From Bacteroidota bacterium (GTDB lineage: Bacteria; Bacteroidota; Bacteroidia; Flavobacteriales; Flavobacteriaceae): DNA of 64,000 bases. The DNA lies in assembly GCA_027621175.1 (NCBI GenBank), contig JAQCCM010000001.1, positions 1-64,000 of the forward strand. The letters are read 5' to 3'. Both the position numbers and the translations under genes were made by a program. Below the pieces are notes generated by a model. The model saw only the letters and a program-made list of their open reading frames with translations, was not told where the DNA came from and made no database searches. Within the stretch, counting starts at the first letter, position 1. Each line of letters begins with the position of its first letter. Shown piece by piece: positions 1 through 64,000 of the stretch.

Positions 1-322
<322 letters not shown>

Positions 323-463
323 CGTAACAACCTTTTCTTTTTTGTTGTTATTATCAATTCCTATTTATCTATTTTAATTCTCAATATGATTGTATTGCGC
401 AGTCTGTTGTACCCACAACTACTGCGATACACGTCTTCTTTGTCGAAGTAGCGTGTAAACCGT

Positions 464-571
464 TAAGGTGACTATTGCATTGGGGCTCACCTCTTCCCAT
501 CTCGAACAGAGAAGTTAAGCCCAATAGCGCAGATGGTACTGCCACTGGTGGGAGAGTATGTCGTCGCCTTC
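464..571 (+). rRNA. rrf: 5S ribosomal RNA
   Basis: The core 5S sequence is clear: GGGGCTCACCTCTTCCCAT, CCGAACAGAGAAG-like loop bases, and the 3' block GGTGGGAGAGTATGTCG. The terminal helix is visible: AAGGTGAC at 465-472 pairs with GTCGCCTT at 563-570 with one G-T pair. It closes the rRNA operon and is followed directly by a terminator hairpin. End positions are accurate to a few bases. Confidence 0.95.
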
Positions 572-581
572 TTATTTAAAA

Positions 582-611
582 CCCTCTAAGTAACCTTAGA
601 GGTTTTTTTTA
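582..611 (+). terminator. Intrinsic terminator of the rRNA operon
   Basis: CCTCTAAG and CTTAGAGG form a perfect 8-bp stem with a four-base loop, followed at once by a run of T. It sits about 10 bases after 5S rRNA. Confidence 0.9.
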
Positions 612-853
612 TTGCTATTATTCAATTACAGTTGGTCACAGGTAGAGTTTTCTTTTCAATGATCACTTTTGAAATAGTATTTATTTTCAATTCATTTATA
701 GGTTGTCACGTAAAGTATCACGCCTTTACTACACTCTTTTTGTATTCAATTTATGGTATTATTACACGGACTTATTTTTAGATAGTGCTATATTCTTTAT
801 CTATTTATATTGGTAATTTTCTTGAGTTACTAAATATATTCTTAACCCAAAAC

Positions 854-1843
854 TCAGTATTCAAAGTTTATTTTTTTAGCAATACCCTTTTTAATTGAAA
901 ATTTCTGCTGTTTTATTGTGTGTTCTTTTGTGTCTTTTATCAATAAGTGAATATTTGCCTCTCCTTGCCCTGCGTTTTCAATAATAACATTACCGATTAT
1001 ATTATTTTTCATCACATATGGGGGGATTGCCTTTTCGTTTTGATCAATAGGCAAGCTTTCGGAAAATAACATATCGTTTACGTAAACATTTATTATGTTT
1101 CCTTTATCACTTTTAACAAAAATGAAATAATGCTCATCTGGCGTCAGTTTTATGGTTGATGCACTTAAATCCTCCTTTTTTGGTTCATATGTCTCATAAG
1201 GAACAAAACCAAATTCAATTTCATAAGCTAGATTTTCCATTCCCTCACCACTAAATGTAATGGTGTTCTCATCCATTTCTTTGATTATACTAGAGGGCTC
1301 TACCTTAATAGACTTGATGATATGTTGATGGTGAAAAACAATTTTTACTTTTTTTATTTTTATTGGATTTACTACATCAATTCCTTCAAGTATAATATTG
1401 TGTTTTTTGTTCTTGAGAGTCATGGTTCTCTGTTCCATATTTACGACACTATTTTGATCATGAAGTTTTACAAGGTTTGAATAAATGGAAAATCTAGGAT
1501 CATAGATGCGCAGAAATTCCTTGTCTTCATTTTTGACAAGTTTATTTACATAGTCGTCCATTGTTATTTCGCCTGGCGCGGTTTTATCTGCTCCATGACC
1601 AGGAAGGTCGGGCGCAAGAACCGTATGTCCTTTTTCTCGCAGAATTTGGGTTACACCTTCCCATTGCCAACCACCTAGCCATGCCGAGTGTACCAGTAAA
1701 TAGGTTTGATGCTTTTCAGTCTTTACATTACTAGTGGCTGTGGTTTCCTTTTGATTATTTTTTGGATTTGAACATGTGCAGCTAGCAAAAAGTAGTACTG
1801 CTAGCAGTGAAGTCGCTGCTACAATAGGTTTTTCAGGATTCAT
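854..1843 (-). CDS. Chimeric lipoprotein: truncated alpha/beta-hydrolase start joined to an unrelated tail
   Basis: The protein has 329 residues. Residues 1-22 are a lipoprotein signal with a lipobox-like LLFASC. Residues about 45-105 look like the first part of an alpha/beta-hydrolase of the salicylate-esterase type: LLVHSAWLGGWQW (oxyanion region), then APDLPGHGADKT and TMDDYVNKL. In that family the next element is the nucleophile elbow GHSMGG, but here the similarity stops. No GxSxG, acidic or histidine catalytic element follows. Residues about 108-329 are a charged, beta-rich tail I do not recognise. The simplest reading is a deletion that fused two genes, leaving no hydrolase activity. 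The tail could be an exported adhesion-like domain. A copy of a dispersed repeat lies just upstream. The gene is intact as a reading frame, so it may still be expressed. Confidence 0.7.
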   Translation of the reverse strand: MNPEKPIVAATSLLAVLLFASCTCSNPKNNQKETTATSNVKTEKHQTYLLVHSAWLGGWQWEGVTQILREKGHTVLAPDLPGHGADKTAPGEITMDDYVNKLVKNEDKEFLRIYDPRFSIYSNLVKLHDQNSVVNMEQRTMTLKNKKHNIILEGIDVVNPIKIKKVKIVFHHQHIIKSIKVEPSSIIKEMDENTITFSGEGMENLAYEIEFGFVPYETYEPKKEDLSASTIKLTPDEHYFIFVKSDKGNIINVYVNDMLFSESLPIDQNEKAIPPYVMKNNIIGNVIIENAGQGEANIHLLIKDTKEHTIKQQKFSIKKGIAKKINFEY

Positions 1844-1934
1844 TACATAAGATTTTATGCTCCCAAAAGTGTTTTAAAAAATATGTGATATTTAGGTTTT
1901 GCCTCGTTAGTAGACAATTCGACTACGTGTTCAA

Positions 1935-1969
1935 ACAGATTTGGGAACTGTTAATTCATTCAAATGTAG
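1935..1969. repeat. Dispersed short repeat, copy A
   Basis: It begins ACAGATTTGGGAACTGTTAA and ends CAAATGTAG. It matches copy C near 27270 over about 33 bases with two gaps, and more weakly copy B near 24830. It lies upstream of the chimeric lipoprotein gene and downstream of the ZIP transporter gene. Confidence 0.5.
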
Positions 1970-2013
1970 TAAAAAAAAGAGGAATCTAGATTTAAAAAAA
2001 ATGAATCAGATTT

Positions 2014-2682
2014 TCAATGCAGTACGGCTGCCAAACCTAATCCAATTAAAATCACAATAATTTTCGATGTATTAAATCTATGATTTTCAGCACTTTCGAA
2101 AAGTATGGTAGTAGAAATATGCAAGGTTACACCAGCTACTAAGGCCGTGATTTGAACGGCATAGGGTTTTAAGAATACCGCAGTTTCGTTTAGGTAACTC
2201 CCTAGGGGAGTCATAAGTGCAAAACCTATAAGTAACGCCAATCGCAATCTCAATGAAGTTTTTGTTTGCCATAGCGCGGCAGTTAGCAACATGGCAATAG
2301 GAAGTTTATGAATCACAATGGCCCAAAGTAATTTCGTGTGGTTATAAATAGGAAACCCCTCAATAAACGCATGCAGCGATAACCCAAAAAACAGTGCCCA
2401 TGGTAATGTTGCGTTCTTATGGATATGTATATGACCATGCTCGGCCCCTTTAGATATGTTTTCGAGTACTACTTGCACTACTATCCCTACCAAAATCCAA
2501 TAGCTAATAGAGGAGTTGGCATGAGCAAAAATTTCTGGAAGCAGTGAAGTAATGGCCGTGGATAATAAAAAAGCACCACTAAACGCCAATAACAGACGCA
2601 ACTGTTTCTGCGATTTTGTAAGACCAAAGAATACCAACAAAGCACCTAATATAACCGATAGAAAAGGAAGTACTATATTCAT
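2014..2682 (-). CDS. ZIP family divalent metal transporter
   Basis: This is an integral membrane protein of 222 residues with about seven or eight hydrophobic segments, expected to import zinc or a similar divalent metal across the inner membrane. The fourth-helix signature appears as HAFIEG (residues 104-109). The fifth-helix motif, usually HEIPEE, reads HKLPIA (125-130), so two acidic metal ligands are absent and the ion or mechanism may differ. A histidine-rich loop (EHGHIHIHK, about 81-89) lies between helices 3 and 4, as is common in ZIP proteins. The start overlaps the stop of the upstream methyltransferase gene by four bases (ATGA type), so the two are cotranscribed. The family call is firm and the metal is unknown. 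Confidence 0.85.
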   Translation of the reverse strand: MNIVLPFLSVILGALLVFFGLTKSQKQLRLLLAFSGAFLLSTAITSLLPEIFAHANSSISYWILVGIVVQVVLENISKGAEHGHIHIHKNATLPWALFFGLSLHAFIEGFPIYNHTKLLWAIVIHKLPIAMLLTAALWQTKTSLRLRLALLIGFALMTPLGSYLNETAVFLKPYAVQITALVAGVTLHISTTILFESAENHRFNTSKIIVILIGLGLAAVLH

Positions 2683-3422
2683 TTTTGTACAACTAAAATA
2701 AGGCGTTCAGCCGTTTCATTGTCAAATGGTTTTAGGGAATAATTACCAAATACCTTTTTAATACGAAACCCAACATCACTACACATACGCTCAAAATCAG
2801 ATAGGGTTAAAGCGCGTACACGTTCGTTATAGATGTATGCTTTTCCTTGGTGTGAAAATGAAATATTTTTCTCAATCCAGTTATCATTAAAAGTACGTTT
2901 AAGTGTGAATTCAATACCATCTTTGGTAACAACCTCGTCTGGAACCCAATGTTTTTTAACCTGTGGGACATATAAAAAATCAATTACTGCAATACCGCCA
3001 TCAACCAAATTGTCATAGAATGCTTGAATCGCTTTGGTGTTGTCTGTTTCATCTTCAAAATAGCCAATACTTGTGAAAACATTAAGTACAATATTTACTT
3101 TATCTAAGGTTGTTTCTCGCATGTCATGCACGTAGAAAGTCGCATTTAGCTTTTCTTTTTCAGCTTCTTTTTTTGCAAACGAAATACTGTTTGGGCTTAA
3201 ATCTATACCTGTCACTTGAAATCCTTGAGCAGCCAAATACAACGCATGTCTGCCACGACCGCAAGCAATATCCATAACGCGATCTTGAGATTTTATAGGT
3301 ATGTTCTCAATAAGATTTTGTAAAAAATGTTGTGCCTCTGCAATGTTTCTGTCTTGATATAAGGTGTGGTAAAAAGGGGTGTCAAACCACGTTTTGTACC
3401 AGGCAGGATTATCTTCCATCAT
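2679..3422 (-). CDS. Class I SAM-dependent methyltransferase
   Basis: The 247-residue protein has the Rossmann-type methyltransferase motif I DIACGRGRHALYLA (about 51-64), the acidic end of strand 2 at GIDLSP, and a Methyltransf_25/11-like core. The substrate is not evident. It is a soluble small-molecule type enzyme rather than an RNA methyltransferase: no NPPY or DPPY motif is seen. It is the first gene of a two-gene unit with the ZIP transporter. The start has two consecutive ATG codons (3422 and 3419). A TAAATTTG box ends four bases upstream, so a leaderless transcript is likely. The divergent RlmL-like gene starts only 27 bases away. Confidence 0.85.
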   Translation of the reverse strand: MMEDNPAWYKTWFDTPFYHTLYQDRNIAEAQHFLQNLIENIPIKSQDRVMDIACGRGRHALYLAAQGFQVTGIDLSPNSISFAKKEAEKEKLNATFYVHDMRETTLDKVNIVLNVFTSIGYFEDETDNTKAIQAFYDNLVDGGIAVIDFLYVPQVKKHWVPDEVVTKDGIEFTLKRTFNDNWIEKNISFSHQGKAYIYNERVRALTLSDFERMCSDVGFRIKKVFGNYSLKPFDNETAERLILVVQK

Positions 3423-3426
3423 CCTG

Positions 3427-3445
3427 CAAATTTAAACTATTTTAG
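3427..3445. promoter_or_regulatory. Back-to-back promoters for divergent methyltransferase genes
   Basis: Two Bacteroidetes -7 type elements sit in the 27-base gap. On the minus strand TAAATTTG (3434-3427) ends four bases before the ATG at 3422. On the plus strand TATTTTAG (3438-3445) ends four bases before the ATG at 3450. Any upstream -33 element of each must lie inside the coding region of the other gene. Confidence 0.5.
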
Positions 3446-3449
3446 CCCT

Positions 3450-4628
3450 ATGAATGACAACAATCAGGGTTTGTTCCCCATGGTAGCCAAAACCCTCTTT
3501 GGTTTTGAAGAAATTTTAGCTAAAGAACTAAAGCAATTGGGCGCTCAATCGGTACAAACAGGCGTGCGAAACGTGCGTTTTGTTGGAGATACAGGCTTTA
3601 TGTACAAAGCAAACCTGTGTTTGCGAACAGCACTTCGTATTCTTAAGCCCATTGGAAAAAGACCTATTTCTTCCGAACAAGATGTGTATAAGGTGATGCT
3701 TGATATCCCATGGGAGGATTATATGAACAATGATCACACCTTTACTATTCGAGCAACAGTTATGATGCAGAAAGCGCAAAACAGTATGTATGTTGCGCAA
3801 AAAGCCAAAGATGGACTTGTGGATAGGTTTCGAAACCGCACAGGAAGTCGTCCAAGTGTGGATAAAGATTTTCCGGATTTAAGTATTCACTTGTATGTCA
3901 CGGATACGTTTTTAGAGGTTTCTCTAGATAGTTCTGGTGCCTCTTTGCACCAACGTGGGTATCGTACAGCTACCAATATCGCACCGATTAACGAGGTGCT
4001 TGCAGCGGGGATTTTGTTGCATGCTGGTTGGAATGGCGACACTGATTTTTTAGATCCCATGTGTGGAAGTGGCACGCTTTTAATAGAAGCTGCTATGATT
4101 GCCTGTAATATTCCCCCAAGTCTCAATCGCAAAGAATTTGCTTTCCAAAAGTGGCTCGACTGGGATAATGACTTATACACCAAAATAGAAGACTCAGCAT
4201 TGAAAAAAGTCCGTGAATTTCCTCATTCGATAGCAGGGTATGACAAAGCACCATCTGCCATACGTAAAGCGCAACAGAATGTTCAAAACGCAAATCTTTC
4301 GGAGTTTGTTACCATTTCACAGAACGATTTTTTTCACACCCAAAAAGAACAAGAAGATAAACCGTTACTTATGGTGTTTAATCCTCCTTACGGAGAACGT
4401 CTTATGATTGATGTGGATGTGTTTTATAAGCGCATTGGCGATACGCTAAAACAGTCTTACGCGAGTACAAATGCATGGTTTATTACGTCAAATCTAGAAG
4501 CGATTAAATCTGTTGGATTAAGACCTTCGAGAAAAATCAAACTATTTAACGGTAAACTGGAAAGTAAGTTGGTCAAATACGAATTGTACAGTGGTACCAA
4601 GAAGATTCATAAAATAAAAACAAACTAA
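3450..4628 (+). CDS. THUMP-domain class I SAM-dependent RNA methyltransferase (RlmL N-terminal/YpsC-like)
   Basis: The 392-residue protein carries an N-terminal ferredoxin-like/THUMP region (about 5-155) that binds RNA, then a methyltransferase domain. That domain has motif I DPMCGSGTLLIEAA (about 203-216) and the amino-methylating motif NPPYGERL (about 311-318), which marks N2-guanine or N6-adenine methylation. By family it should modify 23S rRNA, probably m2G2445, the job of the N-terminal half of E. coli RlmL. The C-terminal RlmK half of the E. coli protein is absent. An in-frame ATG exists 28 codons upstream at 3366, but it lies inside the divergent gene. I chose 3450 because homology and the promoter box fit it. 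Confidence 0.88.
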   Translation: MNDNNQGLFPMVAKTLFGFEEILAKELKQLGAQSVQTGVRNVRFVGDTGFMYKANLCLRTALRILKPIGKRPISSEQDVYKVMLDIPWEDYMNNDHTFTIRATVMMQKAQNSMYVAQKAKDGLVDRFRNRTGSRPSVDKDFPDLSIHLYVTDTFLEVSLDSSGASLHQRGYRTATNIAPINEVLAAGILLHAGWNGDTDFLDPMCGSGTLLIEAAMIACNIPPSLNRKEFAFQKWLDWDNDLYTKIEDSALKKVREFPHSIAGYDKAPSAIRKAQQNVQNANLSEFVTISQNDFFHTQKEQEDKPLLMVFNPPYGERLMIDVDVFYKRIGDTLKQSYASTNAWFITSNLEAIKSVGLRPSRKIKLFNGKLESKLVKYELYSGTKKIHKIKTN

Positions 4629-4846
4629 TGTCTGTAAAGTCAAAAGCATTATTATTAAACCTTGTCGTATTTGCCGTGCTATTCGTGCTGTTTAGAGTTG
4701 GAATAGGCGTGCTATTGCCCTTGCCGTATTTACCCTTGCTTTTGGGTTCGGCGGTGTTGGCAAGTTTTTGTTCTCCTAAATTTATAGCCAAAGGCGATGC
4801 AATGTGGGTCAAATATCCATGGAAGAAAGCGCCTAAAAAGTGCTAA
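4628..4846 (+). CDS. Small membrane protein, hypothetical
   Basis: This 72-residue protein has two hydrophobic segments (about 7-27 and 30-48) and a basic C-terminus ending in a lysine-rich, cysteine-terminated tail. The ATG overlaps the TAA of the upstream RNA methyltransferase gene (TAATG), which argues for translational coupling and that the gene is real. I do not recognise a family. Its stop abuts the stop of the convergent DUF6048-like gene with no spacer. Confidence 0.7.
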   Translation: MSVKSKALLLNLVVFAVLFVLFRVGIGVLLPLPYLPLLLGSAVLASFCSPKFIAKGDAMWVKYPWKKAPKKC

Positions 4847-5545
4847 TTACTTTTTGTAAATAGGGAGTTGGTAGCTGATGGTGTAATTAAATCCTGCCCC
4901 GTATGGGTTGTTCGTCAGTACTTTATTAAATCCTGGAATAAATAGGTTTTCAAAGTTTTCAGGATCTTTATCAGATAGCAACCGGTGCATTTGAAGGCTT
5001 ATCCCCATGTACAGGTTTCGAAATAACTCTGCTTTAAACCCCAGTTGTAATTCAATCCAATTTCCATTAAGGCCCTCATAGCGCTTGGGAGTAGTCAAGT
5101 CAAGGCGGTTATCCTCTTTCCAGTAATGATTATTGTTTAACAAATTATAACCGAGGAGTGTTTGAGTATGTTGGCTAAAACCGTATCGAAAACCAACTAC
5201 AATTAGATTATCCATTCCAGCCCAGTTATTATATACGTTGTAATCTACTCCGAGCTTTAGATAAGTTCCAGATGTTTCAAAATTCACAGCATCTCTGTCT
5301 ATTTTTTTTGTCTCATTTCCAAGCTCTCCAGCTATGTAAAGATTGCGGGTAAGTCGATAATCACCCACCAATTCCAAGCCTTTGTAGTCAGCATCAAGCA
5401 ACATACGAATGGGCTTGCTAATATCTATTCCCAAACGGATTCCATACCGTACTTCAGTAGCTATGCTATCCGTTTTTGTTTCGTTTTGCGCCCAAATACT
5501 ACCGCAAAATAAAAGTATTAAAAAATTAATGTAATATTTTAACAT
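4847..5545 (-). CDS. DUF6048-like exported beta-barrel-type protein
   Basis: The protein has 232 residues with a signal peptide (about 1-19, ending FCGSIWAQ). The rest is rich in aromatic and alternating residues and has glycine-containing strands (for example YGIRLGIDISKPI and LELVGDYRL), as in small outer-membrane barrels. The gene is third in the rlmD cluster and overlaps the preceding gene by 20 bases. I assign DUF6048 from memory of this conserved Flavobacteriaceae neighbourhood; the function is unknown. The location is probably the outer membrane or periplasm. Confidence 0.75.
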   Translation of the reverse strand: MLKYYINFLILLFCGSIWAQNETKTDSIATEVRYGIRLGIDISKPIRMLLDADYKGLELVGDYRLTRNLYIAGELGNETKKIDRDAVNFETSGTYLKLGVDYNVYNNWAGMDNLIVVGFRYGFSQHTQTLLGYNLLNNNHYWKEDNRLDLTTPKRYEGLNGNWIELQLGFKAELFRNLYMGISLQMHRLLSDKDPENFENLFIPGFNKVLTNNPYGAGFNYTISYQLPIYKK

Positions 5546-5999
5546 GAGTAGTTTTAATATCTGAAATTGTGTCAGTTAGTATTTCAAAATTCTCAATCCA
5601 AACTGCTGGATTTGAACGTTCTGCACCTAGTGTTGTAAAGTTTTTTTGATACCCACACGCGCGACTAATAAAACAGTCGTAAGAACTGTAGGTGAATGCA
5701 ATAGATTCTTCCAAAAGCATGTTATTGTCGGATTTGGTAAACACAAGACTAGTCATGTCGTCATTAATTTTTAGTGGAACAGCGATAGAGTCAACTGTAC
5801 CGTTATGTATATCCGTGTCTAAATCCACACCTTTAACCTGTAAATTAAATACCTCTTTCTTGTTTTCAGGTTGTGACGCATCATAAAAGACAAGTATCAA
5901 CTGTGGAGTTCCTGGGGTTTCAGCAAGACAGATGTCATCAGGCTCGCAACCTGTAAGACTGCATAAAACTAACCCAAATAAGTAGGTGTATCTTTTCAT
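5526..5999 (-). CDS. DUF6452-like lipoprotein
   Basis: This 157-residue protein has a short signal ending LCSLTGC (lipobox, Cys18), so it is probably lipid-anchored. Four further cysteines are present, including CDDICL-type and CFISRAC spacing, and these may form disulfides. It overlaps the stop of rlmD by four bases and the start of the DUF6048-like gene by 20 bases, so the three genes form one unit. The DUF6452 name rests on the conserved gene order in Flavobacteriaceae. Its role is unknown. Confidence 0.75.
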   Translation of the reverse strand: MKRYTYLFGLVLCSLTGCEPDDICLAETPGTPQLILVFYDASQPENKKEVFNLQVKGVDLDTDIHNGTVDSIAVPLKINDDMTSLVFTKSDNNMLLEESIAFTYSSYDCFISRACGYQKNFTTLGAERSNPAVWIENFEILTDTISDIKTTHVKILH

Positions 6000-7408
6000 T
6001 TTCTCAGTTCTAAAAGTACAATATTTTCTACATGTTGTGTGTGTGGAAACATATCAACCGCCTGACTAATAATCACTTTATACACATCGTTTAGTAGAGC
6101 TAAATCACGTGCTTGTGTTTGTGGATTACAGCTGATATACAGTATTTTAGACGTCTTTAACTCTAGTAATTGATTAATAACTTCCTTGTGCATACCATCT
6201 CGTGGTGGATCCGTGATAATGACATCTGCTTTTCCATGGCGCGCTACAAAATCGTCGGTAAAAACCTTACGCATATCCCCAACTTCAAATTTGGTATTCG
6301 TAATATTATTTCGTTTCGCATTTTCTTTTGCAGCTGTAATGGCATCTGGCACAGATTCAATTCCAATGACTTTTTCACAACTATTTGCCACAAACTGTGC
6401 AATCGTGCCAAGCCCGGTATACAGGTCGTAAACCACGTCCGATTTTTTTAATTCGGCTAGTGCCAAGGCTTCTGTGTAAAGCACTTCTGCTTGTGCGGGA
6501 TTGGTTTGGTAGAATGCTTTTGGCGTAATGCGAAATGCCAAATTTCCCATTTTCTCCGTTATGTAAGGCGTTCCTTTATAATGGTGAATTTCTTGATCGT
6601 AAATGGTGTCATTCGCCTTTTCGTTGATGATGTATTGCAGAGAGGTGATATTTGGAAAAGTTGTAATCAGATGGTTGAGCAAGCCTTCTCTTGCTTCGCT
6701 GTCTTCGTGGAAAAACTGAATTACGACCATGATTTCTCCCGAAAGCGTGGTTCGTAGCATCAATGATCGAAGAAAGCCTACTTTATCTCGTGCATCAAAA
6801 AATGACAATTCATTTTTGCGGGCGTACGCTTTTACTTCATTTCGGATCGTGTTGGGAAGTTCGGGTTGAATGTGACAGTGTGAAATGTCAACAATTTTAT
6901 CCCACATCCCTGGTATATGGAATCCAAGAGCTGAACGATCCGCTACAATTTTATCTCCGCTTATTTCTTCCGCGGTTAGCCAACGCCTTGCCGAAAAGCT
7001 AAACTCCATTTTATTGCGGTATCCAAAAATGTTTTCACACCCTATAATGGGCGCGTATTCAGGAACATCCACACCTCCAATTCGTTCAAGTGCATCGATA
7101 ACTTCTTGTTGTTTGTGCCGCAATTGCGCATCGTAGTGCATATGCTGCCAGGTACAGCCGCCACAAGTACCAAAATGTGAACATTTTGGAAGTATTCTGT
7201 CTGCGCTTTCTTTGTGAATTTTTGCTATTTTCCCTTCTAAGTGTCGGCGTCGTTTTTTTTGAATAGTTACATCTATAATATCACCAGGAATAGCACCCTG
7301 AACAAAAACGACCTGCCCTTCTTCTGTTCGTCCGACACCTTTGCCTTTTTTAGCAATACCGTCAATACTAAGTTTTTCAATGGGGGGAATTGTTTTATTT
7401 CTACGCAT
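5996..7408 (-). CDS. rlmD: 23S rRNA (uracil-1939-C5)-methyltransferase RlmD
   Basis: The 470-residue enzyme should methylate U1939 of 23S rRNA using SAM. An N-terminal TRAM/OB domain (about 8-65) is followed by iron-sulfur ligands Cys76, Cys82 and Cys85 in KCSHFGTCGGC. A fourth cysteine lies in DISHCHIQ (about 178). The catalytic domain carries the motif YDLYTGLGTIAQF (about 327-339), TDPPRDGMH, and the nucleophile SCNPQTQARD (about 418). The length fits the family. It is first in a unit with two genes of unknown function. TATTTTTG ends four bases before its ATG. RlmC or TrmA paralogues are alternatives, but the Cys cluster and length favour RlmD. Confidence 0.93.
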   Translation of the reverse strand: MRRNKTIPPIEKLSIDGIAKKGKGVGRTEEGQVVFVQGAIPGDIIDVTIQKKRRRHLEGKIAKIHKESADRILPKCSHFGTCGGCTWQHMHYDAQLRHKQQEVIDALERIGGVDVPEYAPIIGCENIFGYRNKMEFSFSARRWLTAEEISGDKIVADRSALGFHIPGMWDKIVDISHCHIQPELPNTIRNEVKAYARKNELSFFDARDKVGFLRSLMLRTTLSGEIMVVIQFFHEDSEAREGLLNHLITTFPNITSLQYIINEKANDTIYDQEIHHYKGTPYITEKMGNLAFRITPKAFYQTNPAQAEVLYTEALALAELKKSDVVYDLYTGLGTIAQFVANSCEKVIGIESVPDAITAAKENAKRNNITNTKFEVGDMRKVFTDDFVARHGKADVIITDPPRDGMHKEVINQLLELKTSKILYISCNPQTQARDLALLNDVYKVIISQAVDMFPHTQHVENIVLLELRK

Positions 7409-7412
7409 GCCC

Positions 7413-7420
7413 CAAAAATA
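7413..7420 (-). promoter_or_regulatory. -7 promoter element of rlmD
   Basis: TATTTTTG is a perfect match to TAnnTTTG. It is followed by only GGGC before the ATG at 7408, so transcription would begin at or next to the start codon. Confidence 0.5.
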
Positions 7421-7505
7421 CGCATAGATAGTTCAAGAATCACCACATATTTATGAATCAAATATTTTGTTAGATTTATACAATAGAATAATAAAACCCT
7501 TTAAG

Positions 7506-10500
7506 ATGAAACAGCTACAAGTCATTATCCTTTCAATACTTATTTCATTAAGTGGCATTTACGCTCAAGAAAATGATGAAAAAGACAAAAAAACTACTAA
7601 ACTTAGTACAGCACTTAACGGATTTTCTTTTAGAAATATTGGTCCAGCATTTATGTCAGGGCGCATTGCAGATATTGCTATTGATCCAAAAAATGAAAAC
7701 ACATGGTATGTTGCTGTGGGTTCTGGTGGCGTATGGAAAACCTCCAATGCTGGAACTACATGGAAACCCCTTACTGATAGTCAACCGTTTTATTCAACGG
7801 GAGCTATAACATTAGATCCTAATGCTACTCAAACAATATGGCTCGGAACAGGTGAAAATGTTGGGGGGCGCCATGTTGGTATAGGTCACGGAGTTTACCT
7901 TAGTCGCGATGGGGGTAAGTCGTGGGAGTCAAAGGGATTGAAAAAATCAGAACACATTTCTAAAATCATTGTACATCCAGATGATTCAAATACTATTTGG
8001 GTGGCTTCACAAGGACCGCTATGGAGTTCTGGAGGAGAGCGAGGGTTGTATAAGTCAACAGATGGTGGAGCTACATGGAAACAAACCATTGCCTTGGATG
8101 AATGGACAGGAGTAACCGATTTGGTTATTGATCCCCGAAATCCAAATATACTTTATGCAGCAAGTTGGCAGCGACACCGTAATGTAGCTGCTTATATGGG
8201 GGGTGGTCCCGGCACAGCTTTGTATAAATCTGAAGATGGCGGTGAAACTTGGCGTAAACTCAAAACAGGATTGCCCAAAGTAGATATGGGCAAAATAGGA
8301 TTGGCTATTTCTCCTCAAAATCCCGATGTATTGTATACTGCTATAGAACTAGAACGTCGAAAAGGTGCGGTATATCGCTCCGATAATGGTGGTGAAAGTT
8401 GGACAAAAATGTCTGACACCGTTTCTGGTGGTACTGGTCCGCATTACTATCAAGAACTTATTGCATCACCACATGTGTTTGATAAGTTATTTCTAATGAA
8501 CAACTATGTGTTAGTTTCTGAAGATGGAGGAAAAACCTTCTATCAAATGAACGAAACAAAAAAACATGTGGATAGTCACGCTATGGTGTTTAAGGCTAAC
8601 GACCCCAATTATATTTTAGTGGGGACAGACGGTGGCTTGTATGAAACCTTTGACAATACGCAGAACTGGAAGTTTGTCAACAATCTTCCACTCACACAAT
8701 TTTATAAACTTGCTGTGGATGATGCCTATCCTTTTTACAATATTTTTGGAGGAACTCAGGACAACAACACGCAAGGAGGACCCTCAAGAACTTTCAATAG
8801 TAATGGAATTAGCAATGCCGATTGGTTTGTACTCTTAGGCGGCGATGGTCATCAACCCGCAACTGAGCCAGGAAATCCAGATATTGTTTATGCGCAATCC
8901 CAGCAAGGGAATTTATATCGAATAGATAGAACAACTGACGAAGCTGTCTATATCCGTCCGCAAAACGGCTTAGATGAGCCCTATGAGCGCTTTAACTGGG
9001 ACGCACCCATACTGGTGAGCCAGCATGACCCAAAGCGTCTTTATTTCGCCTCACAGCGTGTTTGGCGATCTGAAAATAGAGGGGATAGTTGGTCGCCCAT
9101 TTCTACCGATTTAACCAAAAACGAAGAACGTCTTGTGCTGCCTATTATGGGGCGCCAGCAAAGTTGGGACGCAGCATGGGATGTATATGCCATGTCCACA
9201 TACAATACACTTACGTCCTTGGCCGAGTCTGCTCAAGACGAGCATGTTTTATATGCGGGTTCTGATGACGGCTTGTTGCACTTGACAAAAGACGGCGGTG
9301 ATACCTGGACTTTAAAAACAGTTGATAAGCTACCTGGTGTTCCTGCCACGGCATTTGTTAACGATATCAAGGCCGATTTATTTGATGCAGATGTGGCGTA
9401 TGTAACATTAGATAATCACAAATATGGAGATTATGCGCCTTATTTGTACAAAACCACTACTGGCGGTAAAACATGGAAATCCATTTCCAATGGATTACCC
9501 GAGGGAACACTCGTTTGGCGATTGGTCCAAGACCATGTCAATCCGAATCTACTTTTTTTAGGAACAGAATACGGGGTTTATATCAGTTTAAATCAGGGAG
9601 AAGAATGGCATAAGTTCAGCAAAGGGATGCCTACAATTTCGGTTCGGGATTTGGCTATACAGAAACGCGAAAACGACCTTGTAGCAGCTACTTTTGGGCG
9701 TAGTTTTTATGTACTAGATGATTATAGTCCGCTACGTGAAATTACGGAAGAAAAACTTGCCCAAGGTGCTCAATTATTCCCTGTTAAAAAGGCATTGCAA
9801 TACGTTGAAACTCGTGGAGGTACTTCAAGTCAAGGAGCTTCTTTCTATACTGCGGAAAACCCAACGTATGGCGCACAATTCACCTATTATATCGCAGAGG
9901 ATATCAAATCAATACAAGCAGCTCGGGTGGAAGGAGAAAAGGAACTTAAGAAAACCAAAAAGGACATTCCATTTCCAGGATGGGAAGCTTTGGATGCTGA
10001 AATTAATGAAGATAAAACCTCAGCTTTATTGCGCATTACTGACTCGAACGGTGCGTTTGTTGCTGAAGTTTCGGGTGATTATACAAAAGGGGTTCATCGT
10101 GTGTCATGGGATTTACGTCAGACCATGTCATCAGCAGTAGATATTGAGTCAGAAAGAAGTCGTGGACGTGGCGTACAGCTATTTGTGCCAGAAGGACAGT
10201 ACTCTGTTCAGTTATTCAAAAAACACCATGGCAAACTATCCGAACTCGCACAACCCAGAAATTTTGAAGTAGCACGTATCCGTAAAAATGTTTTGGATAA
10301 TCCTAGTGCGGCAACACATGAGGCATATGCTAAGAATTTAAACGCACTCCTTGTTCGGGTTTCGCAAATGCGAAAGAAGTTTGATACATCTACAAAAAAG
10401 ATCAAAACACTTTCCCGTACGTTATCTTATATCGAAGGAAAACCACAAGAACTACATCAATTGGTTTACGATTTACGCAAACAGCAACTCGCCTTAGACA

Positions 10501-10754
10501 AACAATTAGGTGGAAGCCCTGCTAAAAAAGAGGTTGGAGAAAAAGACACCCCCACATTATCTAGCAGGTTATCGGTAGCCTCTCGTGGTTTTTATAATAA
10601 CACCTACGGACCAACCAATATGCATATGGAAAGTTTTGATATGGCAGTAAATATGGTTAACTCACTTTCGGAAAAAGTAGATGCTTTGGCTCAACGTGTT
10701 GATGCAGTTGTTAAAAAAGCCGAAGCGGTTGGAGCACCTATTGTTCTTGATTGA
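7506..10754 (+). CDS. Sortilin/VPS10-like BNR beta-propeller protein, exported
   Basis: The 1,082-residue protein has a signal peptide (about 1-20, SGIYAQ). At least seven Asp-box (BNR) repeats follow, such as SRDGGKSW, STDGGATW, SEDGGETW, SDNGGESW, SEDGGKTF and TKDGGDTW, forming one or two large beta-propellers across about 30-750. The C-terminal third holds a beta-sandwich-like region and a helical, lysine-rich segment (about 940-1075). The family is often labelled glycosyl hydrolase, but no sialidase catalytic arginine triad is evident and no enzymatic activity can be claimed. No C-terminal type IX secretion signal is obvious, so it is likely periplasmic or surface-exposed. The start at 7506 is chosen because the signal peptide begins there. 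The 3' end overlaps the convergent DUF3810-like gene by 17 bases. Confidence 0.85.
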   Translation: MKQLQVIILSILISLSGIYAQENDEKDKKTTKLSTALNGFSFRNIGPAFMSGRIADIAIDPKNENTWYVAVGSGGVWKTSNAGTTWKPLTDSQPFYSTGAITLDPNATQTIWLGTGENVGGRHVGIGHGVYLSRDGGKSWESKGLKKSEHISKIIVHPDDSNTIWVASQGPLWSSGGERGLYKSTDGGATWKQTIALDEWTGVTDLVIDPRNPNILYAASWQRHRNVAAYMGGGPGTALYKSEDGGETWRKLKTGLPKVDMGKIGLAISPQNPDVLYTAIELERRKGAVYRSDNGGESWTKMSDTVSGGTGPHYYQELIASPHVFDKLFLMNNYVLVSEDGGKTFYQMNETKKHVDSHAMVFKANDPNYILVGTDGGLYETFDNTQNWKFVNNLPLTQFYKLAVDDAYPFYNIFGGTQDNNTQGGPSRTFNSNGISNADWFVLLGGDGHQPATEPGNPDIVYAQSQQGNLYRIDRTTDEAVYIRPQNGLDEPYERFNWDAPILVSQHDPKRLYFASQRVWRSENRGDSWSPISTDLTKNEERLVLPIMGRQQSWDAAWDVYAMSTYNTLTSLAESAQDEHVLYAGSDDGLLHLTKDGGDTWTLKTVDKLPGVPATAFVNDIKADLFDADVAYVTLDNHKYGDYAPYLYKTTTGGKTWKSISNGLPEGTLVWRLVQDHVNPNLLFLGTEYGVYISLNQGEEWHKFSKGMPTISVRDLAIQKRENDLVAATFGRSFYVLDDYSPLREITEEKLAQGAQLFPVKKALQYVETRGGTSSQGASFYTAENPTYGAQFTYYIAEDIKSIQAARVEGEKELKKTKKDIPFPGWEALDAEINEDKTSALLRITDSNGAFVAEVSGDYTKGVHRVSWDLRQTMSSAVDIESERSRGRGVQLFVPEGQYSVQLFKKHHGKLSELAQPRNFEVARIRKNVLDNPSAATHEAYAKNLNALLVRVSQMRKKFDTSTKKIKTLSRTLSYIEGKPQELHQLVYDLRKQQLALDKQLGGSPAKKEVGEKDTPTLSSRLSVASRGFYNNTYGPTNMHMESFDMAVNMVNSLSEKVDALAQRVDAVVKKAEAVGAPIVLD

Positions 10755-11781
10755 CAACATCATCCACCAATAAGTCCACCACCAACGAGTAGCTTTTGAT
10801 GCCTCCTTGTTGGTGGTTTGCTTTAAGGTATTGGTCGTAGCTTTTTTCAAAAACCACTTCAAAGGGGTTTTGGTATTGCTGCCAAAAATCGCTTACTTCT
10901 TTAAAATGCGCTAAAACGCCTTTTGGAACTGCTGCATATTGTTTTTGCGCCAACGCAGCATCGTGTCTATACAAGGCATTGGTTAGATATTGAAAAGCCA
11001 ACATATTTCCGGCGTATGCAACCAACAAGTTTTTAGTATTTGTGCTTGCTTTAATACTGATATAATTGGCCTCGTCTTCTGCTGAATAACCCCATTGATG
11101 GGCAATTTCATGACATGCCGTTGTAATGATTTTTAATTTGGGTTGGAGTGTGTTTACTTGCGCCTCATGCGTAAAAGGGTTTACATATCCACCAAACCCC
11201 ATATAACTTAACAACGTAGGGAAAAGCGTCGCTTTTGCTTTGCCTTTTATGTTTTGAGGCCGTAGGGTAGACGTACCCATTACTTCTGTAGCCAGCTGCA
11301 ATATCTTTTTTGGAGTTGCGTCAACAAGCACCTTTTCATCTGGTGATACGGCAAGTTTGTTGTGAAGTGTCGTCAGCTGTTGTGCATAATATGTAGTGGA
11401 TTGAATGAGTTGTGCTTCGGAAAGTGTTTTTGGTAATTGTCTTTGCTCACGCAAAGGTGTTTTAAGGTAGTGTATTCCCCATGAAGTGTAAAACAATACC
11501 ATCGTTAACCCCAATAGCGTTAACACGTGAATAAAATGTTTTTTAAATAAAAACGTTCTCAAAGACCATAGCCCAAAAAGAAGCACAGTACAATAGCCTA
11601 AATCTCCTATAGAAAAATCAAACCTTGACCAAAGCCATTGGTTTACGTTCGAAACTTGGGGATAGAAAACTCCCGCATAATATTCCTCAATCCAAGTGGG
11701 GTAGTGCTTTATTATAGACAAAGCAACAATAAACAGCACAACGCCTAGCAACAACATCCAGCGATGTGTTCGCCAAATCAT
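10738..11781 (-). CDS. DUF3810-like membrane protein with zinc-protease motif
   Basis: The 347-residue protein has N-terminal hydrophobic segments (about 8-30, 55-75 and 82-102) and a soluble region. The soluble region contains the gluzincin-like motif HEIAHQWG (about 224-231) with a following ED/E (SAEDEANY) that could supply the third metal ligand. It is probably a membrane-anchored zinc metallopeptidase; the substrate is unknown. The start overlaps the peptidylprolyl isomerase stop by four bases, so the two are cotranscribed. The DUF3810 assignment is from memory of the family motif. Confidence 0.82.
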
Positions 11782-12860
11782 TCACCACGGACTTCTACAA
11801 TCTCGACCTCAAAAATTAGAGTAGCATTGGGCGGAATAACTGCATTCCCCTCGCCGTAGGCGATATCCGCTGGCAGGTAAAGTGTAGCTTTTTCACCCTC
11901 TTTTAAAAGCGATAAACCTTCTTTAAATCCTTCGATTAGCGATACTTCAGGGTCAACACGCGCTTCAATGGGTCGGTAACCACCTCCGTTGTCGCGTCGT
12001 GAATCATACATATCATAGGCTTTTGCGACAGCTGCAATAGATGTATCTAAGAGTTTGCCATCTTCAAAATAAACGGCATAGTGCGTAAAAGCGGTAACAC
12101 CGGGCACTACAGGTGAGCCCTCTGTTTTGTTGGTAATAACATATGATAGACCGCTTTCTGTCGTAGTAGCATCTGCTTTTAATGTGATGAGCGCTGTTGC
12201 TTTATCTGCTTTAACCTTTTCTAGTTTGGCAATTTTTGCTGCTTTCCGTTCTTCAATACCATCAAAATACGCATCAAAAATATCTTCGGCTTTAAATTTT
12301 CGAGCTTCACTTCCTTTTCGGATAATTTCTACAGCTACAATCGTATCGTTTTGTTGGATGGAATCCACAACACTTTGACCTTGTACCACTTTACCAAATA
12401 CGCTATGCTTGCCGTCTAACCAAGGCGTATCTTTGTGCGTGATAAAAAACTGACTGCCATTGGTGTCTGGACCTGCATTCGCCATTGAGAGAATACCCGG
12501 GCCATCGTGCTTAAGTTCTACTACAAACTCATCTTCAAAATTATATCCTGGGCCACCTTGACCAGTCGCTGTTGGGTCACCACCTTGAATCATAAAATCA
12601 GGAATAACACGATGAAAAACAAGACCGTCGTAATAAGACTTTCCCCTATAGATGCTGTCTACTTGGTTATTTGTTCCTTCTGCAAGGGAAACAAAATTGG
12701 CTACCGTAGTAGGTGTCTTGTCGTATGTCAATTGAATAAGGATATTTCCTTTATTGGTTTGAATATCAGCATATAGTCCTTTGTCTAATCCGTTTTTAGA
12801 AGTAGAACAACCGATTATTAAAAGAATACTCGCAGTGAGTAGTGTGATTTTTTTAATCAT
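11778..12860 (-). CDS. Dual-family peptidylprolyl isomerase: cyclophilin plus FKBP lipoprotein
   Basis: The 360-residue protein has a lipobox at LLIIGC (Cys18). A cyclophilin domain (about 30-185) shows [28 protein letters not shown] and [12 protein letters not shown], which contain the catalytic arginine and the glutamine/phenylalanine core. A charged helical linker (about 190-225) leads to an FKBP-type domain (about 235-358) with [21 protein letters not shown] and [13 protein letters not shown]. Both halves catalyse proline cis-trans isomerisation, so this should act as a periplasmic, membrane-attached folding helper. Dual cyclophilin-FKBP proteins are known in Flavobacteria. It is the first gene of a pair with the DUF3810-like protease. 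Confidence 0.93.
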
Positions 12861-12901
12861 GATTAAATTTTGAGATCCGAAATGTACAAAAAATAGCGCA
12901 G

Positions 12902-13912
12902 TTAGGTGGTGCCAAAATATGTACGTAATGATTCAATAAAATAGGCTTCGGTTTGAGCTAAAGTACGTTTTGAAATCCCTCCTGCAGCATTGATATGTCC
13001 GCCCCCTTCAAAATAGGTTTTGGCAAAGGTATTCACCGCCACATCCCCCTTACTCCTAAAGGAAAACTTTACTACACCCTCGTGCCGGTATTCAATCATC
13101 AATACCGCTATTTGTATGCCTGTTACGGATAAACCGTAATTGACAAATCCTTCTGCATCGCCTTTTTGAAAATGGCATGCGTCCAATTCGTCTTGACTTA
13201 GTGTAATATATGCCGCACTTACGTCTTCCAAAAAGACCATATTTTGCAGAGCAATCCCCAATAATTTTAGTCGATCAGGGCGTGCCGTATCTTTAATTTG
13301 CTCGTGAATATAGCTGTGATCAGCACCGCATTCAATAAGGTTGGCAACTGCTTTGTGTGTGTTGGCCGTAACGCTTGGAAATCTGAACGAGCCGGTATCG
13401 GTCAAAATACCCGTATAAATACAGGTTGCAACCTCTTTGTTGATACAGGCGTTTTTGTTGAGTCCTTGAATGATTTGATACACCAATTCACAGGTAGATC
13501 CAATAGTAGGCTCTGAAAACATTAAGTCGGCATAATCATCGGGTTCTTGATGGTGGTCAATCATGATTTTTTTTGCCTTGCTTTCCGCAACACGTTCACC
13601 CAAAGCATCAATGCGATTTAAGGTGTTAAAATCCAGTGTAAAGATAAAATCTGCATCAGCGATAAGTTGATTTCCTCTTTCTTCATCCTTTTCATAAATG
13701 ACAACATCATGGTGTCCGGGCATCCAATGCAAAAAGGTAGGGTAGGGATTTGGCGCTAAAACGGTTGCTTTATGTCCTAGTTGCTGTACCACATTTTGCC
13801 AAGCTAAGGTGCTTCCCATGGCGTCTCCATCTGGATTTTTATGAGGTATAATAACCATTTTTGACGGCTTTGTGAGCCATTGTGATAATTGATGTAGTTG
13901 CGCTTCTGTCAT
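12902..13912 (-). CDS. DHH family phosphoesterase (NrnA-like nanoRNase/pAp phosphatase)
   Basis: The 336-residue protein has the DHH motifs [13 protein letters not shown] (about 22-34), FTLDFN (about 92) and IDHHQEPDD (about 117-125). It also has the C-terminal DHHA1 region ending GGHINAAGG (about 308-316). The family hydrolyses short RNA oligomers and 3'-phosphoadenosine 5'-phosphate with manganese; c-di-AMP cleavage is also possible in relatives. A reading frame extends 28 codons upstream, but I chose the ATG at 13912. TATCTTTG ends four bases before it, and homology begins just after ([13 protein letters not shown]). It is transcribed away from the mutL cluster. Confidence 0.88.
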
Positions 13913-13916
13913 AAAA

Positions 13917-13924
13917 CAAAGATA
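13917..13924 (-). promoter_or_regulatory. -7 promoter element of the DHH phosphoesterase gene
   Basis: TATCTTTG is a perfect TAnnTTTG match, with four bases (TTTT) between it and the ATG at 13912. This predicts a leaderless mRNA. Confidence 0.5.
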
Positions 13925-13952
13925 GGTATTGCGGACGTTTCTAGGCTTTTTG

Positions 13953-13960
13953 TACATTTG
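13953..13960 (+). promoter_or_regulatory. -7 promoter element of the pre-mutL gene
   Basis: TACATTTG matches TAnnTTTG and ends 17 bases before the GTG at 13978. Together with the divergent element at 13917-13924 it drives the two directions from a 65-base gap. Confidence 0.45.
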
Positions 13961-13977
13961 ATATTCAATCAATTCCT

Positions 13978-14259
13978 GTGCGATTATCATTTTCAAAACA
14001 ACGTAAAGCCCGTAGGTTTAACTATACACCTCGATATTATAAGGGAAAACAATCAGCAAACCCCTATGCTTTTGGTTCCACTTTCGAGCAATATCGAGAC
14101 ACACCAAATTCCAACGATTTCGGCGCCCATTGGCGTGATGCACGCGATATGAGTCGAAATAGAGGAAACAGAAAGGTTTCTCCGCGCTTGCTGATTATCA
14201 TAGCTGTTTTGTTGTTATTGGTCCTTTTTGTGCTCGATTTTGATCTTTCCATTTTTTAG
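13978..14259 (+). CDS. Small single-pass membrane protein upstream of mutL
   Basis: This 93-residue protein starts with GTG. The N-terminal two thirds is basic and aromatic (FNYTPRYYKG, then an FEQYRDTP segment). A single hydrophobic helix (LLIIIAVLLLLVLFVL, about 70-86) follows, with the short tail DFDLSIF. Homologues stand before mutL in many Flavobacteriaceae and are often labelled 'riboflavin synthase subunit beta'. Nothing here resembles lumazine synthase, so that name should not be used. The function is unknown. It ends five bases before mutL and shares its operon. Confidence 0.8.
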   Translation: MRLSFSKQRKARRFNYTPRYYKGKQSANPYAFGSTFEQYRDTPNSNDFGAHWRDARDMSRNRGNRKVSPRLLIIIAVLLLLVLFVLDFDLSIF

Positions 14260-14264
14260 CGTTT

Positions 14265-16031
14265 ATGAGTGATATCATACGATTACTTCCCGATCATGTA
14301 GCCAATCAAATTGCTGCAGGTGAGGTAGTGCAACGTCCAGCTTCTGTAGTCAAAGAACTACTCGAAAACGCCATTGATGCTGGTGCTACACGAATTTCAC
14401 TAATTGTAAAAGAAGCTGGAAAAGCGCACATTCAAGTTGTTGACAACGGTAAAGGCATGAGCGAAAACGACGCCCGGATGTGTTTTGAACGACATGCAAC
14501 ATCAAAAATTGAAAAAACTGACGACTTATTTAATCTAAATACCAAGGGGTTTCGGGGAGAGGCAATGGCGAGTATTGCCGCCGTAGCTCAAGTGCAATTG
14601 ATTACAAAAACCAAAGCAGATGATTTGGGTGTTCGAATTGATGTTGAGGGATCTGAAGTGACACAACAACAACGTACAACAGCAGCCGAAGGCACTTCGG
14701 TTACCGTAAAGAATTTATTTTTTAACATCCCTGCACGACGTAATTTTTTAAAATCTACTCCAGTAGAATTTCGACACATTACAGATGAGTTTCATCGTGT
14801 TGCTTTGGTGCATCACGACATTCATTTTGAGCTTTTACACAATGGCGCTGAGGTGTTTCAATTGCCACCAACAACCGCCAGAAAACGCATAGTGCATGTG
14901 TTTGGGCCAAAGTTTGACGAACGTTTGGTACCTGTAGAGGAGGATACAGAAATTTTACAAATCAAGGGCTTTGTACTCAAGCCAAGTTTTGCTAAAAAAT
15001 CACGTCATCAGCAGTTTTTCTTTGTGAATAACCGATTTATCAAAAGTGGATATTTGCATCATGCCGTAATGGCAGCTTTTGAAGGTTTGCTGTCGCACAA
15101 TCACCAACCTGGATATTTTTTGTATTTAGGCGTACCACCAAATCAGTTGGATATCAATATTCATCCCACCAAAACGGAGGTAAAATTTGAGGACGAACAC
15201 GCTCTTTTTGCAGTACTTCGGGCGTCTATCAAGCATAGCTTGGGACAATTTAGTATTGCTCCTGTTTTAGATTTTTCAAAAGACAACACTCTGGACACCC
15301 CTTATGCACAACACAGTGCATCTCCTGTTGCACCTCGTGTTTCGGTAAATCCAGACTTTAATCCCTTTGCATATACATCAAAACCACCCAAATCAAAAAA
15401 CAGGGTTTCTTTTGAAGATATTGTTCCTCATAAACCTGCTGAAACGCTATTGGAACTTCCTTCTGAAAATATTGGTTTTGCATTTCAGTATGCGCAAAAA
15501 TTCATCATTGCTCCCCATCAAAATGGCGTAATGGTCATACACCAAAGTAGAGCACACGAAAGGATTTTATACGAAGGATATATCCGATCATGGGAGTATA
15601 ATGAAGTGCTGAAACAAACCTTAGCGGTACCGCTTGCGCTGACACTTGACACGCCAAGCATTGATCTATTGAAATCGCATCAAGAAATTTTGGGAGAAAT
15701 GGGTTTTACATGCCTTAGCGCTGAAGGCGATACTATCGAATTTTCATCCATTCCCGATGTTTTTGATATAGAAGACATTCCTTCATTTTTACAGCAGTGG
15801 CTGACACAAACGACTACTGGCACGGTTCATGCTTTTTTGCAGCGTGATATTATGGCGCGCGCTTTGGCAAAACAGCGCAGTATTCCCTCTGGGCGCACCA
15901 TGGCAACACACGAACAAATAGAATTGATACATAAACTTTTGTCTTGCAAAGAATCTGACCGTACTCCCGACGGAAAGTCAATATTTAGAATTCTAACACA
16001 ACAAGAATTAGATCGCTTTTTTACTCCATGA
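14265..16031 (+). CDS. mutL: DNA mismatch repair protein MutL
   Basis: The 588-residue protein has the GHKL ATPase motifs: ELLENAIDAGAT (about 31-42), DNGKGM, and GFRGEAMASI (about 93-102). The MutL transducer domain runs to about 330 (HPTKTEVKFED near 305), and after a variable linker comes the C-terminal dimerisation domain (about 400-588). It couples MutS mismatch recognition to downstream repair. The C-terminal endonuclease signature DQHA(X)2E(X)4E appears as HQSRAHERILYE (about 426-437), and the CPHGRP metal-site motif as TPDGKS (about 567-572). The nicking site therefore looks degenerate. It lies in an operon with the small membrane protein and two rhomboid genes (four-base overlap with the first). 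Confidence 0.95.
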   Translation: MSDIIRLLPDHVANQIAAGEVVQRPASVVKELLENAIDAGATRISLIVKEAGKAHIQVVDNGKGMSENDARMCFERHATSKIEKTDDLFNLNTKGFRGEAMASIAAVAQVQLITKTKADDLGVRIDVEGSEVTQQQRTTAAEGTSVTVKNLFFNIPARRNFLKSTPVEFRHITDEFHRVALVHHDIHFELLHNGAEVFQLPPTTARKRIVHVFGPKFDERLVPVEEDTEILQIKGFVLKPSFAKKSRHQQFFFVNNRFIKSGYLHHAVMAAFEGLLSHNHQPGYFLYLGVPPNQLDINIHPTKTEVKFEDEHALFAVLRASIKHSLGQFSIAPVLDFSKDNTLDTPYAQHSASPVAPRVSVNPDFNPFAYTSKPPKSKNRVSFEDIVPHKPAETLLELPSENIGFAFQYAQKFIIAPHQNGVMVIHQSRAHERILYEGYIRSWEYNEVLKQTLAVPLALTLDTPSIDLLKSHQEILGEMGFTCLSAEGDTIEFSSIPDVFDIEDIPSFLQQWLTQTTTGTVHAFLQRDIMARALAKQRSIPSGRTMATHEQIELIHKLLSCKESDRTPDGKSIFRILTQQELDRFFTP

Positions 16032-16714
16032 GAAATATTCCTGACATCGTTAAGCACCTGATCATCCTCAATGTGCTGATTTTTATTGGAAGCCAGTTTG
16101 TGGGTGAGTTAGCGTATGACGTTTTGGCATTGCATTACCCTAAGAATGACCTATTTGGCATATGGCAAGTGTTTACGCATATGTTTATGCATGGCAGTAT
16201 ATCCCATATTTTATTCAATATGTTTGGCCTTTGGATGTTTGGATCGCCTTTGGCGCAAATGTGGGGCAAAAATAAATTTCTCTTTTTTTACTTATCTACT
16301 GGTGTTGGAGCGGCAGCCTTGCAGCTTTTGGTTTATCACCTTCAAATTCAGGGTTGGGTAGAGGATTTGGTTGCACAAGGTTTTGTTTTAGATGAAATAT
16401 ACGCCTCTTTACAGCAACAAACACAGTCTTTGTTTCACGTTCGTATGGTGGGCGCTTCTGGCGCGCTTTATGGCGTCTTGGTCGCTTTCGCCTTTATGTT
16501 TCCGAATGCAGAACTTATGATGATCTTTTTACCTATTCCTATCAAAGCAAAATATTTTGTGCCACTTGTTTTAGTCATGGATTTGTTCTTTGGTTTCTCT
16601 TCGTATTCCATGGGGCCTATTGCGCATTTTGCACATGTCGGAGGAGCTGTTACGGGCTTTTTAATAATGTGGTATTGGAAGCGAAATCAGTTTAATCAAA
16701 ATCGTTGGAGTTAA
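16028..16714 (+). CDS. Rhomboid family intramembrane serine protease (first of two)
   Basis: This 228-residue protein has six or so membrane segments. It carries the rhomboid features HGSISHILFNMFGLW (about 56-70), the catalytic serine in GASGALYG (about 140-147) and the catalytic histidine in AHVGGAVTGF (about 202-211). It should cleave transmembrane substrates in the inner membrane. It overlaps mutL by four bases, and its TAA overlaps the ATG of the next rhomboid gene. Substrates are unknown. Confidence 0.92.
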   Translation: MRNIPDIVKHLIILNVLIFIGSQFVGELAYDVLALHYPKNDLFGIWQVFTHMFMHGSISHILFNMFGLWMFGSPLAQMWGKNKFLFFYLSTGVGAAALQLLVYHLQIQGWVEDLVAQGFVLDEIYASLQQQTQSLFHVRMVGASGALYGVLVAFAFMFPNAELMMIFLPIPIKAKYFVPLVLVMDLFFGFSSYSMGPIAHFAHVGGAVTGFLIMWYWKRNQFNQNRWS

Positions 16715-17571
16715 TGGATTTTTGGCAAAACTTACAAAATAAATACGCCAGGTTGAATAAGCTGGAAAAGCTTATCGCTGTCATGATCATGTTTTTTGTG
16801 TTCCCCCTGTTCTTGCGTGTGATATTCTTTTTATTCAACAGTTCTTTTTCGGGTTTGTTATCGTTTTTTGAGCTTTCTGCGAATATCAATACGGTACTTA
16901 CACGTCCTTGGACGTTAATTACGTATGGTTTTTTTCATGGCTCTATTGGACATATTTTTTGGAATATGCTTTTGCTTTATGTTGCAGGAGGCTTGATGCT
17001 TAATTTATTTCAAGATAAACTTCTCATCAACACCTTTTTTGTGGGCGTCTTTTCTGGTGGACTGGTATATTTACTTTCGTATAATATCTTTCCCGCCTTT
17101 CAGACTACCTCTTCTGTGCTCATTGGAAGTTCGGCAGGAGTCATGGCAGTTTTGGTGTTTATGGCTTCTTATATGCCTAATTCACCTATTCGTGTTTTTA
17201 TGTTTTCGATTCCTTTAAAATATATTGCGCTGTTGTTTGTTTTTTTAGATGTGGTGCAAATTCCAACAGGAAATGCTGGCGGACATATTGCCCACTTGGG
17301 TGGTGCATTGTGGGGCTATGTATATCAAAGAGAATTTTTAAAAGGCAACGATATTGGGGGATGGTTTACCCGAATGGTAGTTTCATTTAAAGCGCTTTTT
17401 AACAACTCAAAAACCACAAAAAAAGCACCTAAATCCAGACGCAAACATGCCAAATCATCTTCTGTTGATCAAAAAAAGGTGGACGCCATTTTGGATAAAA
17501 TTGCTGCTTCGGGTTATGAAAGCCTAACCAAAGCCGAAAAAGAATACCTCTTTCGTGCGGGAAAGCAATGA
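16714..17571 (+). CDS. Rhomboid family intramembrane serine protease with C-terminal tail (second of two)
   Basis: The 285-residue protein has the rhomboid core: HGSIGHIFWNMLLLY (about 73-87), the serine region IGSSAGVMAV (about 136-145) and the histidine region AHLGGALWGY (about 193-202). A basic cytoplasmic tail follows. The tail ends in a short helical module (about 254-285, VDAILDKIAASGYESLTKAE) typical of Bacteroidetes rhomboids. The GxSG motif is GSSAG here, so the second glycine is shifted; activity is likely but not certain. I place the start at the ATG at 16714, overlapping the previous stop (TAATG), rather than a TTG nine bases upstream. Its stop abuts the convergent rsmD stop. Confidence 0.9.
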   Translation: MDFWQNLQNKYARLNKLEKLIAVMIMFFVFPLFLRVIFFLFNSSFSGLLSFFELSANINTVLTRPWTLITYGFFHGSIGHIFWNMLLLYVAGGLMLNLFQDKLLINTFFVGVFSGGLVYLLSYNIFPAFQTTSSVLIGSSAGVMAVLVFMASYMPNSPIRVFMFSIPLKYIALLFVFLDVVQIPTGNAGGHIAHLGGALWGYVYQREFLKGNDIGGWFTRMVVSFKALFNNSKTTKKAPKSRRKHAKSSSVDQKKVDAILDKIAASGYESLTKAEKEYLFRAGKQ

Positions 17572-18108
17572 TTACACTTCGAAAAAAGAGAAAATACACC
17601 CCCCGTAATTTCTGGCTTCTCTAAAATGTGTGAGTGCTGATAGGTCCATTTGTTCGGCGTGTTCTACGACAAGTAGCCCGCCTATTTGCAAGGCGTTTTT
17701 ACTAAAAATAGTTTCTACTAATTCACGATATTCTTCTATGTTGAATGCATATGGTGGATCAGCAAAGATAAAGTTGTAACTCGTGGATATACGTTCCATA
17801 AATCGCAACACGGGCGCACGAACAACCGTTATAGGAAGTGCTAAATTCTCGGCGGTTTTTGTGATGAAATTGACACATTGGACGTTGTTATCTAACGCTA
17901 CAACTTGTTTTACGCCGCGAGAAGCAAATTCATAGCTGATGCTTCCTGTTCCAGCAAATAAATCCAAAACCGTAGCCTCATCAAAATCATATTGATGTAT
18001 TAAAATATTAAAAAGCGATTCTTTGGCCCTATCGGTAGTGGGGCGCACCGGAAGATTTTTTGGTGGTTGAAGTCGTCTTCCTTTTAAAGTTCCTGATATG
18101 ATGCGCAT
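17572..18108 (-). CDS. rsmD: 16S rRNA (guanine-966-N2)-methyltransferase RsmD
   Basis: The 178-residue enzyme begins MRIISGTLKGRRLQPP, the classic RsmD start. It has RPTTDRAKESLFN (about 27-39), motif I LDLFAGTGSISYE (about 54-66) and the amino-methylation motif FADPPYAF (about 113-120). It methylates G966 of 16S rRNA during 30S assembly. The ATG overlaps the stop of the DUF3822-like gene, so translation is coupled. A frame exists upstream to 18129, but homology starts at 18108. Confidence 0.94.
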   Translation of the reverse strand: MRIISGTLKGRRLQPPKNLPVRPTTDRAKESLFNILIHQYDFDEATVLDLFAGTGSISYEFASRGVKQVVALDNNVQCVNFITKTAENLALPITVVRAPVLRFMERISTSYNFIFADPPYAFNIEEYRELVETIFSKNALQIGGLLVVEHAEQMDLSALTHFREARNYGGCIFSFFEV

Positions 18109-18926
18109 TAAAGTAAATTTAGCACACAAAAATCTTGATGTGTATGCAATTTTTGTGTTTGAAATTCCAATGAATGTTCAGGTGTTAGGAAATTTAAACT
18201 TCGCACAAAAGTGTGTAACGCTTTGTAAGCGTTATCCGCTTCTACAATATCACCAACCAAAAACAATGGGACTTCGTTTGGGTTTAGCTGATTTTCTTTT
18301 GCCGAAAGCAATACATAATACGCCAGGTCTTTGGGATTCGCTGCTTCGAAGCAATTATAGAACTGAAGTTTATTATCGCGGAGCAATGCTATGTGTACAT
18401 GGTTGTTTTCTTTGTACATACTCCAAACGAGTGTACCGTCTGCTTTGCTGTGGGATGTTAATGCCTTTAGCCAAATACTAACTGCGTGATAGTATTTAAA
18501 CGAACCAAAAGCATCAATAAGCATATTGTTTATATTCACAAAGGGCACATAAACAGTCACCCAATCTACACTTGGGATAATGTCATATGTGATAAAGTCA
18601 TTTTTTTCAAGCACAATGTCTTTTCGCACGTATTCTTCGAGCGCGTTTTCTTCAAAGAGTACTTTAGGCACTAGAGTAACCAAGTTGTTTTCAACGCTAC
18701 AGTAAACCTCTCTAAACGACTTTTCTGTTAGTTGTTGCGCTTTTAGGACGTTGAAGATTTCTTCGTGTAGTTTTTCAATAGGGGTAAGACTTGTAAACGT
18801 CTTTTTCACTAAGGGGGACGCTTTTTTGGTTTTTGGGTCGTGTGTAAAAAAAGAAAGTCCATTCACGTGCACGTGAATGGACAAAATCGTGTTGCTGTTA
18901 GATGTTTTATTGTTGTGTTCCTGCAT
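18108..18926 (-). CDS. DUF3822-like protein
   Basis: This 272-residue cytoplasmic protein has no signal peptide or membrane segment. Segments such as LSIHVHVNGLSFF, a YCSVENNLVTLVP block and SLNFLTPEHSLEFQTQ resemble DUF3822, a Bacteroidetes family with a predicted actin-like ATPase fold. Its constant partner is rsmD, which it overlaps here by one base. It also overlaps the next upstream gene by 20 bases. The function is unknown. Confidence 0.8.
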   Translation of the reverse strand: MQEHNNKTSNSNTILSIHVHVNGLSFFTHDPKTKKASPLVKKTFTSLTPIEKLHEEIFNVLKAQQLTEKSFREVYCSVENNLVTLVPKVLFEENALEEYVRKDIVLEKNDFITYDIIPSVDWVTVYVPFVNINNMLIDAFGSFKYYHAVSIWLKALTSHSKADGTLVWSMYKENNHVHIALLRDNKLQFYNCFEAANPKDLAYYVLLSAKENQLNPNEVPLFLVGDIVEADNAYKALHTFVRSLNFLTPEHSLEFQTQKLHTHQDFCVLNLL

Positions 18927-19557
18927 CGTATATAGTCGGCCAATTTCCGTTGGTACTCACCTCAGAAAGTGAACCCAGAATAATGGCTGGGCCATTTACA
19001 CCATCCACAGAAATCGTGGCTTTTTCTTGTTCTAACAAATATGCGTTTTGATCGTGTAGTACAATATCTTTTGCTATTCGCACTTCAAAAACAGGTACTT
19101 GATATCCATTCTTGTCTATAATATCTGCTTTCATGCTAAAGGAGGTATCAACGCCTTTGACGGGAACTTTCGCCATGTTTTTGTAGTGGTTTGAGTTACC
19201 AAATAAGGAGTCTTTCACCGGAGCAAAACCGAGGGTATCAACGATTTGTACCTCACGCAACATATCAATACGGTAAGTACGGTCATATTCCAAATAACTG
19301 GAGTCTCTTTTCTCAATAATCACATATTGAGCTGTATCTATAAATTCTACTAAGCTTTTAAAATCCTGGGCATAAAACCCTGTTACGCTTTTATGTGCTA
19401 CTTGAGCATTGCCAATGTCTTTGAGTGAACGGATAACGTCTGCATAGCGTTCTGTTTTAACTTTATTGAATTGGATGGGCTCATATACAGAATTAAACAG
19501 CTTATAGCCAAAAAACACAATAAGGATCCAAAGTATAGGAAGTAAGATTTTCTTCAT
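18907..19557 (-). CDS. Conserved hypothetical membrane-anchored protein
   Basis: This 216-residue protein begins MKKILLPILWILIVFFGYKL, an uncleaved signal anchor (about 3-20). The remainder is soluble, probably periplasmic, and alternates predicted strands with short helices. I see no catalytic motif. It is first in the unit with the DUF3822-like gene and rsmD, and overlaps the former by 20 bases. The start at 19557 is preferred to an ATG eight codons upstream because the anchor begins here. A TAAATTTG box lies at 19590-19583, consistent with either start. Confidence 0.72.
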   Translation of the reverse strand: MKKILLPILWILIVFFGYKLFNSVYEPIQFNKVKTERYADVIRSLKDIGNAQVAHKSVTGFYAQDFKSLVEFIDTAQYVIIEKRDSSYLEYDRTYRIDMLREVQIVDTLGFAPVKDSLFGNSNHYKNMAKVPVKGVDTSFSMKADIIDKNGYQVPVFEVRIAKDIVLHDQNAYLLEQEKATISVDGVNGPAIILGSLSEVSTNGNWPTIYDAGTQQ

Positions 19558-19630
19558 TTTTGTATAATGATTTTGATGCAAACAAATTTACAATTTTTTT
19601 TATTCTCTGCGCCTTTCCATAAAACATTCC

Positions 19631-19638
19631 TACTTTTA
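19631..19638 (+). promoter_or_regulatory. -7 promoter element of the RecD-like helicase gene
   Basis: TACTTTTA differs from TAnnTTTG in the last base only. It ends four bases before the ATG at 19643. Confidence 0.35.
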
Positions 19639-19642
19639 ACCG

Positions 19643-21067
19643 ATGAATTCAACCGCTTTTTTTGAAAAACTTAAACATAATTTTCCTTTTGCGCCTACAG
19701 CCATACAAGAGCAAGCCCTTAAAAATTTAGCTGATTTTTTTTCTTCATCTGGTAAAAATGAAATCTTCTTACTTAAAGGATTTGCCGGAACGGGAAAAAC
19801 CACACTCATTGGAACACTCGTTAAATCGATAGGAACTTTGGGTTATAAAACGGTACTTCTTGCTCCCACAGGCCGCGCTGCAAAAGTTATGGCTGCCTAC
19901 TCAAAAAGACCTGCATTCACCATTCATAAACGTATTTATTTTGCACAACAAGAGCGTCAAGGAAATTTAAAATTTAAACTCCAAAAAAATAAATTTAAGC
20001 GCACCCTTTTTTTGGTTGATGAAGCATCTATGATTGCCGATCAACAACAACAAAACAAACTTTTTGAAAACGGATCGTTGCTCCACGACCTCATTCACTA
20101 TGTACAACAAGGCGAGGACTGTAAGCTATTACTGATAGGTGATACCGCCCAGCTTCCACCTGTGCATACCGAACTTAGTCCTGCTTTGGACGCACGCGTG
20201 CTTACCATGGAACATGGACTTACTTCTCATGAAATTGAACTTAATGAGGTCGTTCGACAGGGAAAAGATTCTGGTATTTTATTTAACGCCACTCGACTTC
20301 GACAACAGCTTCTTGATGGAAGCACGTCAAGTTTTCAGTTTATTCTTGCACGTTTTCCAGATATTATAAGACTGCATGATGGTCATGAAATTCAAGATGC
20401 CATTGAGAAAGGATTTCGGGAAGTAGGTAGAGATGAAACAGCGTGTATTGTGCGTTCAAACAAGCGCGCCAATGGGTATAACAAACAAATTCGTGCTCAA
20501 ATTTTAGGTAAAGAGCCCGAACTTGCTTCAGGCGATTTGATCATGGTGGTCAAAAACAATTACCATTGGCTTGCGCCCGATTCAGGTCCTGGTTTTATTG
20601 CCAACGGAGATATTGTGGAAGTGCTTTCTGTAAAAGCAGTAAAAGAATTGTATGGCTTTACATTTGCCGAAGTGCACATTCGTATGCTCGATTATCCCGA
20701 CCAAGAACCCTTTGACACCGTTTTTATTTTAAATACACTCGATATGGATTCGCATGCACTTTCGTTTGAGTATAATACTAAATTGTATCAAGCCGTAAGA
20801 GAAGACTACGCACATTTGCCTCAATATAAACAGTATTTAAATGTCAAAAAAAATCCATTTTTTAATGCGCTACAGGTTAAATACGCCTATGCTTTTACAT
20901 GTCACAAGGCCCAGGGGGGGCAATGGAAACGGGTGTTGGTAGAGCAGCCCTATTTGCCCGACGGCTTAGACGCAAATTATTTCCGATGGTTGTATACAGC
21001 GATTACCCGCGCTTCCGAAAAACTTTTTTTAATCGGCTTTACCGATGCCTATTTTGAACAGGAATGA
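19643..21067 (+). CDS. RecD/Dda-like superfamily 1B DNA helicase (AAA ATPase)
   Basis: The 474-residue protein has Walker A GFAGTGKTTL (about 47-56), motif Ia LLAPTGRAAKVM, Walker B FLVDEASM (about 121-128), and motif III LLIGDTAQLPPV. Its UvrD_C_2-like C-terminus has AFTCHKAQGGQWKRV (about 416-430) and YTAITRASEKLF. It should translocate 5'-3' on single-stranded DNA. It lacks the N-terminal extensions of RecD2 and there is no recBC next to it, so a stand-alone role in repair or replication restart is likely. The following kdsB gene starts 18 bases after its stop. Confidence 0.88.
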   Translation: MNSTAFFEKLKHNFPFAPTAIQEQALKNLADFFSSSGKNEIFLLKGFAGTGKTTLIGTLVKSIGTLGYKTVLLAPTGRAAKVMAAYSKRPAFTIHKRIYFAQQERQGNLKFKLQKNKFKRTLFLVDEASMIADQQQQNKLFENGSLLHDLIHYVQQGEDCKLLLIGDTAQLPPVHTELSPALDARVLTMEHGLTSHEIELNEVVRQGKDSGILFNATRLRQQLLDGSTSSFQFILARFPDIIRLHDGHEIQDAIEKGFREVGRDETACIVRSNKRANGYNKQIRAQILGKEPELASGDLIMVVKNNYHWLAPDSGPGFIANGDIVEVLSVKAVKELYGFTFAEVHIRMLDYPDQEPFDTVFILNTLDMDSHALSFEYNTKLYQAVREDYAHLPQYKQYLNVKKNPFFNALQVKYAYAFTCHKAQGGQWKRVLVEQPYLPDGLDANYFRWLYTAITRASEKLFLIGFTDAYFEQE

Positions 21068-21081
21068 TTTCCCTATTTTTG
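21053..21081 (+). promoter_or_regulatory. Promoter of kdsB
   Basis: TTTG (21053-21056), a 17-base spacer and TATTTTTG (21074-21081) match the Bacteroidetes -33/-7 pattern. The -7 box ends four bases before the ATG at 21086, and the -33 box lies inside the end of the helicase gene. Confidence 0.55.
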
Positions 21082-21085
21082 TTGC

Positions 21086-21805
21086 ATGCGTATAATAGCT
21101 GTTATTCCTGCTCGTTTTGAAGCCCAGCGTTTTCCGGGCAAACTATTAGCCGACTTAAACGGCAAAACTGTCTTACAACGAACTTACGAGGCGGTTGTAA
21201 ATACCAACTTATTTGATGATGTATGGGTGGCAACCGATTCCGAAGAAATTGAAACACACGTTCAGGCATTAGGAGGAAAGGTATTCCGCAGTATCCTAAA
21301 CCACGATTGTGGCAGCAATCGCGTAGCAGAATGTGTGCAAGATATCGAAGCGGATGTGGTGATTAATGTACAAGGCGACGAACCGTTTATTGCTCAAAAT
21401 GCTTTGGCAGATTTGATTCAGGCCTTTAAAAAAGATACAGCAAAAACGATTGATTTGGCATCGCTGATGATTCCCATTACCAACAAAGAAGATATTGAAA
21501 ACCCAAATATAGTAAAAGTGGTTACCGACCAACAGGGCAGAGCATTGTATTTCTCGCGTTCCCCTATTCCGTTTATGCGGGCTGAAGGTCAGGCGTTTCG
21601 TCATGTGGGGATTTATACCTTTAGAAAAGCAGCCTTACTGGATTTTTATGCGCAAGCACCAACTCCTTTAGAAAGGGCAGAAAAAATAGAAGCCATTCGG
21701 TATTTGGAAATGGGAAAAGTGATGCAAATGCTTCCTACTGATTTTGTTGGTGTGGGTATAGATACACCACAAGATTTGGAACGCGCAAAGGCATTACTCG
21801 GCTAA
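21086..21805 (+). CDS. kdsB: 3-deoxy-manno-octulosonate cytidylyltransferase KdsB
   Basis: The 239-residue enzyme activates Kdo with CTP to CMP-Kdo for lipid A core synthesis. The family start VIPARFEAQRFPGKLL (about 5-20) contains the nucleotide-binding arginine and lysine. VATDSEEI, DCGSNRVAE, VINVQGDEPF, the YFSRSPIPF segment and the C-terminal GVGIDTPQDLERA all match KdsB. It shows that this cell makes Kdo-containing LPS or lipooligosaccharide. The 3' end overlaps yebC, on the other strand, by 12 bases. Confidence 0.96.
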   Translation: MRIIAVIPARFEAQRFPGKLLADLNGKTVLQRTYEAVVNTNLFDDVWVATDSEEIETHVQALGGKVFRSILNHDCGSNRVAECVQDIEADVVINVQGDEPFIAQNALADLIQAFKKDTAKTIDLASLMIPITNKEDIENPNIVKVVTDQQGRALYFSRSPIPFMRAEGQAFRHVGIYTFRKAALLDFYAQAPTPLERAEKIEAIRYLEMGKVMQMLPTDFVGVGIDTPQDLERAKALLG

Positions 21806-22510
21806 TACCATGGAATGATAGACGTTTTGCACGTCGTCGTCTTCCTCGATTTTTTCTATGAGTTTTTCGACGTCTTCGGCAGCTTCGCCAGATAGGGTAG
21901 TGGTGGTGGTGGGAATACGCTCAAATCCAGAGGATAGAATTTCGATTTCTCGGTTTTCCAACTCTTTCTGAATGGCACCAAAATTTTCAAAAGGGGCATA
22001 CAGTAAAATACCGTCTTCATCTACAAACACTTCATCAACACCAAAATCAATAAACTCCAACTCCAGTTCTTCAGCGTCTAAACCTTCGCTGGGAATACGG
22101 AAGTTGCAGGTATGGTCAAACATAAACTCCACCGAACCTGAAGTGCCCAAGTTACCGTTACACTTGTTAAAATAGCTACGAATATTGGCAACCGTACGAT
22201 TGTTGTTATCTGTAGCCGTTTCAACCAATACGGCAATCCCGTGTGGCGCATAGCCTTCAAATAAGACTTCTTTGTAGTTTTCAGTGCTTTTATCGGTGGC
22301 ACGCTTTATGGCACGCTCAATATTGTCTTTGGGCATGTTTACCGACTTCGCATTTTGAATGACGGCACGCAAACGGGAGTTGCTTTCTGGAAAAGGGCCG
22401 CCTTCTTTGACCGCCATGACAATATCCTTACCAATGCGTGTAAAGGTCTTTGCCATCGCCGACCAACGCTTCATTTTTCGTGCTTTGCGAAATTCAAATG
22501 CTCGTCCCAT
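21794..22510 (-). CDS. YebC/PmpR family regulator (TACO1-like)
   Basis: The 238-residue protein begins MGRAFEFRKARKMKRW, the Bacteroidetes version of the YebC start, and continues FTRIGKDIVMAVKEGG and MPKDNIERAIKRAT. The C-terminal half is acidic (DDDVQNVYHSM). The family includes DNA-binding regulators and proteins reported to help ribosomes through proline stretches; which applies here cannot be read from the sequence. The length is standard. A TATCTTTA box lies 12 bases upstream of the start. Confidence 0.93.
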   Translation of the reverse strand: MGRAFEFRKARKMKRWSAMAKTFTRIGKDIVMAVKEGGPFPESNSRLRAVIQNAKSVNMPKDNIERAIKRATDKSTENYKEVLFEGYAPHGIAVLVETATDNNNRTVANIRSYFNKCNGNLGTSGSVEFMFDHTCNFRIPSEGLDAEELELEFIDFGVDEVFVDEDGILLYAPFENFGAIQKELENREIEILSSGFERIPTTTTTLSGEAAEDVEKLIEKIEEDDDVQNVYHSMVLAE

Positions 22511-22603
22511 ATCTTATTTTTGTAAAGATATAAAAGCCAACAGTGTTTGCAAAAGGGGTTTTTGGGGTGTTTTAACTTTTGTAATTCGTTTCCATTTAAA
22601 AAA

Positions 22604-22744
22604 TTAAAACCATCTTCTTACTTTTTCACGATATCTTTTATATTCCTCTCCAAAATCTTTTCTCAAACGGGGTTCTTTAACGCGTATTGTAAAAATTTTG
22701 AAAGCGATAAAGACAAATAGCAAATACTGTCCTGTATAAATCTT
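22604..22744 (-). pseudogene. C-terminal remnant of an isoprenylcysteine carboxyl methyltransferase-family protein
   Basis: Reading the minus strand from about 22744 to the TAA at 22604-22606 gives a 46-residue tail. It has a hydrophobic helix (QYLLFVFIAFKIF), then the family's conserved end: EPRLRKDFGEEYKRYRE and KVRRWF. This E-P-x-L-x-x-x-F-G-x-x-Y-x-x-Y motif is characteristic of the ICMT/PEMT-like membrane methyltransferase family. Everything upstream, including the SAM-binding region and start codon, is missing, replaced by the accessory lipoprotein gene at 22784. No start codon opens the frame. Confidence 0.75.
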
Positions 22745-22783
22745 AGCGGAAAATGAACATATGTGCTTTGTTGTGTGTTGATT

Positions 22784-23665
22784 TTATTTTACTGCTTCCT
22801 TTTTGAGTTGAGAATTAAGCAACGTTAGACCATTAACATTTCGAGTTAACACTTTTTGTACGTCTTCGGTTTTAATGTGTCCAAGAATCCCCCAGGGTCC
22901 ATTATATCCTTCGTCTAATAAATTCTTAATCATTTCATATTCATGATCTTCTTCCCCAATAGATAATATTTCTGGTCCTTCTTTTTTCACTCCGTTTAAA
23001 TTAACGTATGATAAATAGGGTTTCATCTTTTTAACAATCTCAGGAAATTCGTCTACATATTCGTGCGCATGATGGAAGTTGAATACCATGGTTATGGACT
23101 TGTCCTTTAATTGTTTTAAAATTTCTATTTGGTGATAAGGATTCCCAAACCAACCTCGATGATTGTATATTGCGAGTTCGCTGCCAACTTCGTCCGCTTG
23201 AGCCTTTATAAACGTTATCATTTTTTTGGCTACTTCTAGCGATTCTTCTTGTGTTTTTCCGTCGAAAAAATTATCACTTAAACTAACCCATATTGTTGGC
23301 TTTTGCTCTACTTCTTTTAGCTTATTTAACAATTCTTGGTTTGATGGACTCAATTTACCAATGCTATCTCTTTTGGAATTTAACCAAAGAAAAATTGATG
23401 TTATTTCAATGTCATTTTCTCTTGCCAGCTTAAACTCTTCTATCATAGTAGTCAAGTCTCCTTTGCCTTTATTGAATCCATATTTTGTAAAACCCATTTC
23501 AGTCAACATTGCAATTCGCTCATTCGGAGTTCTGTCCAAAGAATCAAATCCCAATATGCACCAAGGAGAAACTTCCGTCACCTCGATACTGTATTCTGCA
23601 TTACTGTTGCAAGAAAATTGTAATAACACAAAAATTAAAATAGTTAATCTAGTAAAGTATTTCAT
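22784..23665 (-). CDS. Exported TIM-barrel protein, sugar phosphate isomerase/epimerase-like
   Basis: The 293-residue protein has a signal ending LLQFSC (lipobox, Cys19). The mature part resembles an AP endonuclease 2/xylose isomerase-like TIM barrel: YGFNKGKGD near the start, IYNHRGWFGNP (about 163-173), MVFNFHHAHEY (about 193-203) and VNLNGVK (about 224-230). These histidines and acids could form a metal site. The substrate is probably a sugar or sugar-like compound; the lipoprotein location is unusual for a metabolic isomerase but occurs in Bacteroidetes. A frame extends 28 codons further upstream to 23749; I chose 23665 because the signal begins there. It stands alone in an accessory island. 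Confidence 0.75.
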   Translation of the reverse strand: MKYFTRLTILIFVLLQFSCNSNAEYSIEVTEVSPWCILGFDSLDRTPNERIAMLTEMGFTKYGFNKGKGDLTTMIEEFKLARENDIEITSIFLWLNSKRDSIGKLSPSNQELLNKLKEVEQKPTIWVSLSDNFFDGKTQEESLEVAKKMITFIKAQADEVGSELAIYNHRGWFGNPYHQIEILKQLKDKSITMVFNFHHAHEYVDEFPEIVKKMKPYLSYVNLNGVKKEGPEILSIGEEDHEYEMIKNLLDEGYNGPWGILGHIKTEDVQKVLTRNVNGLTLLNSQLKKEAVK

Positions 23666-23706
23666 AAATGCTAATAATTTCAAAGTTCTGTTTTTTTTAT
23701 TTATGA

Positions 23707-23952
23707 AACATAACGGCATTCGTGTATGGCGAGTGAGACGCAGTCTCACCGGGAGCCATCATTGAGTCTTATTTGCTATACACTTATGTTGTCAGTACGT
23801 TTCTAGGCACGTTTTAATTAATTTTCTAGACACTTAATGTCCTTGCCATGAGCGCGATGTACGAATGCCGTTGGATTACATTTCCAAAGGGGCGGGAACA
23901 GCTATGCTGTGTAGCAACTTTGGTCAGCCAAAGGCTGAATGTAATCCAACGG
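23707..23952. other. Gene-free DNA rich in nested inverted repeats
   Basis: No coding signal is seen between 23666 and 24090. Several perfect inverted repeats are present. GTGAGAC/GTCTCAC at 23733-23749 is a hairpin. It is flanked by GTGTATGGC (23722-23730) and GCTATACAC (23775-23783, one G-T pair), and by AACATAA/TTATGTT. CCGTTGGATTACATT (23868-23882) pairs with its exact complement at 23938-23952. Inside that stem lie CCAAAG/CTTTGG (23884-23923) and the hairpin CAGCC-AAA-GGCTG (23926-23938). AACGGCATTCGT (23712-23723) is also the exact complement of 23861-23872. It could be a structured RNA, a recombination site or the remains of a small mobile element. Confidence 0.6.
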
Positions 23953-24030
23953 TCTCGGCTATGAGTAGTTGCGTGTTTCATCAACTAAATTAGCAAATAC
24001 AAACCGAATCATTCTACGTATTCCGTTCAG

Positions 24031-24055
24031 GTAGGATCCTGCGCCAGCAGGAGGA
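24031..24055. repeat. Short palindrome in intergenic DNA
   Basis: TCCTGC-GCCA-GCAGGA (24037-24052) is a perfect 6-bp hairpin in an otherwise empty spacer. It follows the TonB-domain gene's original end, so it may have served as that gene's terminator structure, but no T-run follows on the minus strand. Confidence 0.4.
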
Positions 24056-24090
24056 TAATTGCATTACATCACTTAAGTTGTGTTACTATT

Positions 24091-24141
24091 CTATTCCAAA
24101 TTTACAGGAATTGTTCTTTTTACTTCTACTGGAATTCCATC
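24091..24141 (-). pseudogene. Stranded last codons of the TonB-domain gene
   Basis: After the in-frame TAA at 24144-24142 the same frame continues for 16 sense codons, reading DGIPVEVKRTIPVNLE, to a TAG at 24093-24091. This is the expected last strand of a Bacteroidetes TonB C-terminal domain (compare the usual pattern K-Q-x-G-x-P-V-x-V, then a strand ending in N and a hydrophobic residue). It is no longer translated unless the stop is read through. Confidence 0.75.
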
Positions 24142-24720
24142 TTATTTTGCCGGATTCCAAATGGGCATAGAGTCAAACATATCTATAACTGCATTTCTTA
24201 AACTTGGTTTCGTGTCTTTTAGAATTTTTAAATCTGAAGCTTTTCCGTTTGCTTTAATTGTAAATTTAATGATCAATTTACCTTTAATATTAGAGTTATC
24301 AGAAATCAAATATTTGTTAAAAAAATTATTTAAAGCTTTTTTTCCGCCAGGAAATTCCGGTTGTATTTCAAAATCATAATATGCAACTTCATTTCCATTT
24401 CTATCAAAGCACTTTCCGTTTTTAAGTTTCCCTTTTTTTAAAAAATCTTTTCTTTTTAATTCCCCGTTTTTCCAATAGCTGATTCTTTCACCATTAAATT
24501 TATTTCCTTTGAAGTATATGATATTTTTTAGTTCCCCAGTATTATACCAATAAGAACTTTTTCCTTCTCGTATCTTTTTATTTCCTTTTTGTTGAAAGTT
24601 TATTTCGGATTTAATATTTCCGTTATTGAAATATTTTTTTTCAGTTTTAATCCCACTAAATTCTTGACCAAATGAGTTAATTGAAATTCCAAACATTAAA
24701 ACCAGTATTAAATATTTCAT
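24142..24720 (-). CDS. MORN-repeat protein with TonB C-terminal domain, truncated by a nonsense codon
   Basis: The 192-residue product has a signal peptide (about 1-18, SINSFGQ). Repeated YWYNTGELKN / YWKNGELKR units (about 28-105) of the MORN or YwqK-antitoxin type follow. The TonB_C-like domain has the motif QPEFPGGKKALNNFF (about 119-133) and ends MPIWNPAK. In relatives a lysine at this point is followed by Gln and about 16-20 more residues; here a TAA occupies that position (CAA to TAA would do it) and the remaining codons are intact beyond it. The domain probably lacks its last beta strand. Such exported proteins are usually of unknown function and need not act with ExbB/ExbD. It is an isolated gene in the accessory island. 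Confidence 0.75.
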   Translation of the reverse strand: MKYLILVLMFGISINSFGQEFSGIKTEKKYFNNGNIKSEINFQQKGNKKIREGKSSYWYNTGELKNIIYFKGNKFNGERISYWKNGELKRKDFLKKGKLKNGKCFDRNGNEVAYYDFEIQPEFPGGKKALNNFFNKYLISDNSNIKGKLIIKFTIKANGKASDLKILKDTKPSLRNAVIDMFDSMPIWNPAK

Positions 24721-24811
24721 AATTTGTTTTTTTAAATTGTTTGTACTCTAGAAATGTGCATAACGAACATGCACCAATACCTCCAAATAAAAAAGTCTAA
24801 AAGCGAAAGTG

Positions 24812-24860
24812 TAGGTTTTCGGTGGTAGAACAGATTTAGCGCTGTTACCATAACAAATAT
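24812..24860. repeat. Dispersed short repeat, copy B
   Basis: GTAGG at 24811-24815 followed by GTAGAACAGATTT (24825-24837) also occurs in copy C near 27250-27275. The downstream half (CTGTTACCATAACAAAT) is related to copy A by its CTGTTA core. It lies between the TlpA-like gene and the TonB-domain gene. Confidence 0.4.
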
Positions 24861-24895
24861 AAAAAACTGTTTAATTGAAACTAAACAGTTTTTTT
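24861..24895 (-). terminator. Intrinsic terminator, usable on both strands
   Basis: AACTGTTTA (24865-24873) and TAAACAGTT (24882-24890) form a 9-bp stem with an eight-base loop. A T-run follows on the plus side and an A-run precedes it. It lies about 100 bases after the stop of the TlpA-like gene and is probably its terminator. Confidence 0.7.
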
Positions 24896-24992
24896 AAGTA
24901 TTGTGATTTTTAAAATTATAACGAAATAAACAACACAGTCAATTAAAAATTAACGCATTACTTCTATTAGCAGTATGTGTTTCTTACGCGTA

Positions 24993-25778
24993 TTATTTTT
25001 CTAACAGATGTTGAATGTTGTTCTCAATATCGTGAATTGTTGTTGGGCCTAAACCACTGCTTAAAAAACTAACTTTAGCATCTTGATCTATGATAATGTG
25101 CGTTGGATAGCTAAACACATTATAATCATCAATGACCTTTGTGCTGTTTGGTATGATGTTGTATAGAAACTTTTTATTTTCTAGAAAAGATACAAGTTTG
25201 GATGTATCATTTTTTGCAAAACCTAAAAAAACCACATTTTCGTTTTCATATTTTTCCACCAATTCATTTAATTCAGGAATTTCTATCAGGCAAGGTTTAC
25301 ACTCGATGAACCAAAAATTCATCACTATTATTTTACCCTTCAGGTCGCTTAACGTGTATTCTTTTCCATTTATATCTGTAGCAGTAAATGGAATAGCATC
25401 TTTTCCAATCAGTTCATTCTCACCCTGCATTTGGGACTGCATATTGCCCATTATTTCTTTTTCTTCATCAGTTGCCTTTCTTAACAGAACAACTTTAATT
25501 TCACCGTTTTGATCTATGTAAAAATCAGGCGTATAATCGCTCGACATCATCACTTGCATTATTTCCATACCTCTTATTCTATTTCTTTCGATATCGTAAA
25601 TAGGGATGGTTTCTCCGTCGAGTATGATCTCTTTGTTTGACAAATCTTCGTCGCTAGCCTTGGTTAAGCCTTTTAAATCTTCTTCGCTTAAAGTGTTTTT
25701 TGTGGTTTGAGCAGTAAGACCAATAGCGCCTATATAAAACACCATGGTAAGGGTGGTAATAATTTTTGTAAGTTTCAT
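24993..25778 (-). CDS. TlpA-family thiol-disulfide oxidoreductase, exported
   Basis: The 261-residue protein has a signal peptide (about 1-23, GLTAQ). An N-terminal region of about 110 residues of unknown fold precedes a thioredoxin domain of the AhpC-TSA/TlpA type. The active site is FIECKPC (about 157-163), an unusual CKPC version of CxxC, and the cis-proline lies in SYPTHIIID (about 222-230). It should reduce or exchange periplasmic disulfides, or serve in cytochrome maturation. The reading frame continues 38 codons upstream, but the signal peptide starts at 25778. It sits alone, followed by a terminator. Confidence 0.88.
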   Translation of the reverse strand: MKLTKIITTLTMVFYIGAIGLTAQTTKNTLSEEDLKGLTKASDEDLSNKEIILDGETIPIYDIERNRIRGMEIMQVMMSSDYTPDFYIDQNGEIKVVLLRKATDEEKEIMGNMQSQMQGENELIGKDAIPFTATDINGKEYTLSDLKGKIIVMNFWFIECKPCLIEIPELNELVEKYENENVVFLGFAKNDTSKLVSFLENKKFLYNIIPNSTKVIDDYNVFSYPTHIIIDQDAKVSFLSSGLGPTTIHDIENNIQHLLEK

Positions 25779-26017
25779 TTCATTAAAATTTGGGTTCATT
25801 CTTAAAGTACTAAAATAACAATATATTTTATTTAGAATAATAAAAATCCATAAAATATGTTCAAATGACATCAAGCGATTATCTATTGCCACACAATTTT
25901 AAAATAAACTGAATAGATGGCATAGTTTTGCAAAAATTAACGTGTTAACGCTTGCTTACATCATGAGTAAAATTCAATCGACCTGACATATACTATTGAT
26001 TCGAAACAATCGCCTCT

Positions 26018-27148
26018 TTAGTTTTTTTCAGTATGAATCATTTGATTTATCGCCTTTCGGTCTTTGGCGTTCAGATATTGGGTGTTAATTCTGTTCTCCG
26101 GGTTTTGGTCAAAGGCGTAAAGGACTATTAAAAAAAACAGTTCTAAGGGCTTCATCAGGAAATAGACAGCATCTGAAACCCATTTGATGCTAAAAAAATG
26201 ATAATACTTATGAATCAGTTTTCCAACACCATTATATTTATTTCTAATGACTTTATGAATTCGGGGCAATTTTTCTTGCATGAGTTCTTCAAAAGCATTT
26301 GATATGAGTAGTTGTCGGTTACAGATTATTTTATGCCCCAGCCTTTCACCATATCGAATTGGTTTCACAATATGCTTATGGCCGTTAGCTCCAACAGAAC
26401 ATAAAAAATGATCTCCACAGTGGACATTATCACACATATAATCGAGTTGTGAAAAACCATGTTTATACGTTTCGGTAAAAGCCCTAATTAGGCTATCGGG
26501 CTTTTGACCAAATAAAACCAAAAACATCGATAGAGCGATAATAATAGGAATTAAACATAATGTCAAAATGGGATATTTATAAATTGCTTTAAGACTTAAT
26601 ATTGACAAAGCCATTTTACCGATCAAGTTATTCGCTTGAAGTTTGTTTTTTTGAATGTGGTTTTTTAATAATTTTTGATTTTCACAAATGGAAATAAGGA
26701 ATAATAAAAGGATCGGAACATTTCCGATAACCCACACTAAAGTTCTCCCATGAATAGCCGTTATGTGTTTGCAAAGTATAATGTTGATTATGAATCCTAA
26801 AATCAAGAACGATTGAAGTACGAGTTCTAGCACTGGTGGGAATATCTTTTTTCTTGTGATACTTATCATATAAGCTAACATACAAGCCCCAATGAGAATG
26901 TATAAGAGAAGTCTGTGATTAGGTGAAAAAATAGCAGTTTCTGAACAACAGTCATTTTCTCTTGACGTATCTACAAATAATACAATACAAGGAATGATTA
27001 TTACTATCCAAAATTGGACGATAACCCAAAGTTTATTGCGGCAAATAACTTTTCCATAGATGAGGTAGTTCAGAAAATTTATCGCAACATATAGAGGGGG
27101 TATGATAAATATCCCATAAACAATCAGTGTGAAAAATACTTCCTTCAT
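26018..27148 (-). CDS. DUF6688-like polytopic membrane protein
   Basis: The 376-residue protein has about six hydrophobic segments in the first 215 residues. A conserved-looking domain follows (about 230-340) with YMCDNVHCGDHFLCSVGANGH (four cysteines, two histidines), RYGERLGHKIICNRQL and IHKYYHFFSIKWVSD. The C/H pattern suggests a metal- or disulfide-stabilised domain. I recall this motif set as DUF6688, with no known function. The gene is isolated, with repeat copy C 120 bases upstream. Confidence 0.65.
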   Translation of the reverse strand: MKEVFFTLIVYGIFIIPPLYVAINFLNYLIYGKVICRNKLWVIVQFWIVIIIPCIVLFVDTSRENDCCSETAIFSPNHRLLLYILIGACMLAYMISITRKKIFPPVLELVLQSFLILGFIINIILCKHITAIHGRTLVWVIGNVPILLLFLISICENQKLLKNHIQKNKLQANNLIGKMALSILSLKAIYKYPILTLCLIPIIIALSMFLVLFGQKPDSLIRAFTETYKHGFSQLDYMCDNVHCGDHFLCSVGANGHKHIVKPIRYGERLGHKIICNRQLLISNAFEELMQEKLPRIHKVIRNKYNGVGKLIHKYYHFFSIKWVSDAVYFLMKPLELFFLIVLYAFDQNPENRINTQYLNAKDRKAINQMIHTEKN

Positions 27149-27249
27149 GCTTTTATTTTGACTTACACATTTTAAGAAAATTACAGAGGTTGCTTACTTT
27201 TCTATTAAACTCAGTAGTTGGTAAATGAGATAAAACAGCAGTTTGGTGT

Positions 27250-27302
27250 AGGTTGTGCATGATAGTAGAACAGATTTGGAATTGTTAATGAATCAAATGT
27301 AG
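27250..27302. repeat. Dispersed short repeat, copy C
   Basis: GTAGGTTGTGCATGATA, then GTAGAACAGATTTGGAATTG and a tail ending CAAATGTAG. It shares its first half with copy B and its second half with copy A. It lies upstream of the DUF6688-like gene. Confidence 0.5.
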
Positions 27303-27330
27303 CAAAATATGTTTATAAGATATCAAACAA

Positions 27331-27534
27331 TTAGCTGCTTTTAGCCATCCAATTTGTGAAAACCCAAGAGAGTAGATAGCCAAGTCCTGCAATAATTAGT
27401 GTGTATATCAACAAGGTTACAAAATTTCCTTCGTTGCATAACAATACGTTCCAAGAGGTGGTTTCGTAATCTAACCAACCCAACGCCAGTGCCAAAATTA
27501 AAGCCACACTCCAAATGATCCCATGACGCCTCAT
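27331..27534 (-). CDS. Small membrane protein, hypothetical
   Basis: This 67-residue protein has two hydrophobic helices (about 7-22 and 38-60) and one cysteine between them. The ATG overlaps the stop of the upstream sugar-nucleotide reductase-like gene by four bases, so it belongs to the gcvT transcription unit as its last gene. No family is recognised. Confidence 0.65.
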   Translation of the reverse strand: MRRHGIIWSVALILALALGWLDYETTSWNVLLCNEGNFVTLLIYTLIIAGLGYLLSWVFTNWMAKSS

Positions 27535-28364
27535 TTTGTCTTTGGCGTTTGGGTTTTTAGTGTTTCTTTCAACACATCTTCGTAGGTATAGCTTAAATAC
27601 TTTGGCAAGTTGTTGTATTTGGGTAATACTGCAATGTAGCGGTCCACATTACTGGCAAAAACGTGTTTGTATATGGGTTTTTTGGAGTGTTGTAGCCCTT
27701 CTACCAGTTGGTGTATAAAGGCATCGTGATGCACAAGGTTTTTACTTCCCAGATGAAAAATACCCCACCGGTTTCGGTTCATGATATAATGTAGCTGTTG
27801 GGTTACAAAATAATCAGCGGCTACGTTAATTACCGAATTGGGAAAAATCTCATATGCCTGCTGAGTGTGAATCGCATTTTTAAGTTCCTGTAATCTTGGT
27901 GAACTTGCGCCAAATACCATGGGTAATCGTGCAATGGCCCAACTAAACGCAGGCATGCGCATCAGCTTATTTTCAAGGGTGATTTTGAGTTTTCCAAACG
28001 CACTTTCCGATAAGGTTTTATCGTGCTCATAGCTTGGATAATGTCGAAAACTATCAAATACATTTGCCGAGGACAACAGCACCAATCTTGCGTTATGTTG
28101 AATGGCGTAATCGATAAGCATATCATGTGCTATAAATTGCGCTTGCGCATCCCCACGCAGGGTTGAGAGAATTATGTTCGGCTTAATAAAGCGCAGTAAT
28201 TCTGTAGGGGAGTCTTCGTTGATGTCATACGAAAAATAGCGTTTGTTTTTTGCGTAACGTTCTTGTGAGTTATACGTGGCATATACATCCATGTATGGGT
28301 GCAGCTCCTTAAAAAGCGCTCGTCCTAAAAAACCACTACCACCAATAATCAGTACGCGAATCAT
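27531..28364 (-). CDS. RmlD-like NAD(P)-dependent sugar nucleotide reductase (extended SDR)
   Basis: The 277-residue protein has the dinucleotide-binding start VLIIGGSGFLGRALF (about 4-18). It has an LSSANVFDS motif (about 97-105) where SDRs place the catalytic serine. The usual tyrosine-lysine pair may be YPSYEHDKTLSE (about 109-120). It resembles RmlD_sub_bind proteins, but the substrate is unknown. It overlaps gcvT by four bases, so it is cotranscribed with a glycine-cleavage gene, with no evident pathway link. Confidence 0.82.
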   Translation of the reverse strand: MIRVLIIGGSGFLGRALFKELHPYMDVYATYNSQERYAKNKRYFSYDINEDSPTELLRFIKPNIILSTLRGDAQAQFIAHDMLIDYAIQHNARLVLLSSANVFDSFRHYPSYEHDKTLSESAFGKLKITLENKLMRMPAFSWAIARLPMVFGASSPRLQELKNAIHTQQAYEIFPNSVINVAADYFVTQQLHYIMNRNRWGIFHLGSKNLVHHDAFIHQLVEGLQHSKKPIYKHVFASNVDRYIAVLPKYNNLPKYLSYTYEDVLKETLKTQTPKTK

Positions 28365-29443
28365 GACATAAAAGGAAGTCTTGTGATGCGTGCTTTAATG
28401 TTTTTCTCACGGATACGCACAAAAATTTCAGTATCAATTTTGGTAAAATCCCGATTGACATAACCCATTCCAATACCCACACCCAGTGAAGGCGAAGACG
28501 TCCCTGAAGTCACTTCACCAATGGTATTTCCGTTTGCATCTACAAGATCGTACCCTTGTCGTGGAATGCCTCTATCAATCATAGTGAAGCCTACACGGAG
28601 TTGCGGTGTGCCATTGGCTTTGTCTTTTTTGATGGGAATTTCCCCTACAAAAGCTTTGTCAAAATACGTGCACCAAGCCAGTTGTGCTGCTATCGGTGAG
28701 GTAGTATCTGTAAGTTCATGCCCATACAAGCAATACCCCATTTCTAATCGCAGCGTATCTCTAGCGGCCAACCCAATGGGTTGTATGTCATAAACCTCTC
28801 CAGCAGCCAAAATCGCTTTCCAAACCTGTTTGGCATGTTCCAGTGGGATATAAAGTTCCACACCACCTGCTCCAGTGTAGCCCGTAGTGGCTACCAATAC
28901 ATCAGTAACGCCCGCCACTGTGGTTTGCACAACAGTGAATCCTTTTTGCGAGGCTGTATCAATTTCAGAAATAAGACGCATTACATCATGCGCTTTGGGT
29001 CCTTGTAGTGCCAATAGGGCATAATTTTCAGAAGCATTTATTAGTGTTGCTCCAATAGCTTTGTTTTGTGTGTTTAGCCATTGCCAGTCTTTTTCTATGT
29101 TGCTGGCATTGACCACAAGCATGTATTTTTTTTCTTCCAATCGATATATGAGTAAATCATCAACAACACCACCATTTTCGTTGGGTATATACCCGTATTG
29201 TGCTTCGCCAATGGCAAGCGCTGCTACATTATTGCTCGTCGTATATTGCAGTAAATCTAAAGCTCGATCACCCGAAACTACAAATTCACCCATGTGCGAC
29301 ACATCAAAAACGCCCACATGCTCACGCACACACAGGTGTTCTGCTTTTACCCCTTTGTAGGTCAAAGGCATATCAAATCCTGCAAATGCACCCATTTTTG
29401 CACCTAATGTGGTATGTTGTGTATGTAATGATAACTGCTTCAT
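28361..29443 (-). CDS. gcvT: Aminomethyltransferase (glycine cleavage T protein)
   Basis: The 360-residue protein transfers the methylene group from aminomethyl-lipoyl H protein to tetrahydrofolate, releasing ammonia. Family blocks are LHTQHTTLGAKMGAFAGFDMPL (the N-terminal pattern), REHVGVFDVSHMGEF (about 39-53), VDDLLIYR (about 94-101), LALQGPKA, and TGYTGAGGVELYIP (about 191-204), plus the C-terminal GEVTSGTSSPSLG. The length fits GcvT. The gcvP and gcvH genes are not in this window. The promoter box TACTTTTG lies five bases upstream. No glycine riboswitch is seen, and the short leader leaves no room for one. Confidence 0.96.
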   Translation of the reverse strand: MKQLSLHTQHTTLGAKMGAFAGFDMPLTYKGVKAEHLCVREHVGVFDVSHMGEFVVSGDRALDLLQYTTSNNVAALAIGEAQYGYIPNENGGVVDDLLIYRLEEKKYMLVVNASNIEKDWQWLNTQNKAIGATLINASENYALLALQGPKAHDVMRLISEIDTASQKGFTVVQTTVAGVTDVLVATTGYTGAGGVELYIPLEHAKQVWKAILAAGEVYDIQPIGLAARDTLRLEMGYCLYGHELTDTTSPIAAQLAWCTYFDKAFVGEIPIKKDKANGTPQLRVGFTMIDRGIPRQGYDLVDANGNTIGEVTSGTSSPSLGVGIGMGYVNRDFTKIDTEIFVRIREKNIKARITRLPFMS

Positions 29444-29448
29444 GCTTT

Positions 29449-29456
29449 CAAAAGTA
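29449..29456 (-). promoter_or_regulatory. -7 promoter element of gcvT
   Basis: TACTTTTG is a perfect TAnnTTTG match ending five bases before the ATG at 29443. The divergent aminopeptidase gene has TACTTTAG at 29470-29477, eight bases before its start. Confidence 0.5.
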
Positions 29457-29485
29457 GCATAGTTTTAATTACTTTAGCCAAAAAG

Positions 29486-31102
29486 ATGATTATGTTTCGC
29501 CTCTTTTTATTCACATGTTTTGCAGCTGTTTGTCTTCATGCTCAAGATTTTCCAACGGATTATTTAACACCCGAATTTCACACTGATCGTCGCGCTGAGG
29601 TGCGTGCTAAAATGCCCCCTAATAGTGTTGCTGTGTTTTTCGCTAATCCTGTTCGTAACAGAGCAAACGATGTAGATTATCACTATCATCAAGACCCTAA
29701 TTTTTATTACCTAACCGGGCTAAAAGAACCGCATGCGGTTTTGGTGTTATACAAAGAAGTACAACAAATAGATGCCCTTCAAACGAATGAAATACTGTTT
29801 GTGCAAGAACGTGATCCCCTTCGCGAACAATGGGACGGCTATCGTTTGGGTGTAAAAGGAGCTAAAGAACGTTTAGGATTTAAGGATGTGTTTTTTAACG
29901 CTGATTTTGCGTCTTTCAAAACAAATTTTGACCAGTTTGATAGCGTATTATTTTTTGACTTTGAAAACGATATACGAGATGATGCTTCCAATGATGCAGA
30001 TTTGTATTCCCTCATAGAAACGTTTAAGAACAAAGCGAAATTCCCATCAGATTTTTCAGCACAACGCACCTCACTTTACCGTTATATAACTACTTCCGAT
30101 GCAAAAAGTTCTGCTAACGTAGCGCAAGTATTGGATCGGTCGTTTCGTCGTGATGAAGCTCTGGCTAAAGACCCGCTTTTACAGCAATATAAAATGGCTA
30201 TAAACGAACGCCAACGCACAGAACTAAAACAACAAATGCAACTGCAATTGACCAATTTGGATGTGGAAACTTTAGGTGTAATCATGGATGAGTTGCGTGA
30301 AATCAAACAACCTGAAGAAGTAGCATTGCTAAAAAAAGCAATTTATATTTCGGCGGTGGGGCAGGTGGAAGTGATGAAAGCCATGCACCCCAATATGTCG
30401 GAACGTGAAATTCAAGGAATTCATGAGTTTGTTTTTAAAAAATACGGCGCCGAGTATGAAGGTTATCCCTCTATAGTGGGTGGTGGTCATAACGGCTGCG
30501 TACTCCATTACATAACAAATGACAAACACAAAGTGGGTAATGATTTGGTGCTAATGGATTTGGGAGCAGAGTATCACAATTACACGGCTGATGTTACCCG
30601 CACCATTCCCGCCGATGGTACCTTTTCACACGAGCAACGCGCCATTTACGATATCGTTTTTGAAGCACAAGAAGCAGGTATTGCCGCTTCAGTGGTGGGA
30701 GCTAATATGCGCGCGCCACATATGGCGGCTTTGGGAATCATTGAAAAAGGATTAAAAGCATTAGGGATTATTACGGATACAAATGAAGTCCGCCGATATT
30801 TTCCTCACGGAACATCGCATTATTTAGGATTAGACGTGCATGATGCTGGAACCTACACACCTTTTAAACATAATACGCTCATTACGGTTGAACCTGGAAT
30901 CTACATTCCTGAGAATAGCCCATGTGATCCAAAATGGTGGGGAATTGCGGTGCGTATTGAGGATGATATTTTAATTACAGACGATGGTCCTGTAAACCTT
31001 TCTGCTTATGCCCCACGAACGGCAACTGCCATTGAAGCCATGATGCAGCAACCCAGTGTTTTAGATGATTTTGTACTTCCCGACCTAAGCACGTTGGAGT
31101 AG
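29486..31102 (+). CDS. Exported aminopeptidase P-type metallopeptidase (M24)
   Basis: The 538-residue protein has a signal peptide (about 1-19, AVCLHAQ). An aminopeptidase P N-terminal (creatinase-like) domain (about 25-190) and a pita-bread M24 catalytic domain (about 265-510) follow. Metal-ligand motifs are visible: MDLGAEYHNYTADVTRT (two aspartates), HGTSHYLGLDVHD (histidine), TVEPGIYI (glutamate) and AVRIEDDILIT (glutamate). It should remove an N-terminal residue in front of proline in the periplasm. A second in-frame ATG at 29492 is an alternative start. The 3' end overlaps convergent thrC by 18 bases. Confidence 0.92.
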   Translation: MIMFRLFLFTCFAAVCLHAQDFPTDYLTPEFHTDRRAEVRAKMPPNSVAVFFANPVRNRANDVDYHYHQDPNFYYLTGLKEPHAVLVLYKEVQQIDALQTNEILFVQERDPLREQWDGYRLGVKGAKERLGFKDVFFNADFASFKTNFDQFDSVLFFDFENDIRDDASNDADLYSLIETFKNKAKFPSDFSAQRTSLYRYITTSDAKSSANVAQVLDRSFRRDEALAKDPLLQQYKMAINERQRTELKQQMQLQLTNLDVETLGVIMDELREIKQPEEVALLKKAIYISAVGQVEVMKAMHPNMSEREIQGIHEFVFKKYGAEYEGYPSIVGGGHNGCVLHYITNDKHKVGNDLVLMDLGAEYHNYTADVTRTIPADGTFSHEQRAIYDIVFEAQEAGIAASVVGANMRAPHMAALGIIEKGLKALGIITDTNEVRRYFPHGTSHYLGLDVHDAGTYTPFKHNTLITVEPGIYIPENSPCDPKWWGIAVRIEDDILITDDGPVNLSAYAPRTATAIEAMMQQPSVLDDFVLPDLSTLE

Positions 31103-32389
31103 ATACGCTTTAAACGCATCATAGTCCTTTAATGCTGTTTTCTTAGGGGTTTTATCTAAAATATGTTGGATTTGTTCAGGGATGTCCAATGTGATTTTTA
31201 AATTTTCCTCTACAGTATCTCGGAATTTTATGGGATGTGCCGTTTCTAAAAACACACCATGCGTATTTGGATTCTCTTGCATATATTTTTGCAGCCCCAA
31301 ATACCCAACAGCGCCATGCGGATCGGCAACGTAGTTGTGGTTTTCATATAAGTCTTTTAGGGCAATTTGCGTTTGATTGTCGTCAAAAGCATAGGAAGAA
31401 AACTGTTGCTTAAGTGCATTAAAATCATTTTTGTACAATGATTGTATGCGAATAAAATTTGAAGGATTCCCAACGTCCATGGCATTGGAAATGGTTTGTT
31501 TGGACGGATTTGGATTGTATTCTTGCGTTTGCAAATAGCGAGGTACTGTATCGTTAACATTTGTGCTGGCTACAAAGTGATGTATCGGCAAACCTAATCT
31601 GTTGGCAACAATTCCTGCACAGATGTTTCCAAAGTTTCCACTGGGCACAGAAAAAACCAAATCTTTATTGATTCCTTGTTTTTTGAGTTGTTGATAAGCA
31701 AAAAAGAAATACAGCGATTGTGGCAACCAACGCGCAACATTAATCGAATTCGCAGATGTTAGGTTGTATACATTATTCAGATCTTCATCTAAAAAAGCTG
31801 TTTTGACCATTTCTTGACAATCGTCAAAAACACCATCTACTTCTACTGCTTTGATGTTATTGCCATTGATTGTAAGTTGTAATTCTTGAATGTCACTTAC
31901 TTTTCCCTTAGGGTAAAGAATGATTACTTCAGTGCCCTCAATGCCTAAAAACCCTGAAGCAACCGCTCCTCCAGTATCGCCAGAAGTGGCTACTAAAACA
32001 GTCACTTTTTTTGGATTTTTCTCGTTGAAATATCCAATACAGCGTGCCATAAAACGCGCACCAACATCTTTAAACGCCATGGTAGGGCCGTGAAAGAGTT
32101 CAAGAGTATCCACACCGTTGTGAACGGGAACTAGTGGAAAATCAAAACATAAAGTTTCTTCCACAATTTTTTTAAGTCTATCTTCTGGAATAGTACCACC
32201 CACAAATGGGCGCATTACTTCAACGCCAATTTCTACAGGGGTTTTGTTTTCCAAATCTTGTAAAAAGTCTTCTGATAGTCTTTCTGTATTGGCAGGAAAA
32301 TAAAGACCTCTATCGGGAGCAAGCCCGCGAATTACGGCTTCATCGAATGTTGCGGTATTGGAATTGTTGGTTAGGCTGTAATATTTCAT
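31085..32389 (-). CDS. thrC: Threonine synthase
   Basis: The 434-residue PLP enzyme converts O-phosphohomoserine to threonine. The start MKYYSLTNNSNTATFDEAV is typical. The PLP lysine lies in GPTMAFKDVGARFM (about 109-122), and VATSGDTGGAVASGF (about 139-153) binds phosphate. The SVPSGNFGNICAG block is family-specific. It ends the thrA-thrB-thrC unit and overlaps thrB by four bases. The long two-domain form matches the E. coli-type class. Confidence 0.96.
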   Translation of the reverse strand: MKYYSLTNNSNTATFDEAVIRGLAPDRGLYFPANTERLSEDFLQDLENKTPVEIGVEVMRPFVGGTIPEDRLKKIVEETLCFDFPLVPVHNGVDTLELFHGPTMAFKDVGARFMARCIGYFNEKNPKKVTVLVATSGDTGGAVASGFLGIEGTEVIILYPKGKVSDIQELQLTINGNNIKAVEVDGVFDDCQEMVKTAFLDEDLNNVYNLTSANSINVARWLPQSLYFFFAYQQLKKQGINKDLVFSVPSGNFGNICAGIVANRLGLPIHHFVASTNVNDTVPRYLQTQEYNPNPSKQTISNAMDVGNPSNFIRIQSLYKNDFNALKQQFSSYAFDDNQTQIALKDLYENHNYVADPHGAVGYLGLQKYMQENPNTHGVFLETAHPIKFRDTVEENLKITLDIPEQIQHILDKTPKKTALKDYDAFKAYLLQRA

Positions 32390-33333
32390 GTAATATCTTC
32401 TAAAAAGCTAACGCCATTTTGTTTTACTGGACTCACGTGAATTTCAAATGGGATACCTGTTTTTTCATAGACCTGTTGCATGGCTTGTGCAACTTTATGT
32501 GCTGTAGTCATTCCCCGTGATAGTGCAAATACAGAGGGGCCCGAACCTGAGATTCCAGATCCTAGCGCACCAGCTTCTTGACAAGCAGCTTTTAACTGCT
32601 CAAACTGCGGAATAAGTATGGAGCGCGATGGCTCTACAATTTCGTCCACCAATGAGCGACTAAGTAATTCGTAATCTTCTTCGTATAAACTGGAAACAAG
32701 TGCGCCCACATTTGCCCATTGATTGATGGCTTTTTCTAAGGAAACACGCTTTTTGAGTACGGCACGAGCATCAGCTGTTTTCACTTCAATTTTTGGATGA
32801 ATTACTGTTGCAGCCAGTTCCAATGGCGTTGGGAGTTTGCACACATCTAACGGATTTGTATTGCGGACCAAAGTAAAACCGCCAAGTAGGGCAGGAGCTA
32901 CATTATCGGCATGCGCACTACCGCAAGCTAAACGCTCGCCTTCCATCGCAAAAGGCACTAATTCTGTTGGTGTAAAAGGATTTCCAAGCAAGTAGTTTAT
33001 TCCTGCAACTGTTCCTGCTGCACTTGCTGCCGAGCTGCCAATACCACTTCCAGGTTTGATGTTTTTTTCAATAATGATTTCAAAGCCAAGTAGTGGGTTA
33101 TAGGCTTCTAAAAGCGCAAGACCAGCAACGCCGGCAACATTGTTTTCTGCTTCTAAAGGCAAATCTTGCCCTAGAATAGATGTAATGTGAATACCCGATT
33201 TTTCGCTTCGACGTATTTCCATCCTATCTCCAATGTTTTCAAGGCAAAGTCCTAAAACATCGAAGCCACAAGAAATGTTGGCAATACTTGCTGGAGCAAA
33301 GAGTTTAACTCCTTTTAAATTAACTTTTTCCAA
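32386..33333 (-). CDS. thrB: Homoserine kinase
   Basis: This GHMP kinase phosphorylates homoserine. Motifs are LFAPASIANISCGFDVLG (substrate loop), PGSGIGSSAASAAG (ATP loop) and the C-terminal GSGISGSGPSVFAL. An open frame with an ATG runs back to 33390, but that start would overlap thrA by 71 bases, and family similarity begins only at VKLFAPAS. The TTG at 33333 (LEKVNLKGVKL) gives 315 residues and a 14-base overlap with thrA, so I prefer it; this start is not certain. The gene is the middle of an overlapping thrABC operon. Confidence 0.88.
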   Translation of the reverse strand: MEKVNLKGVKLFAPASIANISCGFDVLGLCLENIGDRMEIRRSEKSGIHITSILGQDLPLEAENNVAGVAGLALLEAYNPLLGFEIIIEKNIKPGSGIGSSAASAAGTVAGINYLLGNPFTPTELVPFAMEGERLACGSAHADNVAPALLGGFTLVRNTNPLDVCKLPTPLELAATVIHPKIEVKTADARAVLKKRVSLEKAINQWANVGALVSSLYEEDYELLSRSLVDEIVEPSRSILIPQFEQLKAACQEAGALGSGISGSGPSVFALSRGMTTAHKVAQAMQQVYEKTGIPFEIHVSPVKQNGVSFLEDIT

Positions 33334-35758
33334 TGCGTATAATATCTGCGAAAATTCCTGATGCAGTGACGGCTGCACCTGCGCCTGCACCTTTTACAAT
33401 CAATGGTTGTTGCGCATAGCGGCCGGTATAGAAGAGTACAATGTTGTCACTACCCTCTAAGTTATAAAAATCGTGCCCTTCTGGGATTTGTTGTAACCCT
33501 ACAGAAGCTTTACCATTTTCGAATGTGGCTACGTACTTTAAACGTGCATTTTCTTTTTTAGCGGACTCGTATAAGGCTGCAAAGTGTTCTTTGTGTACAT
33601 CTAAGCTCTTAAGAAAATCTTCATTGGTTTTGGTGTCCAAACACGCTTTTGGTAAAAATGGTTTATTCTCTATATCGGATAGTTCAAGTACATTTCCACT
33701 TTCACGCGCCAAAATTAAAATTTTGCGCGCTACATCAATACCACTTAAATCAATTTTTGGATCTGGTTCGGTATATCCTTCTTTCATAGCGCTTTCGACT
33801 ACCTCTCTGAACGTAGTGCTGTCATTGAAAGAATTAAACACAAAATTTAAACTTCCCGATAGTACCGCCTGAATGCTTTTTACACGATCTCCAGATGCGA
33901 TTAGGTGATTTAAGGTGTCAATTATTGGGAGTCCTGCTCCAACATTGGTCTCAAATAAGAAAGGTGCGTTGTATTTGCGCGAAAGTCTCTTAAGATTTTG
34001 ATAATGTTCGTATGCGTCGGCACATGCAATTTTATTACAAGTGACAACGCCAATATTGTTTTCTAAATATTTTGCATAAGTACCTGCAATTGTTGCATTT
34101 GCGGTATTGTCCACAAAAATGGAATTCCGCATGTTCGACTCTTTTGTTTTTTCAAAAAACAATTCCTTATTGGCGTCTTCACCCTCATTGAGAAGGTTTT
34201 GCCAATTGCTTAAATCAATACCGCTTGTGTCAAAATACATTTTGCGTGAGTTGGAAATACCTACCACGCTTAAGTTTAACTTAAAGTGTTCTTTAAGAAA
34301 ACTACGTTGTTGCTGTACTTGTTCCAAGAATTTACTCCCCACATTTCCAATGCCGGTAACAAACAAGTGCATTTTTTTGATTTGTGCTTCAAAAAATGCT
34401 TCGTGTAAGGTGTTCAGTGCTTTTTTAATATCGCTGCTGTTTATCACTGCAGTGATGTTTTTTTCAGAGGCACCTTGCGCAATGGCTTTCACATTTACGT
34501 TGTTATTTCCCAACGCTCGAAACATATTTCCACTAATGCCTTGGTGGTTTTTCATGTTTTCGCCAACAAGTGCTACGATAGATAAATCTTTTTCTACTCG
34601 AATAGGATTGATTTTGTTGGTTTCAATATCCAGTGCAAATTCTTCATCTATGGTTTGTTGTGCAAAATCGGCTTCAGCAGCATTGATTCCCAAACAAATA
34701 GAATGCTCCGATGAAGCTTGGGTAATCATAATAACATTAATGTGATGTTGCGCCAGTACGGTCAACAACTTTTGTGAATAGCCTGGAACGCCAATCATAC
34801 CACTACCTTCGAGAGTAAGCAGCGCAATATTGTTGATGTGACTGATGCCGCGAACAACACTGTCTGTTTCGGTTGTATGTGTGATTAACGTACCTGCATC
34901 TTCAGGCTTAAACGTATTTTTGATATAAACCGAAATTTTCTTTTCGGTGATGGGTTGTAGTGTAGGCGGATAAATAACTTTTGCACCAAAATGCGAAAGC
35001 TCCATAGCTTCTTGGTATGAAATTTCAGGAATTGCTTTTGCTTGCTTTACGATTGTTGGATGCGCGGTGTACATACCACTAACATCGGTCCAAATTTCCA
35101 AATATTCGGCCTGTACAGCACAAGCAATAACGGATGCAGTAAGATCAGAACCACCTCGTCCAAGGGTAGTGACGATGCCGTTAGCATCTTTTGCTACAAA
35201 TCCAGGAAGGATAACAACTTGGTTTGTGTTGCTTTCAAAAAATGCCGTAATATTTTTGTTTGTAATGGAATAATCTACAAGTGTTCTACCTAATGATTGT
35301 TTGGTAACAATGAGTTCTTGTGCATTTTTTGCAATTGCATCAAGGCCAGCTGCTTTCGCTGCATGCGCAATAATAGTATGTGAAAGAAGTTCTCCAAAGC
35401 TCAATAGAGTATCCTTAGTTTTTGGAGATAACTCTCGAATCATATACACGCCATCAAGGATGGTTTCGAGCTGATTGAGCATTTGTTTTGTGCTGCTCAA
35501 AATGGCGCTTTGGTTTGCAACCGGGATGAGTTCCTGTGCCAAATTGATGTGTCTCGCTTCAATTTCTTTAAGCTGCTCTGTATATGTTGTGTCGCCTTCG
35601 GAAGCTAGAGCCCCAAGTTCTTGTAGGCTGTCAGTAACGCCACCAAGCGCAGAAACCACCACAGCCATGGGTTTGTCATGAGTTGCTAATATGCGTAATA
35701 CTTGACGTATTTGTGTTGCATTTGCAACGGACGAGCCTCCAAATTTTAATACTATCAT
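33320..35758 (-). CDS. thrA: Bifunctional aspartate kinase/homoserine dehydrogenase
   Basis: The 812-residue fusion carries aspartokinase in residues about 1-290 (VLKFGGSSVANA at the start, TLGRGGSDLTAS near 210). Two ACT domains (about 305-455) probably sense threonine. Homoserine dehydrogenase follows from about 460, with HLFVTGIGNVGSKFLEQV (NADP binding), VVTCNKIACAD, and GYTEPDPKIDLSGIDVARK (catalytic block, about 705-723). It performs the first and third steps of the aspartate-to-threonine path. It is first in the operon, with a TATTTTTG box 26 bases upstream. No leader peptide rich in Thr or Ile codons was found. Confidence 0.97.
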   Translation of the reverse strand: MIVLKFGGSSVANATQIRQVLRILATHDKPMAVVVSALGGVTDSLQELGALASEGDTTYTEQLKEIEARHINLAQELIPVANQSAILSSTKQMLNQLETILDGVYMIRELSPKTKDTLLSFGELLSHTIIAHAAKAAGLDAIAKNAQELIVTKQSLGRTLVDYSITNKNITAFFESNTNQVVILPGFVAKDANGIVTTLGRGGSDLTASVIACAVQAEYLEIWTDVSGMYTAHPTIVKQAKAIPEISYQEAMELSHFGAKVIYPPTLQPITEKKISVYIKNTFKPEDAGTLITHTTETDSVVRGISHINNIALLTLEGSGMIGVPGYSQKLLTVLAQHHINVIMITQASSEHSICLGINAAEADFAQQTIDEEFALDIETNKINPIRVEKDLSIVALVGENMKNHQGISGNMFRALGNNNVNVKAIAQGASEKNITAVINSSDIKKALNTLHEAFFEAQIKKMHLFVTGIGNVGSKFLEQVQQQRSFLKEHFKLNLSVVGISNSRKMYFDTSGIDLSNWQNLLNEGEDANKELFFEKTKESNMRNSIFVDNTANATIAGTYAKYLENNIGVVTCNKIACADAYEHYQNLKRLSRKYNAPFLFETNVGAGLPIIDTLNHLIASGDRVKSIQAVLSGSLNFVFNSFNDSTTFREVVESAMKEGYTEPDPKIDLSGIDVARKILILARESGNVLELSDIENKPFLPKACLDTKTNEDFLKSLDVHKEHFAALYESAKKENARLKYVATFENGKASVGLQQIPEGHDFYNLEGSDNIVLFYTGRYAQQPLIVKGAGAGAAVTASGIFADIIRIGKS

Positions 35759-35784
35759 CTAAATTGATTCAAAAAAAAACAACA

Positions 35785-35792
35785 CAAAAATA
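35785..35792 (-). promoter_or_regulatory. -7 promoter element of the thrABC operon
   Basis: TATTTTTG on the minus strand, 26 bases before the thrA ATG. It is a perfect TAnnTTTG match in an AT-rich gap of 186 bases shared with divergent nadA. Confidence 0.4.
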
Positions 35793-35944
35793 ACCGATTA
35801 AATCCAATTAAGAGGCTTTCTACTTTTTTTGTTTATTAAAATATCACTCTACCGTTTTTACCTGTGATTTACGCGCAATAAAAAGCACATTGTTAGGTAA
35901 ATTCCTGTCTTTTTACGAAATTTGAAAAAAGAATTGCTTTGATT

Positions 35945-36931
35945 ATGTTGCAATCAGACACAGATGTACTTATTGAAAAAGGTTTTATTGATGCTCCCAT
36001 TCCTAAAAACATCAACCTTGTAGAGGAGATTATTCGTCTCAAAAAAGAAAAAAATGCTGTGCTTTTGGCACATTATTATCAAGAAGATGCGATTCAAGAT
36101 TTAGCCGACTTTTTGGGTGATAGCCTTTACTTGGCTAAAGCCGCTGCCACCGTAGATGCAGACGTCATTGTGTTTGCAGGGGTTCATTTTATGGCAGAAA
36201 CGGCAAAAATCATTAACCCAACAAAAAAAGTATTACTTCCCGATTTAAAGGCGGGTTGTTCATTAGCTGATTCCTGTCCGCCAATAGATTTTGCGGCATT
36301 TAAAGCAAAACATCCTGAAGCAATTGTGGTTACTTATATCAATTGTTCTGCTGAAATAAAGGCACTTAGCGATATTGTTTGTACGTCAAGTAACGCTGTA
36401 AAAATTATTGAAAGTATTCCAAAAGACCAACAGATTATTTTTGCGCCAGACAAGAATTTGGGACGCTACTTAATAAAAGAAACAGGTAGAGATATGATTT
36501 TATGGGACGGTTCCTGTATTGTACATGAGGCGTTTTCATTTGATAAAATTGTTGCCCTAGCGCAACAACATCCCGATGCGAAGTTTATTGCACACCCTGA
36601 GAGTGAATCGCAAGTACTAGATATTGCACACTATATTGGGAGTACATCGGGTTTATTGAATTTTGTTCAACAAGACGCGGCTCAGACCTTTATTGTGGCT
36701 ACAGAAGCGGGTATCTTGCACGAAATGAAAAAACGCGCACCTGAAAAAACCTTTATTCCTGCACCTGTTTCTGATGATACGTGTGCGTGTAGCGAATGTG
36801 CTTTTATGAAGCTCAATACACTGGAGAAATTGTATTTATGCTTAGCGCATGAATTACCCGAAATTGAGCTTGACGCTGAGCTAATGCAAGCAGCTAAAGC
36901 ACCTATAGATCGCATGTTAGAACTTTCTTGA
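35945..36931 (+). CDS. nadA: Quinolinate synthase NadA
   Basis: The 328-residue iron-sulfur enzyme condenses iminoaspartate with dihydroxyacetone phosphate. Motifs include [21 protein letters not shown] (about 38-58), [11 protein letters not shown] (about 102-112), [11 protein letters not shown] and CTSSNA. The C-terminal [20 protein letters not shown] (about 278-297) carries a cluster cysteine. The frame can start at a TTG six bases upstream, but the ATG at 35945 is preferred. nadB follows after a single base, so the three nad genes form one operon. Confidence 0.96.
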
Positions 36932-36932
36932 T

Positions 36933-38489
36933 ATGCACGCAGATGTTTTGGTTGTTGGTACTGGAATTGCGGGATTAAGCTACGCTGTTCGCCTTGCCCA
37001 AATAAGTCCTCATGTAAAAATCTGCATGATTTCAAAGCGTGATTTGCTTGAAAGCAATACCAAGTATGCTCAAGGTGGCATTGCGGTGGTCTCCAACTTT
37101 TTTTTAGATTCTTACGAAGATCATGTACAAGACACCATGAAAGCGAGTGGGAATACATCAAACGAAAAAGTGGTTGATTTTGTGGTAAGAGAGGGCCCAG
37201 CGTGTGTAAAAGAACTCATGGAGTGGGGCGCTCAATTTGACACAAAAGGAAGTAAACTGCATCTAGGTAAAGAAGGTGGTCATTCGGCAAAACGTATTGT
37301 ACACCATAAAGATCAGTCGGGATTACAGATTCAAAATGCGCTCATAGCCAAAGCAAGGTCACTTCAAAACATTACATTTTTTGAAAATCACTCTTTGGTT
37401 GATCTTATTACAGATCACCACATTCCAAACGCAAAGCATGACCGTTGTTATGGTGCCTATGTTATTTCAAAAAGAGATGAGGAAATTATAAAAATCACAG
37501 CACAGCTCACCGTACTTTCTACTGGCGGTGCAGGTCAGGTGTATGCACATACCACCAATCCAACAGCAGCTACTGGCGATGGATTAGGGGCAGCTTATAG
37601 AGCAAAAGTACATATTGAAAACTTACATTTTGTACAGTTTCATCCCACAGCATTGTTCCCTAAAATTGATGGAAATACCTTTCTTATTTCTGAAGCCATT
37701 CGTGGCGCTGGGGCCATACTTCGAAATCACAAAGGCGAAGCCTTTATGTCCCAATACGATAATCGAAAAGATCTGGCACCAAGGGATATCGTTTCGAGAG
37801 CAATTCATTCCGAAATGAACCAGGGCAATCAATTGCATATGTATCTTGACGCTACACATATTGACGCAAAAGTACTTGAGCAAGAATTCCCTACCATTTT
37901 AACCAATTGTCAAAAGGTCGGTATTGATATCACCAAAGATTATATTCCCGTGCTACCGGCGGCGCATTACATCTGCGGTGGAATTGATGTGAACGAACAC
38001 GGGCAAAGTAATTTACTTGGGCTTTACGCCATAGGTGAATGCAGCCATACGGGTTTACACGGTGCAAATCGTTTGGCTTCAAATTCTTTATTGGAAGCTT
38101 TGGTTTTTGCTTCGCGCGCAGCAAAACATTCATCAGTTATGCTTTCCGGTGAATTATTGCCAACTTCTTTTTTTGAAAATATTCCAAATTGGACTGGCAC
38201 AGAAAATATATCCAATCAAAAAACCATTCAAATTCGTGAACTGCGCGCCACATTACAGCGCATTATGAGTGCCTATGTTGGGATTATTAAGTCTGGAGAA
38301 AGTTTGCGGAGGGCAGAGAAAGAATTGCACAAAGTTTATGTAGCCACAAAGGAATTGTACCAACAAAATAAACTCACACCGCAACTAACTACTTTACGAA
38401 ATTTGGTTAGTGTTGCTTATTTAATGATAAAACAATCACAGAAATACCCTCAAAACAAGGGCGTTTATTTTAACGAAGATTATGTCTAA
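36933..38489 (+). CDS. nadB: L-aspartate oxidase NadB
   Basis: The 518-residue flavoprotein oxidises aspartate to iminoaspartate. It has the FAD-binding start DVLVVGTGIAGLSYAVRLA (about 4-22), and NTKYAQGGIAVV (about 45-56) is the NadB signature. ATGDGLGAAYRA, HFVQFHPTALF, GAGAILRNHKGE and GLHGANRLASNSLLEAL follow, with catalytic histidine and arginine regions. It supplies its unstable product to NadA, encoded just upstream. The last eight bases overlap nadC. Confidence 0.96.
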   Translation: MHADVLVVGTGIAGLSYAVRLAQISPHVKICMISKRDLLESNTKYAQGGIAVVSNFFLDSYEDHVQDTMKASGNTSNEKVVDFVVREGPACVKELMEWGAQFDTKGSKLHLGKEGGHSAKRIVHHKDQSGLQIQNALIAKARSLQNITFFENHSLVDLITDHHIPNAKHDRCYGAYVISKRDEEIIKITAQLTVLSTGGAGQVYAHTTNPTAATGDGLGAAYRAKVHIENLHFVQFHPTALFPKIDGNTFLISEAIRGAGAILRNHKGEAFMSQYDNRKDLAPRDIVSRAIHSEMNQGNQLHMYLDATHIDAKVLEQEFPTILTNCQKVGIDITKDYIPVLPAAHYICGGIDVNEHGQSNLLGLYAIGECSHTGLHGANRLASNSLLEALVFASRAAKHSSVMLSGELLPTSFFENIPNWTGTENISNQKTIQIRELRATLQRIMSAYVGIIKSGESLRRAEKELHKVYVATKELYQQNKLTPQLTTLRNLVSVAYLMIKQSQKYPQNKGVYFNEDYV

Positions 38490-39348
38490 ATCATTTTCCG
38501 ATACATACCAAAAAGCATTACTACATTGCATGCAGCAAGCTATTGTTGAGGATTTAAATGCATCAGGTGACCACACAACCAAAGCCATTTTTCCAGTTGA
38601 TCACCAATCTAAAGCAAAGCTTATTGCAAAGGGTGAGGGCGTACTTGCAGGCGTAGATTTTTGCAAGTTGATGCTTGAGCATCATGCGCCGAATGTGACG
38701 CTTAACCCCATGGTGAACGATGGCTCTTTGTTTTCAGTTGGTGAAACCCTTTTAACTTTAGAGGGCGACACGCAAAGCATGTTATCCTTGGAGCGAATCC
38801 TGCTCAATGCCCTACAACGTATGAGTGGAATTGCAACTGTTACGCAAGGAATTCAGCAGTCGATTGCGCATACAAAATGCAAGGTGTTGGATACCCGAAA
38901 AACAACGCCAAATTTCAGAATAGCGGAAAAATGGGCAGTAAACATTGGAGGAGGTGTAAATCATCGAATGGGTTTGTATGATGCAATTATGCTAAAAGAC
39001 AACCACATTGATTTTTGTGGCGGATTGGTTCAAGCTTTAAATAAGACAAAAACGTATTTGGATAGTTTGTCCGTTTCCATTCCTGTAATTGTTGAGACAC
39101 GAAACCTAGAAGATGTAGCCATTTGTTTGCAACATACATGGATTAGCCGTGTGTTGTTGGATAATATGTCGCCATCTGTATTAGCTGAAGCTGTAGCACT
39201 TATTGATGGAAATTTCCCAACAGAGGCATCTGGCAATATTACCCCTGAAAGCTGTGTTTCTTATGCAGAAACAGGTGTTGATTTTATTTCTTTGGGATAC
39301 CTCACTCACTCGGCACCAATAATCGATCTGAGCTTACGTGCGAATTAA
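38482..39348 (+). CDS. nadC: Nicotinate-nucleotide pyrophosphorylase (carboxylating) NadC
   Basis: The 288-residue enzyme converts quinolinate and PRPP to nicotinate mononucleotide. Markers are [16 protein letters not shown] (about 19-34), [19 protein letters not shown], the catalytic [19 protein letters not shown] (about 135-153), and [20 protein letters not shown] (about 155-174). It completes de novo NAD precursor synthesis with NadA and NadB. The last four bases overlap the convergent RimK-fusion gene. Confidence 0.96.
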
Positions 39349-40718
39349 ACAGCTTTGGACACGTAATTACATCGCTTTTCGATTGATTTTATCATCATCT
39401 GCGCAATGTCCTTTTGTGTAGCCGCTTCTATGCCTTCTAGACCAGGAGAAGAGTTTACTTCAAGTACCAATGGTCCTGATGCAGAACGTATAATATCTAC
39501 CCCAGCAACGCGTAATCCCATAGCTTTGGTGGCTTTTATGGCAAGTTTGCGCTCTTCAGTAGTAGCACGAATAATAGAAGTAGTACCGCCCAAATGTACA
39601 TTTGCGCGAAACTCTCCAGGAGGTGCAGTACGTTGCATTGATGCGACTACCTTACCATCAATCACAAAACAACGAAGATCTTTTCCGTCTGCTTCTTTAA
39701 TAAATTCTTGAACTAAGATGTTGGCATTTAAGCTTTTGAAAGCATTGATTACACTTTCTGCTGCTTTTTTGGTTTCTGCCAATACGACTCCCTTGCCTTG
39801 TGTGCCCTCCAATAGTTTCACAATGAGTGGTGAGCCACCCACCATTTCAATCAAATCATTTGTGTCTAGCGGCGAACTAGCAAAACCTGTAGTAGGGATT
39901 TGTACTCCTTGTTTCAAAAGCAGTTGCAACGAAAAAAGTTTATCTCTTGATTGAATAATAGAGTCTGAATTGTTTAAACAAAAAACGCCTAAGCTTTCAA
40001 AGAGTCGAAGTAGGGCACAAGCATAAAACGTTTGCGCCGGACGAATACGTGGAATGACTGCATCTAAAGGCTCTATGGCACTACCGCCTCTGTAATGAAT
40101 TTGTGGCGTAGTGGCATCGAGCTTCATAAAACATTGACGAATATTATAGAATTCAATTTCGTGACCGCGTTGCTCTGCAGCTTCTATAATTCGTCTATTG
40201 CTATATAAATTTTGATTTGATGCCAAAAGCCCAATACGCAGTCCTTCGTTGGGTTTTTTAAATTGTTTATAGGATTTAAAAATGGTTTCCTCTTCCACAT
40301 TCCCTGCTGAAAAGCTCACTGACGGATCTACAATAATTCGTTCCACCATAGCCTGTCGCCCCAAAAGCATACGGTAACCCATCGAATCTCGGTTGGTAAG
40401 CGTTAGTTCAATATCCCACTTTTCTCCATTCAGGCTTATTGCGGTGCGTACTACGTAACGCTCTTCTCTATCGCCACTGGAGCTTTTTACTACTCGCTTG
40501 TCAATTACGAGTGCCCTGCAATTGATTTTACGTTTTCCGTCATTTTGAATGGGAAATACATCAAAGTTGACCCAAGTTTCGACGCCTTTTTGAAAAGGTT
40601 TGATATTTACAGCATGAAGGCTTGAGGTTTTTGCACCGCTATCTACACGTGCTTTTACGTATGGGATATTTAGTTCACTTAGCGAAACCCATTCTTCGGA
40701 ACCAACAACTTTTTTCAT
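39345..40718 (-). CDS. rimK: RimB-like zinc/aspartic-type protease domain fused to RimK ATP-grasp ligase
   Basis: The 457-residue protein has two parts. Residues about 1-145 match the RimB family (ATP-dependent zinc protease, retropepsin-like) with [16 protein letters not shown] (about 20-35), RYVVRTAI and [10 protein letters not shown]. Residues about 160-457 match Rim[21 protein letters not shown], the ATP-grasp motifs [10 protein letters not shown] and [25 protein letters not shown], and [23 protein letters not shown]. RimK adds glutamates to the C-terminus of ribosomal protein S6, and RimB homologues modulate this. Fusion implies a single polypeptide that couples the two activities. The gene is monocistronic. 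Confidence 0.88.
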
Positions 40719-40788
40719 TGCTATAAATTAGAGCGCAAATAAAAAATAAAAATCCCGAATCAAAGGCTAAACGAGTAAAAAATAATCG

Positions 40789-43344
40789 TTAAGTTTTCGA
40801 GGAATTTTTAGCTTCTTTTATATCAAGCGATAATTCATCCGCTTTTTTGTCCCAATCAAATGTAACTTTTGCTCCGTTTGAAAGAGTATTGCTTATGATT
40901 TCTCCTGCAAGTTTGTCCTCAACGTAACGTTGTATAGCTCGTGCAAGTGGACGTGCGCCGTATTGCTTGTCATACCCCTTGTCTATAAGGAAACTTACAG
41001 CGTTTTCGCTTAGTTCTAACGTATAGCCTAATTCCTTAACGCGACCTTGCAAAGCAGCTAACTCAAGAGTAATAATTTTTGCTAAATCTTCTTTTTCCAA
41101 AGTGTTAAAGATGACAATGTCGTCAATACGGTTTAGGAATTCTGGTGAAAACGTTTTCTTTAAAGCTCCTTGAATCACACCTTGAATATTTTTGTCTTCT
41201 TGTGATTTTTGGGCAGCAGTACCAAAACCAACGCCTAAGCCAAAATCTTTCACTTGGCGTGCACCAACATTAGAGGTCATGATGATAATGGTGTTTTTAA
41301 AATCTATCCGCCTTCCTAAGGAATCGGTTAAATAACCGTCGTCTAACACTTGTAAGAGCATATTAAATACATCTGGATGCGCTTTTTCAATCTCATCTAA
41401 TAAAACAACTGAATAGGGTTTGCGACGTACTTTTTCGCTTAGTTGTCCGCCTTCTTCATAGCCGACATATCCCGGAGGTGCTCCAATCAATCTTGAGATG
41501 GAAAATTTTTCCATGTATTCGCTCATGTCAATCCGGATAAGCGATGATTCAGAATCAAAAAGCTCTTTCGCTAATACTTTGGCAAGCTGCGTTTTTCCTA
41601 CACCTGTTTGCCCCAAAAAGATAAAGGACCCAATGGGTTTGTTTGGGTTTTTCAGCCCTGTGCGGTTGCGCTGAATGGCTTTCGCTACTTTTTCAACAGC
41701 ATTTTCTTGACCAATGACTTTTCCTTGAATAAGTTCATTGAGTTTTGATAAACGTTTGCTTTCGCCATCACCAACCCGTTGCACAGGAATTCCTGTCATC
41801 ATAGAAACCACATCGGCGATGTGATTTTCAGTCACGGTTTCTCTGTTTTGACGTTGTTCTTCTTGCCAATCTTCTTGAGCTAATAACAACTCTTTTTCCA
41901 ATTTCTTTTCGTCGTCGCGCAACTTTGCCGCTTCCTCATATTTTTGACGCTTAACAACGGTGTTTTTTAGTTCCCGAACACGCTCCAACTCCTCTTCAAT
42001 AGAAACGATTTTCTCAGGAACTTCCATGTTGGTGATATGCACTCTAGAACCAGCTTCATCCAGAGCATCAATAGCCTTGTCTGGTAAAAAACGATCTGTC
42101 ATATACCTGTCCGAAAGGCGAACACAAGCTTCGATAGCAGCATCGGTATAGTTAACATTGTGATGCGCTTCGTATTTGTCTTTAATGTTTTGGAGAATTT
42201 CTATGGTTTCTGTAACCGTTGTGGGCTCTACAACCACCTTTTGAAAACGGCGCTCAAGGGCTCCATCTTTTTCAATGTTTTGACGGTATTCGTCTAAAGT
42301 TGTAGCACCTATACATTGGATTTCACCACGAGCTAATGCAGGTTTAAACATATTTGATGCATCAAGACTTCCAGTGGCACCACCAGCACCCACGATGGTG
42401 TGAATTTCGTCAATAAATAAGATGATGTTACTGTTTTTTTCAAGCTCGTTCATTACGGCTTTCATGCGTTCTTCAAACTGACCGCGATATTTTGTTCCTG
42501 CTACAAGGGAAGCTAAGTCTAAAGTAACCACGCGTTTGTTGTAGAGTACTCTGGATACTTTCTTTTGGATAATGCGCAACGCCAATCCTTCAGCAATAGC
42601 AGATTTACCAACACCGGGCTCACCAATAAGTAGGGGATTGTTCTTTTTTCTACGACTTAAAATTTGTGATACGCGCTCAATTTCTTTTTCTCGTCCAATG
42701 ACTGGATCCATATTTCCCTCTATGGCAACTTTGGTTAAATCTCTACCAAAATTATCTAAGACAGGAGTGGTTGATTTCTTTGTTTTTTTATCGTCTGACG
42801 AAGTAGAGTACGATGAAGATTGACTTCTGTTGTCTTCTTCTGAAGGATCATCAGGAAAGGCGTCAGCAGATGGCATATCGATGTAATCATCATCAGAATC
42901 AACAGACATATATTTGAATTGATCTTTTACCGTTTCATAATCGACTTGAAGTTTCTGTAATACCTTGGTAGTAGGATCGTTTTCATTTCGTAAAATACAC
43001 AACAATAGGTGAGCGGTGTTTATCGAAGTGCTTTGAAATAACTTTGCTTCTAGGAATGTGGTTTTTAAAGCACGTTCCGCTTGTCTTGTAAGTTGTAAAT
43101 TTGTTTTGTGCTGAGACTCTTGTATGTTAGTTGGGTTAGCCGGTGTTAAGATTTCAATCTTGCGGCGCAAGTAGTCTAAATCAATTTCTAGTGCTTTCAG
43201 TATGGAGATGGCTTTTCCGTTGCCATCACGAAGTAAGCCTAGCATAAGGTGCTCGGTACCAATAAAGTCGTGTCCAAGGCGCAATGCCTCTTCCTTGCTA
43301 TACGAAATAACATCTTTTACGCGGGGTGAAAAATTATCGTCCAT
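40789..43344 (-). CDS. clpC: ATP-dependent Clp protease ATP-binding subunit ClpC
   Basis: The 851-residue Hsp100 unfoldase has two N-terminal Clp_N repeats (about 3-145), then an acidic/serine linker. The first AAA domain has [15 protein letters not shown] (about 225-239). A UVR-like middle segment follows, [21 protein letters not shown] (about 442-462). The second AAA domain has [15 protein letters not shown] (about 561-575) and the ClpP-loop region (VGFGTAAQ, about 696-703). The short middle domain and UVR motif mark ClpC rather than ClpB. It delivers substrates to ClpP; no clpP or mcsB is nearby. It stands alone, with a 227-base gap to divergent gyrA. Confidence 0.95.
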
Positions 43345-43571
43345 AATTTATTTTTCTTTTGTTGGTCAAAAATTGAACCAAATACACAAAGGCTCATAAC
43401 GAATAGACAAAAAAAATTAATCAATTACAAATAATTTCTGACAAAATTTTCAGTCAATACAAATAATCAAAAATGTTAATAAGTCATAAGAAAAACACCT
43501 AATATTTTTATAGTATTCATTCGTTGAATGTGTACTTTAGCCATACTGTCATAACATTAAATTTACATTGA

Positions 43572-46064
43572 ATGTCCACAGAAGATAAGTTGATTCCAAT
43601 CAACATAGAAGACGAAATGAAGTCTGCATACATTGACTATTCTATGTCAGTCATTGTGTCACGTGCCCTGCCAGACGTAAGAGATGGCTTAAAGCCAGTG
43701 CACCGCCGCGTATTGTTTGGTATGCACGAATTGGGTGTTAGAGCCAATTCATCCTATAAGAAATCTGCGCGTATAGTTGGAGAAGTATTAGGTAAGTATC
43801 ACCCTCATGGAGACACCTCTGTATATGACACTATGGTTCGAATGGCACAGTCATGGAGTTTGCGTTATATGATGGTGGATGGACAGGGGAACTTTGGTTC
43901 CGTTGACGGGGATAGCCCTGCTGCCATGCGATATACTGAAGCGCGTCTTCAAAAAATATCGGAAGACATGATGGCAGATATCGAAAAAGATACTGTTGAC
44001 CATCAACTTAATTTTGATGACACATTAAAAGAACCAACGGTACTTCCAACACGCGTACCTAATTTACTTATCAATGGTGCTTCTGGTATTGCGGTGGGTA
44101 TGGCAACGAATATGCCCCCACACAACCTTACTGAAGTAGTTAATGGAACGGTTGCTTACATTGAAAATTCAGACATAGATATTGATGGTTTAATGGAACA
44201 CATCAAAGCACCGGATTTCCCTACAGGTGGTGTGATTTATGGCTATGAAGGTGTAAAAGAAGCTTTTCATACTGGTCGTGGCCGTGTGGTGGTGCGCGCA
44301 AAAGCCGAAATCGAAGAAGTTAACGGCAGAGAATGTATTATTGTTACTGAAATTCCATATCAGGTCAATAAAGCGGAAATGATCAAAAAAACCGCTGAAC
44401 TTGTAAACGATAAAAAAATTGAGGGAATTTCTAACATCCGTGACGAATCTGATCGAAACGGAATGCGAATTGTATATATACTTAAGCGTGACGCTATTCC
44501 GAATATTGTTTTAAATATGTTGTACAAGTACACGGCATTGCAATCGTCGTTTAGTGTAAACAACATCGCCTTAGTAAAAGGGCGTCCACAAATGTTGAAT
44601 CTAAAGGATATGATTCATCATTTTGTAGAGCACCGTCATGAAGTAGTGGTAAGACGTACCCAATACTTGCTTAGAAAGGCTGAGGAACGTGCACATATTT
44701 TACAAGGTTTGATTATTGCTTCAGACAATATTGACGAAGTAATTGCCTTAATAAAAGCTTCGTCAAATGCCGACGAGGCACGCGAAAAACTTATTGCCAC
44801 ATTTGACCTTTCAGAGGTTCAAGCAAAAGCCATTGTGGATATGCGATTGCGTCAACTCACAGGTTTAGAGCAAGATAGATTGCGCTCTGAGTATGATGAA
44901 CTCATGCATACCATTGAGGATTTAAAAGATATTCTTGAGAAAAAAGACCGTCGTATGGGCATCATCAAGGATGAGTTGCTTGAAGTAAAAGAAAAATATG
45001 GAGATGAGCGACGCTCCATCATTGAATATGCTGGCGGTAATTTCCGTGTAGAAGACATGATTCCTGACGAAAAAGTGGTAATTACCATTTCACATGCGGG
45101 TTATATTAAACGTACTCCTCTTGCGGAGTATCGTACGCAAAACCGCGGTGGTGTAGGTCAAAAGGCATCTACCACCAGAAGCGAGGACTTCCTTGAGCAT
45201 TTGTTTGTAGGAACAAATCATCAATATATGTTGTTCTTTACTCAAAAAGGGAAGTGTTTTTGGTTACGGGTATATGAAATACCTGAAGGAAGTAGAACTG
45301 CAAAAGGTCGTGCCATTCAAAACCTAATCAATATCGAACAAGACGATAAGGTAAAAGCATTTATTTGTACACAAGATCTTAAAGACGAAGAATACACAAA
45401 CAGTAGATTCGTTGTTATGGCAACCAAAAAAGGTCAAGTGAAGAAAACGCCGTTGGAGCAATACTCAAGACCTAGAACAAATGGAATTAATGCCATAACA
45501 ATACGTGAAGGCGATGAGCTTTTGGAGGCAAAATTGACTACGGGTACTTCGCAAGTGGTGTTGGCAGTAAAGTCTGGAAAAGCAATTCGCTTTGAAGAAA
45601 GTAAAACACGACCGATGGGGAGAAATGCATCTGGTGTTCGTGGTATCACATTGCAAGATGCTCAAGACGAGGTAGTTGGAATGGTTGCTGTTAATGATTT
45701 AGATTCAGATATTTTAGTGGTTTCTGAGAATGGCTATGGTAAGCGTTCAAAAATTGACGACTATCGTATAACGAATCGTGGTGGAAAAGGGGTCAAAACC
45801 CTTGCACTAACCAAAAAAACAGGTAATTTAGTAGCCATTAAAAATGTGTCAGACGCAGATGATTTGATGATTATCAATCGTTCGGGCATTGCTATCCGAC
45901 TTGGAATAGAGTCACTACGCGTTATGGGTCGTGCCACGCAAGGTGTTCGTCTTATTAATTTAAAAGAAGACGATTCGATTGCAGCAGTAGCAAAGGTGAT
46001 GAATGACGACGATGAAATTCAAGATGTTTCTGACTTAGATGTAACAATTGAAGAAAACGACTAA
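43572..46064 (+). CDS. gyrA: DNA gyrase subunit A
   Basis: The 830-residue protein has the GyrA start [31 protein letters not shown] in register. The catalytic tyrosine lies in [10 protein letters not shown] (about residue 123), and the C-terminal domain carries a GyrA-box-like QNRGGVGQ (about 521) that wraps DNA. An acidic tail ends the protein. The quinolone-determining region reads [12 protein letters not shown], with threonine where E. coli has Ser83. A weak TACTTTAG box lies at 43533-43540. It is a stand-alone gyrase gene, followed after 16 bases by an exported TPR protein. Confidence 0.97.
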
Positions 46065-46080
46065 TTTAATTCTCCCTTTT

Positions 46081-47328
46081 ATGAAAACGTACTATTCCCT
46101 AATCCTTGCCTTAGTGGTAGCTTTTTCGGTTACCGCTCAGAAAAAGGAACTTAAAGCTGCACAAAAATTTGTTGATGCCGCATCTTTTGATGATGCTTAT
46201 AACTTTCTGAACGAAAACAGCGATTTGCTTAGTTCTGCTGAGCCAAAATACGCATCACAGTATCACTTCCTTTTAGGAACAACATTACAAGCTAAAAAAG
46301 ATTTTTTAAAGGTTGTAGAGGAGTTTGATAAGGTAAAGTCTATTGAAAAAGAAGCCGGACTCAATAAATACACACAGCTGATAAAAAATAATAATGCACG
46401 TCTTGTTGCCGATGTTGTTAATGAAGCGGTTACTTTAAACACAGCTGAAAATTATAAGGAGGCAGGCGCGTTGCTTTATCTAGCATACAAATTGGATGAT
46501 GAAAATTTAGACTATTTGTATTATGCCGCTTCAAGCGCTGTTAATTCAGGAGATTTTAAAAATGCGCTTCCTTACTATTTGACGCTTAAAGATAAAAATT
46601 ACACGGGTGTAATCACTAAATATTATGCTACGGAAGTTGCTACTGGGGAAGAGTCAGAAGTAGATGAAACCACGTTTAATATTTATAAAAAGTCCAAAGA
46701 ATTCACCAATTTGCGTGAAGGTTTGTCAGAATCGCGTTTGCCAGAAATTGTAAAAAACATTGCTTTGATACATGTATCGAATGGGGACAATGAGGCTGCT
46801 ATGACAGCGATAAAGGACGCAAGAAAACTCTCTCCAAAAGATGTAGGGCTAATTTTAACTGAAGCAGACTTATATATAAAACTTGGTGATGAGACTCGTT
46901 TTGGTACATTGATGCAAGAGGCTATTGCTCAAGATCCTAATAATGCCATTTTGTATTATAATCTAGGTGTTGTAAACGGAAATGAAGGAAAACGAGAAAA
47001 GGCAATCGGCTATTATAAAAAAGCCATAGAATTAGACCCAGCCTATGAGGCCTCTTATTTAAACTTGTCATTTATTATATTAGAAGGAGAGTCTAAAATT
47101 GTAGAGCAAATGAACTCGTTGGGTACTTCTGCAGCAGATAACAGAAAGTACGACCAACTTAAGTTAAAGCGACAAGATTTGTTTTTAGAGGCTGCGCCTT
47201 TTTTAGAACAATTGGTTAAAATCAATCCAAAAAATAAAGAAGCGATTACTACACTAAAAAATATTTTTGGCACCATTGGGGATACTGCCAATTTTAAAAA
47301 ATATCGCGACATGTTGGAAGCACTCTAA
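46081..47328 (+). CDS. Exported tetratricopeptide-repeat protein
   Basis: The 415-residue protein has a signal peptide (about 1-19, AFSVTAQ). It has helical repeats throughout, the clearest being NAILYYNLGVVNGNEGKREKAIGYYKKAIELDP (about 290-322), a textbook TPR. It is probably periplasmic and scaffolds other proteins; partners are unknown. The frame opens 11 codons earlier inside gyrA, but the signal begins at 46081. It lies 16 bases after gyrA and is probably cotranscribed. A strong terminator follows. Confidence 0.88.
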   Translation: MKTYYSLILALVVAFSVTAQKKELKAAQKFVDAASFDDAYNFLNENSDLLSSAEPKYASQYHFLLGTTLQAKKDFLKVVEEFDKVKSIEKEAGLNKYTQLIKNNNARLVADVVNEAVTLNTAENYKEAGALLYLAYKLDDENLDYLYYAASSAVNSGDFKNALPYYLTLKDKNYTGVITKYYATEVATGEESEVDETTFNIYKKSKEFTNLREGLSESRLPEIVKNIALIHVSNGDNEAAMTAIKDARKLSPKDVGLILTEADLYIKLGDETRFGTLMQEAIAQDPNNAILYYNLGVVNGNEGKREKAIGYYKKAIELDPAYEASYLNLSFIILEGESKIVEQMNSLGTSAADNRKYDQLKLKRQDLFLEAAPFLEQLVKINPKNKEAITTLKNIFGTIGDTANFKKYRDMLEAL

Positions 47329-47344
47329 GATGTAATAACAAATG

Positions 47345-47373
47345 AAAAGCCCCGCAATAGCGGGGCTTTTTTT
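47345..47373. terminator. Bidirectional intrinsic terminator
   Basis: AGCCCCGC-AATA-GCGGGGCT is a perfect 8-bp GC-rich hairpin with A and T runs on its two sides. It ends gyrA-TPR transcription on the plus strand and the NlpC/P60 gene on the minus strand; its T-run overlaps that gene's stop codon. Confidence 0.92.
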
Positions 47374-48118
47374 ATGCAATAGATTTAATAAGGCGAAGCT
47401 TGTGTGTATGCGTTCGAAGTTCGGGGTTAAATATTCCAGTTTGATCTAATCGGTCAACGCGTACTTGCCCATGTGCATGAATGATGTGGTTATGCTCTAA
47501 AATAATTCCTACATGAACAATATTGCCTTCATCATCATCAAAAAAAGCCAAATCTCCGATTTCTGCTTCCTCAATAAAGCTAAGCACAATGCCTTTTTCC
47601 GCTTGCTCCACAGCAGTTCTTGGTAATGCAAAACCACAAAGCGCATAAACGGTTTGTACAAAACCATCTGCATCCATACCAAAAGGAGATTTTCCACCTT
47701 TACGGAAGGGCGTGTTTACAAACATAAATGCCATGGTACGGATATTGTTTTTTTCTGGTTTACTTCCTGAAGTTTTCCCTTCAAATTGGTGCCCTAAGAA
47801 AGCAGTATGTTGGACGATGCTACCGATGGGAATAGGGAATAAAATCTGTGCATCTTTATAGATGAATTCAACTAAGTTTGCAGAAATTTTTGGTGTTTGT
47901 TTGGAAAGTTTTTCGAAGTCTGCCGTTGAAATCTCAATAAATTGACTGTTTTCTATCCATCCTGTTGTTTTGTCGCTTAAACAAACCTGACTAAAATGTT
48001 TTTTTACTTTTAATATCTGAAAAATTTCTCCATAAAGCACTTCACTCAAAACAGGAGCGTTATGCTGATTTACTCCTTGCAGCGGAACTATACTAAGGGT
48101 ACAAATACCGGATGTCAT
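47372..48118 (-). CDS. NlpC/P60 (C40) family protein with bacterial SH3 domains, catalytic cysteine apparently missing
   Basis: The 248-residue protein has an N-terminal SH3b-like part (about 5-65, EVLYGEIFQILKVKK and GWIENSQF) and a second such segment. A C40 peptidase domain (about 125-245) follows. Its histidine region EGNIVHVGIILEHNHIIHAHG (about 200-220) is intact. The nucleophile position, normally in D-C-S-G-F, reads DADGF (residues 149-153), so the cysteine is replaced by alanine. It may be a non-catalytic peptidoglycan-binding protein, or use another residue. No signal peptide is visible. A TATTTTTG box ends four bases upstream of the ATG. Confidence 0.83.
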   Translation of the reverse strand: MTSGICTLSIVPLQGVNQHNAPVLSEVLYGEIFQILKVKKHFSQVCLSDKTTGWIENSQFIEISTADFEKLSKQTPKISANLVEFIYKDAQILFPIPIGSIVQHTAFLGHQFEGKTSGSKPEKNNIRTMAFMFVNTPFRKGGKSPFGMDADGFVQTVYALCGFALPRTAVEQAEKGIVLSFIEEAEIGDLAFFDDDEGNIVHVGIILEHNHIIHAHGQVRVDRLDQTGIFNPELRTHTHKLRLIKSIA

Positions 48119-48122
48119 TTAT

Positions 48123-48179
48123 CAAAAATAAGAGAAAATCCGCATTGCTCAGCCAATGTGTTGAAAAGTGGTATTTTTG
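48123..48179. promoter_or_regulatory. Divergent promoter elements between the NlpC/P60 gene and the HD phosphohydrolase gene
   Basis: On the minus strand TATTTTTG (48130-48123) ends four bases before the ATG at 48118. On the plus strand TATTTTTG (48172-48179) ends 14 bases before the ATG at 48194. Both match TAnnTTTG perfectly. Confidence 0.5.
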
Positions 48180-48193
48180 TTTAAATCTTTTTT

Positions 48194-50212
48194 ATGTTGC
48201 TTTTTTACCGCTATCAAGCTGCTTTCTATAGAGCATTTTTATGTTTGTTCACAACAGCCGTAGTGGTATATATGTTACCTCGGGGTGCAAGTTTTCAATA
48301 TGAAATCCAAGAAGGTAAACCCTGGCAATACGAAACCCTTTTGGCTCCCTATGATTTTCCTATTCAAAAATCAAAAAAAGAGTTAAGTCGAGAACGCGAA
48401 GCCTTAGAGGCAAATGTGCCACGTTATTTCACCTATCAAAATAAAACGCTTAGTTCAGTCTTAAGTGTTTTTGACCAATATGTTGCCACACTTCCTGCTA
48501 CACCAGAATTTAACGCCATATTAATTAATTGGCGAACTGTTTTGGAAGAGATATACGCTAATGGTGTTCTTGCCGATACGGAAATTCTCATTGAAAATGA
48601 ATCTATTGCTCTTGTTCATGACACGCGTCAAACGAATGTATTGATTTCTGATTTATTCTCTGAAAGGGAGGCTAAGGAAGACCTGGTAAAACAATTAGCA
48701 CTTTTTGGTACTGATGTGCTATCAGAATCGTCGTTACAGTATTTACTTTCTCTTGTTGTGCCTAATATTTCATATAACGATGCGTTAACCCGTCAATTTA
48801 AAGCGGAGGCAACTGCTGGAGTTGTCCTAGTGCGTGGATTAGTAACGAAAGGCACTCGTATCATTGCCAAAGGGGAAGTAGTAGAGGGTGAAAAGCTTCA
48901 AAAATTACAGTCGTTACAACAAGAATTTGAGTCACAAACATGGACGCAGACCAATACGATTTGGATTATTATAGGGTATTCACTTTTGGTATTTATTCCT
49001 GTCCTTTTACTTTTTGTGTTTTTATGGCGCACACGCCCAACCGTTTTTGAAAATAATAAACGCCTTACGTTTTTATGTGTAAACGTATTGCTTATGGTGC
49101 TTCTTACCAAAGCTGTAGTAGACGTAGATCCACAATATGTATATGCCGTTCCCATTTGTATGTTACCCTTATTAATGCGTACATTTTTTGACACACGGAT
49201 AGCGCTTTTTGCGTTGATGATTACCTTGTTTTTGATTGCTTTTTTAGTGCCCAACAGCTATGAGTTTATTTATTTGCAAATCATGGCGGGGATTTTAGCT
49301 TCTCTCACCGTTAACGACTTGTATCGTAGGGCTAAGCTATTTATTTCTGTGGGGCTCATCGTGGGCTTGTATGCGGTTTCATATATCGCTTTTACCCTGA
49401 TTCACGACGGCAATCTGTTGCAGTTGTCTTATGACGTTCTTCTTCTTTTTGTTATCAATGGATTGGCGATTTTATTTGTGCAGCCATTAATTTATATTTT
49501 CGAAAAAGTATTTGGTTTGGTTTCCGATGTGTCCTTACTTGAGTTGTCGGACACCAACAGTAAGCTTCTTCGAGAACTTGCAGATAAAGCTCCTGGCACC
49601 TTTCAGCACTCGTTGCAAGTAGCAAATATTGCCGAAGCTGCCGCAAACGCTATAGGTGCAAATACATTACTGACCCGAGTAGGGGCATTATACCACGATA
49701 TTGGAAAAATGAAGAATCCTGTTTTCTTTAGTGAAAATCAAGCCAGTTATAGTCCTCACGATGAATTAGAACCCGAAGTAAGTGCAAAAATTATAATTGA
49801 CCATGTGTTGAATGGAATCACAAGCGCAAGAAAAGCAAAATTACCAGATCGTGTGATTGATTTTATTCGTACACATCATGGTACTACTACAGTATTGTAT
49901 TTTTTGCAACAAGCACAACAAGGAAATCCAGAAATTGACGTAGAGCAGTTTCAATATCCTGGACCTAAACCCTTTTCTAAAGAAACGGCTATTGTGATGA
50001 TTTCTGATGGGGTAGAGGCGGCCTCGAAAAGTCTAAAAGAACCCACGGCAGAAAAAATCATTGCCTTTGTGGATAAAATAGTAAACCGTCTTCTAGCTGA
50101 AAAACAATTTTTGGAAGCCAATATCACACTACGCGAAATTGAAACTGTGAAGCAAGTCTTAGCTAAAAAACTTATTAGCAGCTATCATTTACGCGTGTCT
50201 TATCCAGAATAA
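48194..50212 (+). CDS. 7TM-HD family phosphohydrolase (PgpH-like)
   Basis: The 672-residue protein has one N-terminal membrane helix (about 10-30) and a large extracytoplasmic 7TM-HDED region (about 40-255). Seven membrane helices (about 260-445) and a cytoplasmic HD domain follow. HD motifs are GTFQHSLQVANIAEAAA (about 470-486), LYHDIGKMKNP (about 497-507), IDHVLNG and FIRTHHGTT (about 556-564). Relatives such as Listeria PgpH degrade c-di-AMP; whether this protein does so in Bacteroidetes is inference. It is transcribed alone. Confidence 0.9.
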   Translation: MLLFYRYQAAFYRAFLCLFTTAVVVYMLPRGASFQYEIQEGKPWQYETLLAPYDFPIQKSKKELSREREALEANVPRYFTYQNKTLSSVLSVFDQYVATLPATPEFNAILINWRTVLEEIYANGVLADTEILIENESIALVHDTRQTNVLISDLFSEREAKEDLVKQLALFGTDVLSESSLQYLLSLVVPNISYNDALTRQFKAEATAGVVLVRGLVTKGTRIIAKGEVVEGEKLQKLQSLQQEFESQTWTQTNTIWIIIGYSLLVFIPVLLLFVFLWRTRPTVFENNKRLTFLCVNVLLMVLLTKAVVDVDPQYVYAVPICMLPLLMRTFFDTRIALFALMITLFLIAFLVPNSYEFIYLQIMAGILASLTVNDLYRRAKLFISVGLIVGLYAVSYIAFTLIHDGNLLQLSYDVLLLFVINGLAILFVQPLIYIFEKVFGLVSDVSLLELSDTNSKLLRELADKAPGTFQHSLQVANIAEAAANAIGANTLLTRVGALYHDIGKMKNPVFFSENQASYSPHDELEPEVSAKIIIDHVLNGITSARKAKLPDRVIDFIRTHHGTTTVLYFLQQAQQGNPEIDVEQFQYPGPKPFSKETAIVMISDGVEAASKSLKEPTAEKIIAFVDKIVNRLLAEKQFLEANITLREIETVKQVLAKKLISSYHLRVSYPE

Positions 50213-50281
50213 TTTGAAAATAATGGTCCTGCTTCTAGGCCTAAATTGCTGAAAATGTATTATTAACGTAAGTTAAAAAGT

Positions 50282-50336
50282 TTATTTAAAATTATTCTAA
50301 ATAATTTGCATCATACTTTTTTACGCTATAAATTTG
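50282..50336 (+). promoter_or_regulatory. Probable iron-responsive operator and promoter of the TonB-dependent receptor
   Basis: A 23-base inverted repeat with arms TTATTTA (50282-50288) and TAAATAA (50298-50304) resembles Fur or DtxR-type iron boxes found upstream of Bacteroidetes siderophore receptors. It directly abuts a -33 type TTTG (50305-50308); 20 bases later comes TAAATTTG (50329-50336). A bound repressor would block RNA polymerase. Confidence 0.55.
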
Positions 50337-50366
50337 CACTTCATTAATTTTAATTAATCTAAATAA

Positions 50367-52601
50367 GTGAGTTTACACCAGCGTTTAACGGTCTTCATTT
50401 GCTTGTTTTTGACCGTTACTTTTGCCCAAAACACGTCAAATCAAGTTGCATTGGATTCTATTCAGAAATTGGATGAGGTTATCATTCGCGCCAATACGAT
50501 TCTCGGAAATAAATATGCTGCACAAAATCGTACTGGTGCTTCTTATTTTTTATCTTCAGAAGATTTGGAGCAGTTTGGTTATGCAGACATCAATCGTGCA
50601 TTACGTGCTGTCCCTGGCGTAAACTTTTATGAAGAAGATGGCTATGGATTACGGCCCAATATTTCACTTCGGGGAACATCGCCGCAACGTAGTTCAAAAA
50701 TCACACTTATGGAAGATGGAGTGCTTATTGCTCCAGCCCCTTATAGTTCGCCAGCAGCATACTATTTTCCGTCTGTCTTACGTATGCATGCCATTGAAAT
50801 ACTAAAAGGGAGTAGCCAAGTACAGCATGGGCCTTTTACAACGGGTGGTGCTATTAACTTAGTTTCTACAGCTATTCCAGACGATTTTTCAGCAAAACTT
50901 CGTTCTAGTTATGGGAGTTTTAATACCATGCAGTTGCACACATCAGTCGGGCAGTCTTTTGAAAATATTGGGTATGTACTGGAGTATTTAAACTTTAATT
51001 CTGATGGATTTAAACGTCTTAGGGATAACGATAATACAGGTTTTGATATTTATGATATCATGGGGAAATTAAAATTTTCTACAAATGCTGATGCCAAGTT
51101 TGCCCAATCTTTGGAACTTAAATATCATTTTTACGACGAAAAATCTAATGAAACCTACTTAGGGCTTTCTGAAGAAGATTTTAATAAAAACCCATATTCA
51201 AGATATGCTTCTTCGCAAAAGGATGTCATGAATGCCGAGCAGCGTCAAGTTATGCTTACGCATATTGCGGACTTCTCAAAACAACTAAGAATTGTCACCA
51301 ATGCCTATAACAATAAGTTTACACGTAATTGGTATAAACTCGACGATGTTGTATTTAATGACGACAAGAAAAGTTTGTCTAAAGTACTCAACGACCCGAT
51401 TTCCTTTTCGAATCATATGCGTATTATTAATGGATCTGTAAACTCAGCTGATGATGCACTTCTAGTGAAGGCAAACAATCGCGTGTACAGTTCTCGTGGT
51501 GTTCAAACTAAAATTGATTATCACTGGTATGGAAAAAATGAGTCGTTTCATGATATTGAAATAGGTGCTCGAGTGCACTATGATGAAGAAGATCGTTTTC
51601 AATGGGAAGACGGTTATCGTATGTATGAAAATCAAATGACCCTTACTTCATTTGGTGCTCGCGGTGCTCAAGGTAATCGTATTTCAAGCGCAAAGGCCTT
51701 CGCCTCTTATGTGCTGTATAAGTATAAGTTTAATAAATTCACCATTACCCCTGGATTTCGTTATGAAAGCATTACCCTTAACAGAGAAGACTGGGGCAGT
51801 ACGGATGAAAATAGAGAAAACGTACCATCGAATAGAGAAAATAACATAAATGTATTTATTCCTGGAGTCGGTTTTAATTACAGTTTCTCAAATAGTTTGT
51901 CTTTGTTTGGTGGCGTTCACAAGGGATTTTCACCTCCTGGTAATGCACCTGGTGAGCAAGCTGAATATAGCGTGAATTATGAGTTAGGCTCACGTTTTAG
52001 TACAGGAAAACTTCGTGGGGAAGTTATTGGTTTTTTCAACGATTACTCGAATCTACTGGGATCTGACTTGGCTGCGAGTGGCGGATCAGGTTCACTCGAT
52101 CAGTTTAATGCTGGAGAGGTCAACGTGAGTGGACTTGAACTTCAATTAAATTATAATCTTTCAAAGCTAGATGCGAAGTTTCAAACTCCTGTCTCTGTTG
52201 CTTACACCCTTACGGATGCTATTTTTCAAAATTCATTTGGCAGTACTCAAGATATTTGGGGCACAGTAAGTGAGGGAGATCGTGTGCCATATATTCCTCA
52301 GCAACAGTTAAGCGTTACAGCTGGTGTAGAACACCAACGTTATGAGTTGAGCATAAATGCACGTTACAATGGCGCATTTGATACGCAGGCCGCTAATGGA
52401 GGGAATAATGACACCATGAGTCTAGATGATAATTTTATTGTTGATATCTCTGCCAAATATCATCTCAATTCATCGATTAGCTTCTCTGCAAATGTGATTA
52501 ACCTTTTTGATGAAGTATATGCTGCAGCTCGTGTTCCTTCGGGCTTTAGACCAGGTCATCCTTTTGGGATTTACACTGGAATAAGTATTAATTTGGATTA
52601 A
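50367..52601 (+). CDS. TonB-dependent outer-membrane receptor, FecA-like
   Basis: The 744-residue protein starts with GTG and has a signal peptide (about 1-20, TVTFAQ). A TonB-box-like VIIRA segment, a plug domain (about 45-160) with LRAVPGVNFYEEDGYG and ISLRGTSPQRSSK, and a 22-strand barrel ending in a C-terminal aromatic-rich strand (GIYTGISINLD) follow. The plug sequence resembles FecA-type ferric citrate receptors. With the operator upstream, iron-complex uptake is the best guess. There is no carboxypeptidase-like N-terminal domain and no adjacent SusD gene, which argues against a glycan role. No fecIR-like regulators are beside it. Confidence 0.9.
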   Translation: MSLHQRLTVFICLFLTVTFAQNTSNQVALDSIQKLDEVIIRANTILGNKYAAQNRTGASYFLSSEDLEQFGYADINRALRAVPGVNFYEEDGYGLRPNISLRGTSPQRSSKITLMEDGVLIAPAPYSSPAAYYFPSVLRMHAIEILKGSSQVQHGPFTTGGAINLVSTAIPDDFSAKLRSSYGSFNTMQLHTSVGQSFENIGYVLEYLNFNSDGFKRLRDNDNTGFDIYDIMGKLKFSTNADAKFAQSLELKYHFYDEKSNETYLGLSEEDFNKNPYSRYASSQKDVMNAEQRQVMLTHIADFSKQLRIVTNAYNNKFTRNWYKLDDVVFNDDKKSLSKVLNDPISFSNHMRIINGSVNSADDALLVKANNRVYSSRGVQTKIDYHWYGKNESFHDIEIGARVHYDEEDRFQWEDGYRMYENQMTLTSFGARGAQGNRISSAKAFASYVLYKYKFNKFTITPGFRYESITLNREDWGSTDENRENVPSNRENNINVFIPGVGFNYSFSNSLSLFGGVHKGFSPPGNAPGEQAEYSVNYELGSRFSTGKLRGEVIGFFNDYSNLLGSDLAASGGSGSLDQFNAGEVNVSGLELQLNYNLSKLDAKFQTPVSVAYTLTDAIFQNSFGSTQDIWGTVSEGDRVPYIPQQQLSVTAGVEHQRYELSINARYNGAFDTQAANGGNNDTMSLDDNFIVDISAKYHLNSSISFSANVINLFDEVYAAARVPSGFRPGHPFGIYTGISINLD

Positions 52602-52656
52602 ATATCTTAACAGCACTGCATATTATACGCAGTACTTCAAGCTCTTTTACTTTAAT

Positions 52657-52791
52657 ACCGCCAAGGAACCCCTACCAAAGTAGCCTTACTTCTTCCTGAG
52701 TTATGTCTATTTAACCTTCTGGAATTCAATGCGTATGTCCAGTATAATAACAATCTAAAGATTTTGAATACAGTATATAAATGTAAAACAT
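52657..52791 (-). pseudogene. Broken GIY-YIG endonuclease gene (second copy)
   Basis: This aligns closely with the first half of the intact GIY-YIG gene at 52861-53103. Translation from the ATG at 52791 gives MFYIYILYSKSLDCYYTGHT plus one histidine, then TGA where the intact copy has TGT (Cys). One base is lost about five codons later, shifting the frame. The C-terminal half is absent. It lies directly downstream of a partial tRNA copy, in the same relation as the intact gene to tRNA-Arg. Confidence 0.85.
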
Positions 52792-52807
52792 GAAATGGGG
52801 AGGATTG

Positions 52808-52869
52808 TGATCGCGATAGGATTCGAACCTATGACCGTTCCGATTTGAAATCGGAATGCGTTATCCAGC
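52808..52869 (-). pseudogene. tRNA-like remnant C (duplicate of the tRNA-Arg 3' half)
   Basis: The T arm and 3' acceptor strand (52808-52838) are identical to those of tRNA-Arg at 53120-53150. The anticodon arm then changes to a long palindrome, TTCCGATTTCAAATCGGAA on the minus strand, 19 nt between A26 and the variable loop rather than 17. The 5' acceptor strand and most of the D arm are missing. It cannot fold as a normal tRNA. Confidence 0.8.
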
Positions 52870-53103
52870 AATTAGTTTTTCAATATATTTTCTTGATTTT
52901 TTTGCTTTGATTGAACGCTCTCTTTTGTAAGCATCTGACTTAGTCTTAAACGATTCAATGTGAACTATTTCCCAAGGAATACCTCCCTTAGTGGCCTTAC
53001 TTCTTCCTAAGTTATGTCTATTTAGCCTATCTGTAATACAATGCGTATGTCCTGTATAATAATGATCTAAAGATTTTGAATACAGTATATAAATGTAAAA
53101 CAT
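52861..53103 (-). CDS. GIY-YIG nuclease domain protein adjoining tRNA-Arg
   Basis: The 80-residue protein is a single-domain GIY-YIG nuclease: YIYILYS (GIY strand, about 3-9), HYYTGHT (YIG strand, about 14-20), conserved arginine in DRLNRHNLGRSKATK (about 25-39), PWEIVHIESF and the glutamate-bearing AYKRERSIKAKK (about 58-69). Relatives belong to the UvrC/YhbQ-like group; some GIY-YIG proteins are homing enzymes. The ATG lies only 16 bases after the 3' end of tRNA-Arg, so it is probably transcribed from the tRNA promoter. Its last codons run into tRNA remnant C, so its C-terminus was set by the rearrangement. Confidence 0.85.
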   Translation of the reverse strand: MFYIYILYSKSLDHYYTGHTHCITDRLNRHNLGRSKATKGGIPWEIVHIESFKTKSDAYKRERSIKAKKSRKYIEKLIAG

Positions 53104-53119
53104 AAAATGGGGAGGCTTG

Positions 53120-53193
53120 TGATCGCGATAGGATTCGAACCTATGACCGTCTGCTTAGAAGGCAGATGCTCTATCCAGCTGAGCTACGCGACC
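53120..53193 (-). tRNA. tRNA-Arg (anticodon TCT)
   Basis: A complete 74-nt cloverleaf on the minus strand. Acceptor GGTCGCG pairs with CGCGATC plus discriminator A (one G-T pair). The D arm has AGCTCAGCTGGATAGAGC, the anticodon arm is TCTGC-CTTCTAA-GCAGA with TCT at 34-36, and the T arm is ATAGG-TTCGAAT-CCTAT. CCA is not encoded. Confidence 0.96.
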
Positions 53194-53222
53194 TTTTGTT
53201 TTACCACTTGCTTAACGGACCT

Positions 53223-53295
53223 TGACCGTTCCGATTGAAAATCGGAATGCGCTAATCCAGCTGAGCCCTGCCTACCGTCAGGCAGGTACGCGACC
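53223..53295 (-). pseudogene. tRNA-like remnant B with inserted palindrome
   Basis: On the minus strand it starts with the tRNA-Arg acceptor GGTCGCGTA. It is then interrupted by the 20-base palindrome at 53286-53267 and continues with a D arm GCTCAGCTGGATTAGCGC and the 19-nt anticodon-arm palindrome TTCCGATTTTCAATCGGAA. The T arm and 3' acceptor are absent. Confidence 0.8.
53267..53286. repeat. Short palindromic repeat inserted in tRNA remnant B
   Basis: CCTGCCTACCGTCAGGCAGG has 7-bp arms around a small loop. It sits exactly between the acceptor and D-arm sequences; the neighbouring unit A lacks it, so it is an insertion. It looks like the small REP-like palindromes scattered in Flavobacteriaceae genomes (from memory). 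Confidence 0.65.
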
Positions 53296-53324
53296 TTTTG
53301 TTTTGCCACTTGCTTAGCGGACCT

Positions 53325-53370
53325 TGACCGTTCCGATTGAAAATCGGAATGCGCTAATCCAGCTGAGCTA
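53325..53370 (-). pseudogene. tRNA-like remnant A
   Basis: The same D arm and 19-nt anticodon arm as remnant B, ending at TAGCTCAGC on its 5' side with no acceptor strand. The T arm is missing. It lies between tRNA-Ser and remnant B. Confidence 0.75.
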
Positions 53371-53403
53371 TAACTTGCCCCAAGTGAATGAGACAAATAG
53401 AAG

Positions 53404-53487
53404 CGGAGAGACTGGGATTCGAACCCAGGCAACACTTACGCGTTGACAGATTAGCAATCTGCTCCATTACCACTCTGGCACCTCTCC
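53404..53487 (-). tRNA. tRNA-Ser (anticodon GCT)
   Basis: An 84-nt class II tRNA on the minus strand. Acceptor GGAGAGG pairs with TCTCTCC plus discriminator G. The D arm has GCCAGAGTGG, the anticodon arm CAGAT-TGCTAAT-CTG has GCT, there is a long variable arm (CAACGCGTAAGTGTTG region), and the T arm is CTGGG-TTCGAAT-CCCAG. It is first in the tRNA cluster on this strand. Confidence 0.95.
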
Positions 53488-53540
53488 AATTTGCGCCCTA
53501 ATGCGGGGGCAAAAATACGTTTTCAAATGCAATTCGCCAA

Positions 53541-53645
53541 CTAATTATCACGTTGATCAAAATCTTCGTTTTTTCTCTGACGGAATCTATTTATAATAGC
53601 TATTATAATCCCAATCCCAATGGCTATCCAAAGAAGTAAAGTCAC
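53541..53645 (-). CDS. Very small membrane protein downstream of ybjQ
   Basis: A GTG at 53645, one base after the ybjQ stop, opens a 34-residue frame: a hydrophobic helix LLLWIAIGIGIIIAII followed by a charged tail NRFRQRKNEDFDQRDN. The spacing and amphipathic design (one helix, then a charged tail) suggest a genuine coupled micro-protein, but no homology can be tested here. Confidence 0.45.
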   Translation of the reverse strand: MTLLLWIAIGIGIIIAIINRFRQRKNEDFDQRDN

Positions 53646-53646
53646 C

Positions 53647-53961
53647 TTATTTTAGTTTTACAGCCGTACCAAAAGCTAAAATTTCAGATGCACCTTGCGT
53701 TACTACAGAAGTAGTAAAACGTACACCAACAATCGCATCAGCACCTAAACGCGCTGCATCAGCAAGCATGCGTTGTAATGCTTGTTCTCTGGCATCAGCT
53801 TGAAGTTTGGTATATTCTTCAATTTCGCCCCCGACAATATTTTTTATGGAAGCAAAAATATCCCGACCAATATTGCGAGATCGAACGGTGCTTCCTCGGG
53901 CAACACCCAAGGATTGTGTGATGGTTTTTCCTGCAATAGTTTCAGTTGATACAAAAAGCAT
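53647..53961 (-). CDS. YbjQ/UPF0145 family heavy-metal-binding-like protein
   Basis: The 104-residue protein matches UPF0145 over its whole length: VSTETIAGKTITQSLGVARGSTVRSRNIGRD in register, then REQALQRMLADAARLGADAIVGVRF and the C-terminal AFGTAVKL. The family forms pentameric or decameric assemblies; its function is unknown, although it is often labelled heavy-metal-binding. It follows the AI-2E family gene by two bases in the same operon. Confidence 0.92.
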   Translation of the reverse strand: MLFVSTETIAGKTITQSLGVARGSTVRSRNIGRDIFASIKNIVGGEIEEYTKLQADAREQALQRMLADAARLGADAIVGVRFTTSVVTQGASEILAFGTAVKLK

Positions 53962-53963
53962 AA

Positions 53964-55046
53964 TTACATATTTTTAGTTAGTTCGCGTACAAGTCTATTG
54001 TTACTTAAAAATTCACTTAATACTACTTTTATTAAGGTATAAAATGGAACAGCTAAGAGCATTCCCAAGGGCCCAGCGAGCAATCCTGCTAAAATAATTA
54101 TCAGGAAAATTTCAAGAGGATGCGACTTAACGCTATTCGAAAAAATAAAAGGTTGAGAAAAAAAGTTATCGATGAGTTGCCCCACAATAAATCCAATAAG
54201 TACATAAATGGTTTTGGGAACAATTACAGTTGCTACATCTGCGCCAAGGTTACTGGTCATGGTAAGAACCAACATAAATAACCCCCCTACCAAAGGACCT
54301 ATGTATGGGATAATATTAAATAGTGCACAAATAAGTGCAATGGTCAATGCATTGGGGATGCCAAACAATAGCAACACACCAGAATAGAACAAGAAAAGAA
54401 TAGTTATTTGTAATAAGATCCCACTAAAATAGCGAGATAAAAGGAAAACAATTCGCGTGAAAGAACGTTCAATGCGGTCATTTTGATCTTTGGCAAATAA
54501 AAGAAGAATACTTCTGAGCAAAAGCGAACTGTCTTTTAAAAGGAAAAAACTAATAAATAAAACGGAAAATAGGGCAATAGTAAATCCACCTAAAAAACTT
54601 AAAAATCCGTTGATGAAGTTTGGAAGAAAAGCAAAATCTACTTTAGAAAGCAGGGCTGTAATTCGCTCTGTAAGGTTTATATCGTATTTACTAAAATAGG
54701 AATCTAAATCTGAAACAAGAAGAAGTAAGTCGGTTTCCCATTGATCTATTTGCAGCAACGATAAATTTTGTGCTTGGGCAGCAATCACAGGAACAATTAA
54801 CGATCCTAATCCAAACAAAAGTAGCAACAAGAACACTAACGTGAACACTGTCGCTAATGTGTTTTTGAATTTGAGTCGACGCATCAAAATACCTTTTACA
54901 GGCTGACCTATCAGCGAAACAACGATTGCTAAAAAAACATACCCTAACAACGACTTTGCCATTAGGAGAAGCTCAAAAAGGGCAATGATGCCAACAATGA
55001 TAAGAAAAGCCTGAACGATTCCGCGCGTAAGTGTGTTTGCATTCAT
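53964..55046 (-). CDS. AI-2E family transporter-like membrane protein
   Basis: The 360-residue protein has about eight membrane helices. It has the family pattern LIGQPVKGILMRR near residue 45, an extracytoplasmic-helix region (about 95-150), and the C-terminal IGPLVGGLFMLVLT, GFIVGQLIDNFFSQPFIFS and SHPLEIFLIIILAGLLAGPLGMLLAVPFYTLIKV blocks. Members export quorum signals or act as sodium/proton antiporters, so the transported solute is open. It lies 22 bases after rsmE and is probably cotranscribed with tsaD-rsmE. Confidence 0.9.
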   Translation of the reverse strand: MNANTLTRGIVQAFLIIVGIIALFELLLMAKSLLGYVFLAIVVSLIGQPVKGILMRRLKFKNTLATVFTLVFLLLLLFGLGSLIVPVIAAQAQNLSLLQIDQWETDLLLLVSDLDSYFSKYDINLTERITALLSKVDFAFLPNFINGFLSFLGGFTIALFSVLFISFFLLKDSSLLLRSILLLFAKDQNDRIERSFTRIVFLLSRYFSGILLQITILFLFYSGVLLLFGIPNALTIALICALFNIIPYIGPLVGGLFMLVLTMTSNLGADVATVIVPKTIYVLIGFIVGQLIDNFFSQPFIFSNSVKSHPLEIFLIIILAGLLAGPLGMLLAVPFYTLIKVVLSEFLSNNRLVRELTKNM

Positions 55047-55068
55047 AGTTTAAATATACTCCATTTTG

Positions 55069-55767
55069 TTAAAGGTTAAGTAATAAGGCCGTATGCAATG
55101 AAACCAAAGCCGCTGTTTCTGTACGTAAGCGCGCATCTCCCAAATGTATCATTTTTATATTATTTTCTTGAGCCCAGTCTATTTCATTTGTTGTAAAATC
55201 CCCTTCAGGTCCTATCAGAATACAGGAATTATTTTGGTTTGTTATTAGTTGTTTAATAGGCGTTTTTGATCCATTTCCACAATGCGCCATACAAACAATC
55301 GATGCTTCAGTCTGAAATTCTTTTAAGGGAGTAAGTGGATCTAAAATAGGCGCATATACCCGCAATGACTGCTTTACAGCAGATGCAATTATTTTGTTGC
55401 AGCGATCAATTTTGAGTTGCTTTCGCTCACTTCTATTACAAAGAATAGGAGTAATTCTATGTACGCCAAGTTCAGTTGCTTTCTCCAAAAACCATTCAAA
55501 CCTATCCATGTTTTTGGTTGGAGCGACTGCCATATGTATCGTTACTTTTGGAGGTGGCATATATGTGCACTTTGAAATGCTAACGACACACTTTTTTGGA
55601 CTTAGTACTTCAAGACTGCCCCAAAACAAATTTCCTTTCCCATTAGTTAAACGAATCTGCTCGCCAGATGTTTTACGAAGAATGCGGGCGATATGTTTGC
55701 TTTCTTGTTCTTCAAAGACATAATGGTTGTCCTCAGGCGATAATTCTGGAGTAAAAAATTGTTGCAT
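55069..55767 (-). CDS. rsmE: 16S rRNA (uracil-1498-N3)-methyltransferase RsmE
   Basis: The 232-residue SPOUT methyltransferase has an N-terminal PUA-like domain (about 1-70, with HIARILRKTSGEQIRLTNGKG). The knotted domain has FEWFLEKATELGVHRITPILCNRS (about 98-121), CILIGPEGDFTTNEID (about 180-195) and LGDARLRTETAALVSL (about 206-221). It methylates U1498. Its ATG overlaps the tsaD stop by one base (TAATG). Confidence 0.95.
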   Translation of the reverse strand: MQQFFTPELSPEDNHYVFEEQESKHIARILRKTSGEQIRLTNGKGNLFWGSLEVLSPKKCVVSISKCTYMPPPKVTIHMAVAPTKNMDRFEWFLEKATELGVHRITPILCNRSERKQLKIDRCNKIIASAVKQSLRVYAPILDPLTPLKEFQTEASIVCMAHCGNGSKTPIKQLITNQNNSCILIGPEGDFTTNEIDWAQENNIKMIHLGDARLRTETAALVSLHTALLLNL

Positions 55768-56762
55768 TAGATTGGTAATCGTGCTTTAGGTTCACTATAA
55801 AATGAATCTATTTGATTTTCCTTTAATTTTAAGTGTCCTGCCATTGCAATCATTGCTGCGTTGTCAGTAGTGTAGGGGAGCGGTGGTAAAAACACATTAG
55901 AATTTGTATTTTTAAGTGCCTCCCTCAAACCACTATTTGCCGAAACACCGCCTCCTAAAACCAGTTGCGTAAGTCCGGTTTCTACCACAGCGCGTTCTAC
56001 TTTTTCCATTAGAATATTGACAATAGCTTTTTGGATCGATGCACATAAATCATAGATGTTTTTTTCGATAAATTTTGGATCCTTGTCTTGTTGCTCACGC
56101 AAAAAATACAACACACTAGTTTTGAGTCCGCTAAAACTAAAATTTAAACCTTCAACTTTTGGCTTTCCAAACTCAAATTTTGGAGTTCCTTTTTTCGCAT
56201 ATTGATCCATAATTGGTCCTGCGGGATAGGGAAGACCAAGCATTTTTCCTGTTTTATCAAAGGCTTCACCAGCGGCATCATCTTTGGTTTCTCCTAATAC
56301 TGTAAACGATGCTGCTCCGTTTACTCTAACAAGTTGTGTGTGTCCACCCGAAACAGTAAGCCCTAAAAAAGGAAATGTAGGTGTTGGGAATTCATCGTCA
56401 ATAAAATGAACCAATAAATGCGCTTGCATATGATGCACCGCAATGAGTGGTATTTTTAAGGCTAAAGCCAAAGATTTAGCAAATGCATTACCAACCAATA
56501 GCGATCCCAAAAGACCAGGACCTTGCGTATAAGCAATCGCAGTTAGGTCTTTTTTGTCGATATTTGCTTTTGACAGTGCAGCATCCACAACTGGAATGAT
56601 GCGCTGTACATGAGCTCGTGATGCCAGTTCTGGAATTACACCGCCATGTGTTTGATGTTCTAGCTGTTGTGAAACGACGTTGGCATATAATTTGCCATCA
56701 ACGAGCACGGCTGCCGCAGTGTCGTCGCAGGAGGTTTCAATTCCGAGTATGATTGTTGCCAC
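55767..56762 (-). CDS. tsaD: tRNA threonylcarbamoyladenosine transferase subunit TsaD
   Basis: The 331-residue ASKHA ATPase has ILGIETSCDDTAAAVL (about 5-20), the iron/zinc site HHMQAHLLVH (about 110-119) and TVSGGHTQLV. GEAFDKTGKMLGLPYPAGP (about 168-186) and LVLGGGVSANSGLRE (about 268-282) follow. With TsaB, TsaC and TsaE it makes t6A37 in tRNAs reading ANN codons. The start is GTG at 56762. It shares a 28-base gap with divergent tamB. Confidence 0.97.
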   Translation of the reverse strand: MATIILGIETSCDDTAAAVLVDGKLYANVVSQQLEHQTHGGVIPELASRAHVQRIIPVVDAALSKANIDKKDLTAIAYTQGPGLLGSLLVGNAFAKSLALALKIPLIAVHHMQAHLLVHFIDDEFPTPTFPFLGLTVSGGHTQLVRVNGAASFTVLGETKDDAAGEAFDKTGKMLGLPYPAGPIMDQYAKKGTPKFEFGKPKVEGLNFSFSGLKTSVLYFLREQQDKDPKFIEKNIYDLCASIQKAIVNILMEKVERAVVETGLTQLVLGGGVSANSGLREALKNTNSNVFLPPLPYTTDNAAMIAMAGHLKLKENQIDSFYSEPKARLPI

Positions 56763-56790
56763 GAATTAAATTATATACAAAATTAAGACA

Positions 56791-59700
56791 TTGAAACAGA
56801 AACCTAAGTTAACTCGCAAAATTTTACGGGTGTTTGCCATTTCGGCCTTGGTTTTAGTTTTGTTTTCTACCTCACTTTTGCTGCCTGTTACACAGACTTT
56901 TTTAGGAAAGCGTGTAACAGCAAATTTATATAGTCGTTTTGGCACAACACTCACAGTTGATTATATTCGAATTTCTCCTTTTGGATACGCAACACTTAAA
57001 AATGTTGTAGCTATTGATCATAAACAAAAAACATTGATCCGTGTTGGCTTTGCGCGTATGAATGCACTTAGGCTTTGGGCCGTGTTACAAGGAGATAATA
57101 ACTTAGGATCTGTTTTTCTACAAGATGTAGATTGTAATATAATCACTTATAAGGGTGATGAAGATTCTAATATTGATTTATTTTTTGACCGATTTAACTC
57201 AAAACAGCCGAAAAATTCCAATACTGCTTTTTATGTTCCAGCCATTGATTTAATGTCTGCAGATTTGATTATATACAGCGAGAATGAACAAGAAAGTGTT
57301 CCACTTCGGTTTACATCTTTGAATGCTGATATTGAAAATTTCAGCATTGTTGATGATGTTATTGAGGGGAAAATAAACCAGCTAGACACCAAAACAAGCT
57401 GGAAAAATACAGAGATCACTTCTCTTGCTGGCATGTATGTTTACTCGCCAACAGAAATGAAACTTACCAATACCACCCTGCAAACAAATGCCAGTTTTAT
57501 AGCGTCAAATATCGTTTTACAATATCCAAAAAAGGGTTTGAATAATTTTGTGGATGCAGTTCAAATAGATGTTAAAATAGATAAAGCAATTCTTGGTGAT
57601 TCGGATTTGCAAAAGGCAATTCCCAATTGGGCTTTGGGCAATATTGATTTTAATGGGGCTATTGGTGGAACGGTACAAGATTTCAGTATCACAAAGGGGA
57701 AGATTTCAAATGATAAAGCGCTTTTACATTTTTCATTGCAAGCAAAGCAATTATTGGATTCCGATAAGCGCCACATTTCAAGCAATTGGAACCTTGATTC
57801 TGAACATATAGATATCGTTTTTAATTCCTTCTTATCGAAACAACAAAGCGATTTGATTGCTGGATTGGGTGCCGTTTCTACAAGCGGGAATATGTCATAC
57901 TCAAATCATGTTTTTCATGTGAAAACTTCTCTTGATTCTGAACTTGGTGCCGTATATATAGATGCATTGTATGATACTGCTCTTAATTCACCAGCTTATA
58001 AAATCAAATTGAATACAGAATTATTTAATGTGGGTAAATTATTGGATGTTCCAACACTTAAAACCACTGGGTTTGACATTATACTTTCTGGAAATGGGTT
58101 ATATGCTAATAAACTTAACGTGAATGCTAGTGGATCACTTTTAAATCTGTCTTATCGTGATTATGTCTATGATAAAGTTGAACTGGAAGGAAATCTAAGT
58201 CCTGAGCAATTTCGTGGTAAAATGTATATTTCAGATGCAGCACTCGATTTAAATTTGGAGGGGGAGATTGATTTTGCCTCAACTACGCGAAACTTTTCAT
58301 TTACCTCAAATATCAATCAAGCTAATTTTGCCGCTTTAGGATGGATTCCTAAAAACATTCCTGGTGTGTTTTCCGGATCTGTTGACTTGGCACTTCAAGG
58401 GAATACCATTGACGAAATGATTGGTGATTTATATATTGAGCAAGGAAAACTAGTAACGCCAAACAAAACGTATTCATTTTCTTCTTTTGCTGCACAGTCG
58501 CGTCTCACAAATAATTTACGTGTTATTAATTTAAATTCTGAAGATGTTGCTACTGGATTGATGATTGGTGATTTTAAACCTACAGAAGTTATTAAATTGA
58601 TGCAAAACGCGCTTGGCAACCAATATGATAATTATTCCCCGCACAAGGTTACGCCGAATCAATACGTTGATTTTAATTTTAATGTACGAGGAAAAATTGC
58701 GTCAGCACTTTTTGGTGATGGAATGACTTTGGACGACAACACCTTTATTAAAGGGAGCATAAAACCAAGCGACAATCTTTTTAAACTAAATATTCGTGCT
58801 CCAAAATGGTCGTTCAATGATATAAAATTAAACAAGCTAGAACTCCAAATAGACACCCAAAACCCACTATATCACTCTTATTTGTCCTTAGATAAAGTAG
58901 AAAGTTTACAAGGAATTCTATTAAATCTAAATTGGATTAATTCTAGGATTAAAGACAAGCTTTACGGCAGGGTAGAATTTACCACGAATACAACCCCAGA
59001 CAAATTGAACCAATTGAACACTTCATTTACGATTAATGAACATTCACAAGCTGTTTTGGGTATTCAAAATGCAGATTTTTATTTTAATGATAAAAGATGG
59101 AAACTCGATCTAGAAAACACCCCTCCCCAACTTATTGCAAATGGCATAAAGGATTTTTCTCTATCAAAACTTACTCTTGGTAGTAACGACTCTAAAATTT
59201 CAATTTCAGCCTCACAAAATGGGAAAGACTCATTTTCCCTTGCGTTAGACTTGAAACAAGTTGCGTTAGCCGATATGTTATCATTTGAAGCGGATAAATG
59301 GGAAGGCGTTGTAGATGGATTTTTGAATATTGAACAAAATTCAAATGGATTTGGTGGTAATTCAAACCTAGCTTTTTCTAAAATGAAATTAAACAATACA
59401 TCTCTTGGTAATGCATTTTTGACACTAAAATCTGAATCAGCGCGTAAATCTTACGAATTAGACTTTAAGTTAGAAGAAAATGGGATGGATGTTATTTCAG
59501 TATCAGGAAATATTGGATTAATGAATGATAAACCTATTTGGAGCGTAGATGCTACTTTTTCAGACTATAATTTATCTGCTCTTGCTGGTTTGACACATGC
59601 TGTTTTAGCCCCTTTTCATGGAAATGCTAATGGGAAAATTCAGCTGCGCTCAGAGGACGGTGATATCTACTCGACAGGCATTCTTGAAGTGGATGCACTT

Positions 59701-61125
59701 CGTTTGGGTGTTCCGTATTTAAATACAACATATTCCTTTTCATCTACAGTTCCTTTTGTGTTTGGGAAAGATGAAATTTCAATTCAAAATGCGTTGTTTT
59801 ATGACGAATCAAAAAATCTCGGTGAACTTGAAGGAGTGTTCAGGCATCAATATTTCTCAAACTGGGGTCTTGATATGCGTATAAAGGCTGAAAATTTAGC
59901 TGTTTTAAATACAGATTTTTCTGAAAAAGCACTCTATTATGGTCATGCGTTTTTTACTGGAAATACGCACATGCGCGGTCTATTCTCTGATATGGAAATT
60001 GATGTTACTGGGCAAACGGCCAAAGGAACAAGCTTATTTATACCTATACAATACGACACAGCGATTGGAGATGTTTCATTCATCAATTTTGTAGAAAAGG
60101 ATGCACAAGATTACACGAAAAATAAAACCATTGATGCGGTAAAAGGATTAAAAATGAACTTTGATCTTGACGTAACTCCAGACGCACAAGTAGAAATTGT
60201 AGTTGATCCAGAAACCAAGAGTTTTTTAAGGGGGATTGGCGCTGGAAACTTGCTTTTAGAGATAGACACAGCAGGTTCTTTTGCTATGTGGGGAGATTTT
60301 ATTGCCTACGAGGGGATTTATAATTTTAAAAACCTTGGGCTTATCGATAAAACATTTCGCCTTCGTCCTGGTGGGACCATTGTCTGGGAAGGTGATCCTT
60401 ATGGCGCTCAAATAAATATGCAGGCAGAATATGAAGTTCCTGGCGGAGCAAATCCATCCATTTTGTTGGAAGGAGATATGGTGAGTCAAAAGATTCCGAC
60501 AGAAGTCACCATCAATTTGTTTGGTAATTTATTGAATCCGGAAACACCCACTTTTGAAATTGATTTCCCGAATGCTTCAGGCGTGATGAAGAACGAATTA
60601 AATTATAGGTTAAACGATCAAGAACGTACACAACTACAAGCCATTTCATTATTGTCGCAAGGCTCTTTCATCAATCAAGTTTCGCTGGCAGCAATTTCGA
60701 GCCAAACCCTTACAAATAACCTTTTTCAAAAAGCCTCAGGAGTTTTTGACAACATCTTTTATAGTGAAAATGACAAATTGAATTTAAGTTTAGACTACTT
60801 GCAGGGCGATCGAAATGCCGCGGCCTCCATACAAAACAGAGATAGACTAGGAGTAAGCCTATCTACCAATATCAATGAACGAATCATTATTGATGGTAAA
60901 GTGGGGGTGCCTGTAGGAAGTGAAGAAGAAACTACTATTATTGGAGATGTGACTATTGAGTTTTTGCTAAATAAAAAGGGAACCTTGCGAGGTCGTATTT
61001 TTAATAAAGAGAATGAATTTCAATATTTTGGAGATGAACTTGGATATACGCAAGGATTTGGCGTTAATTACCAAGTTCGATTTGATTCCTTTAATGAACT
61101 TCTTCGAAAAATACTAAACAAATAA
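56791..61125 (+). CDS. tamB: Translocation and assembly module protein TamB-like (DUF490)
   Basis: The 1,444-residue protein has an N-terminal signal anchor (about 11-35) and a long, repetitive beta-rich middle (AsmA/DUF490-like, many D-I-x-L-x-G strands). The C-terminal TamB domain (about 1050-1444) carries GLIDKTFRLRPGGTIVWEGDPYGAQINMQAEYEVPG in register and ends in a barrel-like strand. It spans the periplasm and is thought to carry phospholipids or assist outer-membrane insertion with a BamA-like partner. The start is a TTG at 56791, the only start codon compatible with the anchor. It lies divergent from tsaD. Confidence 0.92.
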   Translation: MKQKPKLTRKILRVFAISALVLVLFSTSLLLPVTQTFLGKRVTANLYSRFGTTLTVDYIRISPFGYATLKNVVAIDHKQKTLIRVGFARMNALRLWAVLQGDNNLGSVFLQDVDCNIITYKGDEDSNIDLFFDRFNSKQPKNSNTAFYVPAIDLMSADLIIYSENEQESVPLRFTSLNADIENFSIVDDVIEGKINQLDTKTSWKNTEITSLAGMYVYSPTEMKLTNTTLQTNASFIASNIVLQYPKKGLNNFVDAVQIDVKIDKAILGDSDLQKAIPNWALGNIDFNGAIGGTVQDFSITKGKISNDKALLHFSLQAKQLLDSDKRHISSNWNLDSEHIDIVFNSFLSKQQSDLIAGLGAVSTSGNMSYSNHVFHVKTSLDSELGAVYIDALYDTALNSPAYKIKLNTELFNVGKLLDVPTLKTTGFDIILSGNGLYANKLNVNASGSLLNLSYRDYVYDKVELEGNLSPEQFRGKMYISDAALDLNLEGEIDFASTTRNFSFTSNINQANFAALGWIPKNIPGVFSGSVDLALQGNTIDEMIGDLYIEQGKLVTPNKTYSFSSFAAQSRLTNNLRVINLNSEDVATGLMIGDFKPTEVIKLMQNALGNQYDNYSPHKVTPNQYVDFNFNVRGKIASALFGDGMTLDDNTFIKGSIKPSDNLFKLNIRAPKWSFNDIKLNKLELQIDTQNPLYHSYLSLDKVESLQGILLNLNWINSRIKDKLYGRVEFTTNTTPDKLNQLNTSFTINEHSQAVLGIQNADFYFNDKRWKLDLENTPPQLIANGIKDFSLSKLTLGSNDSKISISASQNGKDSFSLALDLKQVALADMLSFEADKWEGVVDGFLNIEQNSNGFGGNSNLAFSKMKLNNTSLGNAFLTLKSESARKSYELDFKLEENGMDVISVSGNIGLMNDKPIWSVDATFSDYNLSALAGLTHAVLAPFHGNANGKIQLRSEDGDIYSTGILEVDALRLGVPYLNTTYSFSSTVPFVFGKDEISIQNALFYDESKNLGELEGVFRHQYFSNWGLDMRIKAENLAVLNTDFSEKALYYGHAFFTGNTHMRGLFSDMEIDVTGQTAKGTSLFIPIQYDTAIGDVSFINFVEKDAQDYTKNKTIDAVKGLKMNFDLDVTPDAQVEIVVDPETKSFLRGIGAGNLLLEIDTAGSFAMWGDFIAYEGIYNFKNLGLIDKTFRLRPGGTIVWEGDPYGAQINMQAEYEVPGGANPSILLEGDMVSQKIPTEVTINLFGNLLNPETPTFEIDFPNASGVMKNELNYRLNDQERTQLQAISLLSQGSFINQVSLAAISSQTLTNNLFQKASGVFDNIFYSENDKLNLSLDYLQGDRNAAASIQNRDRLGVSLSTNINERIIIDGKVGVPVGSEEETTIIGDVTIEFLLNKKGTLRGRIFNKENEFQYFGDELGYTQGFGVNYQVRFDSFNELLRKILNK

Positions 61126-61199
61126 AAATTGATGCTAAGCTTGAAAAACTTAAGTTATTGTCTAAGTAATTTCATAATTTCGCAAAGCAATTTTTCTGA

Positions 61200-62204
61200 A
61201 TGACTACAAACCAAACTTCTTCAAAAACAATCTGTAAAATCGGTGTCCTGACATCAGGGGGTGATGCTCCTGGCATGAATGCTGCCCTTCGTTCGGTTGT
61301 TCGTTCTTGTGCATATTACAAAATAGCTTGTTTTGGAATTAAGCGTGGATACCAAGGAATGATTGAAAATGATATCAAATCATTAGGGGCACGTTCAGTA
61401 AATAATATCATCAACAAAGGCGGAACGATTCTTAAATCTGCAAGATCAAAAGAATTTCGAACCAAAGAAGGTCGCCAAAAAGCTTACGAAAACCTTAAGA
61501 AAAATGGAATAGATGCACTTATTGTTATCGGAGGAGATGGTAGCTTTACGGGCGCTTTAATTTTTCAACAAGAATTTGGTATTCCTGTAATTGGTATTCC
61601 TGGTACCATTGACAATGATATTTTCGGAACTTCACATACTATTGGGTATGACACCGCAATGAATACTGTCGTTGAGGCCGTTGATAAAATTCGTGATACT
61701 GCCATTTCACACAATCGATTGTTTTTTGTTGAAGTCATGGGTCGTGACGCGGGTCATATTGCCTTAAACACAGGCATTGGTGCTGGAGCAGAAGAAATCC
61801 TTATCCCCGAAGAAGATATGGGGTTAGATCGTTTGTTAGAATCCTTAAAGCGCTCTAAAAAATCGGGTAAACTTTCTAGTATAGTCATGGTAGCCGAAGG
61901 CGATAAAATCGGAAAAAACGTATTTGAACTTGCTGAACATATCGAGGAAAATCTTCCCGATTATGAAGTGCGAGTTTCCGTGCTAGGACACATGCAACGC
62001 GGTGGAGCACCTAGCTGTTTTGACCGTGTTTTGGCTAGCCGTATGGGACTAAAAGCTGTGGAGGCACTTCTTGACGGAGTTTCTGGTAACATGGTTGGAA
62101 TGTCCGATGGAAAAATGATTTTTACTCCTTTAAAGAAAGCAATAAAAGGAGAATCTAAAATTGATATGGAACTTGTTCGTTTATCAGAAATAATGAGACT
62201 TTAA
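61200..62204 (+). CDS. pfkA: 6-phosphofructokinase PfkA
   Basis: The 334-residue enzyme has the ATP-type signatures GVLTSGGDAPGMNAALRSVVR (about 15-35), IGGDGSFTGAL (about 107-117), PGTIDNDIFGT (about 131-141), FVEVMGRDAGHIAL (about 175-188) and VLGHMQRGGAPSCFDR (about 260-275). GGDGS, with glycine at the position that distinguishes ATP from pyrophosphate users, favours ATP. It catalyses the committed step of glycolysis. The gap gene follows after 19 bases. Confidence 0.96.
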   Translation: MTTNQTSSKTICKIGVLTSGGDAPGMNAALRSVVRSCAYYKIACFGIKRGYQGMIENDIKSLGARSVNNIINKGGTILKSARSKEFRTKEGRQKAYENLKKNGIDALIVIGGDGSFTGALIFQQEFGIPVIGIPGTIDNDIFGTSHTIGYDTAMNTVVEAVDKIRDTAISHNRLFFVEVMGRDAGHIALNTGIGAGAEEILIPEEDMGLDRLLESLKRSKKSGKLSSIVMVAEGDKIGKNVFELAEHIEENLPDYEVRVSVLGHMQRGGAPSCFDRVLASRMGLKAVEALLDGVSGNMVGMSDGKMIFTPLKKAIKGESKIDMELVRLSEIMRL

Positions 62205-62220
62205 ACTATAAATTATATAA

Positions 62221-63225
<1,005 letters not shown>

Positions 63226-63230
63226 TATCT

Positions 63231-64000
63231 ATGAGACTTATTGTTGATAGTGGTTCAACCAAAACAGATTGGATTGCTCTTGATGCAAATAACGAGTTGT
63301 CTTTTGAAACCCAAACACAGGGTTTAAATCCTCAAGTGTTATCAGAGCAAATCATTGAAGAACGCATTGTTAACAATTACGATTTATATCGTCATCGAGA
63401 GGCGATTGAAAAAGTTTATTTCTATGGGGCTGGATGTGGTACGCGTCCACCCCGTGAAATTTTAAAACATCTTTTACAAGGTATTTTCACGAATGCACAA
63501 ATTGACGTAAAGGAAGATACGTATGCTGCTGTGTATGCCGCAACTAATCCTGGAGAGGAAAGTATTGTATGTATTTTAGGAACAGGCTCTAATTGCAGTT
63601 ATTTCGATGGGGCAGAAGTAGAACAACGTATTACATCGTTGGGTTATATTTTAATGGACGATGGCAGTGGAAATTATTACGGCCGTCAATTACTTCGTGA
63701 TTATTATTTCAATAAAATCCCTTCCGATTTAGCGAAAGTTTTTGAAGAATCTTTTGATTTATCTTCTGAAACGATTAAAACCAACTTATACAAAAAGCCG
63801 AATCCAAATACCTATTTGGCAAAATTCGCACGTTTTCTTATCGAAAATAAAGAAAATGAATACAGCCAAAACCTTATTAAAAAAGGATTTGATTTGTTTG
63901 CAAGGCATCAAATTATGCAATTTGAAAATGCAAAAAACCTACAGATTCATTTTATTGGATCTATTGCTTTTTACCTTCAAGACGAGTTGCGAGAAGTACT
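63231..64000 (+). CDS. BadF/BadG/BcrA/BcrD-type ATPase, N-acetylglucosamine kinase-like (3' end cut by window)
   Basis: The first 256 residues are present. The phosphate-1 motif LIVDSGSTKTDWIAL (about 3-17) is the ASKHA-kinase signature. VCILGTGSNCSYFDG (about 111-125) is phosphate-2-like, and GYILMDDGSGNYYGRQLLRDYY (about 133-154) is typical of Bacteroidetes GlcNAc-kinase-like proteins. It probably phosphorylates an amino sugar. The start is five bases after gap, which suggests one operon. The end lies beyond 64000. Confidence 0.85.
   Translation, partial: MRLIVDSGSTKTDWIALDANNELSFETQTQGLNPQVLSEQIIEERIVNNYDLYRHREAIEKVYFYGAGCGTRPPREILKHLLQGIFTNAQIDVKEDTYAAVYAATNPGEESIVCILGTGSNCSYFDGAEVEQRITSLGYILMDDGSGNYYGRQLLRDYYFNKIPSDLAKVFEESFDLSSETIKTNLYKKPNPNTYLAKFARFLIENKENEYSQNLIKKGFDLFARHQIMQFENAKNLQIHFIGSIAFYLQDELREV

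Follow-up and report, generated by a model that had tools for sequence, protein, structure and literature searches.

At positions 52657-53487 of the DNA analysed here (the window, 64,000 nucleotides: positions 1 to 64,000 of contig JAQCCM010000001.1, assembly GCA_027621175.1, from a Bacteroidota bacterium of the Flavobacteriaceae), an intact tRNA-Arg gene stands between broken pieces of tRNA-Arg and beside one intact and one broken gene for a small GIY-YIG protein. This raises the question of whether the array is the product of passive duplication or of a selfish nuclease gene that inserts itself into tRNA genes.

Structure of the array and of its nuclease gene

The predicted order of elements on the minus strand was borne out by ARAGORN, Rfam, repeat analysis and a domain match: tRNA-Ser, 5' tRNA-Arg fragments A and B, intact tRNA-Arg(TCT), GIY-YIG ORF, 3' fragment C and a broken GIY-YIG copy. 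The individual features are as follows.

53403..53487 (-): tRNA-Ser(GCT), the kept neighbour that marks the locus across the genus (ARAGORN and Rfam)
53318..53374 (-): remnant A, 5' part of tRNA-Arg, with a palindrome (53331-53349) in place of the anticodon arm (repeat and palindrome analysis)
53296..53317 (-): linker, a copy of the tRNA-Arg 5' flank, ctaagcaagtggcaaaacaaaa (sequence and repeat)
53216..53295 (-): remnant B, a further 5' part of tRNA-Arg that has both an arm palindrome (53229-53247) and an additional CCTGCC..GGCAGG palindrome (53267-53286)
53194..53215 (-): linker preceding the intact tRNA-Arg (repeat)
53119..53193 (-): intact tRNA-Arg(TCT), the innermost element of the array (ARAGORN and Rfam)
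53104..53118 (-): 15-bp spacer from tRNA-Arg to the nuclease start codon, of which an almost identical version precedes the broken copy
52861..53103 (-): intact 80-aa GIY-YIG nuclease gene, with the family-conserved catalytic residues Y5, Y16, R26 and E62
52807..52870 (-): remnant C, a 3' part of tRNA-Arg joined directly to the nuclease ORF's end; a palindrome (52838-52856) replaces the anticodon arm
52661..52791 (-): second GIY-YIG copy, frameshifted and truncated (repeats)

Two repeats, one of 121 bp (94% identity, spacing 312) and one of 57 bp (86%, spacing 311), defined the second GIY-YIG copy; the repeat unit of the locus measures about 312 bp. The original prediction that each nuclease gene starts shortly after a tRNA 3' end, with a repeated spacer, and that one of the two is decaying was thereby upheld. 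Remnants A and B, which comprise 5' parts of tRNA-Arg together with its 5' flank, form an 85-bp repeat (96%, spacing 102), and remnant C, when scored as a tRNA, reached 26.8 bits, just under the Rfam cut-off of 29. Although tRNA fragments were present as foreseen, they are not plain halves: remnants A, B and C each carry a perfect 19-nt palindrome (TTCCGATT..AATCGGAA) at the position of the anticodon arm, remnant B has a second palindrome (CCTGCCTGACGGTAGGCAGG), and most fragments of related loci also contain a palindromic hairpin. Because of these palindromes, the reading of the remnants as simple halves was rejected. The only TTCCGA/TCGGAA palindromes in the 64-kb window are those of the remnants. 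The nuclease ORF is free-standing and not part of an intron or intein, as the intact tRNA lies beside it; Rfam reported no intron at the locus, its matches being tRNAs only and one irrelevant sub-threshold hit. No integrase was found among the ORFs listed at the locus, and an integrase-borne tRNA island was accordingly rejected as an identification.

The 80-aa ORF consists of a GIY-YIG domain (PF01541, E 5e-15), the sole domain found. Its catalytic residues are retained across 185 sequences (the two tyrosines in 96 and 99%, R and E each in 100%), and dN/dS values of 0.02-0.24 in the ten measured pairs indicate, by comparison of sequences, that the protein is under purifying selection. Its predicted fold (pLDDT 95) was nearest to UPF0213 (best match 1ZG2), followed by Slx1, with the I-TevI catalytic domain further down. 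The UPF0213 (YhbQ-like) GIY-YIG proteins supply the closest solved structures by both sequence and fold (1ZG2 and 1YWL); unlike the present family, two distant homologues outside the group, from Clostridia and a gut scaffold, have no tRNA or tRNA fragment. The protein matched none of the NCBIfam models, and automatic annotation is therefore likely to miss the element. It also matched none of the PADLOC models, so that a known anti-phage defence protein was rejected, and, as P0001, gave only a weak match (E 9e-4) to PHROG 314, a family of phage homing endonucleases, which does not establish membership in the SegB lineage.

Association with tRNA genes and comparison with empty sites

Homologues were taken from 149 Flavobacteriaceae genomes (all) and from a species-wide genome collection (the 80 best), and spanned the phyla Bacteroidota, Ignavibacteriota, Cloacimonadota, Calditrichota and Neomarinimicrobiota. 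A tRNA gene lay within 350 bp of the nuclease gene at 138 of 189 loci, always on the same strand (138/138), as opposed to 0/30 for UvrC, which is also a GIY-YIG protein, in genomes of the Flavobacteriaceae. The expected proximity of most homologues to tRNA genes was thus observed, and the result that would have refuted it, homologues scattered without a tRNA link, did not occur. Six further nuclease genes were adjacent to tmRNA, and the remaining loci inspected were mostly contig ends, tRNA fragments only, protein genes or a separate clade within REP-like repeats. Relative to the intact tRNA, the nuclease was located downstream at 98 loci, upstream at 36 and on both sides at 3; the predicted placement 3' of the tRNA was therefore correct for one class and had to be amended by a mirror class of 36 loci, where the nuclease precedes the tRNA and is accompanied by 5' fragments. 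Downstream nucleases were separated from the tRNA by a median of 52 bp, and 88 of 95 such spacers contained a T-run, as expected for a tRNA terminator; where the nuclease was upstream, its stop codon often fell inside the tRNA gene, at a few fixed offsets.

Fragments of tRNA genes on the far side of the nuclease gene, another expected feature, were found in related loci and followed a marked polarity: 5' fragments lay upstream of the intact tRNA in 54 cases and downstream in 5, and 3' fragments downstream in 61 cases and upstream in 1. No fragments were detected on the opposite strand of the related loci or in shuffled sequence, and the pattern is therefore not due to chance. Tandem nuclease arrays were common among relatives, with periods of about 300-390 bp. 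No homologue was convincingly carried by a phage or plasmid: one weak match was obtained for each, neither of them adjacent to a tRNA, and there was no confirmed viral contig.

The gene order YbjQ-like gene, tRNA-Ser, tRNA-Arg is common to the window's genus, which allowed filled and empty versions of one locus to be compared. Two species (L130 and L132) have a clean, empty Ser-Arg gap of 70 bp, and other congeners contain at least one 5' fragment together with 3' fragments and a nuclease gene, either intact or decayed, so that the alternative outcome considered beforehand, the same array in all relatives, was not encountered. At L122, where the neighbour protein is 99% identical, the Ser-Arg interval measures 100 bp versus 209 bp in the window, and no intact nuclease is present. 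The 5' flank of the empty tRNA-Arg leads into the 5' fragment and not into the intact tRNA (71/82 identical for L126, 65/77 for L129), and the ancestral tRNA-Arg 3' flank stands behind the 3' fragment in L127 (114/122 identical). A second, independent case was provided by the tRNA-Ala that follows a universal stress protein gene, which is filled in Flagellimonas marinaquae (L050) and empty in G056 (L255): the 3' flank of the empty site stands behind the displaced 3' fragment of L050 (137/178), and no match to it was found right after the intact tRNA. The fragments thus lie where the ends of the ancestral gene were, which means that the DNA entered within the tRNA gene, the intact tRNA being either kept or rebuilt. 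The repeated unit of the original prediction does exist, but insertions into a single tRNA gene, with the intact copy innermost, account for the array better than a simple tandem duplication. Likewise, presence and absence at the same tRNA locus were found among congeners, but between species and not between strains, and no strain-level movement was shown. The displaced 3' halves matched the local intact tRNA without any difference in 39 of 76 matches; tRNA conservation is too high to tell their origin, and the counted differences, which are uninformative for the same reason, gave no sign that the rebuilt half is foreign, as it is in fungal mitochondria.

Palindromes, target specificity and sister elements

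A palindrome of the form YYCCG..CGGRR (mostly TCCCG..CGGGA) was present in 48 of 61 3' fragments, with another palindrome in 5 more, and in 28 of 56 5' fragments, with other palindrome types in a further 15; it was rare in intact tRNAs (4/162). This sequence motif was relied upon because stem length alone overstates the hairpin signal, a stem of at least 6 being found in 41% of intact tRNAs as well. In most palindromic fragments it is the anticodon arm that is replaced; exceptions are L079 (D-loop), L114 (T-loop) and the tRNA-Asp loci (T-arm), and some fragments have no palindrome at all. Similar palindromes are dispersed in 123 of 148 Flavobacteriaceae genomes, in which a reversed control pattern was rare, and the view that they are a trait of the window's genome alone was rejected. 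The TCCCGATAGCTATCGGGA palindrome and its variants reach up to 92 copies per genome in these 148 genomes, with or without detected tRNA elements. The role of the palindromes can only be inferred: they may destroy the cut site or protect the displaced halves, mark the cut site or a repair junction, or be independent hairpin elements.

Several loci present such fragments in other configurations. At L116 (G000:C9:59516), a tRNA-Gln 5' fragment with a CCTGCC..GGCAGG palindrome lies upstream of an intact tRNA-Gln, with no nuclease in the vicinity, and may represent an insertion that is one-sided or non-autonomous. One contig end of the window's genome (L115, G000:C33:1-100) carries a tRNA-Pro 3' end and then a tRNA fragment with a TCCCGATGAAATCGGGA palindrome. 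On contig G135:C5, a 5' fragment with a hairpin occurs at a tRNA-Ala at 347 kb (L268), and about 64 kb away, at 412 kb (L007), there are nuclease units accompanied by 3' fragments of tRNA-Ala and by hairpins of a similar kind; these may be the two sides of one insertion split by a rearrangement.

The target RNAs of the nucleases follow the protein tree. Over 157 rows and 24 targets, the target label changed 44 times, against a mean of 119 and a minimum of 112 after shuffling; the tree (185 proteins) was built from a short alignment of 84 columns, and many of its forks are unresolved. Several nuclease lineages with different targets can share one genome, from which it follows that the target goes with the nuclease and not with the host. 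The comparison thus indicates that target specificity is carried by the nuclease lineage.

Sister GIY-YIG genes were observed at other targets. In L173, L180 and L185 (in part also L194), they are located in NAD-dependent epimerase genes, within the glycine motif (TGGAGF|IGS). The first three form discrete elements of 286 bp bounded by 11-bp terminal inverted repeats (ACCTGTGAAAT..ATTTCACAGGT, with small variations), behind which stands a second, diverged gene start (26/28, 35/43 and 49/67 nt identical). The same 286-bp inverted-repeat element lies in a gene for a four-helix-bundle (23S rRNA intervening-type) protein in L161, where no rebuilt start was seen. One GIY-YIG clade is found 3' of the tmRNA gene (L167, L168, L175, L197, L201 and L208), with tmRNA 3'-flank repeats nearby. 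A separate clade of about 110 residues is embedded in dispersed REP-like repeats (TGAACTTGTTTCA or a similar sequence) in L190, L202, L203, L211, L212, L214, L215 and L217 and, in the window's genome, in L005 (G000:C33:138788-138988), where CCTGCC..GGCAGG palindromes stand on both sides of the gene.

Known systems, rival explanations and the homing reading

Fungal mitochondria contain endonuclease ORFs that enter atp6, atp9, cox2 or nad3 and bring a replacement end, leaving the native end behind (PMC3630166). In these mobile-ORF 'hybrid gene' elements (Allomyces atp6; Glomus atp6, atp9, cox2 and nad3), as in the present family, the native gene end is displaced behind the endonuclease ORF, and the corresponding criterion was met here by the 3' tRNA fragment behind the nuclease and the ancestral flank behind the fragment. 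The fungal targets, however, are mitochondrial protein genes with a visibly foreign inserted end, whereas the present targets are mainly bacterial tRNA genes whose halves mostly match the local tRNA, and palindromes on the displaced halves set the present family apart. SegB, a free-standing GIY-YIG enzyme encoded among the tRNA genes of phages T4 and T6, is needed for preferred inheritance of the tRNA region and for tandem tRNA-segB amplification (PMC2988022, PMC13096335). It is phage-borne and lies between phage tRNA genes, whereas the present genes are chromosomal and encode 80 aa; split tRNAs with hairpins, found in the present family, are not described in the passages of the SegB accounts that were consulted. 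REP/RAYT systems likewise combine short palindromes with a small nuclease-type gene nearby, but RAYTs are HUH/Y1 enzymes and the present family has only GIY-YIG, with a tRNA gene as its main target. Membership in RAYT/REP was rejected, the HUH/Y1 criterion not being met by a protein in which GIY-YIG is the only domain found. Genomic islands at tRNA genes similarly use the tRNA as a site that stays functional; the present unit differs in lacking an integrase, in being an insert of about 300 bp inside the tRNA, and in having polarised tRNA pieces on its outer sides. By analogy, the best reading is that the present family works like the fungal hybrid-gene elements and SegB. A literature search that did not include subscription papers and preprints yielded no account of GIY-YIG genes linked to tRNAs in bacterial chromosomes, and the phenomenon is considered real, general and, as far as the literature could be searched, undescribed.

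The locus is best interpreted as a homing-type element, chromosomal and free-standing, whose target is a tRNA gene, an explanation to which, as a whole, a probability of about three in four is given, with more confidence in the insertion history than in the action of the enzyme. The small GIY-YIG protein would cut a tRNA-Arg gene that lacks the insertion, and repair by recombination with a filled copy would bring the nuclease gene in, both cutting and copying being inferred. The old tRNA would be split, its 5' piece left upstream and its 3' piece downstream, and a complete tRNA would stay or be rebuilt in the middle, allowing the host to survive. If this intact tRNA is still a target, as is also inferred, arrays would arise through further rounds of the process or through recombination of the tRNA with its own fragments. 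Homing with a restored target is the most economical reading of the innermost intact tRNA, the fragment polarity, the one-sided variants with 5' or 3' fragments only, and the arrays. Against it stand the fact that the intact tRNA keeps the presumed target, so that the model leaves the avoidance of self-cutting unexplained, the fact that the displaced 3' halves mostly do not differ from the local tRNA, and the lack of homologues convincingly borne by phages or plasmids. The predicted tRNA-borne selfish nuclease is accordingly supported by comparison only: tRNA association, fragment polarity, insertion relative to empty relatives, the match of clades to targets and purifying selection all rest on it, and neither cleavage nor transfer has been shown.

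It is also conceivable that the palindromes are the real mobile units and that the GIY-YIG enzyme acts on hairpins in a structure-specific, Slx1-like manner, as REP-associated transposases do on REP repeats, tRNA genes being struck because they are rich in hairpins. The enrichment of palindromes in fragments over intact tRNAs, the dispersal of the same palindrome type in most of the family's genomes, the sister clade inside REP-like palindromes and the presence of Slx1 among the nearest folds all fit this proposal; it is nonetheless thought unlikely, given that palindromes are also dispersed in genomes where no tRNA element was detected, that some fragments lack a palindrome, and that isotype target specificity suggests recognition of sequence. 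Less credible still is a passive history, in which a nuclease gene landed beside a tRNA and slippage or unequal crossing-over duplicated units that then decayed, without any movement driven by the nuclease. Frequent tandem arrays with periods of about 300-390 bp, remnant halves mostly identical to the local tRNA and an exclusively chromosomal location would all be in keeping with it, but it does not predict polarised fragments, ancestral flanks outside those fragments, nuclease clades tied to 24 targets, or purifying selection. A host function, by which the element raises tRNA dosage or guards against tRNA-cutting defence systems or toxins, can be given very little weight: in its favour, the family does form arrays of nuclease units, and SegB is a tRNA-linked GIY-YIG enzyme that amplifies tRNA segments in phage T6 (PMC13096335), but the present arrays multiply broken tRNA fragments and nuclease genes rather than intact tRNAs, presence is patchy among congeners, and no known defence family was matched.

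Beyond this locus, the homing reading probably extends to a widespread family of selfish elements whose targets are tRNA genes and a small number of other essential genes, a complete functional copy of the target remaining after insertion. A bolder proposal, which remains tentative, is that of a large undescribed class of minimal bacterial mobile elements with tRNA-like hairpin termini and a structure-specific, Slx1-like GIY-YIG nuclease as sole protein, whose lineages split different tRNA genes, tmRNA and the codons of the epimerase glycine motif, always leaving a working copy of the target. If the homing reading is true, these units, of about 300 bp and with one 80-residue enzyme, would be among the smallest self-spreading elements of bacteria, would attack a very essential class of genes without killing the host, and would explain the origin of many chromosomal tRNA fragments in Bacteroidota. 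Enzyme lineages that are each tied to one tRNA would constitute a natural system for target choice by a minimal GIY-YIG nuclease, and phage homing enzymes, fungal hybrid-gene elements and the present family would share a single strategy, in which a conserved essential gene is broken and a working copy is returned.
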